From assembly GCA_013152715.1 (NCBI GenBank), contig JAADFU010000010.1, positions 1-37,837 on the forward strand: a DNA stretch of 37,837 nt, written 5' to 3'. The stretch is from Calditrichota bacterium. Lineage in GTDB: Bacteria > Zhuqueibacterota > Zhuqueibacteria > Thermofontimicrobiales > Thermofontimicrobiaceae. Both the position numbers and the translations under genes were made by a program. The notes beneath the pieces are model-generated. The model was not told the DNA's origin. It searched no databases and saw only the letters and a program-made list of their open reading frames with translations. Below, piece by piece: positions 1 through 37,837 of this stretch. How positions within the stretch are numbered: the stretch's first letter is position 1; each line of letters begins with the position of its first letter.

Positions 1-539
1 GCTGCCAGCCGCGATCCTTCCACAAAAAATCCGCTGATCAAAATGATCAGCAGCCAGATCAGACTGAGTAAATTATCCGCTGTATTGTTCAGACGAGCAG
101 GTCTTTGCACGTAACGCCGAAACAGCGCGATGAGCACGCCTAAAATCGCTGCGCCGCCGGCGATGTCCAGAATTAGCGAAAAAATTAAATAAAAATTTCC
201 TGTTAAAAAAGAACCCCAGCCGAAAATGAGTCCCCAGACGTCGTAATCAAAACTCACGACTAACGTCCCGATGAAAAGCAGAACAAAACCGAGATACATG
301 AGCAAATGCATGAGTCCGGGGTAAATTTCTTTGAGCACGCGCCCTTGAGCAATGCCATAAGTGAGCAGTAATTTCAGCCGCTGCCCTGCGGAGCCGGTAA
401 TTTCATGCGGCTGACCCGCTGCCCAGAGTTTTGCCCGACGGTAAAAGCCATAAATGAACAAAACTATCGCTATGAGCGCTAACGGATAAAGCAAATTGTG
501 AAAGGAAATATTCCAGAAAACCTCGCGGGATGGAAGCAT
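1..539 (-). CDS. N-terminal part of a membrane oxidoreductase, probably ETF:menaquinone type
   Basis: The reading frame is open from the ATG at 539 to the window edge (179 residues), so this is the N-terminus of a longer gene. I see four hydrophobic segments, at about residues 16-33, 77-98, 118-145 and 163-179. A histidine in the second (GLMHLLMYL) could bind haem, as in the nitrate reductase gamma / DsrM fold. It lies directly downstream of etfA on the same strand. In many beta-oxidising anaerobes that neighbour is a fusion of a gamma-like cytochrome b domain with a cysteine-rich Fe-S domain, which passes electrons from EtfAB to menaquinone (EMO in Geobacter metallireducens). The Fe-S half would lie outside the window, so the exact family is inferred from context. 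A weak ribosome site (AGGGGAA) precedes the ATG. Confidence 0.72.
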   Translation of the reverse strand, partial: MLPSREVFWNISFHNLLYPLALIAIVLFIYGFYRRAKLWAAGQPHEITGSAGQRLKLLLTYGIAQGRVLKEIYPGLMHLLMYLGFVLLFIGTLVVSFDYDVWGLIFGWGSFLTGNFYLIFSLILDIAGGAAILGVLIALFRRYVQRPARLNNTADNLLSLIWLLIILISGFFVEGSRLA

Positions 540-679
540 GTTGTTTCCCCTGTTTTGGTGAATGGAATAAAATTGGGAAGATGTACTCCATCTCAAAAAT
601 GGGGTACATCTGAAAAATTGAAATCTTTCTGTTTAAAAAAGCACATTCAGAGAAGCAAAAACCGAAAAGCGAACAATAA

Positions 680-1666
680 TCACTTTTCCACGATCTTCTT
701 CAATTCCTCCGTCAATTTCGGCACAACTTCAAACAAATCCCCAACAATGCCGTAATCCGCTTTCTGAAAAATCGGCGCGTCCGGGTCTTTGTTGACAGCG
801 ACGATGCACTTGGACGAGGACATTCCCGCGAGATGCTGAATCGCGCCGGAGATGCCGCAGGCGATGTACAAATTCGGCGACACGGTTTTCCCGGTTTGAC
901 CGACCTGATCCGAGTGCGGCCGCCAGCCGGCATCCACTGCCGCGCGTGACGCCCCGACGGCGGCGCCCAGTACCTCGGCCAATTCTTCGAGAATTTTAAA
1001 ATTTTCCGGCGCTTTCATGCCGCGTCCGCCAGAGACAACAATTGTCGCTTCGCTGACATCCAACTTGCCGCCGCTGCGCGCAATGATTTCCTTGACTACC
1101 GCTTTTAAATCATTCTGCGCGACCGGGACTTCCGCCTTTTCAATTTGAATATTTGACGCGCCATCTTTTTCGGTGACCGCAAACACATTCGGCCGCAGCG
1201 ACGCCAACACAGGCGATGTGTTAAATTTCATTTCTGCAATGACTTTCCCAGCGTACATGGGCCGCCGCGCAATGATTTCGCCATTTTCCACTCGCAGCGC
1301 CACGCAGTCTGTCGCCAAACCCACATCCAATCTGGCAGCAACTCGGGGAGCGAGGTCTTTCCCCATCGCCGTAGCGCCAAACAGCACCACTTTCGCTTCA
1401 AGTTTTTTGACCAATTCTGTGATCGTTTTGCTGCTTCCTTCCGGCGAATAGTTGGTAAAAATCGGATCATCAGCGACAAATACCGCGTCAGCGCCGTAAG
1501 CGGCTAACGGTTCCGCTAAATGCGCAATTTCATTCCCCAAAATTGCAGCAGCAACGTCTCCGCCTAATTCATCCGCGAGCCGGCGGGCTTCGCTCAAAAT
1601 CTCATAACTCACTTTTCGAAAACTTCCATTTCGTTGTTCAGTAACTGCTAATACGGAATAAGCCAT
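680..1666 (-). CDS. etfA: Electron transfer flavoprotein, alpha subunit
   Basis: This 328-residue protein has the usual ETF-alpha length. The N-terminal half (about 1-190) is the alpha/beta domain shared with EtfB. The C-terminal half binds FAD and contains SGGRGMK (about 212), the [15 protein letters not shown] segment and [13 protein letters not shown], which fits the ETF-alpha signature. With EtfB it forms a soluble FAD-containing carrier that takes electrons from acyl-CoA dehydrogenases. The gene is 70 nt downstream of etfB and is probably co-transcribed with it. The adjoining membrane oxidoreductase is the likely electron acceptor. Whether this ETF is canonical or electron-bifurcating cannot be settled from the sequence alone. 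Confidence 0.97.
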
Positions 1667-1736
1667 TTATGCCTCCATGAATTTTTTTCGGAAATTATGC
1701 TGTAAAAAAGGATGCCAAAAAAGACGAGCAAAATTT

Positions 1737-2489
1737 TCAAACGACTTTTGCTTCGTCATGTAGTAAGCGAACCAATTCTGGTACCGCGTCAGCGCCTTCG
1801 CCGACAATTTTTCCGCCTTCGCGCGCCGGGGGGTATTCATATTTAGAAACTTCGACAGCCGGCGCTTCGAGAGCAACTTGTTTCTCGTCAATTTGCTTGC
1901 GCTTTGCCATCATGATTCCCTTTAATGCAGGATAACGGGGCTCATTTAATCCTTTTTCTGCAGTGACAATCGCCGGTAAACTCGTCTCATAAACTTCGAT
2001 GCCGCCTTCGATTTCGCGTTTGGCGATAGCTTTTCCGTCTCCCAATTCCAATTCGGCAACAAAAGTCACGCACGGCAAATTGAGCAGCTCTGCCACGCGA
2101 GGCCCGACCTGAAGATTATCGTCGTCAACGGCTTGTTTGCCGAATAAAATGAGATCGTATTCCATGGATTGCAACGTTTCCGCCAACGCTTTCGCTACCG
2201 CGCGGGAATCCGGATTTTCATTTTCAGTTTTCACCAAAACTGCCTCGTCCGCGCCCATGGCAATGGCCGTCCGAATCGCAGACGTGGATCGCTCCGGTCC
2301 CACGCTGACCACGGTCACCGCCGTCCCGGGATTTTTCTCTTTGATGCGAATCGCCTCTTCCACGGCGTATTCATCGTAAGGATTCAGAATCCAGTGAATA
2401 TCCGTCGTTTCAATATGCCGGCTATCGGGAGCGATTTTTATTCGCGTTTCCGTGTCCGGAACCTGTTTTGCACAAACAATAATCTTCAT
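1737..2489 (-). CDS. etfB: Electron transfer flavoprotein, beta subunit
   Basis: This 250-residue protein has the normal EtfB length. It begins MKIIVCAKQVPDTETRIKI, typical of the family. The nucleotide-binding region FGKQAVDDDNLQVGPRVAE lies at about residues 116-134. The ETF-beta signature follows at about 157-176 (KREIEGGIEVYETSLPAIVT). The start is well supported by GGGAGAG six bases before the ATG. The gene has its own promoter and is the first of the etfB-etfA-oxidoreductase series. The VGP in the nucleotide-binding loop resembles ETFs linked to anaerobic metabolism more than the mitochondrial type, but that is a weak inference. Confidence 0.97.
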   Translation of the reverse strand: MKIIVCAKQVPDTETRIKIAPDSRHIETTDIHWILNPYDEYAVEEAIRIKEKNPGTAVTVVSVGPERSTSAIRTAIAMGADEAVLVKTENENPDSRAVAKALAETLQSMEYDLILFGKQAVDDDNLQVGPRVAELLNLPCVTFVAELELGDGKAIAKREIEGGIEVYETSLPAIVTAEKGLNEPRYPALKGIMMAKRKQIDEKQVALEAPAVEVSKYEYPPAREGGKIVGEGADAVPELVRLLHDEAKVV

Positions 2490-2613
2490 AGATCTCTCCC
2501 AGTTATTGTTAGAAGGTGAGATGGTTTTTTATGTCCAAAATTTTTTTTCATCAAGCGGATTTTCCGGGGTGCGTGTATTTTTGAAGCGTCAAAAATTGCC
2601 TTGAAACTTTTTT

Positions 2614-2641
2614 AATATAACATATTAAATCACAAAGTCAA
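2614..2641 (-). promoter_or_regulatory. Predicted promoter of etfB
   Basis: Read on the minus strand, TTGACT (2641-2636), a 16-nt spacer and TATATT (2619-2614) lie about 125 nt upstream of the etfB ATG. No copy of the FadR-like palindrome found at 3386 is visible here. Confidence 0.55.
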
Positions 2642-2650
2642 TAATTTTTT

Positions 2651-2677
2651 AATTAAAAACGACAACCTCAAGGTTGC
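2651..2677 (-). terminator. Likely intrinsic terminator of the tetR gene
   Basis: On the minus strand, about 40 nt after the regulator's stop, CAACC pairs with GGTTG around a TTGA loop, and a T-rich tract follows. The stem is short (5-6 bp), so this is a weak or moderate terminator. It separates the regulator from the etfB promoter. Confidence 0.45.
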
Positions 2678-2717
2678 TTTGCGGAAAATTGAGCGACTTC
2701 TGTTGCCAAAAACCAAT

Positions 2718-3353
2718 TCAATCATTGCGATTCTCGCGCCCCGACGCCGGGCTGTCCTTTCGCCGAATTCCCGCAATGAAGATGTCGCCAATAAGTCTGG
2801 CGGACATTTTTAAACTGTATTTTTTATTTTTTGATAAAACCCAATAGCTGGAAATTTCATCCAACGCGCCAAATAAAATTCGTTTGCCGATGCCCGGAAC
2901 AATCTCCGGTTCAACATCGCCGTCTTTCTGGCCCTGGACAATGATCGACGAAATGATATTCAGATAATCGCTAAATTTCGTGCCGCTGTAATTCTTCATA
3001 AATTTGTGACTCTGCCGCAGCTCAATTTGCATCACCTCGGCCAATTCCCTGTTTTCGCCAATCAAGCTGAGATGTTTGTCAATGAAAGCGCGAATCTTAT
3101 TTTCAAATCCTCGCTTTTCAGCGATGACTTTCTTCATTTCGAAGATAATTTTGCCCATTTCCTCTTCAAAAAGAGTAATCAAAATATCGTCTTTGTTCTC
3201 AAAATAGAGATAGATCGTCCCGTCGGCAACTTTTGCCAATTTGGCGATTTGAGAAATCTTGGAATTGTAAAATCCATGCTCCGCAAACACGCGCGCCGCC
3301 GCGTTCAGGATTCGCTGCCTTTTATCGCCATTGTCACTCTTTTTTCGCGCCAT
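2718..3353 (-). CDS. TetR-family regulator, probably FadR-like
   Basis: This 211-residue protein has an N-terminal TetR helix-turn-helix at about residues 12-58. It includes RILNAAARVFAEHGF and the recognition-helix region VADGTIYLYFENKDDIL. The rest is an all-helical ligand and dimer domain. YLYFENKDDILITLFEEEM is typical of the Bacillus FadR (YsiA) subgroup, which senses acyl-CoA and represses fatty-acid degradation genes. Support from context is good: the etf genes lie just downstream, a FadL-type porin is nearby, and a perfect palindrome similar to the FadR operator lies 33 nt upstream of the start. That position implies autoregulation. The ligand remains an inference. Confidence 0.85.
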   Translation of the reverse strand: MARKKSDNGDKRQRILNAAARVFAEHGFYNSKISQIAKLAKVADGTIYLYFENKDDILITLFEEEMGKIIFEMKKVIAEKRGFENKIRAFIDKHLSLIGENRELAEVMQIELRQSHKFMKNYSGTKFSDYLNIISSIIVQGQKDGDVEPEIVPGIGKRILFGALDEISSYWVLSKNKKYSLKMSARLIGDIFIAGIRRKDSPASGRENRND

Positions 3354-3385
3354 TTTCCACCCGAAATTCCGATAAAAATTTTCTA

Positions 3386-3403
3386 TGAATGAACGTTCAT
3401 TCA
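3386..3403. promoter_or_regulatory. Perfect 18-bp palindromic operator (FadR-like)
   Basis: TGAATGAACGTTCATTCA reads the same on both strands. It lies 33 nt upstream of the TetR-family start codon. The arms TGAATGA...TCATTCA match, as I recall it, the Bacillus FadR (YsiA) operator TGAATGA-N4-TCATTCA. It is probably the autoregulatory site. It could also affect the divergent gene at 3690. Confidence 0.8.
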
Positions 3404-3492
3404 GTAATATAACATTTTTTCAATAAATGTCAAGTACTTTTTCCCTTTAAATTTCAATCACTTATCACAACTTCAATTTTTTCAAATATTCC

Positions 3493-3523
3493 TTGACATT
3501 AAATTGAATATTCATTTTATTAA
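3493..3523 (+). promoter_or_regulatory. Possible promoter for the lipoprotein/TonB receptor genes
   Basis: A perfect -35 box TTGACA (3493-3498) is followed by AT-rich sequence. The best -10 candidate is TATTAA (3518-3523), with a long 19-nt spacer. The spacer holds a small palindrome, TGAATATTCA (3505-3514). Transcription from here would give a leader of about 160 nt. Confidence 0.4.
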
Positions 3524-3646
3524 TATGTTGTAATAATTCAATAGTGCTAACAAAGAGGAAACTTTTTCTTTGCCCGGGAAAACTGACATGCGTCACATTA
3601 TCCACAATTGAATAAAATTTTTTATCTCTTCATTCATTTTTAAATA

Positions 3647-3676
3647 CCATGACAATACGTTCATGGATTTTTTTTT
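3647..3676 (+). terminator. Terminator-like hairpin in the leader, just before the lipoprotein gene
   Basis: CCATGA (3647-3652) pairs with TCATGG (3661-3666) around an 8-nt loop and is followed by a run of nine T (3668-3676). It ends only 13 nt before the start codon at 3690. It could be an attenuator, or the end of a short leader transcript. The stem is only 6 bp. Confidence 0.4.
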
Positions 3677-3689
3677 AGAGAGAAAAAAA

Positions 3690-4478
3690 ATGTCGTTTTG
3701 CAATAAAATTATATATTTAATAGCGTCACTGTTCATTCTTTTTGCTTTAACCTGCGAAATGGATCACGGATTAGAACCAATGCGCAGCCACATTCAAGGG
3801 ACAATTAGCTACCGCGGCGAATGGCCGGCGCCAGCGGAAGAAGTTCGTCTGGTCGGCGCCACGCGGTTCCCGCCGTCGGGAATCGAAGATTTGATTATCG
3901 GGGAATCGATTCCTCTCACCGGCGACAGCTACGATTACGATTTTTATCTGGAACCCGGCGTTTACAAATTAGTCGGCGTGGCCTGGCGCGAACAGAATTC
4001 TACCTGGGCCATCGCCAGTATTTGTGGTTTGCATTACACAGGAACCGATTCGCTCACCCCCGGCGAAGTCGTCCTCGCTTCCGACACTTCTGTCGCGAGA
4101 AACGTCAATATTTTTGTCAATCGCGCCCAGGCGCATCGGGTGACAAATAGCAAAATTGTCGGATCGATCAAATTCGAAGGCACATGGCCCGACTCAGTGC
4201 TGGACGTCAGGGTGATTGCCACGACAAAATTTTCTTTATTTCCAGTACAGCTCCCGACCCTGTTGGACATCAGTTTCAGCAACGGCGTTCCCGCCGGAAG
4301 CGATTCAGCGCAGTACATAATTGACGCTTTTCCGGCGCACTATGTTGCAACGGCGGTTTTGCTTTTTAAAATTAATGACTCTTTTTCCTTGAACAGTATC
4401 ATTGCTCTGGATCAAACGCCATACACCGTAGCCGAAGATACAACGATTGCCGGGCCTGATTTTACAATTACTTTTTAA
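3690..4478 (+). CDS. Predicted secreted lipoprotein with two tandem beta-sandwich repeats
   Basis: I chose the ATG at 3690, which follows AGAGAG. An upstream in-frame ATG at 3663 has no ribosome site and sits inside a hairpin. The 262-residue product has a signal peptide and a cysteine at position 22 (ALTC), an imperfect lipobox. Two repeats are visible: GTISYRGEWP followed by VRLVGATRF, and later GSIKFEGTWP followed by VRVIATTKF. Each is about 125 residues and probably forms a carboxypeptidase-regulatory-like or Ig-like sandwich. The gene ends 25 nt before the TonB-dependent receptor, so it is probably the surface or periplasmic partner of that receptor. Its ligand is unknown and I do not recognise a named family. 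Confidence 0.75.
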   Translation: MSFCNKIIYLIASLFILFALTCEMDHGLEPMRSHIQGTISYRGEWPAPAEEVRLVGATRFPPSGIEDLIIGESIPLTGDSYDYDFYLEPGVYKLVGVAWREQNSTWAIASICGLHYTGTDSLTPGEVVLASDTSVARNVNIFVNRAQAHRVTNSKIVGSIKFEGTWPDSVLDVRVIATTKFSLFPVQLPTLLDISFSNGVPAGSDSAQYIIDAFPAHYVATAVLLFKINDSFSLNSIIALDQTPYTVAEDTTIAGPDFTITF

Positions 4479-4503
4479 AATGAATTGAAAACAATTTTTG
4501 ATC

Positions 4504-6720
4504 ATGAAAAAAATATTTTTAAATATCGCGTTCATTTTCATCTTCGCTGCTGTTGTGAACTTGCAAGGGCAGGTTTCTACCCACGGTTCACTCGAAGGTG
4601 ACGTCTTGGACGTCAAAACAAAAGAGCCGTTGATCGGCGCTAACATCGTCATTTTAGGCACAAACATTGGCACCATGAGCGATTTGCAGGGACATTTTTT
4701 CCTGAAGAAAGTGCCGGTGGGCAATTATTCCATCAAAGCGACCATCATCGGCTACAAGAGTAAAACAGTCACTGTGCAAGTGAAATATCAGCAGACCACA
4801 AAAATTAAATTCGAACTACCGGAGACAGTACTGGAGATGCCGGAATTGATCGTTACCGCCGGGAAAAAGGCGCAAAGTTTTCAGGATGTGCCCAATAGCG
4901 TGAGTCTGGTCACGACGCGCGAGATCGAACGCCGCAATCGAACCTACCTCAACGAAGTGCTGGAATACACGCCAGGCGTCAACTTTATGCATGGCGATGT
5001 CAATATTCGCGGCTCTTCCGGCTTCAGCCTCGGCGCAGGAAGCCGCGTGTTGCTGCTGTTAGACGGCATTCCCATGATGCCCGGCGACAGCGGCGATATC
5101 AAATGGGACATCATTCCCATCAGTCAAATCGAACGGGTAGAGGTGGTCAAAGGCGCCGGCTCCGCGTTGTACGGCTCCTATGCCATCGGCGGCGTGATTA
5201 ATATCATCAGCAAAGAACCATCCTCGGAACCGTACACGGAATTGAAATTTTCCACCGGCATTTACGACAAGCCCTATTATCCGGAATGGAAATGGACGGA
5301 CAAAACGCAGCATTTCAGCCAGACCGATGTGACCCATTCCAGAAAATGGAAAAATATTGGAATTCTGCTCTCCGCAGGGAGAAGAACTTCCACCGGCTAT
5401 CAGCAAAACGGCGATTACATCAACTGGAATTTACTCGGTAGAATGGACATCCATTTCGACACTCAATCCCAACTCACGCTACAGACCAATTTTTCCACCG
5501 GCGACCACGGCGAAATTTTTCAGTGGCGCAACCAAAACGACGTTTTCGAAATGCCTGTCACATCAGTGGGTGACTGGACCAGTTCATCAAAATTCAGCAC
5601 GAACGGCGTCTTTCGTCAATTAGTAAATCCACGCTTTACTTACAAAATTCGCGTTTCCTACTTTGAAAATTATTGGAAACACCACTATCACGATAACGAT
5701 GATTACTCTCAGGCGCAAAATATCGGTTTCGAGACGCAGGCGGATTATGTGCTCACATCCAGCCAGTCGCTGACATTTGGAATAGAAACCGTGCACGACA
5801 TCACAAATTCTGCCATGTTTGGCGATCACACTGGCACAAATTGGGCTGGCTATTTGCAGGACGAAATTCATTTCGGTACGCTCGTCACCGCGACTGCCGG
5901 GATTCGTTACGACTACCACACCGTGGACACTGGCATTCACGATTCGCAAATCAATCCCAAGCTTGGTTTTACAGTAAAACCTTCGCCATTTTCCACTTTT
6001 CGCGCTTCGGTCGGCAGAGGATTTCGCTCGCCAACAATGGCGGAAATGTTCACAGAAACGACAACCTCGGGCTTCAGAATCATTCCCAATCCGGATTTGC
6101 AAGCGGAAAAAGCCTGGTCTTACGAAATCGGCATCAATCAGATTCTCAGCGAAAATCTGTTGTTGGATTTAGCGTTGTTTCACAATGATTACGAAAATTT
6201 CATCGAGCCTGATCGCGACGAACAAAACACGGTATTTTTCATTAATGCCGATCGCGCGCGAATACGCGGACTGGAATTCATGGCACAGTCCAACTGGTTG
6301 AAGAAAAAAATTCACGTCAAAACCAGCTACACTTTGCTTGATCCGAAATATGTGTCTCGCGATTACACGCTGTTTTGGTGGGCGGAAAAATTAGCGGGCA
6401 AAAAAGACCCGCAAGTTTCCTTCTCCGCGCCCCTTGCCTATCGGGCAAAACATCTGTTCACCAACTCAGTGGATTTTGATTTAGGGAAATTTGATTTCGG
6501 CATTGATTTCCGCTACGTCAGCAAATTAGACAGCGTCAAAGTTTACCCAACGGATAAACGTGTCCCGCAAAAAGTCTGGGACGCGCGAGTTAGCTACAAA
6601 ATGGATCGCGTGACGTTGTCTTTTAATATAAACAATTTATTTAACTACAGTTACACCCAGATTGAAAGAAATATGGCTCCTGTCCGCCATTATGTTTTCA
6701 GCGTCAATGGACGTTTTTAA
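4504..6720 (+). CDS. TonB-dependent outer-membrane receptor with carboxypeptidase-like N-terminal domain
   Basis: The likely start is ATG 4504; the in-frame TTG at 4498 is less likely. The 738-residue protein has a signal peptide ending near residue 24 (NLQGQ). A CarboxypepD-regulatory-like domain follows at about 30-110 (GDVLDVKTKEPLIGANI). Next come a TonB-box-like segment (PELIVTAG, about 118), the plug at about 125-235 (VNIRGSSGFSLGAGSRVLLL, GSALYGSYAIGGVINIISK) and a 22-strand-type barrel ending in aromatic FSVNGRF. The added N-terminal domain is common in Bacteroidota-like receptors. The plug resembles the BtuB/CirA/FepA group. The substrate cannot be assigned, and no cobalamin riboswitch is visible upstream. 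It probably shares a transcript with the lipoprotein at 3690. Confidence 0.94.
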   Translation: MKKIFLNIAFIFIFAAVVNLQGQVSTHGSLEGDVLDVKTKEPLIGANIVILGTNIGTMSDLQGHFFLKKVPVGNYSIKATIIGYKSKTVTVQVKYQQTTKIKFELPETVLEMPELIVTAGKKAQSFQDVPNSVSLVTTREIERRNRTYLNEVLEYTPGVNFMHGDVNIRGSSGFSLGAGSRVLLLLDGIPMMPGDSGDIKWDIIPISQIERVEVVKGAGSALYGSYAIGGVINIISKEPSSEPYTELKFSTGIYDKPYYPEWKWTDKTQHFSQTDVTHSRKWKNIGILLSAGRRTSTGYQQNGDYINWNLLGRMDIHFDTQSQLTLQTNFSTGDHGEIFQWRNQNDVFEMPVTSVGDWTSSSKFSTNGVFRQLVNPRFTYKIRVSYFENYWKHHYHDNDDYSQAQNIGFETQADYVLTSSQSLTFGIETVHDITNSAMFGDHTGTNWAGYLQDEIHFGTLVTATAGIRYDYHTVDTGIHDSQINPKLGFTVKPSPFSTFRASVGRGFRSPTMAEMFTETTTSGFRIIPNPDLQAEKAWSYEIGINQILSENLLLDLALFHNDYENFIEPDRDEQNTVFFINADRARIRGLEFMAQSNWLKKKIHVKTSYTLLDPKYVSRDYTLFWWAEKLAGKKDPQVSFSAPLAYRAKHLFTNSVDFDLGKFDFGIDFRYVSKLDSVKVYPTDKRVPQKVWDARVSYKMDRVTLSFNINNLFNYSYTQIERNMAPVRHYVFSVNGRF

Positions 6721-6836
6721 TTTTGCCATAACTAAAAAACAAAATGAGGGAGGTGATATCCGGCAAATTAATTCTTTTTGTGAAACCGAGCTACATTGAC
6801 AGAACTAACATAAAACCAAATCGGAGGACAAAACAA

Positions 6837-8306
6837 ATGAAACGAACTTCATCCATCACAACATTTTTTTTCGTGCTTTTATTAGCTGGTAGTGTTTTTG
6901 CTTCAGGCGTGGGCTTGACCGGAATCGGCGCGCGCGCCACGGCTCTCGGCGGAAATTTCCGCGGTATTGCTAACGATTGGAGCGCCATGTACTGGAACCC
7001 GGCAGGTTTGACCCAGATTAAAGGCTTGCACTTTGGCTTTTCATCTGAAGCTATCATCCCAGTCGGCGAATATACTTTCACAAATAACTCAGTGATGCCG
7101 TTCTCAGTTTTCAGAACTGGTGGCGTAGAAAATGAACCGAAGACTTTTTTGATTCCGGCTGCCGGTCTTGTCTATGGCATGGACAATATGAGCTTCGGCC
7201 TCGCTGTTTACGCGCCGTTTGGTCTGGGCGGTCAGTGGGATGTGATGAATACAGCCGCTTACAACAGCGACTATCCGACCATCGATTACGAATCTGATTT
7301 GCAGGTCATCGCTATTCAGCCGACTTTCGCCTATCAGGTAACAGACAAACTCTCTTTTGGCGTAGGCGCGATCATCACTTATGCTGACATTCTTATTCGC
7401 ACGCCGGTAACGACGCCCAATCCGCTCATTTTCGATCCCAGCAACGCTGCATTGAAGCAGGGCGTACTGGCTCCGATGGGCTTGGATGCCGCTACTTACA
7501 ATCATATTCTGACCGAAAAGAAACTCACCGGAAACGGTTTTGGGTTCGGCGCAAATATCGGCCTGAAATTTGACGTGAGCGAAAAACTGTCACTGGGCGT
7601 GTCGGCAATTTATTACAACGACATGACCTTGGACGGAAAAATCAACGCTGCGACTTACGGCGCAAAAATAAGTTCTGCAATTTTCCAGCAGCTCAGCCAG
7701 ACATTAGATGGACTGGAAGCAATGGGACAAATTGATGCCGCCTCTAAACAACAAATTTTAGGATTGTACAGTGGCCAAAAAATGGTGTTGGCAAACGACG
7801 CTCCCGGCAAAGCGACTCTCCCGCTGCCGATGACAGTTGGCGGAGGTTTCGCCTACAAAGCGACGGATAAATTGATGTTCTCTGGCGACCTCTCCTGGAC
7901 CCAGTGGGCTTCCTGGGATGTCATCAATATCGACATGGACGATGGCACAAAATCCGGATTAGTGGAAAACTGGAAGAATGGCATACGTCTCGGTCTCGGC
8001 GCTGAATATTGCGTCACAGATAAATTAGGCATTCGCGCCGGTTACTACACAGAACCGCCAGCCCCGCCGGATGAAACTATGACCGTTACGATTCCCGATG
8101 TTGGCAGAAGCAATTCGATCAATCTGGGGCTCAGCTATGATTTTGGTCTTTTCAAATTTTATGCCAGCTATGAAAAAATGCTATTCGGCGACCGTACAAT
8201 CGCCGACTGGAAATATGATTCAACATCCAGTTCATACGACAATATGGCTGGAACTTACAAGATGAATGTGAACAACTTTATGGCCGGATTGAATTTCGCA
8301 TTCTAA
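6837..8306 (+). CDS. FadL/OmpP1-family outer-membrane transporter
   Basis: The start is ATG 6837, after a clear GGAGG (6822-6826); an upstream in-frame ATG at 6744 is not followed by a signal peptide. The 489-residue product has a signal peptide (MKRTSSITTFFFVLLLAGSVFASG). The typical FadL N-terminus follows: GARATALGGNFRGIANDWSA, then MYWNPAGLTQIKG, which forms the hatch that plugs the barrel. The remainder is beta-strand rich and ends in the aromatic NFMAGLNFAF, a barrel-assembly signal. The family imports long-chain fatty acids or other hydrophobic compounds. The etf genes and the FadR-like regulator nearby support fatty acids. Transcription ends at the strong terminator at 8341. Confidence 0.93.
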   Translation: MKRTSSITTFFFVLLLAGSVFASGVGLTGIGARATALGGNFRGIANDWSAMYWNPAGLTQIKGLHFGFSSEAIIPVGEYTFTNNSVMPFSVFRTGGVENEPKTFLIPAAGLVYGMDNMSFGLAVYAPFGLGGQWDVMNTAAYNSDYPTIDYESDLQVIAIQPTFAYQVTDKLSFGVGAIITYADILIRTPVTTPNPLIFDPSNAALKQGVLAPMGLDAATYNHILTEKKLTGNGFGFGANIGLKFDVSEKLSLGVSAIYYNDMTLDGKINAATYGAKISSAIFQQLSQTLDGLEAMGQIDAASKQQILGLYSGQKMVLANDAPGKATLPLPMTVGGGFAYKATDKLMFSGDLSWTQWASWDVINIDMDDGTKSGLVENWKNGIRLGLGAEYCVTDKLGIRAGYYTEPPAPPDETMTVTIPDVGRSNSINLGLSYDFGLFKFYASYEKMLFGDRTIADWKYDSTSSSYDNMAGTYKMNVNNFMAGLNFAF

Positions 8307-8340
8307 TTTTGAATCTTTAAATTTCTTCAAAGAAACAAAA

Positions 8341-8375
8341 AAACCCTCTCTGCAAAGTTGCTGCAGAGGGGGTTT
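8341..8375. terminator. Strong bidirectional intrinsic terminator
   Basis: A 14-bp stem (8341-8354 with 8362-8375, one G-T wobble) encloses a 7-nt loop. T-rich tracts lie on both sides, so it can stop the FadL-type gene from the left and the fumarase gene from the right. Confidence 0.92.
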
Positions 8376-8396
8376 TTGTTTTTGATTTGAGATCTC

Positions 8397-9914
8397 CTAC
8401 TTAAGCAATTTAGCCAGTTTCTCCCCGGACGCCTCCAGCAAATCCTTGTGCAGCGAATTTCCGTGGGAATCCATCGTTACGACTGCCGGGAATCCTTCCA
8501 CCTGAAATTCCCAGACAGACTCCGGGCTACCGAATTGTTCCAAATAGACGTGAGGAATTTTTTTGACGGTTTTTGCGTAAATCTGCGCTGCTCCGCCAAT
8601 GGCGTGCAAATACACTGCCCCGTAATCCTGACAGGCTTTCAGCGTTTTGGGCCCCATGCCGCCTTTGCCGATCACCGCCTTGATGCCGAATTTTTTGATA
8701 ATTTCGCCCTGGTACGGTTCCTCCCGAATGGAAGTGGTGGGACCTGCCGCCATGGTTTTGTATTCGCCATTTTCCTTGAGAATCACCGGGCCGCAATGGT
8801 AAACAATCCCATTTTTGATCACATCTAATTCCCCGCCATCGTACAAATATTTGTGAACCGCATCCCTGCCGGTAAAAATCGTACCGTTGATAATCACATT
8901 ATCGCCGACTTTCAGCGAGCGGATTTGTTCTTCAGTAACTGGCGTGTTCAGGACTTTTACAGCCTTTGATTCAATTTTAAAGTCATCGGGAAAATCCACC
9001 TCTTTTTCAAATTCATCAGGAGCCTGGTACAGCCAGCGAACAGCTTCGCCGTCCTGATTCAACACAACACCGCGTCGTCGGTAAGCCCAGCACATGTAAG
9101 CAATGGTCACAAAAAACGAAGCCGGAAGACGATTTCTCGTTCCTATTTTACACGCGCCAATCGTCATTTTTCCGCCGAAGCCCATGGGACCAATTTCCAG
9201 TTGGTTGGCTTCTTCAAGAATCTGGTTTTCTAATTTTGCCAGTTCGGGAATCGGATTCACATCATCTACTTCACGTAAAAGCTCGTGTTTTGCCCATTCA
9301 TACCCCGTGGCGCGATCTCCGCCGACACACACGCCCAAAAATCCGGGACTGCAGCCTTTTCCCTGCGCCTGATACACCGCGTCCAGAATACACGCACGCA
9401 CGCCTTCCAGGTCTCTGCCGTACTTTTTACCGTTGAACTCTGCCGGTAATTTGTACTGAGCGCTCATATTTTCGCAGCCGCCGCCTTTTTGAATGAGTTT
9501 CACTTCAATCTCCGCAGCGTCGCCCTGATAAAATTTAAACGCCGGGCTGCCCGGGCCGAGATTGGTTCCGGAATTTTCCCCGGTGAGACTGTCCACGGAA
9601 TTCTGTCGTAAATAGCCTTTTTTCGTTGCCGTCACTACCGCGTCTTCGATTGCTCTTTGCAATTTATTAATGTCCGTACCCAGCGGATAAGTGATGTAAA
9701 AATTGAGCAAACCAGTGTCCTGACAGATTGGCAGAGATCGCCGTTTCGCAAGCCCAATGTTCTGCAACACCAGATCCAATGCAAAATCGGCTTTTGACCC
9801 GGGCGCTTCTAATTTTTTTCGCAAAGCGAGCGTTTGTTCCACGTCCTGAGGCAAGAATGACGATGTCCGGCGAATCAACTCCAAAATATTTTCTGAAACC
9901 TTCACGTAATCCAT
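8397..9914 (-). CDS. fumA: Class I (iron-sulfur) fumarate hydratase, alpha and beta parts fused
   Basis: This 505-residue enzyme interconverts fumarate and malate in the TCA cycle. Residues 1-290 are the cluster-binding alpha part; about 310-505 are the beta part, with GKGGMGPKTLKACQDYGAVYLHAIGGAAQ. Cysteines 64 (ICQDTG), 188 (KGCSPGFLG) and 275 are spaced like the three [4Fe-4S] ligands of known class I fumarases; that assignment is mine. GGGCENMS (C147) is also conserved in the family. The ribosome site GGAGGG precedes the ATG. Related tartrate dehydratases share the fold, so fumarase is the likeliest but not the only substrate choice. It is 52 nt downstream of a small lipoprotein gene. Confidence 0.93.
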   Translation of the reverse strand: MDYVKVSENILELIRRTSSFLPQDVEQTLALRKKLEAPGSKADFALDLVLQNIGLAKRRSLPICQDTGLLNFYITYPLGTDINKLQRAIEDAVVTATKKGYLRQNSVDSLTGENSGTNLGPGSPAFKFYQGDAAEIEVKLIQKGGGCENMSAQYKLPAEFNGKKYGRDLEGVRACILDAVYQAQGKGCSPGFLGVCVGGDRATGYEWAKHELLREVDDVNPIPELAKLENQILEEANQLEIGPMGFGGKMTIGACKIGTRNRLPASFFVTIAYMCWAYRRRGVVLNQDGEAVRWLYQAPDEFEKEVDFPDDFKIESKAVKVLNTPVTEEQIRSLKVGDNVIINGTIFTGRDAVHKYLYDGGELDVIKNGIVYHCGPVILKENGEYKTMAAGPTTSIREEPYQGEIIKKFGIKAVIGKGGMGPKTLKACQDYGAVYLHAIGGAAQIYAKTVKKIPHVYLEQFGSPESVWEFQVEGFPAVVTMDSHGNSLHKDLLEASGEKLAKLLK

Positions 9915-9966
9915 TAGCCCTCCTTAAAGAAATTTTTTAGTTGGAGAGAAATCACATCATTTTATT

Positions 9967-10419
9967 TTAAAAATAACGGCGAGACATGTGGAAATGATAC
10001 ATCTGCCATTTTTTTGCTTCTTTTTTGAATACGACCGTAATTTGCGCAGTCATCGAATTAGGCAAACCGTCCGTTTCGTAATTGTAAACGACCGTGTAGC
10101 GCGCAAACGCCAATTCCCGATCGCTGTCAATTTCCAAGTTCTGAACCTGCGAATGAATTTCGTCCCACTCTTCTAAAATTTTCGTTAAAAATGAAGGAGT
10201 GGCCTGTTTGTCCAGAACCTGGCCGTCGAGAGTAAAAAAACGAAAATTTTCATGGCAGAAGGAGACGAATTGATCAAAATCTTTGGCGTCAAAAGCCTGG
10301 TTGTATTTTGCAATTAATTGTTTGATTTCACTTTTTGCCGCATTTTTGTCAGCAAGTGGCTGGCAGGAAATCGCGAAAAGAAAAAGGACAAGCAGTAAAA
10401 CAAGAATTTTTTTGTACAT
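9967..10419 (-). CDS. Small NTF2-like (SnoaL/DUF4440-type) lipoprotein
   Basis: This 150-residue protein has a signal peptide ending in the lipobox AISC (Cys19), so it is probably membrane-anchored. The mature part fits the cone-shaped NTF2-like fold: an N-terminal helix (IKQLIAKYNQAFDAKDFDQFVSFCHENF), short strands, then ARYTVVYNYETDG and AQITVVFKKEAKKWQMYHFHMS. The last segment is the typical end of DUF4440/SnoaL-like proteins. GGAGAG precedes the ATG. It lies upstream of fumarase on the same strand and may share its transcript. I infer ligand binding; no enzyme activity can be assigned. Confidence 0.8.
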   Translation of the reverse strand: MYKKILVLLLVLFLFAISCQPLADKNAAKSEIKQLIAKYNQAFDAKDFDQFVSFCHENFRFFTLDGQVLDKQATPSFLTKILEEWDEIHSQVQNLEIDSDRELAFARYTVVYNYETDGLPNSMTAQITVVFKKEAKKWQMYHFHMSRRYF

Positions 10420-10733
10420 TTGAAACTCTCCGTAATTTTAATAGTGAAATATATGCATGATTTCTTTAAATTTCAAGTAATTTCTTTATTATTTCCTGTC
10501 AAAAGTACCTGTCATTTTGACATAACGCCAATAATTTGCCAAAACGTCAGCCTTCTTCTCTCTGCTGAAATTTAGAACAACTCTTATAATCATCTGTATT
10601 CGCAGCACTTACAACTTTTGCGCTGCTTGTGGCACACAATTTGCCGAAACGCAGTTGATAAATTCTCAAGAAGGACTCAGAAAAAGACAGAATTTGAAAA
10701 TAGAATTTAAATTGAGAAGCAAAAGGATCACCC
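10420..10733. promoter_or_regulatory. Divergent intergenic region upstream of lon
   Basis: These 314 nt hold no convincing gene. A TATAAT at 10585-10590 with a poor -35 (TGCTGA, 16-nt spacer) may serve lon. A short inverted repeat, TGTCA-TTT-TGACA (10510-10522), could be a protein site. I see no CIRCE element or other known heat-shock operator. Confidence 0.35.
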
Positions 10734-13121
10734 ATGAGTGAATATAAAAAAGACTACACAGCTTCGATTCCGATGATTTTGCCGGTAATACCTTTGCGCA
10801 ACGAGGTGCTTTTTCCTCAGCAATTTTTGCCTGTCACTGTGGCACGGGAAAAATCTTTGAACTTGCTCAATGATTTGAGCGAGGAAAACAATATTATTGC
10901 CATCATCACACAAAAAGATTCTTCGAAAGATGATCCGACGCCGAAAGATTTGTACACCATCGGCACAGCGGCGAAAATCATGCGCAAAATAGATATGCCC
11001 GACGGCAGCAAGACAATTCTGATTCAGGGATTGCACCGCTTGAAAGTAATCACCTACACTCAGGAGCAGCCCTATTTCAAAGCGGTTTTTGATCCGATCC
11101 GCAACGAGGATCTGACTATTCACGAACCGGAACGCGTCGAGGCATTATCGGCTAATTTGCGCAATATTTTCAAACGCGTCGTGGATCTGTCTAGCGACAT
11201 CACTTACGAACAATTAGTGATGGTTTCCAACATCAAAGAACCGGGCATGTTGGCGGACATGGTCACCGCGTTTTCCAACTTACAGATTGAAGAAAAACAG
11301 GAAATTTTGAATACGTTCGACATTCAGGAACGTCTCAATAAAGCAAATATCATTATTAACAAGCTGTTACAAACGTTGGAATTGGGCGAAAAAATCCAGA
11401 CTGACATTCAAAACAAAATAGGCCAGACGCAGCGGGAAATGTATTTGCGCGAACAATTGAAAGCCATTAAACGCGAGTTGGGCGAAGACGTCGAAGGATC
11501 GGAACTCGATGAGTTGCACGATAAAATTGAGAAGGCGAAAATGCCCGAAGACGCGCGCCAGGTCGCGAAGAAAGAACTCAATCGCCTTTCGCAAATGCAC
11601 CCGGCGTCGGCGGAATACACGGTCGCGCGCACTTATCTCGACTGGCTGATCGACCTCCCCTGGAGTAAAACCACCAAAGATATTTTAGACATTGCCAGAG
11701 TGAAGAAAAAATTGGACGCCGATCATTACAATTTGGAGAAAGTCAAAAAGCGAATTCTTGAATATCTGGCGGTGCGCAAACTGAAAAACGACATGCGCGG
11801 ACCTATTCTTTGCTTTGTGGGACCTCCTGGTGTGGGAAAAACTTCGCTCGGGCGCTCCATCGCCGAAGCCATGGGAAGAAAATTCATTCGGATGTCTTTA
11901 GGCGGCATCAGAGATGAGGCGGAAATTCGCGGCCATCGCCGCACTTACATTGGCGCTTTGCCGGGACGCATCGTTCAGGGCATCAAAAAAGCCGGTTCCA
12001 ATAATCCGGTTTTCATGCTCGACGAAATTGATAAATTGGGTCACGATTTTCGCGGGGATCCCTCGTCCGCGTTGTTAGAAGTTTTGGATCCGGAGCAAAA
12101 TTTTTCCTTCAGCGATCACTATCTTGAGGTGGCGTTTGATCTGTCAAAAGTAATGTTTATTGCCACCGCGAACATGCTGGAACCGATTCCTGCGGCGTTG
12201 CGCGATCGCATGGAAGTCATAGAAATTCCCAGTTATGTGGAAGAAGACAAAGTACACATCGCGAAAAAATTTCTTGTGCCCAAACAAATCAAGGAGCACG
12301 GTTTAACTGAGAAAAACATTTCGTTCCGCAATGACGCCCTGCGGTCCATCATCAACGCTTACACCAGAGAAGCCGGCGTGCGAAATCTGGAACGAGAGAT
12401 CGCAGCGATTTGCCGCGGCGTTGCCAAAGATGTCGCCACGGCAAAAGATCAGTCAAAAATAAAAAAATCCATCATTACGCCGAAAAAAGTGGAGCAATAT
12501 CTGGGACCAATCCGGTTTTATTCCGAAGCAGCCGAACGTATCAATCAAACTGGTATTGCTGTCGGACTTGCCTGGACCATGGTGGGCGGAGACATTTTGT
12601 TCATTGAAGCTACTAAAATGCCGGGCAAAGGCAAACTCTCGCTCACCGGTCAATTGGGCGATGTGATGAAAGAATCGGCCCATGCAGCGCTGTCGTACAT
12701 TCGCGCAAATGCGGAAAAGCTGGGCATTGAAGGAGATTTTCACGAGAAATTTGATATTCACATTCACATCCCGGCGGGAGCCATCCCCAAAGACGGACCC
12801 TCGGCCGGAGTGACGCTCTTCACAGCGATGGTGTCATTGCTTTCGGACAGGAAAGTTCGCTCTGACGTCGCCATGACCGGTGAAATTACGCTGCGCGGAA
12901 ATATCCTCCCCGTCGGCGGCATCAAAGAAAAAGTCCTCGCTGCTCATCGCGCCGGCATAAAAACAGTGCTGCTCCCGAAAAAGAATGAAAAAGACTTGAT
13001 CGACATTCCCGAACATATCCGAAAAGAGATGCAGTTTCACTTTTTGACCGAGATGTCTGATATTTTGAAGCTGGCTTTTGATTTAAAAAAAATGAAAAAA
13101 ATTGAAGCGGCAAGTGAGTGA
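10734..13121 (+). CDS. lon: ATP-dependent Lon protease
   Basis: This 795-residue protein has the full LonA layout. The N-terminal substrate domain covers about 12-210 ([12 protein letters not shown]), and a coiled-coil region follows to about 310. The AAA+ module has Walker A GPPGVGKT at 363-370 and Walker B FMLDEIDK near 430. The C-terminal protease domain (about 600-790) has Ser690 in [10 protein letters not shown] and Lys733 in [11 protein letters not shown]; the 43-residue spacing of this pair matches E. coli Lon. It degrades misfolded and regulatory proteins in the cytoplasm. An AAAAGGA motif precedes the ATG. The gene stands alone and ends at a strong terminator. Confidence 0.98.
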
Positions 13122-13132
13122 TTTGAAGATAG

Positions 13133-13168
13133 AAAAGCCAGGTTTCTTAATGAAGAAATCTGGCTTTT
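13133..13168. terminator. Strong bidirectional terminator between lon and rlmD
   Basis: A 16-bp stem (13133-13148 with 13153-13168, one wobble pair) has a 4-nt AATG loop, with T-rich sequence on the right and A-rich sequence on the left. It overlaps the stop codon of the methyltransferase, so both convergent genes end here. Confidence 0.92.
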
Positions 13169-14586
13169 TATTTCGTCAAAATTGCCACAGTCTCCACATG
13201 CGCCGTGTGCGGGAACATATCCACCGGCTGCACTGACGTCAGGCGATATTCTTTGTCGCACAGAATTTTGAGATCTCGCGCCAACGTGGCCGGATTGCAG
13301 GAAACGTAGATGATCTTCCCTGGCGCCAGTTCAATAATTTTCTCCGAAACTTTCGCGTGCATGCCGGAACGAGGCGGGTCAATGATGATCACATCCGGTT
13401 TGCCGAAATTTTTTATTAATTCCGCCGTATTCAACACCTGATCTTTGATGTCTCCCAGCACAAATTCACAATTTTCGATTTGATTGCGCCTGGCGTTTTT
13501 GCGCGCATCGTGGACAGCGGCAGCGATGATTTCAAAGCCGACTACCTTTTTCACCTTATCGGCGATGAAAATGCCGATGCTGCCGGTGCCGGAATAGAGG
13601 TCGTACACAATTTCACTCCCCTGAAAATCGCCTCGTTCAACGACCAGTTGGTACAATCGCTCCGCCTGTCGGGAATTCGTCTGAAAAAATGAATTCGCTG
13701 AAATGCGAAATATTCTGTCTCCTAACTTTTCTTCGATAAATCCTTCGCCAAAAAGAACCCGCTCTTCATCGCCAAAAGCGATCTGCGCTTTTTTGCGACT
13801 AATATTATGCACCATGGTCGTGACAAAAGGAAATTCACGCTGAATTTGGCTCGCCATCTCGTCCACTGCCCCATGCCCTTCCGCGTCATCAGCAGTGATG
13901 ATGTTGACCATCATTTGCGATTTTTCCCGGGTCTCGCGAAAGACAAGAAAGCGCCAATAGCCGGTGTGTTTTTTTATGGTGTAAGGTTTTAAATTTGTGT
14001 TTTTGGCAAAGCTCCTGACGAAATTTAATAGCTCATTGCTCTGCCGGGACAATAAATGGCACTCATGAATATCCACGACCTTGTCAAAAACATTGGGCGC
14101 GTGCAATCCCAGCGCAAAATTTCGTTCAATTTCTTGTTCGCTGTCAATTTCCTCGCGCGACAGCCAGCGCAAGGGACTGAAGGAATATTCCATTTTGTTG
14201 CGATAGAAAAAAATCTCCGGCGATGGCAGCATGGGCATCATGGGCACACTAACGAAACCGCCCAAAAATTTGATCGTATCTTCGACCTGAGACTGTTTCT
14301 GTTGCAATTGGCTAGCGTAAGATAAATTTTGCAACAGACAGCCGCCGCACACGCCGAAGTAACGACACCGCGGCTCGATTTCAAAAGGCGAGCGTTCGAC
14401 AATTTCCACCACTCGGGCTTCGGCATAGCTCTTTTTCGAACGCACAATTTGCGCCCTGACTCGCTGCTGCGGCAAAACTCGCCGCACAAAAACAGTGTAA
14501 CCATCAACGTGAGCCACGCCCTTGCCGCCGAGCGCCAACGATTCTATTGTCAATTCAACTATTTCGTTTCTTTTAAATTTTGGCAT
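13168..14586 (-). CDS. rlmD: 23S rRNA uracil-5-methyltransferase, RlmD/RumA family
   Basis: This 472-residue protein begins with a TRAM RNA-binding domain (about 5-60). Next is a [4Fe-4S] cysteine set, CRYFGVCGGC, at about 78-87, with an earlier cysteine missing from view. The SAM-dependent methyltransferase domain has VYDLYSGTGSIGIF (about 325), DPPRSGMH (about 400) and the catalytic cysteine in YVSCNPATLARD (about 428). It transfers a methyl group to C5 of a uridine in RNA, most likely 23S rRNA. The exact position (U1939, U747 or both) cannot be read from sequence, so the symbol is family-level. AGGGA precedes the ATG. Confidence 0.92.
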   Translation of the reverse strand: MPKFKRNEIVELTIESLALGGKGVAHVDGYTVFVRRVLPQQRVRAQIVRSKKSYAEARVVEIVERSPFEIEPRCRYFGVCGGCLLQNLSYASQLQQKQSQVEDTIKFLGGFVSVPMMPMLPSPEIFFYRNKMEYSFSPLRWLSREEIDSEQEIERNFALGLHAPNVFDKVVDIHECHLLSRQSNELLNFVRSFAKNTNLKPYTIKKHTGYWRFLVFRETREKSQMMVNIITADDAEGHGAVDEMASQIQREFPFVTTMVHNISRKKAQIAFGDEERVLFGEGFIEEKLGDRIFRISANSFFQTNSRQAERLYQLVVERGDFQGSEIVYDLYSGTGSIGIFIADKVKKVVGFEIIAAAVHDARKNARRNQIENCEFVLGDIKDQVLNTAELIKNFGKPDVIIIDPPRSGMHAKVSEKIIELAPGKIIYVSCNPATLARDLKILCDKEYRLTSVQPVDMFPHTAHVETVAILTK

Positions 14587-14764
14587 GAAAAATCCCTGAG
14601 TTGGAGATATTGCGGCAAGATGTCAAAAAAACTGTCTCAAAATAGAACACTGTTGCAATCTGATACACTCAAAATTCTATTGTTTTTCCTTATTTCTTTT
14701 AATTTCAAGATGTTAAATAATGACAAGAATTATCATTTTATTTTTAATTGAGTTAACTAATTTT

Positions 14765-14792
14765 TTGCTGATTTTTTCGTTGGCATTATAAT
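14765..14792 (+). promoter_or_regulatory. Promoter of a candidate small RNA
   Basis: TTGCTG (14765-14770), a 16-nt spacer and a perfect TATAAT (14787-14792) predict a start near 14799. No open reading frame follows before the terminator at 14937. On the other strand the same AT-rich stretch also has a TATAAT-like box (14792-14787), which could serve the methyltransferase gene. Confidence 0.6.
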
Positions 14793-14798
14793 TGAATA

Positions 14799-14973
14799 TT
14801 AAAAAACAACAAACAAAAGCACTGCAACTTTGCACGGCATCTGTTTAGTAATCATTAATGGGAGGTTTACAAGCACAACAAACCAACCGAAACAGCGAAT
14901 TTGACCCGAATTCTTGCTGTTCCGCAATACGAGCATGGGCTCTTCGTTTCCCCACGGAGAGCTCTTTTTTTTT
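14799..14973 (+). ncRNA. Candidate structured small RNA of about 175 nt
   Basis: This plus-strand stretch lies between a sigma70-type promoter and a strong intrinsic terminator, with no plausible coding sequence. It contains an internal hairpin: AACAGC (14891-14896) pairs with GCTGTT (14916-14921), with an inner AATT/AATT pairing. Its size is near that of 6S RNA, but I cannot recognise 6S, SRP, tmRNA or RNase P landmarks. The 3' end runs antisense into the last codon and stop of the C25 peptidase gene. Confidence 0.5.
14937..14973 (+). terminator. Intrinsic terminator, plus strand
   Basis: GGGCTCTTCG (14937-14946) pairs with CGGAGAGCTC (14955-14964; two wobble pairs) around an 8-nt loop, followed by nine T (14965-14973). 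The T run lies on the plus strand only, so it does not terminate the minus-strand peptidase gene, whose stop codon it overlaps. Confidence 0.85.
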
Positions 14974-17900
14974 ATCGAGAAATTACCAGTTTCCCGATTT
15001 TTTCTGCTTTGATAGTTTTGTCTCCGTGAGGCGCCCGAGCGATTACTTTGTACAAATAGACGCCATTTGCCAATTCATCGCCATCGCGATCAAGACCATC
15101 CCAGTAAACTTGATTAATTGCCGCTTCCGCGACGATTCCTTCCAGCGTCTGAATCAGGGTGCCGCGCGTGGTGTAAATTTTTATTTTCACTTCGCACTGC
15201 TGACTGGCGTAAAACGTGAATGTTGTGGAAGATGAAAACGGGTTGGGATAATTGAACACATCCTGCAACACAAGCTCATCTTCAGAAACTACCTGAAAAG
15301 TCGCTGTCTTCACCGAAGAATTATTGAAATTATCCCACGCTTTCACAGTGATCGTGTGCGTTCCCAATGGCAAGCCGTATTCGGGGGTATCCGCACTCTG
15401 CGTCAGCGAAGCCGGCAATTTGTGAGTGGAAAAATCATAGAGCGCCTTGCCCGCCTGAAAATTATTTTCGTAATAATTGAAATAATCCGTAAGCACAATT
15501 TTTTCCGCCTCCAGATCGTCCAGCGTCATGGTAATGTTATGGCCGATATCGCCGACGATATTGATGCCGCTCACGCTGTCCGCCAATTCCACTTCCAGGA
15601 CAGAGTTTCTGGGAACGGTTTTGCCATCGGAAAATTGGGTTCCCTCAAAACTGATACGGATTTCGGGTCCTTGTTCGTCTTTCAGAAAAGAGGTCCCCCC
15701 TACCGGCACCGAGTCGCGGTAACCCACGCCTTGAATCTGCTGATCCGCAAAATAGATGCTGATGCGACCTAAATTGCCGCCGTAAGTAATGTCTTTGGGA
15801 ACAATGAATTCCGCTGCAAAGTGTCCGTTTTTTGCCGACACATTTCCCCGAAAAATTGTTTTCCCGGGCGAGTAGTAACGAATTTGTGAATTGCGCACAG
15901 TGTAGTAGATTTTGAATTGCTTGGAATCGTAAACCTTGAGCAGTGCCTTTCCTTGAAAATTTGAAAATGCATTCTCGCTTTTCCCCAGGTAGCCCTCGAC
16001 GCGAATTTTGCTCAAAGCTTTCAAAGTATCGGGCTGGATCTTCGTGAAATGTGCCGAATAACGAGGCGCTCGCAACCGCATCGTCGGATCGCCAAAAATA
16101 TGATATTTCTGATCGTTAGTCACACTGTAATTTGCCAATTTTGCCTTCATCAGCGCCACTGCGATGCGTTCGGTCGGTTGTTGGCCGTTGAAAAGATGCA
16201 CATAAAAAAGCCGGTTCAACGCTGTATTGAGATCAGCGTAAGCCAGCCGCGTGGAACTCAAAAAGCCGATTCCGCCGCGATCTTTTTCTGTAAACAATTC
16301 CTCGGAAAATGCCTGCTCCAACGGATCGTCAAATCTGCCAAAATCGCACGTGGCAGCAATCCAGAAAGGCAGTCGATGCTCATTTTGAATCAGTGCCAGA
16401 TCCCGGCTTTGTTTGAGCAATCGCTCGTGCGCCCAGAGAGTCGGATTGCCGTGACCGATGTAATTGACAATCAGCGTGCCCTTGTTCAGACAATCCAGCA
16501 GCGCTGCCGTCGCGGCTGGTTTCATGATGCCGGACGTTGAGGGATCGCGCTCGGCCGGATACTCAATCAAATAGATTTTTTGCTTCTCAAAAGAATCCGG
16601 CACAAGATTTTCAATGATATCTTCGGCATCTCTGGTGTGCTGGGTTTCATTATCCGTTTTGTTCGTTATTTCGTCGTCGCCGACCATAGTGACAACATTT
16701 CTCCAATCATCCAAAGCCAGTGCGCTCTGCGATTGAATTAAAGGTGAGTTTTCATAATCGATAATTTTCTGTACCACATTTCTTACTTCTTCCGCCGATT
16801 GAACCGGAAACCTGCCAATTGCCAGATCGATCGCGGCATCATTTCCGCTGACCATGACGTACCAGTCGTCAGTGGCGCGACTGGAATTTTCGTTCATTTC
16901 CGTAGTTTCAAACGGGGGAATCCAGTTTTTGTCGGTGCTGCCCTTCAAATTTTTATAATCATAATCGCCGTCGCCGCAAAGCAAAACGTATTTTGGCTGC
17001 GGATACCAGTTGTCAAACGCATATTTGATGAAATCGCGAATTGCCGTCGGGTCGGTGAGTCCCCAGGAAAATTCATTGTACACATCGGAAATTTTGACAA
17101 TCTGCGTGCTGACACTATCCATTTGCTCGCGCAACTCTTTGAGCGGCAAAATTTCATTGTAAAAATCGTCGTGTGTGATGATGAGGAAATCCGCGCCGTC
17201 GTTCAGCGAACGAATAACTCCCACATTCACTTTTTCCAGCGATGCCGGCGTGCGATACGCTTCCGGCGTCAGAGCAACATATTGCCGCAACAGCGTATCG
17301 GAAGAATCGTCCACAAAAGTCACTGTCCCGGAAGAAATTTCCGTTCCGGTCAATTCTGCAATTTCAAAGCGATCTGTCACGTCAAAAACATGAATATCAT
17401 TGCTGCTGAATCCGGTCACGCGGTATTTCTGCGCGCCGCTTGCGGACTGCATGAACCAGAGGTAACTATCTTCAGCTTCAAATTTCTTTTTGTAAAAAAG
17501 CTCGAACCAATCGAGATACATCTGGCTTTCGGCGTTATTGCCATTATATTGAATTTTAATACTGTTGTACCCGCTCTCTGAAAAATTGACCGTACCGGTT
17601 TTTTCAATGGTTTCAAAACGACTGCCCAGAAACTGATGCGTGGCAAAAAGCTGATCATTGACATAAATGGAAATGCGATGCGTAGAAGAGGTCAAACCAT
17701 AAAATCGTATGCGCATCACGAGATTATCTGCCGTATTTTCCGCAGCCGGGAGATAAGCGCTGTAATTTTGTGTTTGGTTGCCAGCCAGCAGTCTGCCAAA
17801 CCAATCAAGACCCGAATGAAGAAAATTATTAATTTCATCTTCCTCAAAATGACGTCCGTAAAAATCCAGATTGGCGATCACATTCGGGTCGGAACTGGCG

Positions 17901-19003
17901 CGCCGCGTCTGAATTCGTTTGCCGGTTTTTCCGTCGCCCCATTTGAGCCAATAGACATTTTTCGTCGTGTAATGATTAATGTAATGGCTGAAGAATTGAC
18001 TGGTATCGGATTCGCTGTCCCAATATTCGACAGGCACACCGTAAAAAATAAGATAGTCTTCGGAATCAAACTTGCCGTCGCCGCCGTCGGACACGTAGAT
18101 TGCATTTTCGATGAGACTGTCGGGTCTCGGCGTGCGAATGTCGCGCGGCAGCTCACGGCCTCCATTATTGTAAATGCGCAGCGTCGCCGGGACGATGGCG
18201 CTCAAATCCACGGCTTGCGCGGCGAGGTCGGCGCCGGAAATTTTGTAGAAACCTTCATTTTGCACTGTGATTTTGATGTATTCGCCGCCTTGCAGTACCG
18301 GCTTTTTCAGCGTGCGAAGTTGACTGTGCTGTTTCAACCATTTTTTCGACTGACTGAAATTAGCAATGACATCTTTGTAAAATTCTTCTTCATTTTTGTC
18401 GCGAATCGGCGCCACCGACGGCGTGACAGCCGTTCCGGAAAAGCTGACGCGAATTTGCAATTTTTTTAACAGACGAATGGTCCGGCGGGACGAATTGTAT
18501 TGGACAGGGAAAATTTCCACAGGCAGAATCCGCTGATTGCGAAAAAATGCCGGCTCCAGCGGATGAATGACCCGCGGAGATTCACTGCCGGAAACAGACT
18601 TTTCCGCGCTGAAATCCAACGTTCCGTCTTTTCTGACAAGCGGCGCCGGCACAATGGTTCCGGAAATTTCCTCAAATTCCGAAGCGATAATTTCGGCATG
18701 TGCGTCACCGGTCTGGGGAATTCCCACGGAAACCACGCGGCGCGGCAGCCAGGGATTGCCCGGCTCGCCAGTCAATAGCGCATTGCGATATTGAATTTTG
18801 AGAAATGATGCGCCGTTCACAGCAACCGTATCGATTCTCTCCAATTGTAACGCAATTTGCAGCAGCACGCTGTGATTGTCAGCCTGCAAAATTTGCACTT
18901 CAGACTTGGCAGCGAAAAGATGTGGCGCGATAATAATGACAAAAATAAAGATGAATATTGATCGAATGGAAAAAATAGGGAGTTTCTTTTCAGTTCCGAC
19001 CAT
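14972..19003 (-). CDS. Secreted C25 (gingipain-type) cysteine peptidase, PorU-like, with C-terminal sorting-type domain
   Basis: This 1343-residue protein has an N-terminal signal anchor (about 10-31) and a gingipain propeptide-like region up to about 210. Two beta-rich domains follow to about 600. The C25 peptidase domain (about 610-1000) has FLIITHDDFY, YVLLCGDGDYD, the catalytic histidine 851 (YIGHGNP) and cysteine 886 (AATCDFGRF). The 35-residue His-Cys spacing resembles that of gingipains. Ig-like regions come next. The last 100 residues (NYPNPFSSSTTFTF ... DGDELANGVYLYKV) are a FlgD-like / T9SS type A sorting domain. PorU, the T9SS sortase, has this architecture, but other secreted C25 peptidases do too. 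GGAG precedes the ATG. It lies 72 nt downstream of rseC. Confidence 0.9.
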   Translation of the reverse strand: MVGTEKKLPIFSIRSIFIFIFVIIIAPHLFAAKSEVQILQADNHSVLLQIALQLERIDTVAVNGASFLKIQYRNALLTGEPGNPWLPRRVVSVGIPQTGDAHAEIIASEFEEISGTIVPAPLVRKDGTLDFSAEKSVSGSESPRVIHPLEPAFFRNQRILPVEIFPVQYNSSRRTIRLLKKLQIRVSFSGTAVTPSVAPIRDKNEEEFYKDVIANFSQSKKWLKQHSQLRTLKKPVLQGGEYIKITVQNEGFYKISGADLAAQAVDLSAIVPATLRIYNNGGRELPRDIRTPRPDSLIENAIYVSDGGDGKFDSEDYLIFYGVPVEYWDSESDTSQFFSHYINHYTTKNVYWLKWGDGKTGKRIQTRRASSDPNVIANLDFYGRHFEEDEINNFLHSGLDWFGRLLAGNQTQNYSAYLPAAENTADNLVMRIRFYGLTSSTHRISIYVNDQLFATHQFLGSRFETIEKTGTVNFSESGYNSIKIQYNGNNAESQMYLDWFELFYKKKFEAEDSYLWFMQSASGAQKYRVTGFSSNDIHVFDVTDRFEIAELTGTEISSGTVTFVDDSSDTLLRQYVALTPEAYRTPASLEKVNVGVIRSLNDGADFLIITHDDFYNEILPLKELREQMDSVSTQIVKISDVYNEFSWGLTDPTAIRDFIKYAFDNWYPQPKYVLLCGDGDYDYKNLKGSTDKNWIPPFETTEMNENSSRATDDWYVMVSGNDAAIDLAIGRFPVQSAEEVRNVVQKIIDYENSPLIQSQSALALDDWRNVVTMVGDDEITNKTDNETQHTRDAEDIIENLVPDSFEKQKIYLIEYPAERDPSTSGIMKPAATAALLDCLNKGTLIVNYIGHGNPTLWAHERLLKQSRDLALIQNEHRLPFWIAATCDFGRFDDPLEQAFSEELFTEKDRGGIGFLSSTRLAYADLNTALNRLFYVHLFNGQQPTERIAVALMKAKLANYSVTNDQKYHIFGDPTMRLRAPRYSAHFTKIQPDTLKALSKIRVEGYLGKSENAFSNFQGKALLKVYDSKQFKIYYTVRNSQIRYYSPGKTIFRGNVSAKNGHFAAEFIVPKDITYGGNLGRISIYFADQQIQGVGYRDSVPVGGTSFLKDEQGPEIRISFEGTQFSDGKTVPRNSVLEVELADSVSGINIVGDIGHNITMTLDDLEAEKIVLTDYFNYYENNFQAGKALYDFSTHKLPASLTQSADTPEYGLPLGTHTITVKAWDNFNNSSVKTATFQVVSEDELVLQDVFNYPNPFSSSTTFTFYASQQCEVKIKIYTTRGTLIQTLEGIVAEAAINQVYWDGLDRDGDELANGVYLYKVIARAPHGDKTIKAEKIGKLVISR

Positions 19004-19075
19004 ACGACAGCTCCGAAATGTTTCGATTATGGGATTGCTTTATTTTTTTTGTGAACCATTTACCACTGGCAGTGG

Positions 19076-19489
19076 CTAAATTTTCCTGACGATTCGCGCG
19101 CCGGATTCCTCTTTCTTCCCCACATGCCGATCGTAAACCACGATGAAAAAATAAGAGACAATCATCAACCCCAGGCTTCCGATGATTCCGGCAGGTTCTT
19201 CGCCAATCGACAACGCAGTGAGATATTTCACGCCGAGAAAATATCCGACGATGAGCGCCAAAACCGGAATCAAAAATATGACCGCCGAATGTTTGATCAG
19301 TTCCTTCGGCGCAATTTCAATTTCCACTCTATCGCCGGGACCGGCATTTATTTTGTTGGCGGCCAAAATTTCCGCACTGCCGTCGCCAAAAACCTGACAG
19401 GCGGTACAGCCGTGGCATTGCTCGCCTTTTTGTAGCAGAATCCATGCGTTGTCATTCTCAATTTTTCTGACAATTCCGCTTTCAATCAT
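19076..19489 (-). CDS. rseC: RseC/MucC-family SoxR-reducing inner-membrane protein
   Basis: This 137-residue protein has the normal length. The N-terminal cytoplasmic part has the cysteine cluster CHGCTAC at about 25-31, which may bind an iron-sulfur cluster. Two membrane helices follow, at about 68-90 and 100-119. Relatives help reduce SoxR, modulate envelope-stress sigma control, or act with the Rnf complex. No rnf, soxR or rseA gene is visible here, so its partner is unknown. AGAGG precedes the ATG. It follows the terminator of rpoD and precedes the C25 peptidase on the same strand. Confidence 0.9.
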   Translation of the reverse strand: MIESGIVRKIENDNAWILLQKGEQCHGCTACQVFGDGSAEILAANKINAGPGDRVEIEIAPKELIKHSAVIFLIPVLALIVGYFLGVKYLTALSIGEEPAGIIGSLGLMIVSYFFIVVYDRHVGKKEESGARIVRKI

Positions 19490-19618
19490 TTTTTACCTCT
19501 GAAATTTCATAGAAATTTTTGTTCTTCAACCTCGCGCAAAATGAGCTATTTTCATCTCATGATTTGAAATATTTTATTAATTAAACGGCGTCAAAAGCGC
19601 AAGGTTCAAATTTTAATA

Positions 19619-19656
19619 TAAAAAAAGCGTCCGTGATTAAAAACAATCAGGACGCT
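19619..19656 (-). terminator. Intrinsic terminator after rpoD
   Basis: On the minus strand AGCGTCC-TGATT pairs with AATCA-GGACGCT, with one bulged base, and is followed by seven T. It lies about 18 nt after the sigma factor stop codon. Confidence 0.92.
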
Positions 19657-19673
19657 GAATTCAGACAATTCAA

Positions 19674-20534
19674 TCAGCCAAGATATTTTCGCAGCGGCTC
19701 CAATCGCGAGCGATGTCTGAGCCGACGCAAGGCTTTTTCTTTGATTTGCCGGACGCGTTCGCGCGTTAGCTTAAAATGTTCGCCGATTTCCTCCAGCGTC
19801 AGCGGCCTGTCACCTTCGAGGCCGAAGTACAATTTAATAATCTCCGCCTCGCGCGGCTTCAAAGTAGCCAATACCTTATCGATCTCGACCTGTAACGATT
19901 CCCGCATCAAATCTTGATCCGGCGGATCGTAGCGGTCGCTTTTAATTACGTCGAGGAGACTGTTGCCGTCTTCCTCTTTGAAAGGTTCATCCAAAGAAAG
20001 GTGTCGCGCCGAAGTTTTCACTACGTCCGCGACTTCCCAGTCGGACATTTCCATTTTTGTTGCGACTTCCGCAATGCTCGGCTCGCGGCCGTACGCTTTT
20101 TCCAGCGCTTCCAGAGCCCGGCCTATTTTGTTAATGGCGCCGACCCTGTTCAGCGGCAGACGTACGACACGGGACTGCTCGGCAAGAGCCTGCAAAATGG
20201 ATTGTCGAATCCACCATACCGCATAAGAAATAAATTTGAATCCGCGCGTCTCATCAAAACGTTGCGCAGCTTTGATCAGGCCTAAGTTTCCCTCGCTTAT
20301 CAGATCAGATAGCGGCAGTCCTTGACCCTGATATTCTTTGGCGACGCTAATGACAAAACGTAGGTTTGCCTTAACCAATTTGTCCAGAGATTCTTCATCA
20401 CCTTTACGGATCTTTCTTGCCAAATCAATTTCTTCTTCTGGCTTCAGTGGTTGAAAATTTCCGATCTCCTCAAGATATTTCTCAATGGACTGTTTGCCCC
20501 TTGAGCCTGTCGATTTTTTCTTCTTACTCGTCAT
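19674..20534 (-). CDS. rpoD: Primary (group 1) RNA polymerase sigma factor, short form
   Basis: I placed the start at the ATG 20534; an in-frame TTG nine bases upstream is the alternative. The 286-residue product lacks region 1.1 and the non-conserved region, exactly as in Bacteroidota primary sigma factors. Region 1.2 is at about 14-45 and region 2 at about 50-125 ([19 protein letters not shown], the -10 recognition part). Region 3 is at about 130-205. Region 4 is at about 220-280 ([28 protein letters not shown], the -35 recognition helix-turn-helix). It directs RNA polymerase to housekeeping promoters. It lies downstream of rpsU, as in the macromolecular-synthesis operon, but dnaG is absent. 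A secondary group 2 sigma is less likely given this context. Confidence 0.95.
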
Positions 20535-20584
20535 TGCTCCCAATTCACAAGTTTAATAGCGTTTGCATCTGTTTATTTATTGCG

Positions 20585-20611
20585 TACCAACTCCGCTAAA
20601 TCTCGTTGGTA
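20585..20611. repeat. Inverted repeat in the rpoD leader
   Basis: TACCAAC (20585-20591) and GTTGGTA (20605-20611) are perfect inverted arms, 13 nt apart, 51-77 nt upstream of the rpoD start within the 223-nt rpsU-rpoD gap. A second weaker stem (TGGATG/CATCCA) lies near 20650-20670. They may be RNA structures or processing sites. Confidence 0.45.
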
Positions 20612-20757
20612 AATCAGTTTGTATTTCAACAATTTTAAGGAAATAAAGTGGATGGAATATGAGGCATCCATTAAAATTGGCGTTTCACGAACAGCGACCA
20701 TTTTGTTATTTCACATACCCCAATTCAATTGTAATCATCTCAATGAACCAAATTGAA

Positions 20758-20961
20758 TCATTCAACGGTTCCATACTTTTCCATAATTCGGTGCTGACGT
20801 CGAACTGCTTTGCCGTGTTTCAAGCGTTTTTTCTGGCTGGGTTTCAGGAAGTAACTATTTTTTCGATAATCGCGTATAATACCAGCCCGCTGGCATTTTT
20901 TTTTAAATCTGAGGATTGCTCGATCAATTGATTCATTTTCCCCGACAAAGACGGTGATCAT
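20758..20961 (-). CDS. rpsU: 30S ribosomal protein bS21
   Basis: This 67-residue, highly basic protein has the bS21 pattern: ENESIDRAILRFKKKCQRAGI, then KPSQKKRLKHGKAVRR. It binds the 30S subunit near the anti-Shine-Dalgarno region. The start is supported by an AAAGGATG element upstream of the ATG. It is followed by rpoD on the same strand, as in the rpsU-dnaG-rpoD operon of many bacteria, with dnaG missing here. Confidence 0.95.
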   Translation of the reverse strand: MITVFVGENESIDRAILRFKKKCQRAGIIRDYRKNSYFLKPSQKKRLKHGKAVRRQHRIMEKYGTVE

Positions 20962-21498
20962 AGACCATCACATCCTTTCTCTCCTTATTTAAAGAAGCGT
21001 TTAATATGAAAAAAAGTTTGATTATATACTCAATCAATGAAGTAAAGTTCCAAATAAATCAAGGAAATACAAAAAGAATCTTTGTCTTCAGGGAAGATAT
21101 CTTTTGTTGCATCCTCAGTTTTCTCGCCGCTTTGCTTAAAATTTAGAATTTCACCTCTTTAGTTCTGGTTCGTGACAACAGAAACTTGAATTTACCTGAT
21201 GAATCTTTGCTCTTAAACTTTGGATGATTAATTGTCCGTTTGGTTTCGATAAAATTGCAAAAATCACTATTTATTCCAGATATTTATCAAAAAATGATGA
21301 CAATTATCAGCAAATCAATTGAGTTTCTGTCTTGGGAGAAGATACACCAAAATTATGCGCCGAATTCTTTGAAATGGGAGCGGAGCTTTTTTCGAGTGAA
21401 TCCGACAAATAACGCTCAAAAAAGCAAAACAAATCATTCGCTTGCAGTTTTTAATATAGCAAAATAAAAGTGCCTTGTCAAGCAATAGTTGAAAAAAT
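20962..21498. other. AT-rich intergenic region upstream of rpsU
   Basis: No gene is convincing in these 537 nt. A plus-strand frame of 75 codons (21240-21467) has no ribosome site and a poor composition. A 40-codon minus-strand frame starting at 21437 follows the strong promoter at 21453 but also lacks a ribosome site. TTGATT (21018-21023) and AATCAA (21032-21037) form an inverted repeat around a minus-strand TATAAT (21026-21021), a possible regulated rpsU promoter with a poor -35. Confidence 0.5.
21453..21481 (-). promoter_or_regulatory. Strong sigma70-type promoter pointing toward rpsU
   Basis: On the minus strand TTGACA (21481-21476), a 17-nt spacer and TATATT (21458-21453) make a near-consensus promoter. 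The next gene, rpsU, starts about 485 nt downstream. It lies in the gap just past the histidine kinase stop codon. Confidence 0.7.
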
Positions 21499-23289
21499 TC
21501 AATTTTTAGTTAAGAAATTTTTTATTGGCAAAAATATCGAAAAAACAGCGCCTCCGCCCTCTTCGCTTTCCGCTTCGATGCGACCGTTATGCTCCTCGAC
21601 AATTTGCTGAGCGATGGAGAGCCCCAAACCTGTTCCGCCTTCTTTCGTGGAATAATAAAAATCAAAAATGAACGGTAAATCTTCCGCTTTAATTCCTTTT
21701 CCCGTATCTCGAAAACGAATCACTGCACACTGCGGCTGGTCGCTATCTGCCTTTTTCTTCAAAAGTCCCAACTCTATTGTCAAATTTCCTCCGCCGGGCA
21801 TCGCCTGAAGCGCGTTCAGAAAAATATTGAGAAAAACTTGCCGCATTTTTCCTTCATCAAGCAAAACAGTCATTTCGTCCACGGCGTAGCGGCGGCTAAC
21901 GCGAACGCCTGCCTGTCGCGCTTCGGCTTGCTGCGAAACTATCAAATCATCCAATATTTTTCTCATATTTACCGGATTGCGCTCCAATTTTGGCGGACGA
22001 GCCACCAGCAGAAAATTATTCACCAAATTGTCCACGCGTTGAATTTCCGCCGCGACGATCTCCAGATAGTGGCGTAGTTTGGCCAATCGCGGCGCTGACC
22101 GCTTCATTTCCCGTTCCATGATCTGCATGTTGATGACCATGGCATTCAGCGGATTTTTTATTTCATGCGATAGCACTGAAGCCAATTTATTAAGCGTTTC
22201 GGCGCGTTCGCTGCGCTTCAGTTTCTGTTGAAATTCGATCAATCGGGACGCCATTTCATTGAATCGCTCCGCCAACATCGAAATCTCATCCCGGCCCAGC
22301 AACGGAATTCGATAGCGCAAGTCCCCGCGTTCAAACTGTTCAATCCCGGAGATTAATTGATTCACCGGCGTGACAATCCAACGCGTGTAAATCGCCGCGA
22401 TGACCGACGACAACGCGACAAAAATCGCCACAAACAGTAAAATTTGTTTTTTCATTTTATCCGCAAGAGCAAAAGCAACATCTTTTCTCTGTTGAAAAAC
22501 AACACCCCAACCGTACTTGGGCAAACCAATGAAAGCAGCGACCATTTTAACGCCATCCTTGTTGGCATAGATGCTTTGCCCCATAGAATCCAACGCCACT
22601 TTTTGCAACACGTCTCCTTCTTCAAATTTTTCTCCCAAATAGACCCGTTTCCGTTCCGAGTGGGCGATGAACCTGCCGTTGCGGTCAAAAATGAACGCCT
22701 GGGCTTGCGATCCGGAGACGCTGCTCTCTATCAGATCCCACATCTCTTTCAAATTAACATCAGCGATAAGCGCGCCGCTGAATTCATTGTAGCGAAAAAT
22801 CGGCTCCGCCAACCTCATCGCCGGCAATCGATCTTCCTGCAAGAATACATCGGAGCGGTAACTATTGCCTGATTTTAACAACCGCAGAAAAGAAGCATTC
22901 ACAAATTGCGACGAGTCCACCAAAAAAGACGTCGACAAAATAATCTTTCCCGTGGAATCGATCAGCTTCAAATCACGAAAAATGGGGAACTCGTTGTAAA
23001 TCTCATTGATTATCAATTCCTGCGTCAATTTATTTGTAGAAATATTTGACAAATTAGACGCATTAAATCGCAACGCCTGGACGGCGTGATCGAGCGTCAT
23101 GGTGATCTCCATGGCGGAATGCTTGACTAACTCCATGGTGCGAACACGGTAAGATTGTTGAAGCGCGCGGTTCGCCGTACCGATGAGCACAAAACCTACC
23201 AGGATTACCGGAACGGAAGCCATCAAAATGTGCGAGATCAACAGTTTGGTGATAAAGCGGTACTTTATGTCAATTTCGTTCTTTTTCAT
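21499..23289 (-). CDS. Membrane sensor histidine kinase with periplasmic Cache domain
   Basis: The 596-residue protein has a membrane helix at about 14-36 and a periplasmic double-Cache-type sensor at about 37-280 (FPIFRDLKLIDSTGKIIL; AFIFDRNGRFIAHS). A second helix follows at about 284-304, then a HAMP domain to about 360. The HisKA dimerisation helix carries the phospho-accepting His375 (LSHEIKNPLNAM). The HATPase domain has N-box FLNIFLNALQAM, G1 FRDTGKGI and G2 GGTGLGLSIAQQIVEEHNG. It would phosphorylate a response regulator, but none is encoded nearby. It lies 82 nt downstream of a solute-binding protein gene on the same strand, a likely co-transcribed partner. Confidence 0.94.
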   Translation of the reverse strand: MKKNEIDIKYRFITKLLISHILMASVPVILVGFVLIGTANRALQQSYRVRTMELVKHSAMEITMTLDHAVQALRFNASNLSNISTNKLTQELIINEIYNEFPIFRDLKLIDSTGKIILSTSFLVDSSQFVNASFLRLLKSGNSYRSDVFLQEDRLPAMRLAEPIFRYNEFSGALIADVNLKEMWDLIESSVSGSQAQAFIFDRNGRFIAHSERKRVYLGEKFEEGDVLQKVALDSMGQSIYANKDGVKMVAAFIGLPKYGWGVVFQQRKDVAFALADKMKKQILLFVAIFVALSSVIAAIYTRWIVTPVNQLISGIEQFERGDLRYRIPLLGRDEISMLAERFNEMASRLIEFQQKLKRSERAETLNKLASVLSHEIKNPLNAMVINMQIMEREMKRSAPRLAKLRHYLEIVAAEIQRVDNLVNNFLLVARPPKLERNPVNMRKILDDLIVSQQAEARQAGVRVSRRYAVDEMTVLLDEGKMRQVFLNIFLNALQAMPGGGNLTIELGLLKKKADSDQPQCAVIRFRDTGKGIKAEDLPFIFDFYYSTKEGGTGLGLSIAQQIVEEHNGRIEAESEEGGGAVFSIFLPIKNFLTKN

Positions 23290-23371
23290 GCTTCAAAACC
23301 TGAAACCAAAACTCCGCCCTTACTTGGTGTCGCACTTGCTCGATGCCGCTTTATCCAATCCGCGCGTTTGT

Positions 23372-24589
23372 TCAACGGATGCGCCAATGAATAAAAGGGA
23401 TAATTTTCTGATCTTTACTGCGATAGTTTGCCACGCGCGACGTATTGACAATAATTCGCTCCAGCCAGGGGAAAAATAAAAATGCCGCCGGATAATCTTT
23501 GACAATTTGCGTTTGAATGGCGCGAAAAAGCAGCTTTTTTGAGTCTTGTTCCACATTGTGATAAAATTGAAAATAGCGATCCACCGTTTTATTTCGATAA
23601 GATAAAAAATTGCCCGGGCTGGTGGATTTGAAAACTTGCTCGAAGAATTCCGCCGAATCTTCAAATTGATATCCCATCAAAACCACATCGTAATCGTGCC
23701 TGGCTAATTTGTATTTAATAGTTGATTTGGGCAAGGGAATGATTATCACCTCGACCCCGATTTTGCTCCAATCAATTTTTACCCTTCGCGCGATTTGCTC
23801 GTCCAATAAAACGCCTTTCGGATAAATCAATGAAATGCGGAACGGGATGCCCAATTTGTCCAGAATCCCATCTCCGTTCTGATCGTGCCAGTTGTCGTCC
23901 ATCAGCAGCCGCAGCGCTTTTCTGGGATCTTGCTTGTAGCCGCGGATTTCGCTAGCGTAATTTTTCGACTGCTGCGACAGGGGGCCGTCGGCGAAATAAG
24001 CTTGTTTGCGAAAAGTTGTTTCAAAAATCTCTTTGCGATCAATAGCGATCGTAAGCGCCTGCCGCACGCGACGCGTATTCAGAGGAAATTTTCCGTTGTT
24101 GAAAGCGAGCATTTTTACGTAATCCGCCTTCTTCAAACGATGTCGGATGTAAACCGAATTGGTCGATTTCTCCACTTCTTCCGCAATTTCATCGCTTTCC
24201 GTAATCGCAAAATCAATCTGATCTGTGATCAGCGCCGACGTTAACGCGCGCTCCGAATTAAAAAATTTGAACACAAGCTGCTGAGGACTATCAGCCGAAA
24301 ATTGCCGGCCGGGATATTCGATTTTAACGACCACTTCGTCGCTTTCAATCTGAACGATTTTGTAGCTAATCGACTGACTGGGTTCAGCGACCGGGTAGTA
24401 GCCGGATTTGATGAGCGCTAAAATTTCCTCGGGATCGACTCGTCCAATCACTTCACCGATAATCAATCGATGATTGCTACCTGAATTCAGCGACGAAGCA
24501 AAGACAAAGTCGCTGCGGTTCCAGGAAAGGATAAGCAGAACATTCAAAAGAACATTGACAAAAAAAATAGTTGTTCGCGTTTTTAACAC
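23372..24589 (-). CDS. Family-5 (peptide/opine-type) extracellular solute-binding protein, N-terminally short
   Basis: It starts at GTG 24589, with GGGAG five bases upstream. The 405-residue protein has an N-terminal hydrophobic signal (about 8-32). The SBP_bac_5 core is clear: MLAFNNGKFPLNTRRVRQALTIAIDRKEI at about 163, a calcium-loop-like DQNGDGILDKLG near 235, WSKIGVEVIIIPLP and YDVVLMGYQ. Typical DppA/OppA proteins have about 530 residues; the first lobe seems shortened by about 130. No permease or ATPase gene is near. Because it precedes a Cache-type histidine kinase, it may present a ligand to that sensor rather than feed a transporter. That role is inference. Confidence 0.85.
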   Translation of the reverse strand: MLKTRTTIFFVNVLLNVLLILSWNRSDFVFASSLNSGSNHRLIIGEVIGRVDPEEILALIKSGYYPVAEPSQSISYKIVQIESDEVVVKIEYPGRQFSADSPQQLVFKFFNSERALTSALITDQIDFAITESDEIAEEVEKSTNSVYIRHRLKKADYVKMLAFNNGKFPLNTRRVRQALTIAIDRKEIFETTFRKQAYFADGPLSQQSKNYASEIRGYKQDPRKALRLLMDDNWHDQNGDGILDKLGIPFRISLIYPKGVLLDEQIARRVKIDWSKIGVEVIIIPLPKSTIKYKLARHDYDVVLMGYQFEDSAEFFEQVFKSTSPGNFLSYRNKTVDRYFQFYHNVEQDSKKLLFRAIQTQIVKDYPAAFLFFPWLERIIVNTSRVANYRSKDQKIIPFIHWRIR

Positions 24590-24672
24590 GAAAACTCCCT
24601 TTTTTCCCTAACAATATTATTAAAAAACTACTGATCCATTTTGAATTTTAACAAAACTATGCCCCTTGCCTA

Positions 24673-24700
24673 ATTTTAATAAATTTTTTTACAAATGCAA
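24673..24700 (-). promoter_or_regulatory. Predicted promoter of the binding protein-kinase pair
   Basis: On the minus strand TTGCAT (24700-24695), a 16-nt spacer and TAAAAT (24678-24673) lie about 80 nt upstream of the GTG start. It is divergent from the promoter at 24844. The rest of the 317-nt gap (24590-24907) is AT-rich, with nothing else recognisable. Confidence 0.5.
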
Positions 24701-24843
24701 GCAAAAACTGAGACAACAAAAAATTTCTCCAAAATTTAATCAGGCGCAAAGAAGCAAAGATAGTTTTCCGCTCACCCGTCTCATAATGCAAATGAACGCG
24801 CTTTCGTCGGACTAAAAAATATTACACTTTATAAAAAAAATTC

Positions 24844-24872
24844 TTGACATTCAACAAAATAATTAGTTAATT
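24844..24872 (+). promoter_or_regulatory. Predicted promoter of the Ig-like lipoprotein gene
   Basis: A perfect TTGACA (24844-24849), a 17-nt spacer and TTAATT (24867-24872) predict a start near 24880, giving a short leader that contains the AGGGG ribosome site. Confidence 0.55.
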
Positions 24873-24907
24873 GATTCAGATTGAAGAATAAATTCAAGGG
24901 GCGAACT

Positions 24908-26146
24908 ATGAAACATAAATTGTCAATTTACAGCCTCATTTTCATAGCGATATTTTTTAGCTGCGCCAACGACCAACCCCTGGCGCCTGAAGCTATCAAA
25001 GGAAAAATCGTCGGCATCGTCAAACCGTTTGGCATAAAAGCGCAGGTAAAACTCATCCAGGGCACTGCCATTGATTCCGTGACTGCCGATTCTGCCTCCG
25101 GCTATTTCATCATTCGCAACGTCACTCCCGGCGTTTACAATCTTGACTTTTCAGCGCTAAATTACGGTCGTCAGGCGCTATCCAATATTATCGTGTACGA
25201 GGGAAAAACAACCGCCACGCCGAACGTGACGCTAAAACCGTTTCCGGAACAGTTGGGTTCTATTTTTCCGGCGGATTACACACAGGACTTTCCCGTCAAT
25301 TCCACAGTCACCATTGGGTTTACTGAGTTGATGAACCATTCATCCGTCCAAAGCAATCTGACCATTTCGCCGACAGTCGCCGGGAAATACGAATGGGAAA
25401 TCCGCCCGTCAGGCAGCGTTTTGCACTTCACTCCGGAAATTGAGTTTGCCAGCAATACTTCATATTTGATCCAACTCAGTCGACAGGCAAAAACTTTTTC
25501 CGCAGACACGCTTGCCTTTGACGTCGTCTCTCATTTTCACACGGAAGGATTCAAGTTGGTCTCCACGACGCCGCCGGATCAAGCGACCTACATTTCCCCG
25601 CAAACAGAAATATTTTTAGTATTCAATACGATGGTTGACCGACAAACTTTCGACGACGCATTTTCAGTAGAGCCGCTGACGTTGGGAAATTTTCGCTGGT
25701 ACGACGCCTGGCGCGTATCGTTTCAGCCGGGTTACTATTTAGCGAGCGACACAGAATATCGAATTTACAATTTGGAAAACGTCGCCGATCTTTACGGGAC
25801 GCCGCTATCCGGGAAATCAGAATTTACTTTTCGCACGGAGCCATTGCGCGTCACTTCATACTACCCGTTGAACGGCGCCACGCAAATTAGCCGAACAACG
25901 TCGATTGTCGTTACGTTTAACACAGCGGTGGACCAAGCCGCCACAGAAAACAGTTTTTCCATCGTGCCTCGTCCGAGCAATTGGTCGTTCAAATGGAACG
26001 ACGTGACGCAACTCGTCTATCAGGGAACTTCGCCGCTGGACGCGAACACATTGTACGCTGTCACGATTCAGGACACGCTGTGCGCCGATCAGTGGCAAAA
26101 TCCGCTGCCGAGAGATTTTACATTTTTATTTAAAACAGGAAATTAG
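24908..26146 (+). CDS. Lipoprotein with a carboxypeptidase-like domain and three Ig-like (Big_5/SbsA-type) domains
   Basis: I chose ATG 24908, with AGGGG upstream. The 412-residue product has a signal peptide ending at Cys19 (FFSC). Residues about 30-105 look like a carboxypeptidase-regulatory domain (GKIVGIVKPFGIKAQVKL ... SGYFIIRNVTPGVYNL). Three Big_5-like repeats of about 100 residues follow. Each opens with a motif like P-x(4,8)-V/I-P/S-x-x-T/S-x-I-x-x-x-F-x-x-x-M/V: FPADYTQDFPVNSTVTIGFTELM, then TPPDQATYISPQTEIFLVFNTMV, then YPLNGATQISRTTSIVVTFNTAV (each quoted only in part of its repeat). It is probably an envelope adhesion or scaffold protein; no enzyme domain is visible. It converges with the PorD-like gene. 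Confidence 0.85.
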   Translation: MKHKLSIYSLIFIAIFFSCANDQPLAPEAIKGKIVGIVKPFGIKAQVKLIQGTAIDSVTADSASGYFIIRNVTPGVYNLDFSALNYGRQALSNIIVYEGKTTATPNVTLKPFPEQLGSIFPADYTQDFPVNSTVTIGFTELMNHSSVQSNLTISPTVAGKYEWEIRPSGSVLHFTPEIEFASNTSYLIQLSRQAKTFSADTLAFDVVSHFHTEGFKLVSTTPPDQATYISPQTEIFLVFNTMVDRQTFDDAFSVEPLTLGNFRWYDAWRVSFQPGYYLASDTEYRIYNLENVADLYGTPLSGKSEFTFRTEPLRVTSYYPLNGATQISRTTSIVVTFNTAVDQAATENSFSIVPRPSNWSFKWNDVTQLVYQGTSPLDANTLYAVTIQDTLCADQWQNPLPRDFTFLFKTGN

Positions 26147-26305
26147 CGGACGCTCATTCAGCGATAAACAGGGTAAGCAGACAATTTTATCGCGATCCGC
26201 GCCGCAAATTTTCAAGTCGAAAATGAAGTTTTGCCGCGATTGAAAGAATTGAAAAAATCGTCATCTCGCGAAAAAATTGATTGCGCCGTATTCAACGAAC
26301 TGATT

Positions 26306-27205
26306 TTACAGAATATCATTGTACATATCCTGTCGATCCGGATCCAGTTCGACTAAAATATCGTACACTTCCTGATCATGGGTTCCTTTGAAAAGATTGA
26401 CAATTTCATTGAAATGGGCATTGATAAAATTTTTAACTCGCGGATATTTGGGATTTTCTTCGGCCTTGATTTCCTTCAACATGCGAATAGCTTCTTTGCT
26501 GTACCGTCTGGCGCGCGCCGCATCGTCCTGAGCAAAATAAAGCCCGTAAAAATAGAAGTCCTTCATCTCGCGAAATTTCTGATATTTTTCTCCCAGCAGA
26601 TAGTCGATCATCTCGTACCTGAGGTCCCAACCTTCGATGAATTGTCCCAGTCCGAAGCGCGCCTGATCCGCGATCGTTTTGGCTTTTTCGAAATACGGAG
26701 TTCCCAGCAAGTGACCGAATTTGTCCATTTCTTCGCCGATGACGATGTAAGTGAAATAGTCCAGCAAACTGGTCAACGAATCCCAGCTATTATCATTGTG
26801 CATGGGAATTTCGCCTTTTTGGAATTCCATGCGGCAGCGCTTGTCTGTGTATTGGACATCGGAATTGTTGGAAATAATAATTTTTAATTTGTAGCGATCT
26901 TCGTAGCTCACGCTGATGTCCTGCATTAAAATCTGGATATTCAGCGGCAAGTCGCCCATGAATTCGTCATTTGTCCATTGGTAATTATTAAAGTAATCGT
27001 TCAATATTTGCTGGAAATTTTGCAGCTTTTGCCTTTTTTCATCGGGCAACGCATCCAATTGCACCTGCACCTGGGCGCGCACCTTCTGCGCGATCAGCCG
27101 CGCGGTTGGGCTCGCCAGCAGTAATATTGTCAGGAAAAAGAGAAAAAATTTACGTCCCGGAAGGACGGTCGTTTTTATTTGTGTTTTCATTAAATTGCTG
27201 TGCAT
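26306..27205 (-). CDS. PorD-like (DUF4835) protein, possible type IX secretion component
   Basis: The start ATG 27205 has GGAGG eight bases upstream; an in-frame ATG at 27190 is the alternative. The 299-residue protein has a signal peptide (about 15-40). Several stretches match my memory of Bacteroidota DUF4835/PorD: NNYQWTNDEFMGDLPLNIQI near residue 73, YFTYIVIGEEMDKFGHLLGT then PYFEKAKTIADQA near 150-180, GWDLRYEMIDYLLGEKYQKFRE, and a C-terminal FNEIVNLFKG ... LVELDPDRQDMYNDIL. In Bacteroidota, PorD is needed for T9SS function, but its biochemical role is unknown. The gene is divergent from the PorV-like gene, with an 83-nt gap. Confidence 0.82.
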   Translation of the reverse strand: MHSNLMKTQIKTTVLPGRKFFLFFLTILLLASPTARLIAQKVRAQVQVQLDALPDEKRQKLQNFQQILNDYFNNYQWTNDEFMGDLPLNIQILMQDISVSYEDRYKLKIIISNNSDVQYTDKRCRMEFQKGEIPMHNDNSWDSLTSLLDYFTYIVIGEEMDKFGHLLGTPYFEKAKTIADQARFGLGQFIEGWDLRYEMIDYLLGEKYQKFREMKDFYFYGLYFAQDDAARARRYSKEAIRMLKEIKAEENPKYPRVKNFINAHFNEIVNLFKGTHDQEVYDILVELDPDRQDMYNDIL

Positions 27206-27288
27206 GGGAAAAACCTCCGCGGTTCATTTTTTAGGCGCTAATACAAGATAGCAAATAATCATTCGATAATCAAGCGAAATATTCTACA

Positions 27289-28116
27289 ATGAAAAAACAT
27301 CTTTTCCTCGGTCTTTGTTCCCTTTTTCTTTTGCCTTACTCCACTTTTGCCGGTTTTGAGCTCACGCCTCAAGGCGCGCGCGCCGCAGCAATGGGCATGA
27401 CGACAGCAGCCATGAAAAATTATCCCGAATCCATTTTTTCAAACATGAGCGGCCTGGCAGATTTCAACCAACGCGCCATTTCTTTCTCCTATTCCAGACC
27501 CTATGGCATGAAAGAACTCGATCTGGCGGCATTCACTGGTATTTTGCCGACAAAATGGGGCGCGCTGGGAATTGGTTTTTCAAATTACGGCTTCGAGCTT
27601 TACCAGGAGCAATCGCTTTTGTTCAGTTTCAGCCGGCAAATTTTCGGAAATTTTTCTCTGGGGGCAAATGTTCATTACATGAAACTTCAAATCAAAGATT
27701 ACGGTTCAGATTTTGCTCTCGCGTTCGACGTCGGATTCCTGGCGCCGCTGACGGATCACATCAATTGGGGATTTTACTGCGCTAATGTCAATCACGCCCG
27801 ATTCCGCTACAACAAAGACCATTTGCCGCAGAATTTTTCCACCGGAATCAGCTATCAACCGCTGGGAAATCTTCTCATCAACATTGATATTTTCAAGGAA
27901 GTCACCTTCCCGGCGGAACTGCGCACCGGTTTCGAGTACGTTTTTGGAAACAAAGTCATGCTCCGCAGCGGCGTGATTTCCGATCCGGCGCACTATTGCT
28001 TTGGGCTGGGTTTTCACTTGCGGGGCGTCATCTGCGATTACGGCGTCACATTTCATCCTGATTTGGGGGTGACGCATCAATTCTCACTCAGATTAACTTT
28101 TCCCGACGGGAAATAG
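27289..28116 (+). CDS. PorV/PorQ-like outer-membrane beta-barrel
   Basis: This 275-residue protein has a signal peptide cleaved near residue 21 (STFAG). GARAAAMGMTTAAMKNYPESIFSNMSGLADF follows, in two overlapping halves, and is the hallmark of the PorV/PorQ/UPF0164 group related to FadL. The rest is amphipathic beta strand and ends in the aromatic HQFSLRLTF. PorV shuttles T9SS cargo to the PorU attachment complex; PorQ is a paralogue. There is no clear ribosome site before the ATG. It ends 6 nt before the helix-hairpin-helix/barrel gene, which indicates an operon. It could also be a family member without a T9SS role. Confidence 0.82.
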   Translation: MKKHLFLGLCSLFLLPYSTFAGFELTPQGARAAAMGMTTAAMKNYPESIFSNMSGLADFNQRAISFSYSRPYGMKELDLAAFTGILPTKWGALGIGFSNYGFELYQEQSLLFSFSRQIFGNFSLGANVHYMKLQIKDYGSDFALAFDVGFLAPLTDHINWGFYCANVNHARFRYNKDHLPQNFSTGISYQPLGNLLINIDIFKEVTFPAELRTGFEYVFGNKVMLRSGVISDPAHYCFGLGFHLRGVICDYGVTFHPDLGVTHQFSLRLTFPDGK

Positions 28117-28122
28117 CGGGCA

Positions 28123-30114
28123 ATGAAATCAATTTTGCTGACATTCATTTTTGCGTTTCTGTTTGGCCTGAATGCCGGCCTGGCGCAGCAGGAAAATGTG
28201 GAGCAGTTGCTGGAAAATTTGAGCGAATTTTCCGATAATCATGAACTGATTGAATTGCTCAATGAACTGCAATCGCATCCGCTGAATTTGAATCGCGTCA
28301 GCGCAGACGACCTGAAGGCGCTGCCCTGGATTTCCGATGTGCTGGCGGCAAAGATTGTCGCTTATCGGCAAAAACACGGCGATTTCCATTCGTTGGACGA
28401 CCTTGAAAAAATTCCTGAATTTGATCCGAATTTAGTTCCCATTTTGAGCGACTACCTGACGATCAACAAACCCACAGAAAAGCGTTCGCTATCGTTGGAA
28501 TTGCGGTCTCGCATTTTCAGAAAAATTCAGCAAAGCCAGGGCTATCGCGACGGCAGCTACTACCCGTCGCCGGAGAAAATTTACAATCGCATCATCATCA
28601 ACGGCGGTGAAAAGATCCGCGCCGGCGGTTTGCTGGAAAAGGACGCCGGTGAAAAAAATTTAGCGGACTTTCAATCGTACTTTCTGGAGTATTCTCCCCG
28701 GCCAGCGTGGAAAATCGTCCTCGGAAATTACTTGCTGGAATTCGCTCAGGGGCTGGTTTTCTGGAATCCTTACGCGCGTTACAAAAGCAGCAACCCTATT
28801 TACTCCGCAAAAAAACGCGGCAGACTCATTCGCCCCTACAGACTGGTGGACGAAAACGCATCACTTCGGGGAATTGCCTCGCAGTTTTGCGCAAAATTCT
28901 ACCAAATTGCGTTTTTTGCATCTTCTCAAACATTGGACGCCAACATTGACCGAAACAGCGATCGCGTCACAAACTTTTACACTGCCGGCTACCATCGCAC
29001 AGAAAACGAGCGCGCTAAAAAAGATCAACTGCAGGAACAACTCTTCGGCTCCCGTCTGCAAATCACGCCGCAGGAAAATTTGTCTGTGGGACTGACCGGC
29101 TATTTCAGCAGATTCAACCGCGAGTTTACGGTGGCTAATGCGGAACGATATCGCTTCGGTTTTCGCGGAAAAAGAAATCAAGTCTTCGGACTGGACGCCA
29201 ATTGGATTTTCGGCGACTGGAATTTTTTCAGCGAATACGCTCGTTCTGAAAATGGCGGTTCCGGCGTTGTCGCAGGCGCTGTTTTCGACACTCGCACCGT
29301 GGATCTGGCAGTGTTGTTTCGCCGCTACTCCCGTGATTTCCACTCCTTTCACGGCAGCGGTTTTGGCGAGCACGGCGGTGAACTGCAAAATGAACGGGGG
29401 CTCTATTTTGGCATTAGATTCAAGCCATTGAAAAACTTAATCTTATCACTATACCAAGATCAATTTGTTTTTCCCTGGAGAACTTACTCCCTGCCGGAAC
29501 CCGCCAACGGCGCCGACTACCTTGCGGTGGTGGAATATCGCCCGCTGCGGCGAATGAAAATCTACGCGCATTTCAAACACGCCTCGAAGCCCAGGACGGA
29601 AACAGTTCGCTTGGAAAACGGAAATCGGAGCGAATGGGTCGTCGCGAGAAAGCAATCCAATTTACGTTTTCAATTTGAATTTCGCCCGACCAGCGACCTA
29701 AAGCTTCGTTTTCGTTGGGAAAAAAACTGGGTTGCGTTTTCCGAGTATCCGGCTGCACGAATGACTTCGCCCGTTCGTTTCCACGGCGCGTTGCTCTATC
29801 AGGAAATCAATTACCGCTGGCGGCCGCGGCTGACATTTTCGACGCGGTTCAGTTTTTTTGACAGCGACGATTTTGAAAGCCGGCTCTACCAATTTGAACG
29901 GGACGTCCCCGGCGTGCTGACCAATCAAATGCTCTACGGACAGGGTAGCCGTTGGTATCTTGTCTGTCATTACAAAATTGCCGCCTTCGCTTCTGTTTCA
30001 ATAAAATTTAGCGAGACGCATTACTATTATCGCTCCACTATCGGAAGCCAGGCGGATTTAATCAACGGCGATCAGCTTTCCGCAGTCGCCATTCAATGCC
30101 AGTCACGATGGTAA
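28123..30114 (+). CDS. Secreted helix-hairpin-helix protein with predicted outer-membrane beta-barrel
   Basis: This 663-residue protein has a signal peptide cleaved near residue 21 (GLAQQEN). Residues 54-113 hold two ComEA-like helix-hairpin-helix units: LNRVSADDLKALPWISDVLA then KIVAYRQKHGDF, and HSLDDLEKIPEFDPNLVPIL. The remaining 540 residues are rich in alternating aromatic beta strands (VGLTGYFSRF; NWIFGDWNFFSEYA; LYFGIRFKPLKNLILSLYQD) and end in a barrel-like terminal strand. Helix-hairpin-helix units usually bind DNA or act as protein contacts. Here the protein is exported, so it may bind extracellular DNA at the outer membrane, or the fold may simply mediate assembly. It is 6 nt after the PorV-like gene. 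Confidence 0.85.
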   Translation: MKSILLTFIFAFLFGLNAGLAQQENVEQLLENLSEFSDNHELIELLNELQSHPLNLNRVSADDLKALPWISDVLAAKIVAYRQKHGDFHSLDDLEKIPEFDPNLVPILSDYLTINKPTEKRSLSLELRSRIFRKIQQSQGYRDGSYYPSPEKIYNRIIINGGEKIRAGGLLEKDAGEKNLADFQSYFLEYSPRPAWKIVLGNYLLEFAQGLVFWNPYARYKSSNPIYSAKKRGRLIRPYRLVDENASLRGIASQFCAKFYQIAFFASSQTLDANIDRNSDRVTNFYTAGYHRTENERAKKDQLQEQLFGSRLQITPQENLSVGLTGYFSRFNREFTVANAERYRFGFRGKRNQVFGLDANWIFGDWNFFSEYARSENGGSGVVAGAVFDTRTVDLAVLFRRYSRDFHSFHGSGFGEHGGELQNERGLYFGIRFKPLKNLILSLYQDQFVFPWRTYSLPEPANGADYLAVVEYRPLRRMKIYAHFKHASKPRTETVRLENGNRSEWVVARKQSNLRFQFEFRPTSDLKLRFRWEKNWVAFSEYPAARMTSPVRFHGALLYQEINYRWRPRLTFSTRFSFFDSDDFESRLYQFERDVPGVLTNQMLYGQGSRWYLVCHYKIAAFASVSIKFSETHYYYRSTIGSQADLINGDQLSAVAIQCQSRW

Positions 30115-30178
30115 AATATCAGGAACATTCGCACGCTTAAAAATGTTAAAATAGCCTATCTTGAAATATCAATAATTG

Positions 30179-30201
30179 AATCAGCCAGCGGCTGATTTTG
30201 T
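30179..30201 (+). terminator. Weak intrinsic terminator after the helix-hairpin-helix/barrel gene
   Basis: AATCAGCC (30179-30186) and GGCTGATT (30190-30197) form an 8-bp stem with a 3-nt loop. Only a short T stretch follows (TTTTG), so termination may be partial. Confidence 0.45.
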
Positions 30202-30232
30202 GGCAAGGTAGGAACAGCGATAAAAATTATTA

Positions 30233-30261
30233 TTGCTTTCGACGAAAAAATTTAATATATT
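30233..30261 (+). promoter_or_regulatory. Predicted promoter of the gene at 30306
   Basis: TTGCTT (30233-30238), a 17-nt spacer and TATATT (30256-30261) lie about 45 nt before the ATG at 30306. Confidence 0.5.
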
Positions 30262-30305
30262 TCAGTGAATTAACAAACTAAATTCATAATTTTAATTGAG
30301 TTCCC

Positions 30306-30839
30306 ATGAAAAAGATTACCACATCCATTCTCCGACTGTCTTCAAAGTTACACAAAAAAGAATCGATTATCAACTTCAATACAGCGCTGACATCCGCGAA
30401 ATCGGTACTTATTTTTATGCCTGAAAATGTAGACCATTTCAGCACGGCAAAAAAATTGCTCAAAAAGTTTAAAAAAGAGTTCCCCGGGAAAAAAGTTGTT
30501 ATTTGCACCAACCAACAGGAGATTGACATCGAAAAAAACTCCCATATTGATGGCATAATATTTGTAACTTCTGATGATGTCAATTTTTTTGGTTTTCCGA
30601 GAAAAAAGTTGACAGAAAAAATTACGGCAACGGACTTCGACATGATTCTTGATCTCAATCAGGATTTCCAGCCGGTTAGCAGTTATCTCAGTCAGAAGAG
30701 CAAAGCGCCGCTCAAAGTGTGTTTGTACAATCAACGGAAAGAGCCGTTTTACAATTTTGCTTTTCGGACGAACGTACAGATAAATTTTGAAGAGCAGTAC
30801 AATCGACTGATTGATTTTCTGGGACGTTGTGCTCATTAG
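30306..30839 (+). CDS. Small protein with a glycosyltransferase-9-like (DUF6913-like) fold, function unknown
   Basis: This 177-residue protein has no signal peptide. Alternating strand-helix elements (SAKSVLIFMPENVDHFSTAKKLLKKFKKEFPGKKVVICTN, shown here as two joined parts of one region) suggest a Rossmann-like domain. The segment DFDMILDLNQDF and the later KVCLYNQRKEPFYNFAF recall the N-terminal domain of heptosyltransferase-like proteins and the short DUF6913 proteins of Bacteroidota. The catalytic C-terminal half of a glycosyltransferase is absent, so enzymatic activity is doubtful. There is no clear ribosome site. The diguanylate cyclase gene follows after 150 nt. Confidence 0.7.
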   Translation: MKKITTSILRLSSKLHKKESIINFNTALTSAKSVLIFMPENVDHFSTAKKLLKKFKKEFPGKKVVICTNQQEIDIEKNSHIDGIIFVTSDDVNFFGFPRKKLTEKITATDFDMILDLNQDFQPVSSYLSQKSKAPLKVCLYNQRKEPFYNFAFRTNVQINFEEQYNRLIDFLGRCAH

Positions 30840-30988
30840 CCGCCCATCCTGTCGCTTAGTCTTCAAGCGGAGAAACTGTTGATTGGCTGATCTGTCGAGT
30901 TGCCAGGAGTGACGCTTCAGTTGCGGAGCTAAAGAGGGTTTTTCCTGCGCTGGATCGCGCATCATTTTTTTCAGGGAGTGACAGCACC

Positions 30989-32140
30989 ATGGCCGAGACC
31001 TTTGAGCACATAAAAAGCCAACTGCAGGAGCTTGAAGTAAAATCCCCGGAAATCCAGGAACTCACACAGTCGTTGAATCAACGAATGTTAGAGCTGTACT
31101 CGCTCTATCAGATCGGATTAGCGCTGAGCGCCACGCTGGATTTGGACGAAATTTTTAAACTTTTCCAAAAAATATTTCAACAGACGCTAAAAGTCGACGG
31201 ATTTGGCATTTTTTTGATCGATAATGCCATTTCTACGCTTGAATTGCATACTTCTTTCGGCATCCCCGCCAACTGCGACAAAGCCAAGACTTCGTTTAAA
31301 TTCGGCGAAGACGCGTTCGGCGAAGCGTTGATGTACGAAAAGACGATTTACATTCCGGATATTAGCAAACAAAAAAGATACCGCTTTTTCCGAGACGGCA
31401 CAACGTCGGGGGCGTTTCTCGTGATTCCATTATTTTTGCGAAAAAATCATCCGGTGGGCATTATCAGCCTCTATCGCCGAGCAGCCGGCGCCTTCACTGA
31501 AAATGAAATTTCGCTGTTCAAAAAAATCAGCGAGGAGATTGCCAAGGTCATTGACAAGACATTGCTGTTTCGGGAAACGAAAGAACTTTCCATCACCGAC
31601 GAGTTGACAGGCCTGTACAATCGCCGCTATTTCAACGAGCGATTTGATCGCGAAGTGCAGCGCGCCAAGCGATACAAGCGGCCTCTGGCCGTGTTGATGA
31701 TCGACATCGACTATTTCAAAAACTTCAACGACGTCAACGGACATCTCATGGGCGACGAAATTTTGAAACGAGTGGCGCACACGCTGGATTCAAATATTCG
31801 TAAAGCAGATTTATTGGCGCGCTACGGCGGCGAGGAATTCGTCGTCGTTCTGCCGGAAATTGACAAAAATCACGCGCTGCAAGTCGCTGAGAAATTGCGC
31901 GCCACAATCGATCGCAAACGGTTTCCCAAACAAGAGAACCAGCCGGGTAAAAATCTCACCATTTCCGTGGGCGTGGCAGCCTTTCCCGGCGATTCCACGG
32001 ATGCGCGAGAATTGGTCGATCTTGCGGATCGGGCATTGTACAAAGCAAAAGCCGCAGGTCGCAATCAGGTGGTAGCGTTCAATTCCTCGCTGGAAAATCA
32101 CCAATACTATTACACAAAAGTTCCGGACATCAATTCATGA
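30989..32140 (+). CDS. Diguanylate cyclase with GAF sensor (GAF-GGDEF)
   Basis: This 383-residue cytoplasmic protein begins with a short coiled coil (1-45). A GAF domain follows at about 50-195 (LDLDEIFKLFQKIFQQTL; DGTTSGAFLVIPLFLRKNHP). The GGDEF domain covers about 200-370 (SITDELTGLYNRRYFNERF; MIDIDYFKNFND). The active-site loop is GGEEF at 280-284, a form that supports catalysis. The inhibitory site RxxD (RKAD, 271-274) lies five residues upstream. The enzyme should make cyclic di-GMP from two GTP and be product-inhibited. GGGAG precedes the ATG. Transcription ends at the strong terminator at 32239. Confidence 0.96.
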   Translation: MAETFEHIKSQLQELEVKSPEIQELTQSLNQRMLELYSLYQIGLALSATLDLDEIFKLFQKIFQQTLKVDGFGIFLIDNAISTLELHTSFGIPANCDKAKTSFKFGEDAFGEALMYEKTIYIPDISKQKRYRFFRDGTTSGAFLVIPLFLRKNHPVGIISLYRRAAGAFTENEISLFKKISEEIAKVIDKTLLFRETKELSITDELTGLYNRRYFNERFDREVQRAKRYKRPLAVLMIDIDYFKNFNDVNGHLMGDEILKRVAHTLDSNIRKADLLARYGGEEFVVVLPEIDKNHALQVAEKLRATIDRKRFPKQENQPGKNLTISVGVAAFPGDSTDARELVDLADRALYKAKAAGRNQVVAFNSSLENHQYYYTKVPDINS

Positions 32141-32238
32141 GTTCTGTCGCAGATAGGAAAATTTAACAAATTGGCAATTTTGAAAAGAGACAAAACTACT
32201 AAAAACAAGAGCCGAACAGCCATGAGGCATCCTTTCAG

Positions 32239-32275
32239 GAGCCGGCGCATTTTTTCAGCGCTGGCTCTTTTTTTT
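32239..32275 (+). terminator. Strong intrinsic terminator after the diguanylate cyclase gene
   Basis: GAGCCGGCGC (32239-32248) pairs with GCGCTGGCTC (32258-32267), with one G-T wobble, and eight T follow. An upstream copy of AGAGCC (near 32208) and a small stem (GGC...CCT/AGG...GCC, 32226-32243) overlapping the left arm could form alternative pairings. Confidence 0.92.
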
Positions 32276-32373
32276 GCCGGAAACGAGAATTTTCAAATAA
32301 TGGAACATGCCTCTTTTCTTTTCAGTTAAACTAAAAATTTTATTCCGTTTGACACGATTAACTTGAAAAGACG

Positions 32374-34821
32374 ATGAAGAAACTGGGTCCGAATCAAAAA
32401 ATCAACTCCCTCCTGTTTGTTTTCATTGTTGCATTTTTCCTCTTGCCGCAAAATGGCCGGGCATTCCATAGAGATTACGATATTCTTCACATCAAACTCA
32501 AATTTTCTTTTAATTTAAAACAGAAATCATTTTCCGCTGTTGAAAATTTGCAACTTGTGCCTTTAATCGATAATTTCAGGGTGCTGAAACTACACGCCCG
32601 GGAAATGGAAATCAAAAGCATCGCTTTCGCAGATGGGCAAAAATTGACTTTCAAATACGATTCTTCAAAATTATCGATCTCGCTGCCGGAAGAATTTTCC
32701 CAAGAAGACACGCTGAATTTGGTTATTCGCTATTCTTCCGTTCCGAAAAAAGGCGTCTATTTCATGTCCGTGCGCACTAAAAAATTTGCCTCGCTGCAAA
32801 TCTATTCCCATTCCGAACCTGAAGACGCGCGCTACTGGATTCCCTGTTACGACGCGCCAGAAGAAAAAGTCACCAGCGAAATCATTGCCACTGTGCCCGA
32901 TTCCTTTTTTGTGCTGTCCAACGGCAAACTGATCAAAAAATCCCACGACCGTCATTCAGGCACACGCACATTTCACTGGCTGCAAGACAAACCGCATTCG
33001 ATTTATCTAATCTCATTCGTCGCCGGAAAATATGCGGAAATCCGCGACAGCGCCGGCAAGACGCCGCTCTATTATTACGTTTATCCGCATCAGCGCGCGT
33101 TGGCAAAATTTTCCTTTGCTAAAACGCCGAAGATGATTCGATTTTTTGAAAAAACTTTCCGCTATCCTTTTCCGTGGGATAAATACGCACAAATTGTGGT
33201 GCACAAATATCCGGCGGGCGGCATGGAGCACACGACGGCCACCACGCTGACGGATCGCACCATTCACGATGCGCGCGCCCATTTGGACAGAAACAGCGAC
33301 GCGCTCGTTTCGCACGAACTGTCGCACCAGTGGTTCGGCGATCTGGTCACCACCAAAGATTGGCGCAATTTGTGGCTGAACGAGGGCTTTGCCACCTACG
33401 CGGAAATTCTTTTTCGGGAATTTGACAAAGGAAAAGACGAAGCAGATTACGCGCTGTACCACGATTTGCAATTTTATCTGGACATGGCCGACGAAAAATT
33501 TCCTCATCCGATTGTGTACGACGGCTATCTCTCGCCGGACGACATGTTTGATTTCATCGAATATCAAAAAGCAGGACTGGTGCTGCATCAGCTTCGGCGC
33601 ATCATCGGGGATTCTCTGTTTTTTGCCAGCTTGCATCAATTCTTGCATGATTTTGCCTTTAAAAATGTTGTTACAGCGAATTTTCAGTGCACCGTGGAAA
33701 AAATCACCCATCAAAATTTGGATTGGTTCTTCCGGCAATGGCTCTATCGCGGCGGGCATCCGAAATTGAAAGTGTTACGGGAATACCGTCCTGCCGAAAA
33801 AAAACTTTACCTTTTTGTGGAGCAAACCCAGCAAGATTCGACCGGAGTAATTCCACTGGCATTTCGTCTGCCGACGGAAGTGGAAGTCATCGGAGAAAAT
33901 TATTCCCGGACAGAGAAGATTCTTATTCAATCGCGCCGGGACACTTTTGTCATTCCCTTTCCCGAACGTCCGCTGGCGATTCGGTTCGACAAAGCAAATT
34001 ATTTGCTCGAAGACCTGCAAATGCTCCAATCCGAGGATGAGTGGCTTTATCTGGCGGAACACGATCCGACCGTCCCCGGCAGACTCCGCGCTCTGGACGA
34101 ACTTGCGGACGACGTGATGGACACAACGAAAGTTGTCGCAGCGCTGGAAAAAATTGCTCGCTGCGATCCATTTCACGGCGTGCGTGAAGCGGCGATTTAT
34201 GATTTACAAGACCTGTCCTCTCCGACCACGCCCGAGGTCCTCGCCCAAGTGTGCAAAGACAAAAATTCCGGTGTGCGGCGCGCCGCCGTCGGTGCGCTCG
34301 GCAGCTATTACGACAAAAAATACAATCCGCTTTTCCGCAAAATCGCCGAAAGCGACTCCAGCTATCAGGTAGTCGAAGCCGCAGTTTTTGCCCTGTCGAA
34401 TGTCGAAGACGACTCCACGTTCGATTTTGTCAGCCGCTTTGTTGACATGGATTCTGACAACGACAAAGTTCGCATGGCGGCATTTTACGTGCTCGATTTT
34501 ATTGATGATGAGCGGTCTCTTCCCATTGCCATGCGCTTCGCCAGCGACACCACAAATTCGCCTTACATTCGCTCTCTGGCGCTGGGCCTGTTTCGCGAGG
34601 TCGGAATTGGCAAGCCTGAGGCGGAATCTTTTTTACTCAACATGCTCGCTGAAAAGAATAAAATAGTGTTAAAGAAAACAATTGGTGTATTGGGGGCATT
34701 CAAAGATGAACGAGTATTGGTAGCATTGGAAGAATTGAAAAAGAAAAAATTATCCGACGACGTGGAGAATAAAATCGATTTTTCCATTCGGCGCATTCGG
34801 TCGGCGTTGAAGAGAAAATGA
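32374..34821 (+). CDS. Secreted M1-family metallo-aminopeptidase with C-terminal HEAT repeats
   Basis: This 815-residue protein has a signal peptide (about 10-31). The M1 N-terminal beta domain spans about 33-225. The catalytic domain has GGMEH (282-286, where GAMEN is usual) and the zinc motif HELSH (His314, Glu315, His318), with the third ligand Glu337 in NEGFATY; the HEXXH-18-E spacing is canonical. Residues about 575-815 form HEAT-like helical repeats (VREAAIYDLQDLSSPTTPEV; VRRAAVGALGSYYD; VRMAAFYVLDFIDDE). Such enzymes trim N-terminal residues from peptides. The HEAT part replaces the usual ERAP1-like domain and probably shapes the substrate cavity. The product is likely periplasmic or surface-located. 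Confidence 0.94.
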   Translation: MKKLGPNQKINSLLFVFIVAFFLLPQNGRAFHRDYDILHIKLKFSFNLKQKSFSAVENLQLVPLIDNFRVLKLHAREMEIKSIAFADGQKLTFKYDSSKLSISLPEEFSQEDTLNLVIRYSSVPKKGVYFMSVRTKKFASLQIYSHSEPEDARYWIPCYDAPEEKVTSEIIATVPDSFFVLSNGKLIKKSHDRHSGTRTFHWLQDKPHSIYLISFVAGKYAEIRDSAGKTPLYYYVYPHQRALAKFSFAKTPKMIRFFEKTFRYPFPWDKYAQIVVHKYPAGGMEHTTATTLTDRTIHDARAHLDRNSDALVSHELSHQWFGDLVTTKDWRNLWLNEGFATYAEILFREFDKGKDEADYALYHDLQFYLDMADEKFPHPIVYDGYLSPDDMFDFIEYQKAGLVLHQLRRIIGDSLFFASLHQFLHDFAFKNVVTANFQCTVEKITHQNLDWFFRQWLYRGGHPKLKVLREYRPAEKKLYLFVEQTQQDSTGVIPLAFRLPTEVEVIGENYSRTEKILIQSRRDTFVIPFPERPLAIRFDKANYLLEDLQMLQSEDEWLYLAEHDPTVPGRLRALDELADDVMDTTKVVAALEKIARCDPFHGVREAAIYDLQDLSSPTTPEVLAQVCKDKNSGVRRAAVGALGSYYDKKYNPLFRKIAESDSSYQVVEAAVFALSNVEDDSTFDFVSRFVDMDSDNDKVRMAAFYVLDFIDDERSLPIAMRFASDTTNSPYIRSLALGLFREVGIGKPEAESFLLNMLAEKNKIVLKKTIGVLGAFKDERVLVALEELKKKKLSDDVENKIDFSIRRIRSALKRK

Positions 34822-34845
34822 GTTTTAATTTAAACAATGGCCCAC

Positions 34846-34880
34846 GGATCACGCGGATTTGGCGGATTATCGCGGATTTC
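34846..34880. repeat. Short GGATT-periodic intergenic repeat
   Basis: CGGAT(T) recurs at 34846, 34855, 34864 and 34874, a period of 9-10 bp, between the M1 and M49-like peptidase genes. Similar ACGGATT-type repeats are common between genes in FCB-group genomes, as I recall. Only one copy lies in this window. Confidence 0.5.
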
Positions 34881-34978
34881 CTTCCGAAACTTTAAAGGAC
34901 AGCTTGTCAGAATATTTTCACGCTCATTTTTGAATTAGGCTAAAATCTAAACTACAAATAACAAAGACGGAGGAAACA

Positions 34979-36673
34979 ATGAAAAACTGGTACCTACTCT
35001 GGAGCGCAATATTAGTGACGTTTGTTTTCGTCATCGGCTGCGGAGAGAAAAAGCAAATCAAATTGGAGAAAGCAGACGTGAATCACGTGAAAGCGCAATT
35101 GCAAAAATTCGCGCCCGTGGAGATTGCTTATGATCAAAAAATTCTCACGGACAAAGATCAGCAAGTGATGCAAAAATTGGTTGAGGCCGCCAATTACATC
35201 GACCAGATTTTTTTGCGTCAAGTTTACTCTAAAAACGAAGGAATCCTGCAGGCTTTAAAAAATTCCCAACAGACGGACGACAAGGTGTATCTTGATTATT
35301 TCAAAATCATGTACGGCCCATTCGACCGTTTGAACGAAAACACGCCGTTTCTCGTTGCCGAGCCTAAACCGAAAGGCGCGAATTTTTATCCGGAAGATTT
35401 AACCAAAGATGAATTTCACAATTGGCTCAAAAATCATCCCGAGGACAAAGAAGCCTTTGAGAGCAATTTCACTGTGATTCGCCGCGATGGCGATAAACTC
35501 AAAGCAATCCCCTATTCCGAGGCATACAAAGATTTGCTGAAACCGGCGGCCAAATTGCTCAAACAAGCGGCTGATCTCTCTGAGAACGAATCGTTGAAAA
35601 AATTCCTCACCAGCCGCGCCGAGGCGTTTCTTTCCAATGACTATTTCCAGAGCGACATGGACTGGATGGATCTGGATAGTCAAATCGAAATCGTCATTGG
35701 CCCGTACGAAGTTTACGAAGACGAACTTTTTGGCTACAAAGCGTCGTTTGAGGCATTTATTTGTGCCGTTGATCCTGTAGAAAGTGAGAAGCTTCAAGTC
35801 ATCGCCAAATATCTCAAAGACATGGAGAAAAATCTGCCTTACGCTGACAAGTACAAAAATTTCGACCGCGGCAGTTCCTCGCCCATTAAAGTCGTGCAGG
35901 AAATTTACACTGCCGGCGACGCGCGCGCCGGAGTGCAGACGCTGGCTTTCAATTTGCCCAATGATGAAAAAGTGCGCGAAGCCAAAGGTAGCAAAAAGGT
36001 ACTGCTGAAAAATGTGCAGGAAGCCAAATTTGAGAAAATTCTCATGCCGATCATGGAAAAAGTGATTACAAAAGATCAATTGCCGCTTCTTTCTTTCGAC
36101 GCCTATTTCAACCACATTTTGTTGCACGAAGTCAGTCACGGGCTGGGACCGGGCACGCTCACTTTAGCCAACGGCGAAAAAACGACAGTTAACAAAATGC
36201 TGAAAGAAACCTACTCGACTATCGAAGAAGCTAAAGCCGACGTCTGCGGCAATTACAATGTGCAATTTTTGATTGACAAGGGAATTTTCCCCAAGGACCT
36301 GGAAAAGAGTCTGTACGTGACATATTTGGGCGGAATTTTCCGCTCGGTACGCTTCGGCATCAACGAGGCGCACGGCATGGCGAACATGATTCAGTTCAAT
36401 TTTCTCATGGAAAACAATGCCTTCAACTACGACGAGGCTACAGGAAAATTCAGCGTGGATCAGGCAAGAGCTAAAACTGCCGTTCGCAATTTAGCGCACG
36501 TTTTGCTCACCATCGAAGCCGAAGGAAATTATGACGCTGCTAAAGAACTAATCAAAAACTACGGCGTGATGACTGAAGAGATGAAGGCGGCGCTGGATAA
36601 ATTGACCGATATTCCGGTGGATATTAAGCCGATTTATGAAGTGAAGTTGAAAATTAAAGTCTATAACCATTGA
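34979..36673 (+). CDS. Lipoprotein M49-like metallopeptidase (dipeptidyl-peptidase III / NUDT3-type)
   Basis: GGAGG six bases before the ATG fixes the start. The 564-residue protein has a lipoprotein signal ending at Cys21 (VIGC), so it is anchored in the envelope. The zinc site is HEVSHGLGPG (His383, Glu384, His387). A second motif, EEAKADVCGNYN (Glu416 or Glu417), follows about 30 residues later. This HExxH-G-(I/L)-GP form matches the peptidase part of plant NUDT3-type proteins better than the HELLGH of classic dipeptidyl-peptidase III. No Nudix domain is present. It probably removes dipeptides from peptide N-termini. With the upstream M1 aminopeptidase it suggests peptide digestion at the cell envelope. 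A strong terminator follows. Confidence 0.85.
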   Translation: MKNWYLLWSAILVTFVFVIGCGEKKQIKLEKADVNHVKAQLQKFAPVEIAYDQKILTDKDQQVMQKLVEAANYIDQIFLRQVYSKNEGILQALKNSQQTDDKVYLDYFKIMYGPFDRLNENTPFLVAEPKPKGANFYPEDLTKDEFHNWLKNHPEDKEAFESNFTVIRRDGDKLKAIPYSEAYKDLLKPAAKLLKQAADLSENESLKKFLTSRAEAFLSNDYFQSDMDWMDLDSQIEIVIGPYEVYEDELFGYKASFEAFICAVDPVESEKLQVIAKYLKDMEKNLPYADKYKNFDRGSSSPIKVVQEIYTAGDARAGVQTLAFNLPNDEKVREAKGSKKVLLKNVQEAKFEKILMPIMEKVITKDQLPLLSFDAYFNHILLHEVSHGLGPGTLTLANGEKTTVNKMLKETYSTIEEAKADVCGNYNVQFLIDKGIFPKDLEKSLYVTYLGGIFRSVRFGINEAHGMANMIQFNFLMENNAFNYDEATGKFSVDQARAKTAVRNLAHVLLTIEAEGNYDAAKELIKNYGVMTEEMKAALDKLTDIPVDIKPIYEVKLKIKVYNH

Positions 36674-36689
36674 AAGGTTGCCTATATAG

Positions 36690-36722
36690 AACCCGATTTC
36701 TGGGAGAAATCGGGTTTTTTAT
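36690..36722 (+). terminator. Strong intrinsic terminator after the M49-like gene
   Basis: AACCCGATTTCT (36690-36701) and AGAAATCGGGTT (36705-36716) form a perfect 12-bp stem with a 3-nt loop, followed by a T tract. Confidence 0.93.
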
Positions 36723-36796
36723 TCTGAGAACAAAACGTAAACCCGCTCTATAGCCAATTCAGAACTTTTTCAAGCGCAATAATTCTCATTTTTCAC

Positions 36797-36825
36797 TTGA
36801 CATATTCTAAATTATTGGTTATAAT
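36797..36825 (+). promoter_or_regulatory. Consensus sigma70 promoter of hicBA
   Basis: A perfect TTGACA (36797-36802), a 17-nt spacer and a perfect TATAAT (36820-36825) lie about 130 nt upstream of hicB. This is an exact match to the E. coli consensus. The leader (36832-36953) has no recognisable structure. Confidence 0.85.
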
Positions 36826-36953
36826 ACTAATGTGCTAAATTGAAGTTAATGTTTGAAAGAGGAAATTTTTTGTCATTATTTTAAGGAAAAGATAGTCTCA
36901 ATAGAAAGTGGTTTTTTTAAAATAACGACTCCACCAAAAGAGAGGCATTAGCG

Positions 36954-37172
36954 ATGAAAGTGAATGTAATAATAGAAAAAGATAAATACGGATACTATGC
37001 ATTTTGTCCTGAGCTGAAAGGATGTCACAGTCAAGGTGATACTCTGGAAGAGGTGCTGGAAAATATAAAAGAAGCCGTACAGCTTTATTTAGAAACATTA
37101 TTACCGGAAGAAATGGACGACTATTTAAGTAAGGAGATATTGACAACGTCATTGGAGGTTAGTGTTGCCTAA
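36954..37172 (+). CDS. hicB: HicB-family antitoxin
   Basis: This 72-residue protein has the HicB partial RNase H-like fold: KVNVIIEKDKYGYYAFCPEL, KGCHSQGDTLEEVLENIKEA, then VQLYLETLL. It neutralises HicA and usually represses its own promoter, but here the C-terminal DNA-binding domain is absent or minimal, as in short HicB proteins. GAGAGG precedes the ATG. It overlaps hicA by 11 nt. Codon use is AT-rich, unlike upstream genes, which suggests acquisition by transfer. Confidence 0.93.
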   Translation: MKVNVIIEKDKYGYYAFCPELKGCHSQGDTLEEVLENIKEAVQLYLETLLPEEMDDYLSKEILTTSLEVSVA

Positions 37173-37368
37173 ACTGCCAAGACTGACAGTTGAAGAGGCG
37201 GAAAAAGTGCTTCTCAAAGCCGGGTTTCGACACATTAGAAGCAGAGGCAGCCATAGAATATATCAAAAAAATAAAGAGAGATTTGTTTTACCATTCCACA
37301 AAGGAAAGATATTACATCCCAAAATTGTAAAAGCGCTTTTTGAGGTTATCGGGGATAAACAACAGTAA
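37162..37368 (+). CDS. hicA: HicA-family mRNA interferase toxin
   Basis: The start is TTG 37162, supported by GGAGG six bases upstream inside hicB; no ATG is available near the N-terminus. The 68-residue protein has the double-stranded-RNA-binding-like HicA fold: LTVEEAEKVLLKAGFRHIR, then SRGSHRIYQ with the catalytic His31, and FVLPFHKGKILHPKIVKALF. Free HicA cuts mRNA and stops translation; HicB blocks it. The 11-nt overlap with hicB couples their translation. Confidence 0.93.
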   Translation: MLPKLPRLTVEEAEKVLLKAGFRHIRSRGSHRIYQKNKERFVLPFHKGKILHPKIVKALFEVIGDKQQ

Positions 37369-37403
37369 TCTACTAAGCATTTTAGAGTGGTAATGATGTT
37401 ATT

Positions 37404-37658
37404 ATGAATAAATTTTCAATAATTGGTACTATTTTAGCTGCTATAGGCGCTTTTATTTTTGCTTACCCTTTGTTAAATCCCGAAACTGTAAGAAAGGGCG
37501 AACGAGTAAATCAGAATGAGAAAAATGCCATTCAACAAGCTATAAATCGATCAGGTAAAAATTATTTTTGGACAGACAAAAAACTTTACTTGGCAGGTAT
37601 AATCACAACTTTATTAGGAGTTGTTTTAATCATTATTGACCTTATCCAAAATCCTTGA
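37404..37658 (+). CDS. Small membrane protein with two predicted helices, unknown function
   Basis: This 84-residue protein has hydrophobic segments at about 5-22 (IIGTILAAIGAFIFAYPL) and about 62-80 (LYLAGIITTLLGVVLIII), separated by a polar loop of about 35 residues. It follows hicA by 35 nt and shares its AT-rich codon use, so it may be read from the same transcript. I do not recognise a family. The ribosome site is weak (GAGTGG is too far away), so the start is likely but not certain. Confidence 0.65.
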   Translation: MNKFSIIGTILAAIGAFIFAYPLLNPETVRKGERVNQNEKNAIQQAINRSGKNYFWTDKKLYLAGIITTLLGVVLIIIDLIQNP

Positions 37659-37712
37659 CAAATTTACCATTCGCCCCAAAGCCACCAAATCCCCCTCAAC
37701 AAAAAATTTGTA

Positions 37713-37741
37713 TTGCATAATTGCTAATTTTTTCCTATAAT
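37713..37741 (+). promoter_or_regulatory. Predicted promoter of a gene beyond the window
   Basis: TTGCAT (37713-37718), a 17-nt spacer and a perfect TATAAT (37736-37741) are followed by a leader of about 90 nt that ends in a ribosome site, GAAAGGAAG (37825-37833). The start codon must lie just past 37837. Confidence 0.7.
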
Positions 37742-37761
37742 AAGAAGTTTTATTTTCACCG

Positions 37762-37811
37762 AGCGGGAACCGAATTCTTTCTCTAAAATATAATAAAAAC
37801 AATCTCCCGCT
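37762..37811 (+). repeat. Inverted repeat in the leader of the next gene
   Basis: AGCGGGA (37762-37768) and TCCCGCT (37805-37811) are perfect 7-bp arms 36 nt apart, within the 5' leader and before the ribosome site. They could form a long-range stem or be a coincidence. Confidence 0.35.
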
Positions 37812-37837
37812 AATTTAGATTTTTGAAAGGAAGTATT

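Follow-up and report, generated by a model that had tools for sequence, protein, structure and literature searches.

Does the interval between rlmD and a C25 peptidase gene, both of which are encoded on the minus strand, harbour an RNA gene of its own on the opposite strand and, if so, how would that gene be switched on and what would its product do? The interval lies in a 37,837-nucleotide stretch of DNA (the window), which is contig C10 of a draft genome (G000) of 4.15 Mb that is 97.9% complete and was treated here as a member of the KSB1 group, since public MAGs that bear the label candidate division KSB1 are among its relatives. An initial annotation had placed an unannotated small RNA here, and comparison with other genomes bears this out: the interval and its hairpins are kept in close relatives, and a homologous non-coding gene occupies the same rlmD/C25-peptidase interval in seven genomes (five from one family and two from a second, all within a single order), with terminator arms that covary. 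Judged from these comparisons, the locus looks like a real, previously undescribed gene for a small, non-coding regulatory RNA in an uncultured KSB1-group bacterium (Table 1).

Table 1. Coordinates of the predicted small RNA gene, its control elements and its neighbours in the window
Feature	Position	Strand	Remarks
rlmD	13168-14586	minus	name from our own reading and the initial annotation
Tandem palindrome	14633-14667		TGTCTCAAAATAGAACA (14633-14649) and TGTTGCAATCTGATACA (14651-14667), 18-bp pitch
Predicted sigma-54 -24/-12 promoter	14781-14796	+	TGGCATTATAATTGAA; GG at 14782-14783, TTG at 14792-14794
Predicted small RNA	14807-14973	+	167 nt; start placed 12 nt after the -12 position; 7 homologs
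5' hairpin	14809-14849	+	modest support (z -1.9 for the 5' domain of the window)
Core hairpin	14891-14921	+	AACAGC-GAATTTGACCCGAATTCTT-GCTGTT; inner segment ATTTGACCCGAAT
Unpaired conserved linker	14922-14932	+	CCGCAATACGA; near-invariant in 6 homologs, CCGC retained in G009
Intrinsic terminator	14937-14973	+	11-bp stem and nine T
C25 peptidase gene	14972-19003	minus	name from our own reading and the initial annotation

The distribution of the gene is narrow. A DNA search of 99 relatives recovered the region in four genomes of the same family (G003, G004, G005 and G006) and in one further member of the order (G011); a sixth, weak match in G027 reflected AT-rich similarity only, with the core missing. 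When a covariance model built from these homologs and the window was run over 63 genomes of the class, the one further credible locus was that of G009 (E 1e-7); the weak matches in G030, G026, G007 and G001 either lack the core or lie inside genes. Scanning 84,980 genomes for the exact pattern yielded 14 matches, of which only four, all KSB1-type, had the flanking core. The remainder look like chance, and the core hairpin together with its flanks was absent from unrelated genomes in that scan. The order rlmD, small RNA, C25 peptidase is maintained in all seven genomes with orientations unchanged. G001, from the same genus, falls outside this comparison as its contig stops at the rlmD start, while in a third family (G008 and G010) the rlmD and peptidase genes are present, are not adjacent and the core is missing; full-length rlmD was not found in G002 or G007. 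Since all seven members are related, their conservation is partly a matter of shared ancestry. Elsewhere in the window, about 0.9 kb (20600-21498) separates an rpoD-like gene from a sensor-kinase gene (21499-23289), with no convincing open reading frame and no Rfam match in that stretch.

What is conserved within the gene is most readily seen in its 3' half. The internal AACAGC/GCTGTT stem noted in the initial annotation is real and recurs in the relatives; the inner segment ATTTGACCCGAAT is identical in all seven loci and the outer stem almost identical, G009 having the variant TCAGC..GCTGT around the same segment. Past the core hairpin comes the unpaired CCGCAATA, of which C(C/T)GC is present in all seven, and then the terminator, whose sequence diverges. 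The strong plus-strand terminator described earlier stands, with a stem (14937-14964) of 11 pairs, six of them G-C, followed by nine T, and among 13 terminator-like sites found over 6 kb none ranks higher. Its arms covary across the homologs, with two-sided changes at 7 of the 11 pairs, and the pairing of the arms is also evident on direct inspection (GGGCTCT/AGAGCTC, GGGTTCT/AGAACCC and GGACCCTC/GAGGGTCC). For the two helices together, two-sided changes occur in 15 cells vs 5.6 in shuffles, a count that none of 500 shuffles reached, and the share of cells that pair is 96.9% vs 34-49% with slid partners. These counts lean toward pairing, as the alignment was fitted to the structure of the model. 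The interval 14799-14973 folds better than shuffled sequence (z -2.96, with 1 of 200 shuffles as good); folding energy favours the plus strand in four of the seven loci, which is not decisive as a test of strand. The 5' domain is less uniform. A hairpin precedes the core in four of the five members of the family of the window, the sequences being mutually unrelated, and is absent from G009 and G011; z values for this domain range from -2.2 to -3.6 in G003, G004 and G006, and the value is +0.8 in G005. In G009 and G011 the predicted RNA instead starts with GAAACCCGA, which repeats the ACCCGA of the hairpin loop, and G005 has an additional ACCCGA upstream. Repetition of this seed motif would suit pairing at multiple sites.

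The position of the gene raises the possibility that it acts only where it lies, as a cis-acting antisense RNA or an insulator that controls read-through from the peptidase gene into rlmD and has no distant targets. The unvarying gene order fits such a role, as does the fact that any transcript reading through from the peptidase gene would run antisense to the entire RNA. However, antisense pairing at its own locus would not require the inner hairpin segment to remain identical while the flanks diverge, and the conservation of gene order is not confined to these two genes, since lon, the rpoD-like gene and the sensor kinase of the wider neighbourhood are also kept in G005. Nor is the overlap with the peptidase gene constant. 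It had been described as antisense to the last codons; the overlap is real and reaches the stop codon only (14972-14974), and it is not conserved, since in G004 about 100 nt separate the end of the terminator from the peptidase gene. Taken together, a purely local role is unlikely, though it fares better than the other alternatives considered below.

How transcription would be initiated is a question on which the comparison departs from the earlier reading, which had assigned a sigma-70 promoter. Both of its elements exist (TTGCTG at 14765-14770 and TATAAT at 14787-14792) but neither is conserved in the relatives, and TTGCTG has only three of six consensus positions, a consensus scan having made no call. 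What is conserved is an element that had been missed, the putative sigma-54 -24/-12 sequence GGCATTATAATTGA. The pattern GGCAT-N5-TTG, at the exact sigma-54 spacing (GG-N10-GC), is found in all seven loci, the boxes of the six relatives being TGGCATTAAATTTGTA, CGGCATTGATTTTGTA, TGGCATTAGTTTTGTT, TGGCATATGATTTGTT, AGGCATCATATTTGCT and CGGCATTCAATTTGCA. When upstream regions are shuffled, about 3% of them contain a comparable box, so that its presence at all seven loci goes well beyond chance, also when relatedness is allowed for. The final base of the -12 element is C in G009 and G011, T in G003-G006 and A in the window, and it counts against this assignment that TTGA (in the window) and TTGT (in four other family members) fall short of the ideal TTGC. 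The distance from box to core is some 60-80 nt shorter in G009 and G011. The genome itself encodes sigma-54 (rpoN; PF04552, E 7.4e-62). Counted from the predicted sigma-54 start the RNA would be 167 nt long, close to the approximately 175 nt first proposed.

Further upstream is a second element that had escaped notice. The palindrome TGTYTYA-N3-TRARACA occurs twice at an exact 18-bp pitch in all seven loci, some 115-160 bp upstream of the -24 box. There are one or two mismatches among the 20 fixed positions (four in G003), and in 300 shuffles per region the observed value was never reached in six loci and was reached once in G003. The arrangement is typical of binding sites for bacterial enhancer-binding proteins (bEBPs), and is likely to represent an upstream activator site. 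Across 12 genomes of the order the tandem motif, with up to three mismatches, was found at 32 sites vs 8 for a reversed control. A genome-wide search with the single palindrome was not above control, and the activator-site claim consequently rests on the tandem form. Of the 22 tandem sites that could be read away from this locus, 11 have a strict TGGYR-N6-TTGC box within 250 bp, where about 0.4 would be expected from a background of 0.017 strict sigma-54 boxes per 500 nt.

These observations bear on a second alternative, in which the RNA is transcribed by the housekeeping sigma factor from TATAAT, the GGCAT..TTG match is a coincidence and the palindromes are an operator for rlmD. It is true that TATAAT is a perfect -10 box, that only 47 nt separate the palindromes from the start of rlmD in the window, and that in G004, G005 and G011 they abut the probable start of this gene or overlap with it. 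Against this, it is GGCAT and TTG, rather than TATAAT or TTGCTG, that all seven loci share; in G009 and G011, where the sigma-54 box lies at a different distance from the RNA core, the palindrome has moved along with it; and elsewhere the tandem sits near strict sigma-54 boxes. This combination of coincidence and operator is accordingly improbable, more so than a role confined to the locus.

The genes that follow the tandem site elsewhere in the order point to the programme with which the putatively sigma-54-dependent RNA might be coordinated. A STAS gene follows it in G005, G010 and G011 and, in G005 and G011, heads an operon of Poly_export/SLBB, chain-length-determinant, sugar-transferase and asparagine-synthase-like genes (names of exopolysaccharide (EPS) genes without a Pfam call are from our own reading of the sequences). 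GDSL hydrolases follow the site in G004 and G006, and a secreted protein of no known family in G005 and G006. The genome of the window has a sole other tandem site at the same threshold (C58:3982-4093); a TGGTATGAAAATTGCA box follows after 76 bp, and then a gene for a Ser/Thr kinase that lies beside an FHA-like gene. Inspection by motif revealed no convincing bEBP in those EPS-operon neighbourhoods that were read. As an observation in its own right, STAS-headed EPS operons with the tandem site and a textbook sigma-54 promoter (G005:C8 at 153.5 kb, G011:C74 and G010:C118) would make up a predicted sigma-54 EPS regulon in KSB1. Separately, the region upstream of lon (window 10500-10734; L185 5200-5760) contains a strong sigma-54-like box (TGGCACACAATTTGC at 10630 in the window, TGGCATGTAATTTGCG in G005). 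Each box has a TGTCA-N2-4-TGACA palindrome ahead of it (CTGTCATTTTGACA and CTGTCAATTTGACA, respectively), and the two regions have ATAATCATCTGTATTC in common. Possibly a second, different sigma-54 activator system drives lon.

With respect to the product, the earlier view that the interval contains no credible open reading frame is confirmed, as the most conserved block differs by 1-nt indels between relatives, which excludes a shared reading frame. A short mRNA for a small protein is thus very improbable: GGAGG-like stretches do precede the core in five of the seven members, but they are followed by neither a start codon nor a shared frame, the 1-nt length differences shift every frame, and there is no gene downstream on the plus strand. 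It had also been stated that the RNA matched none of 6S, SRP, tmRNA and RNase P by eye, in agreement with which an Rfam search of the window gave no match at the gathering score and, at a loose threshold, chance-level matches only. 6S RNA (RF00013), which is of similar length, was rejected, as the locus itself has no match and the 6S RNA of the genome was found elsewhere (G000:C167, 51.7 bits, above the cut-off).

If the RNA acts on other transcripts, it would do so without Hfq, no PF17209 match having been found in the 97.9%-complete genome. A search for targets by loop complement, using a single seed, gave no enrichment and no conserved target. The best hint within the genome is a 14-nt perfect complement of GAATTTGACCCGAA (G000:C174:335-348), 35 nt upstream of a 393-aa lipoprotein-like open reading frame, which is not shared by relatives. 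Complements of the loop are found elsewhere 149 nt before ftsZ (G006) and 74 nt before the gene for a 164-aa secreted protein (G009). As the complements precede different genes and lie mostly inside open reading frames, the lipoprotein-like frame is not claimed as a target.

Collectively, comparison lends good support to the predicted gene, its strand, terminator and conserved core, and to its putative promoter and activator motif, from which we infer that the gene is transcribed. The likely explanation is a stand-alone regulatory RNA that is induced by a bEBP and sigma-54 and controlled together with surface-polysaccharide genes. An enhancer-binding protein would bind both palindromes (14633-14667) and activate sigma-54 RNA polymerase at the -24/-12 box (14781-14796), leading to synthesis of a 167-nt RNA (14807-14973) that ends at the intrinsic terminator. 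The RNA would present UUUGACCCGAA on its invariant core hairpin and expose the linker CCGCAAUACGA, with a variable 5' hairpin in most members of the family. As the tandem site and sigma-54 box also stand before EPS, STAS, kinase and secreted-protein genes, it is probably made together with the surface/EPS programme. Its conserved C-rich segments would then base pair with mRNAs to tune them in trans, a mechanism that we judge somewhat more likely than not.

An arrangement of this type has been described in Vibrio fischeri, where the bEBP SypG acts with sigma-54 to activate both the syp polysaccharide locus and the small RNA Qrr1, the latter being activated by the bEBPs LuxO and SypG (PMC10162802). 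The SypG site is TTCTCANNNTGMDWN, and at Qrr1 there are two responsive regions between -175 and -60 (PMC10162802), while the syp locus includes the STAS protein SypA (PMC4517449). The likeness is extensive. Both RNAs are intergenic and have a sigma-54 promoter (a predicted one in KSB1) with two upstream activator sites; the SypG site shares its core with the KSB1 sequence (TG)TCTCA-N3-TGAGA(CA); and a STAS gene follows the tandem site in three genomes, as the syp locus includes one for SypA. However, the RNAs themselves have no apparent sequence relation: Qrr is among the Rfam families and the RNA described here has no Rfam match. Moreover, Vibrio Qrr RNAs act with Hfq, which is absent from the genome of the KSB1-group bacterium, a member of a different phylum. 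By analogy, then, the locus closely resembles the SypG/sigma-54/Qrr1 arrangement without belonging to it. A similar parallel can be drawn with the RpoN-dependent PEP-CTERM/EPS genes that go with PrsK-PrsR (PMC9850573); there too a sigma-54 -24/-12 promoter with a predicted upstream enhancer precedes EPS/floc-associated genes, but that system includes no small RNA. Tentatively, a Qrr-like circuit may be envisaged in an uncultured phylum, in which one bEBP and sigma-54 drive both the EPS/partner-switching genes and a new family of Hfq-independent small RNAs, whether as a parallel to SypG-Qrr1 or as a remote relative of it, and with a similar activator site.

To our knowledge no regulatory small RNA has been described in KSB1-group bacteria, and a literature search on KSB1 small RNAs gave nothing relevant; the RNA is a new family of a known kind. 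Since promoter, activator site, candidate co-regulated genes and terminator can all be read from the sequence, it can be tested where transcription starts and whether the EPS/surface programme is the condition under which the RNA is expressed. If the circuit operates as envisaged, the invariant UUUGACCCGAA loop would re-tune mRNAs for the sessile state. The finding suggests that coupling of a sigma-54-dependent small RNA to polysaccharide control, known from Vibrio, may exist far outside the Proteobacteria.
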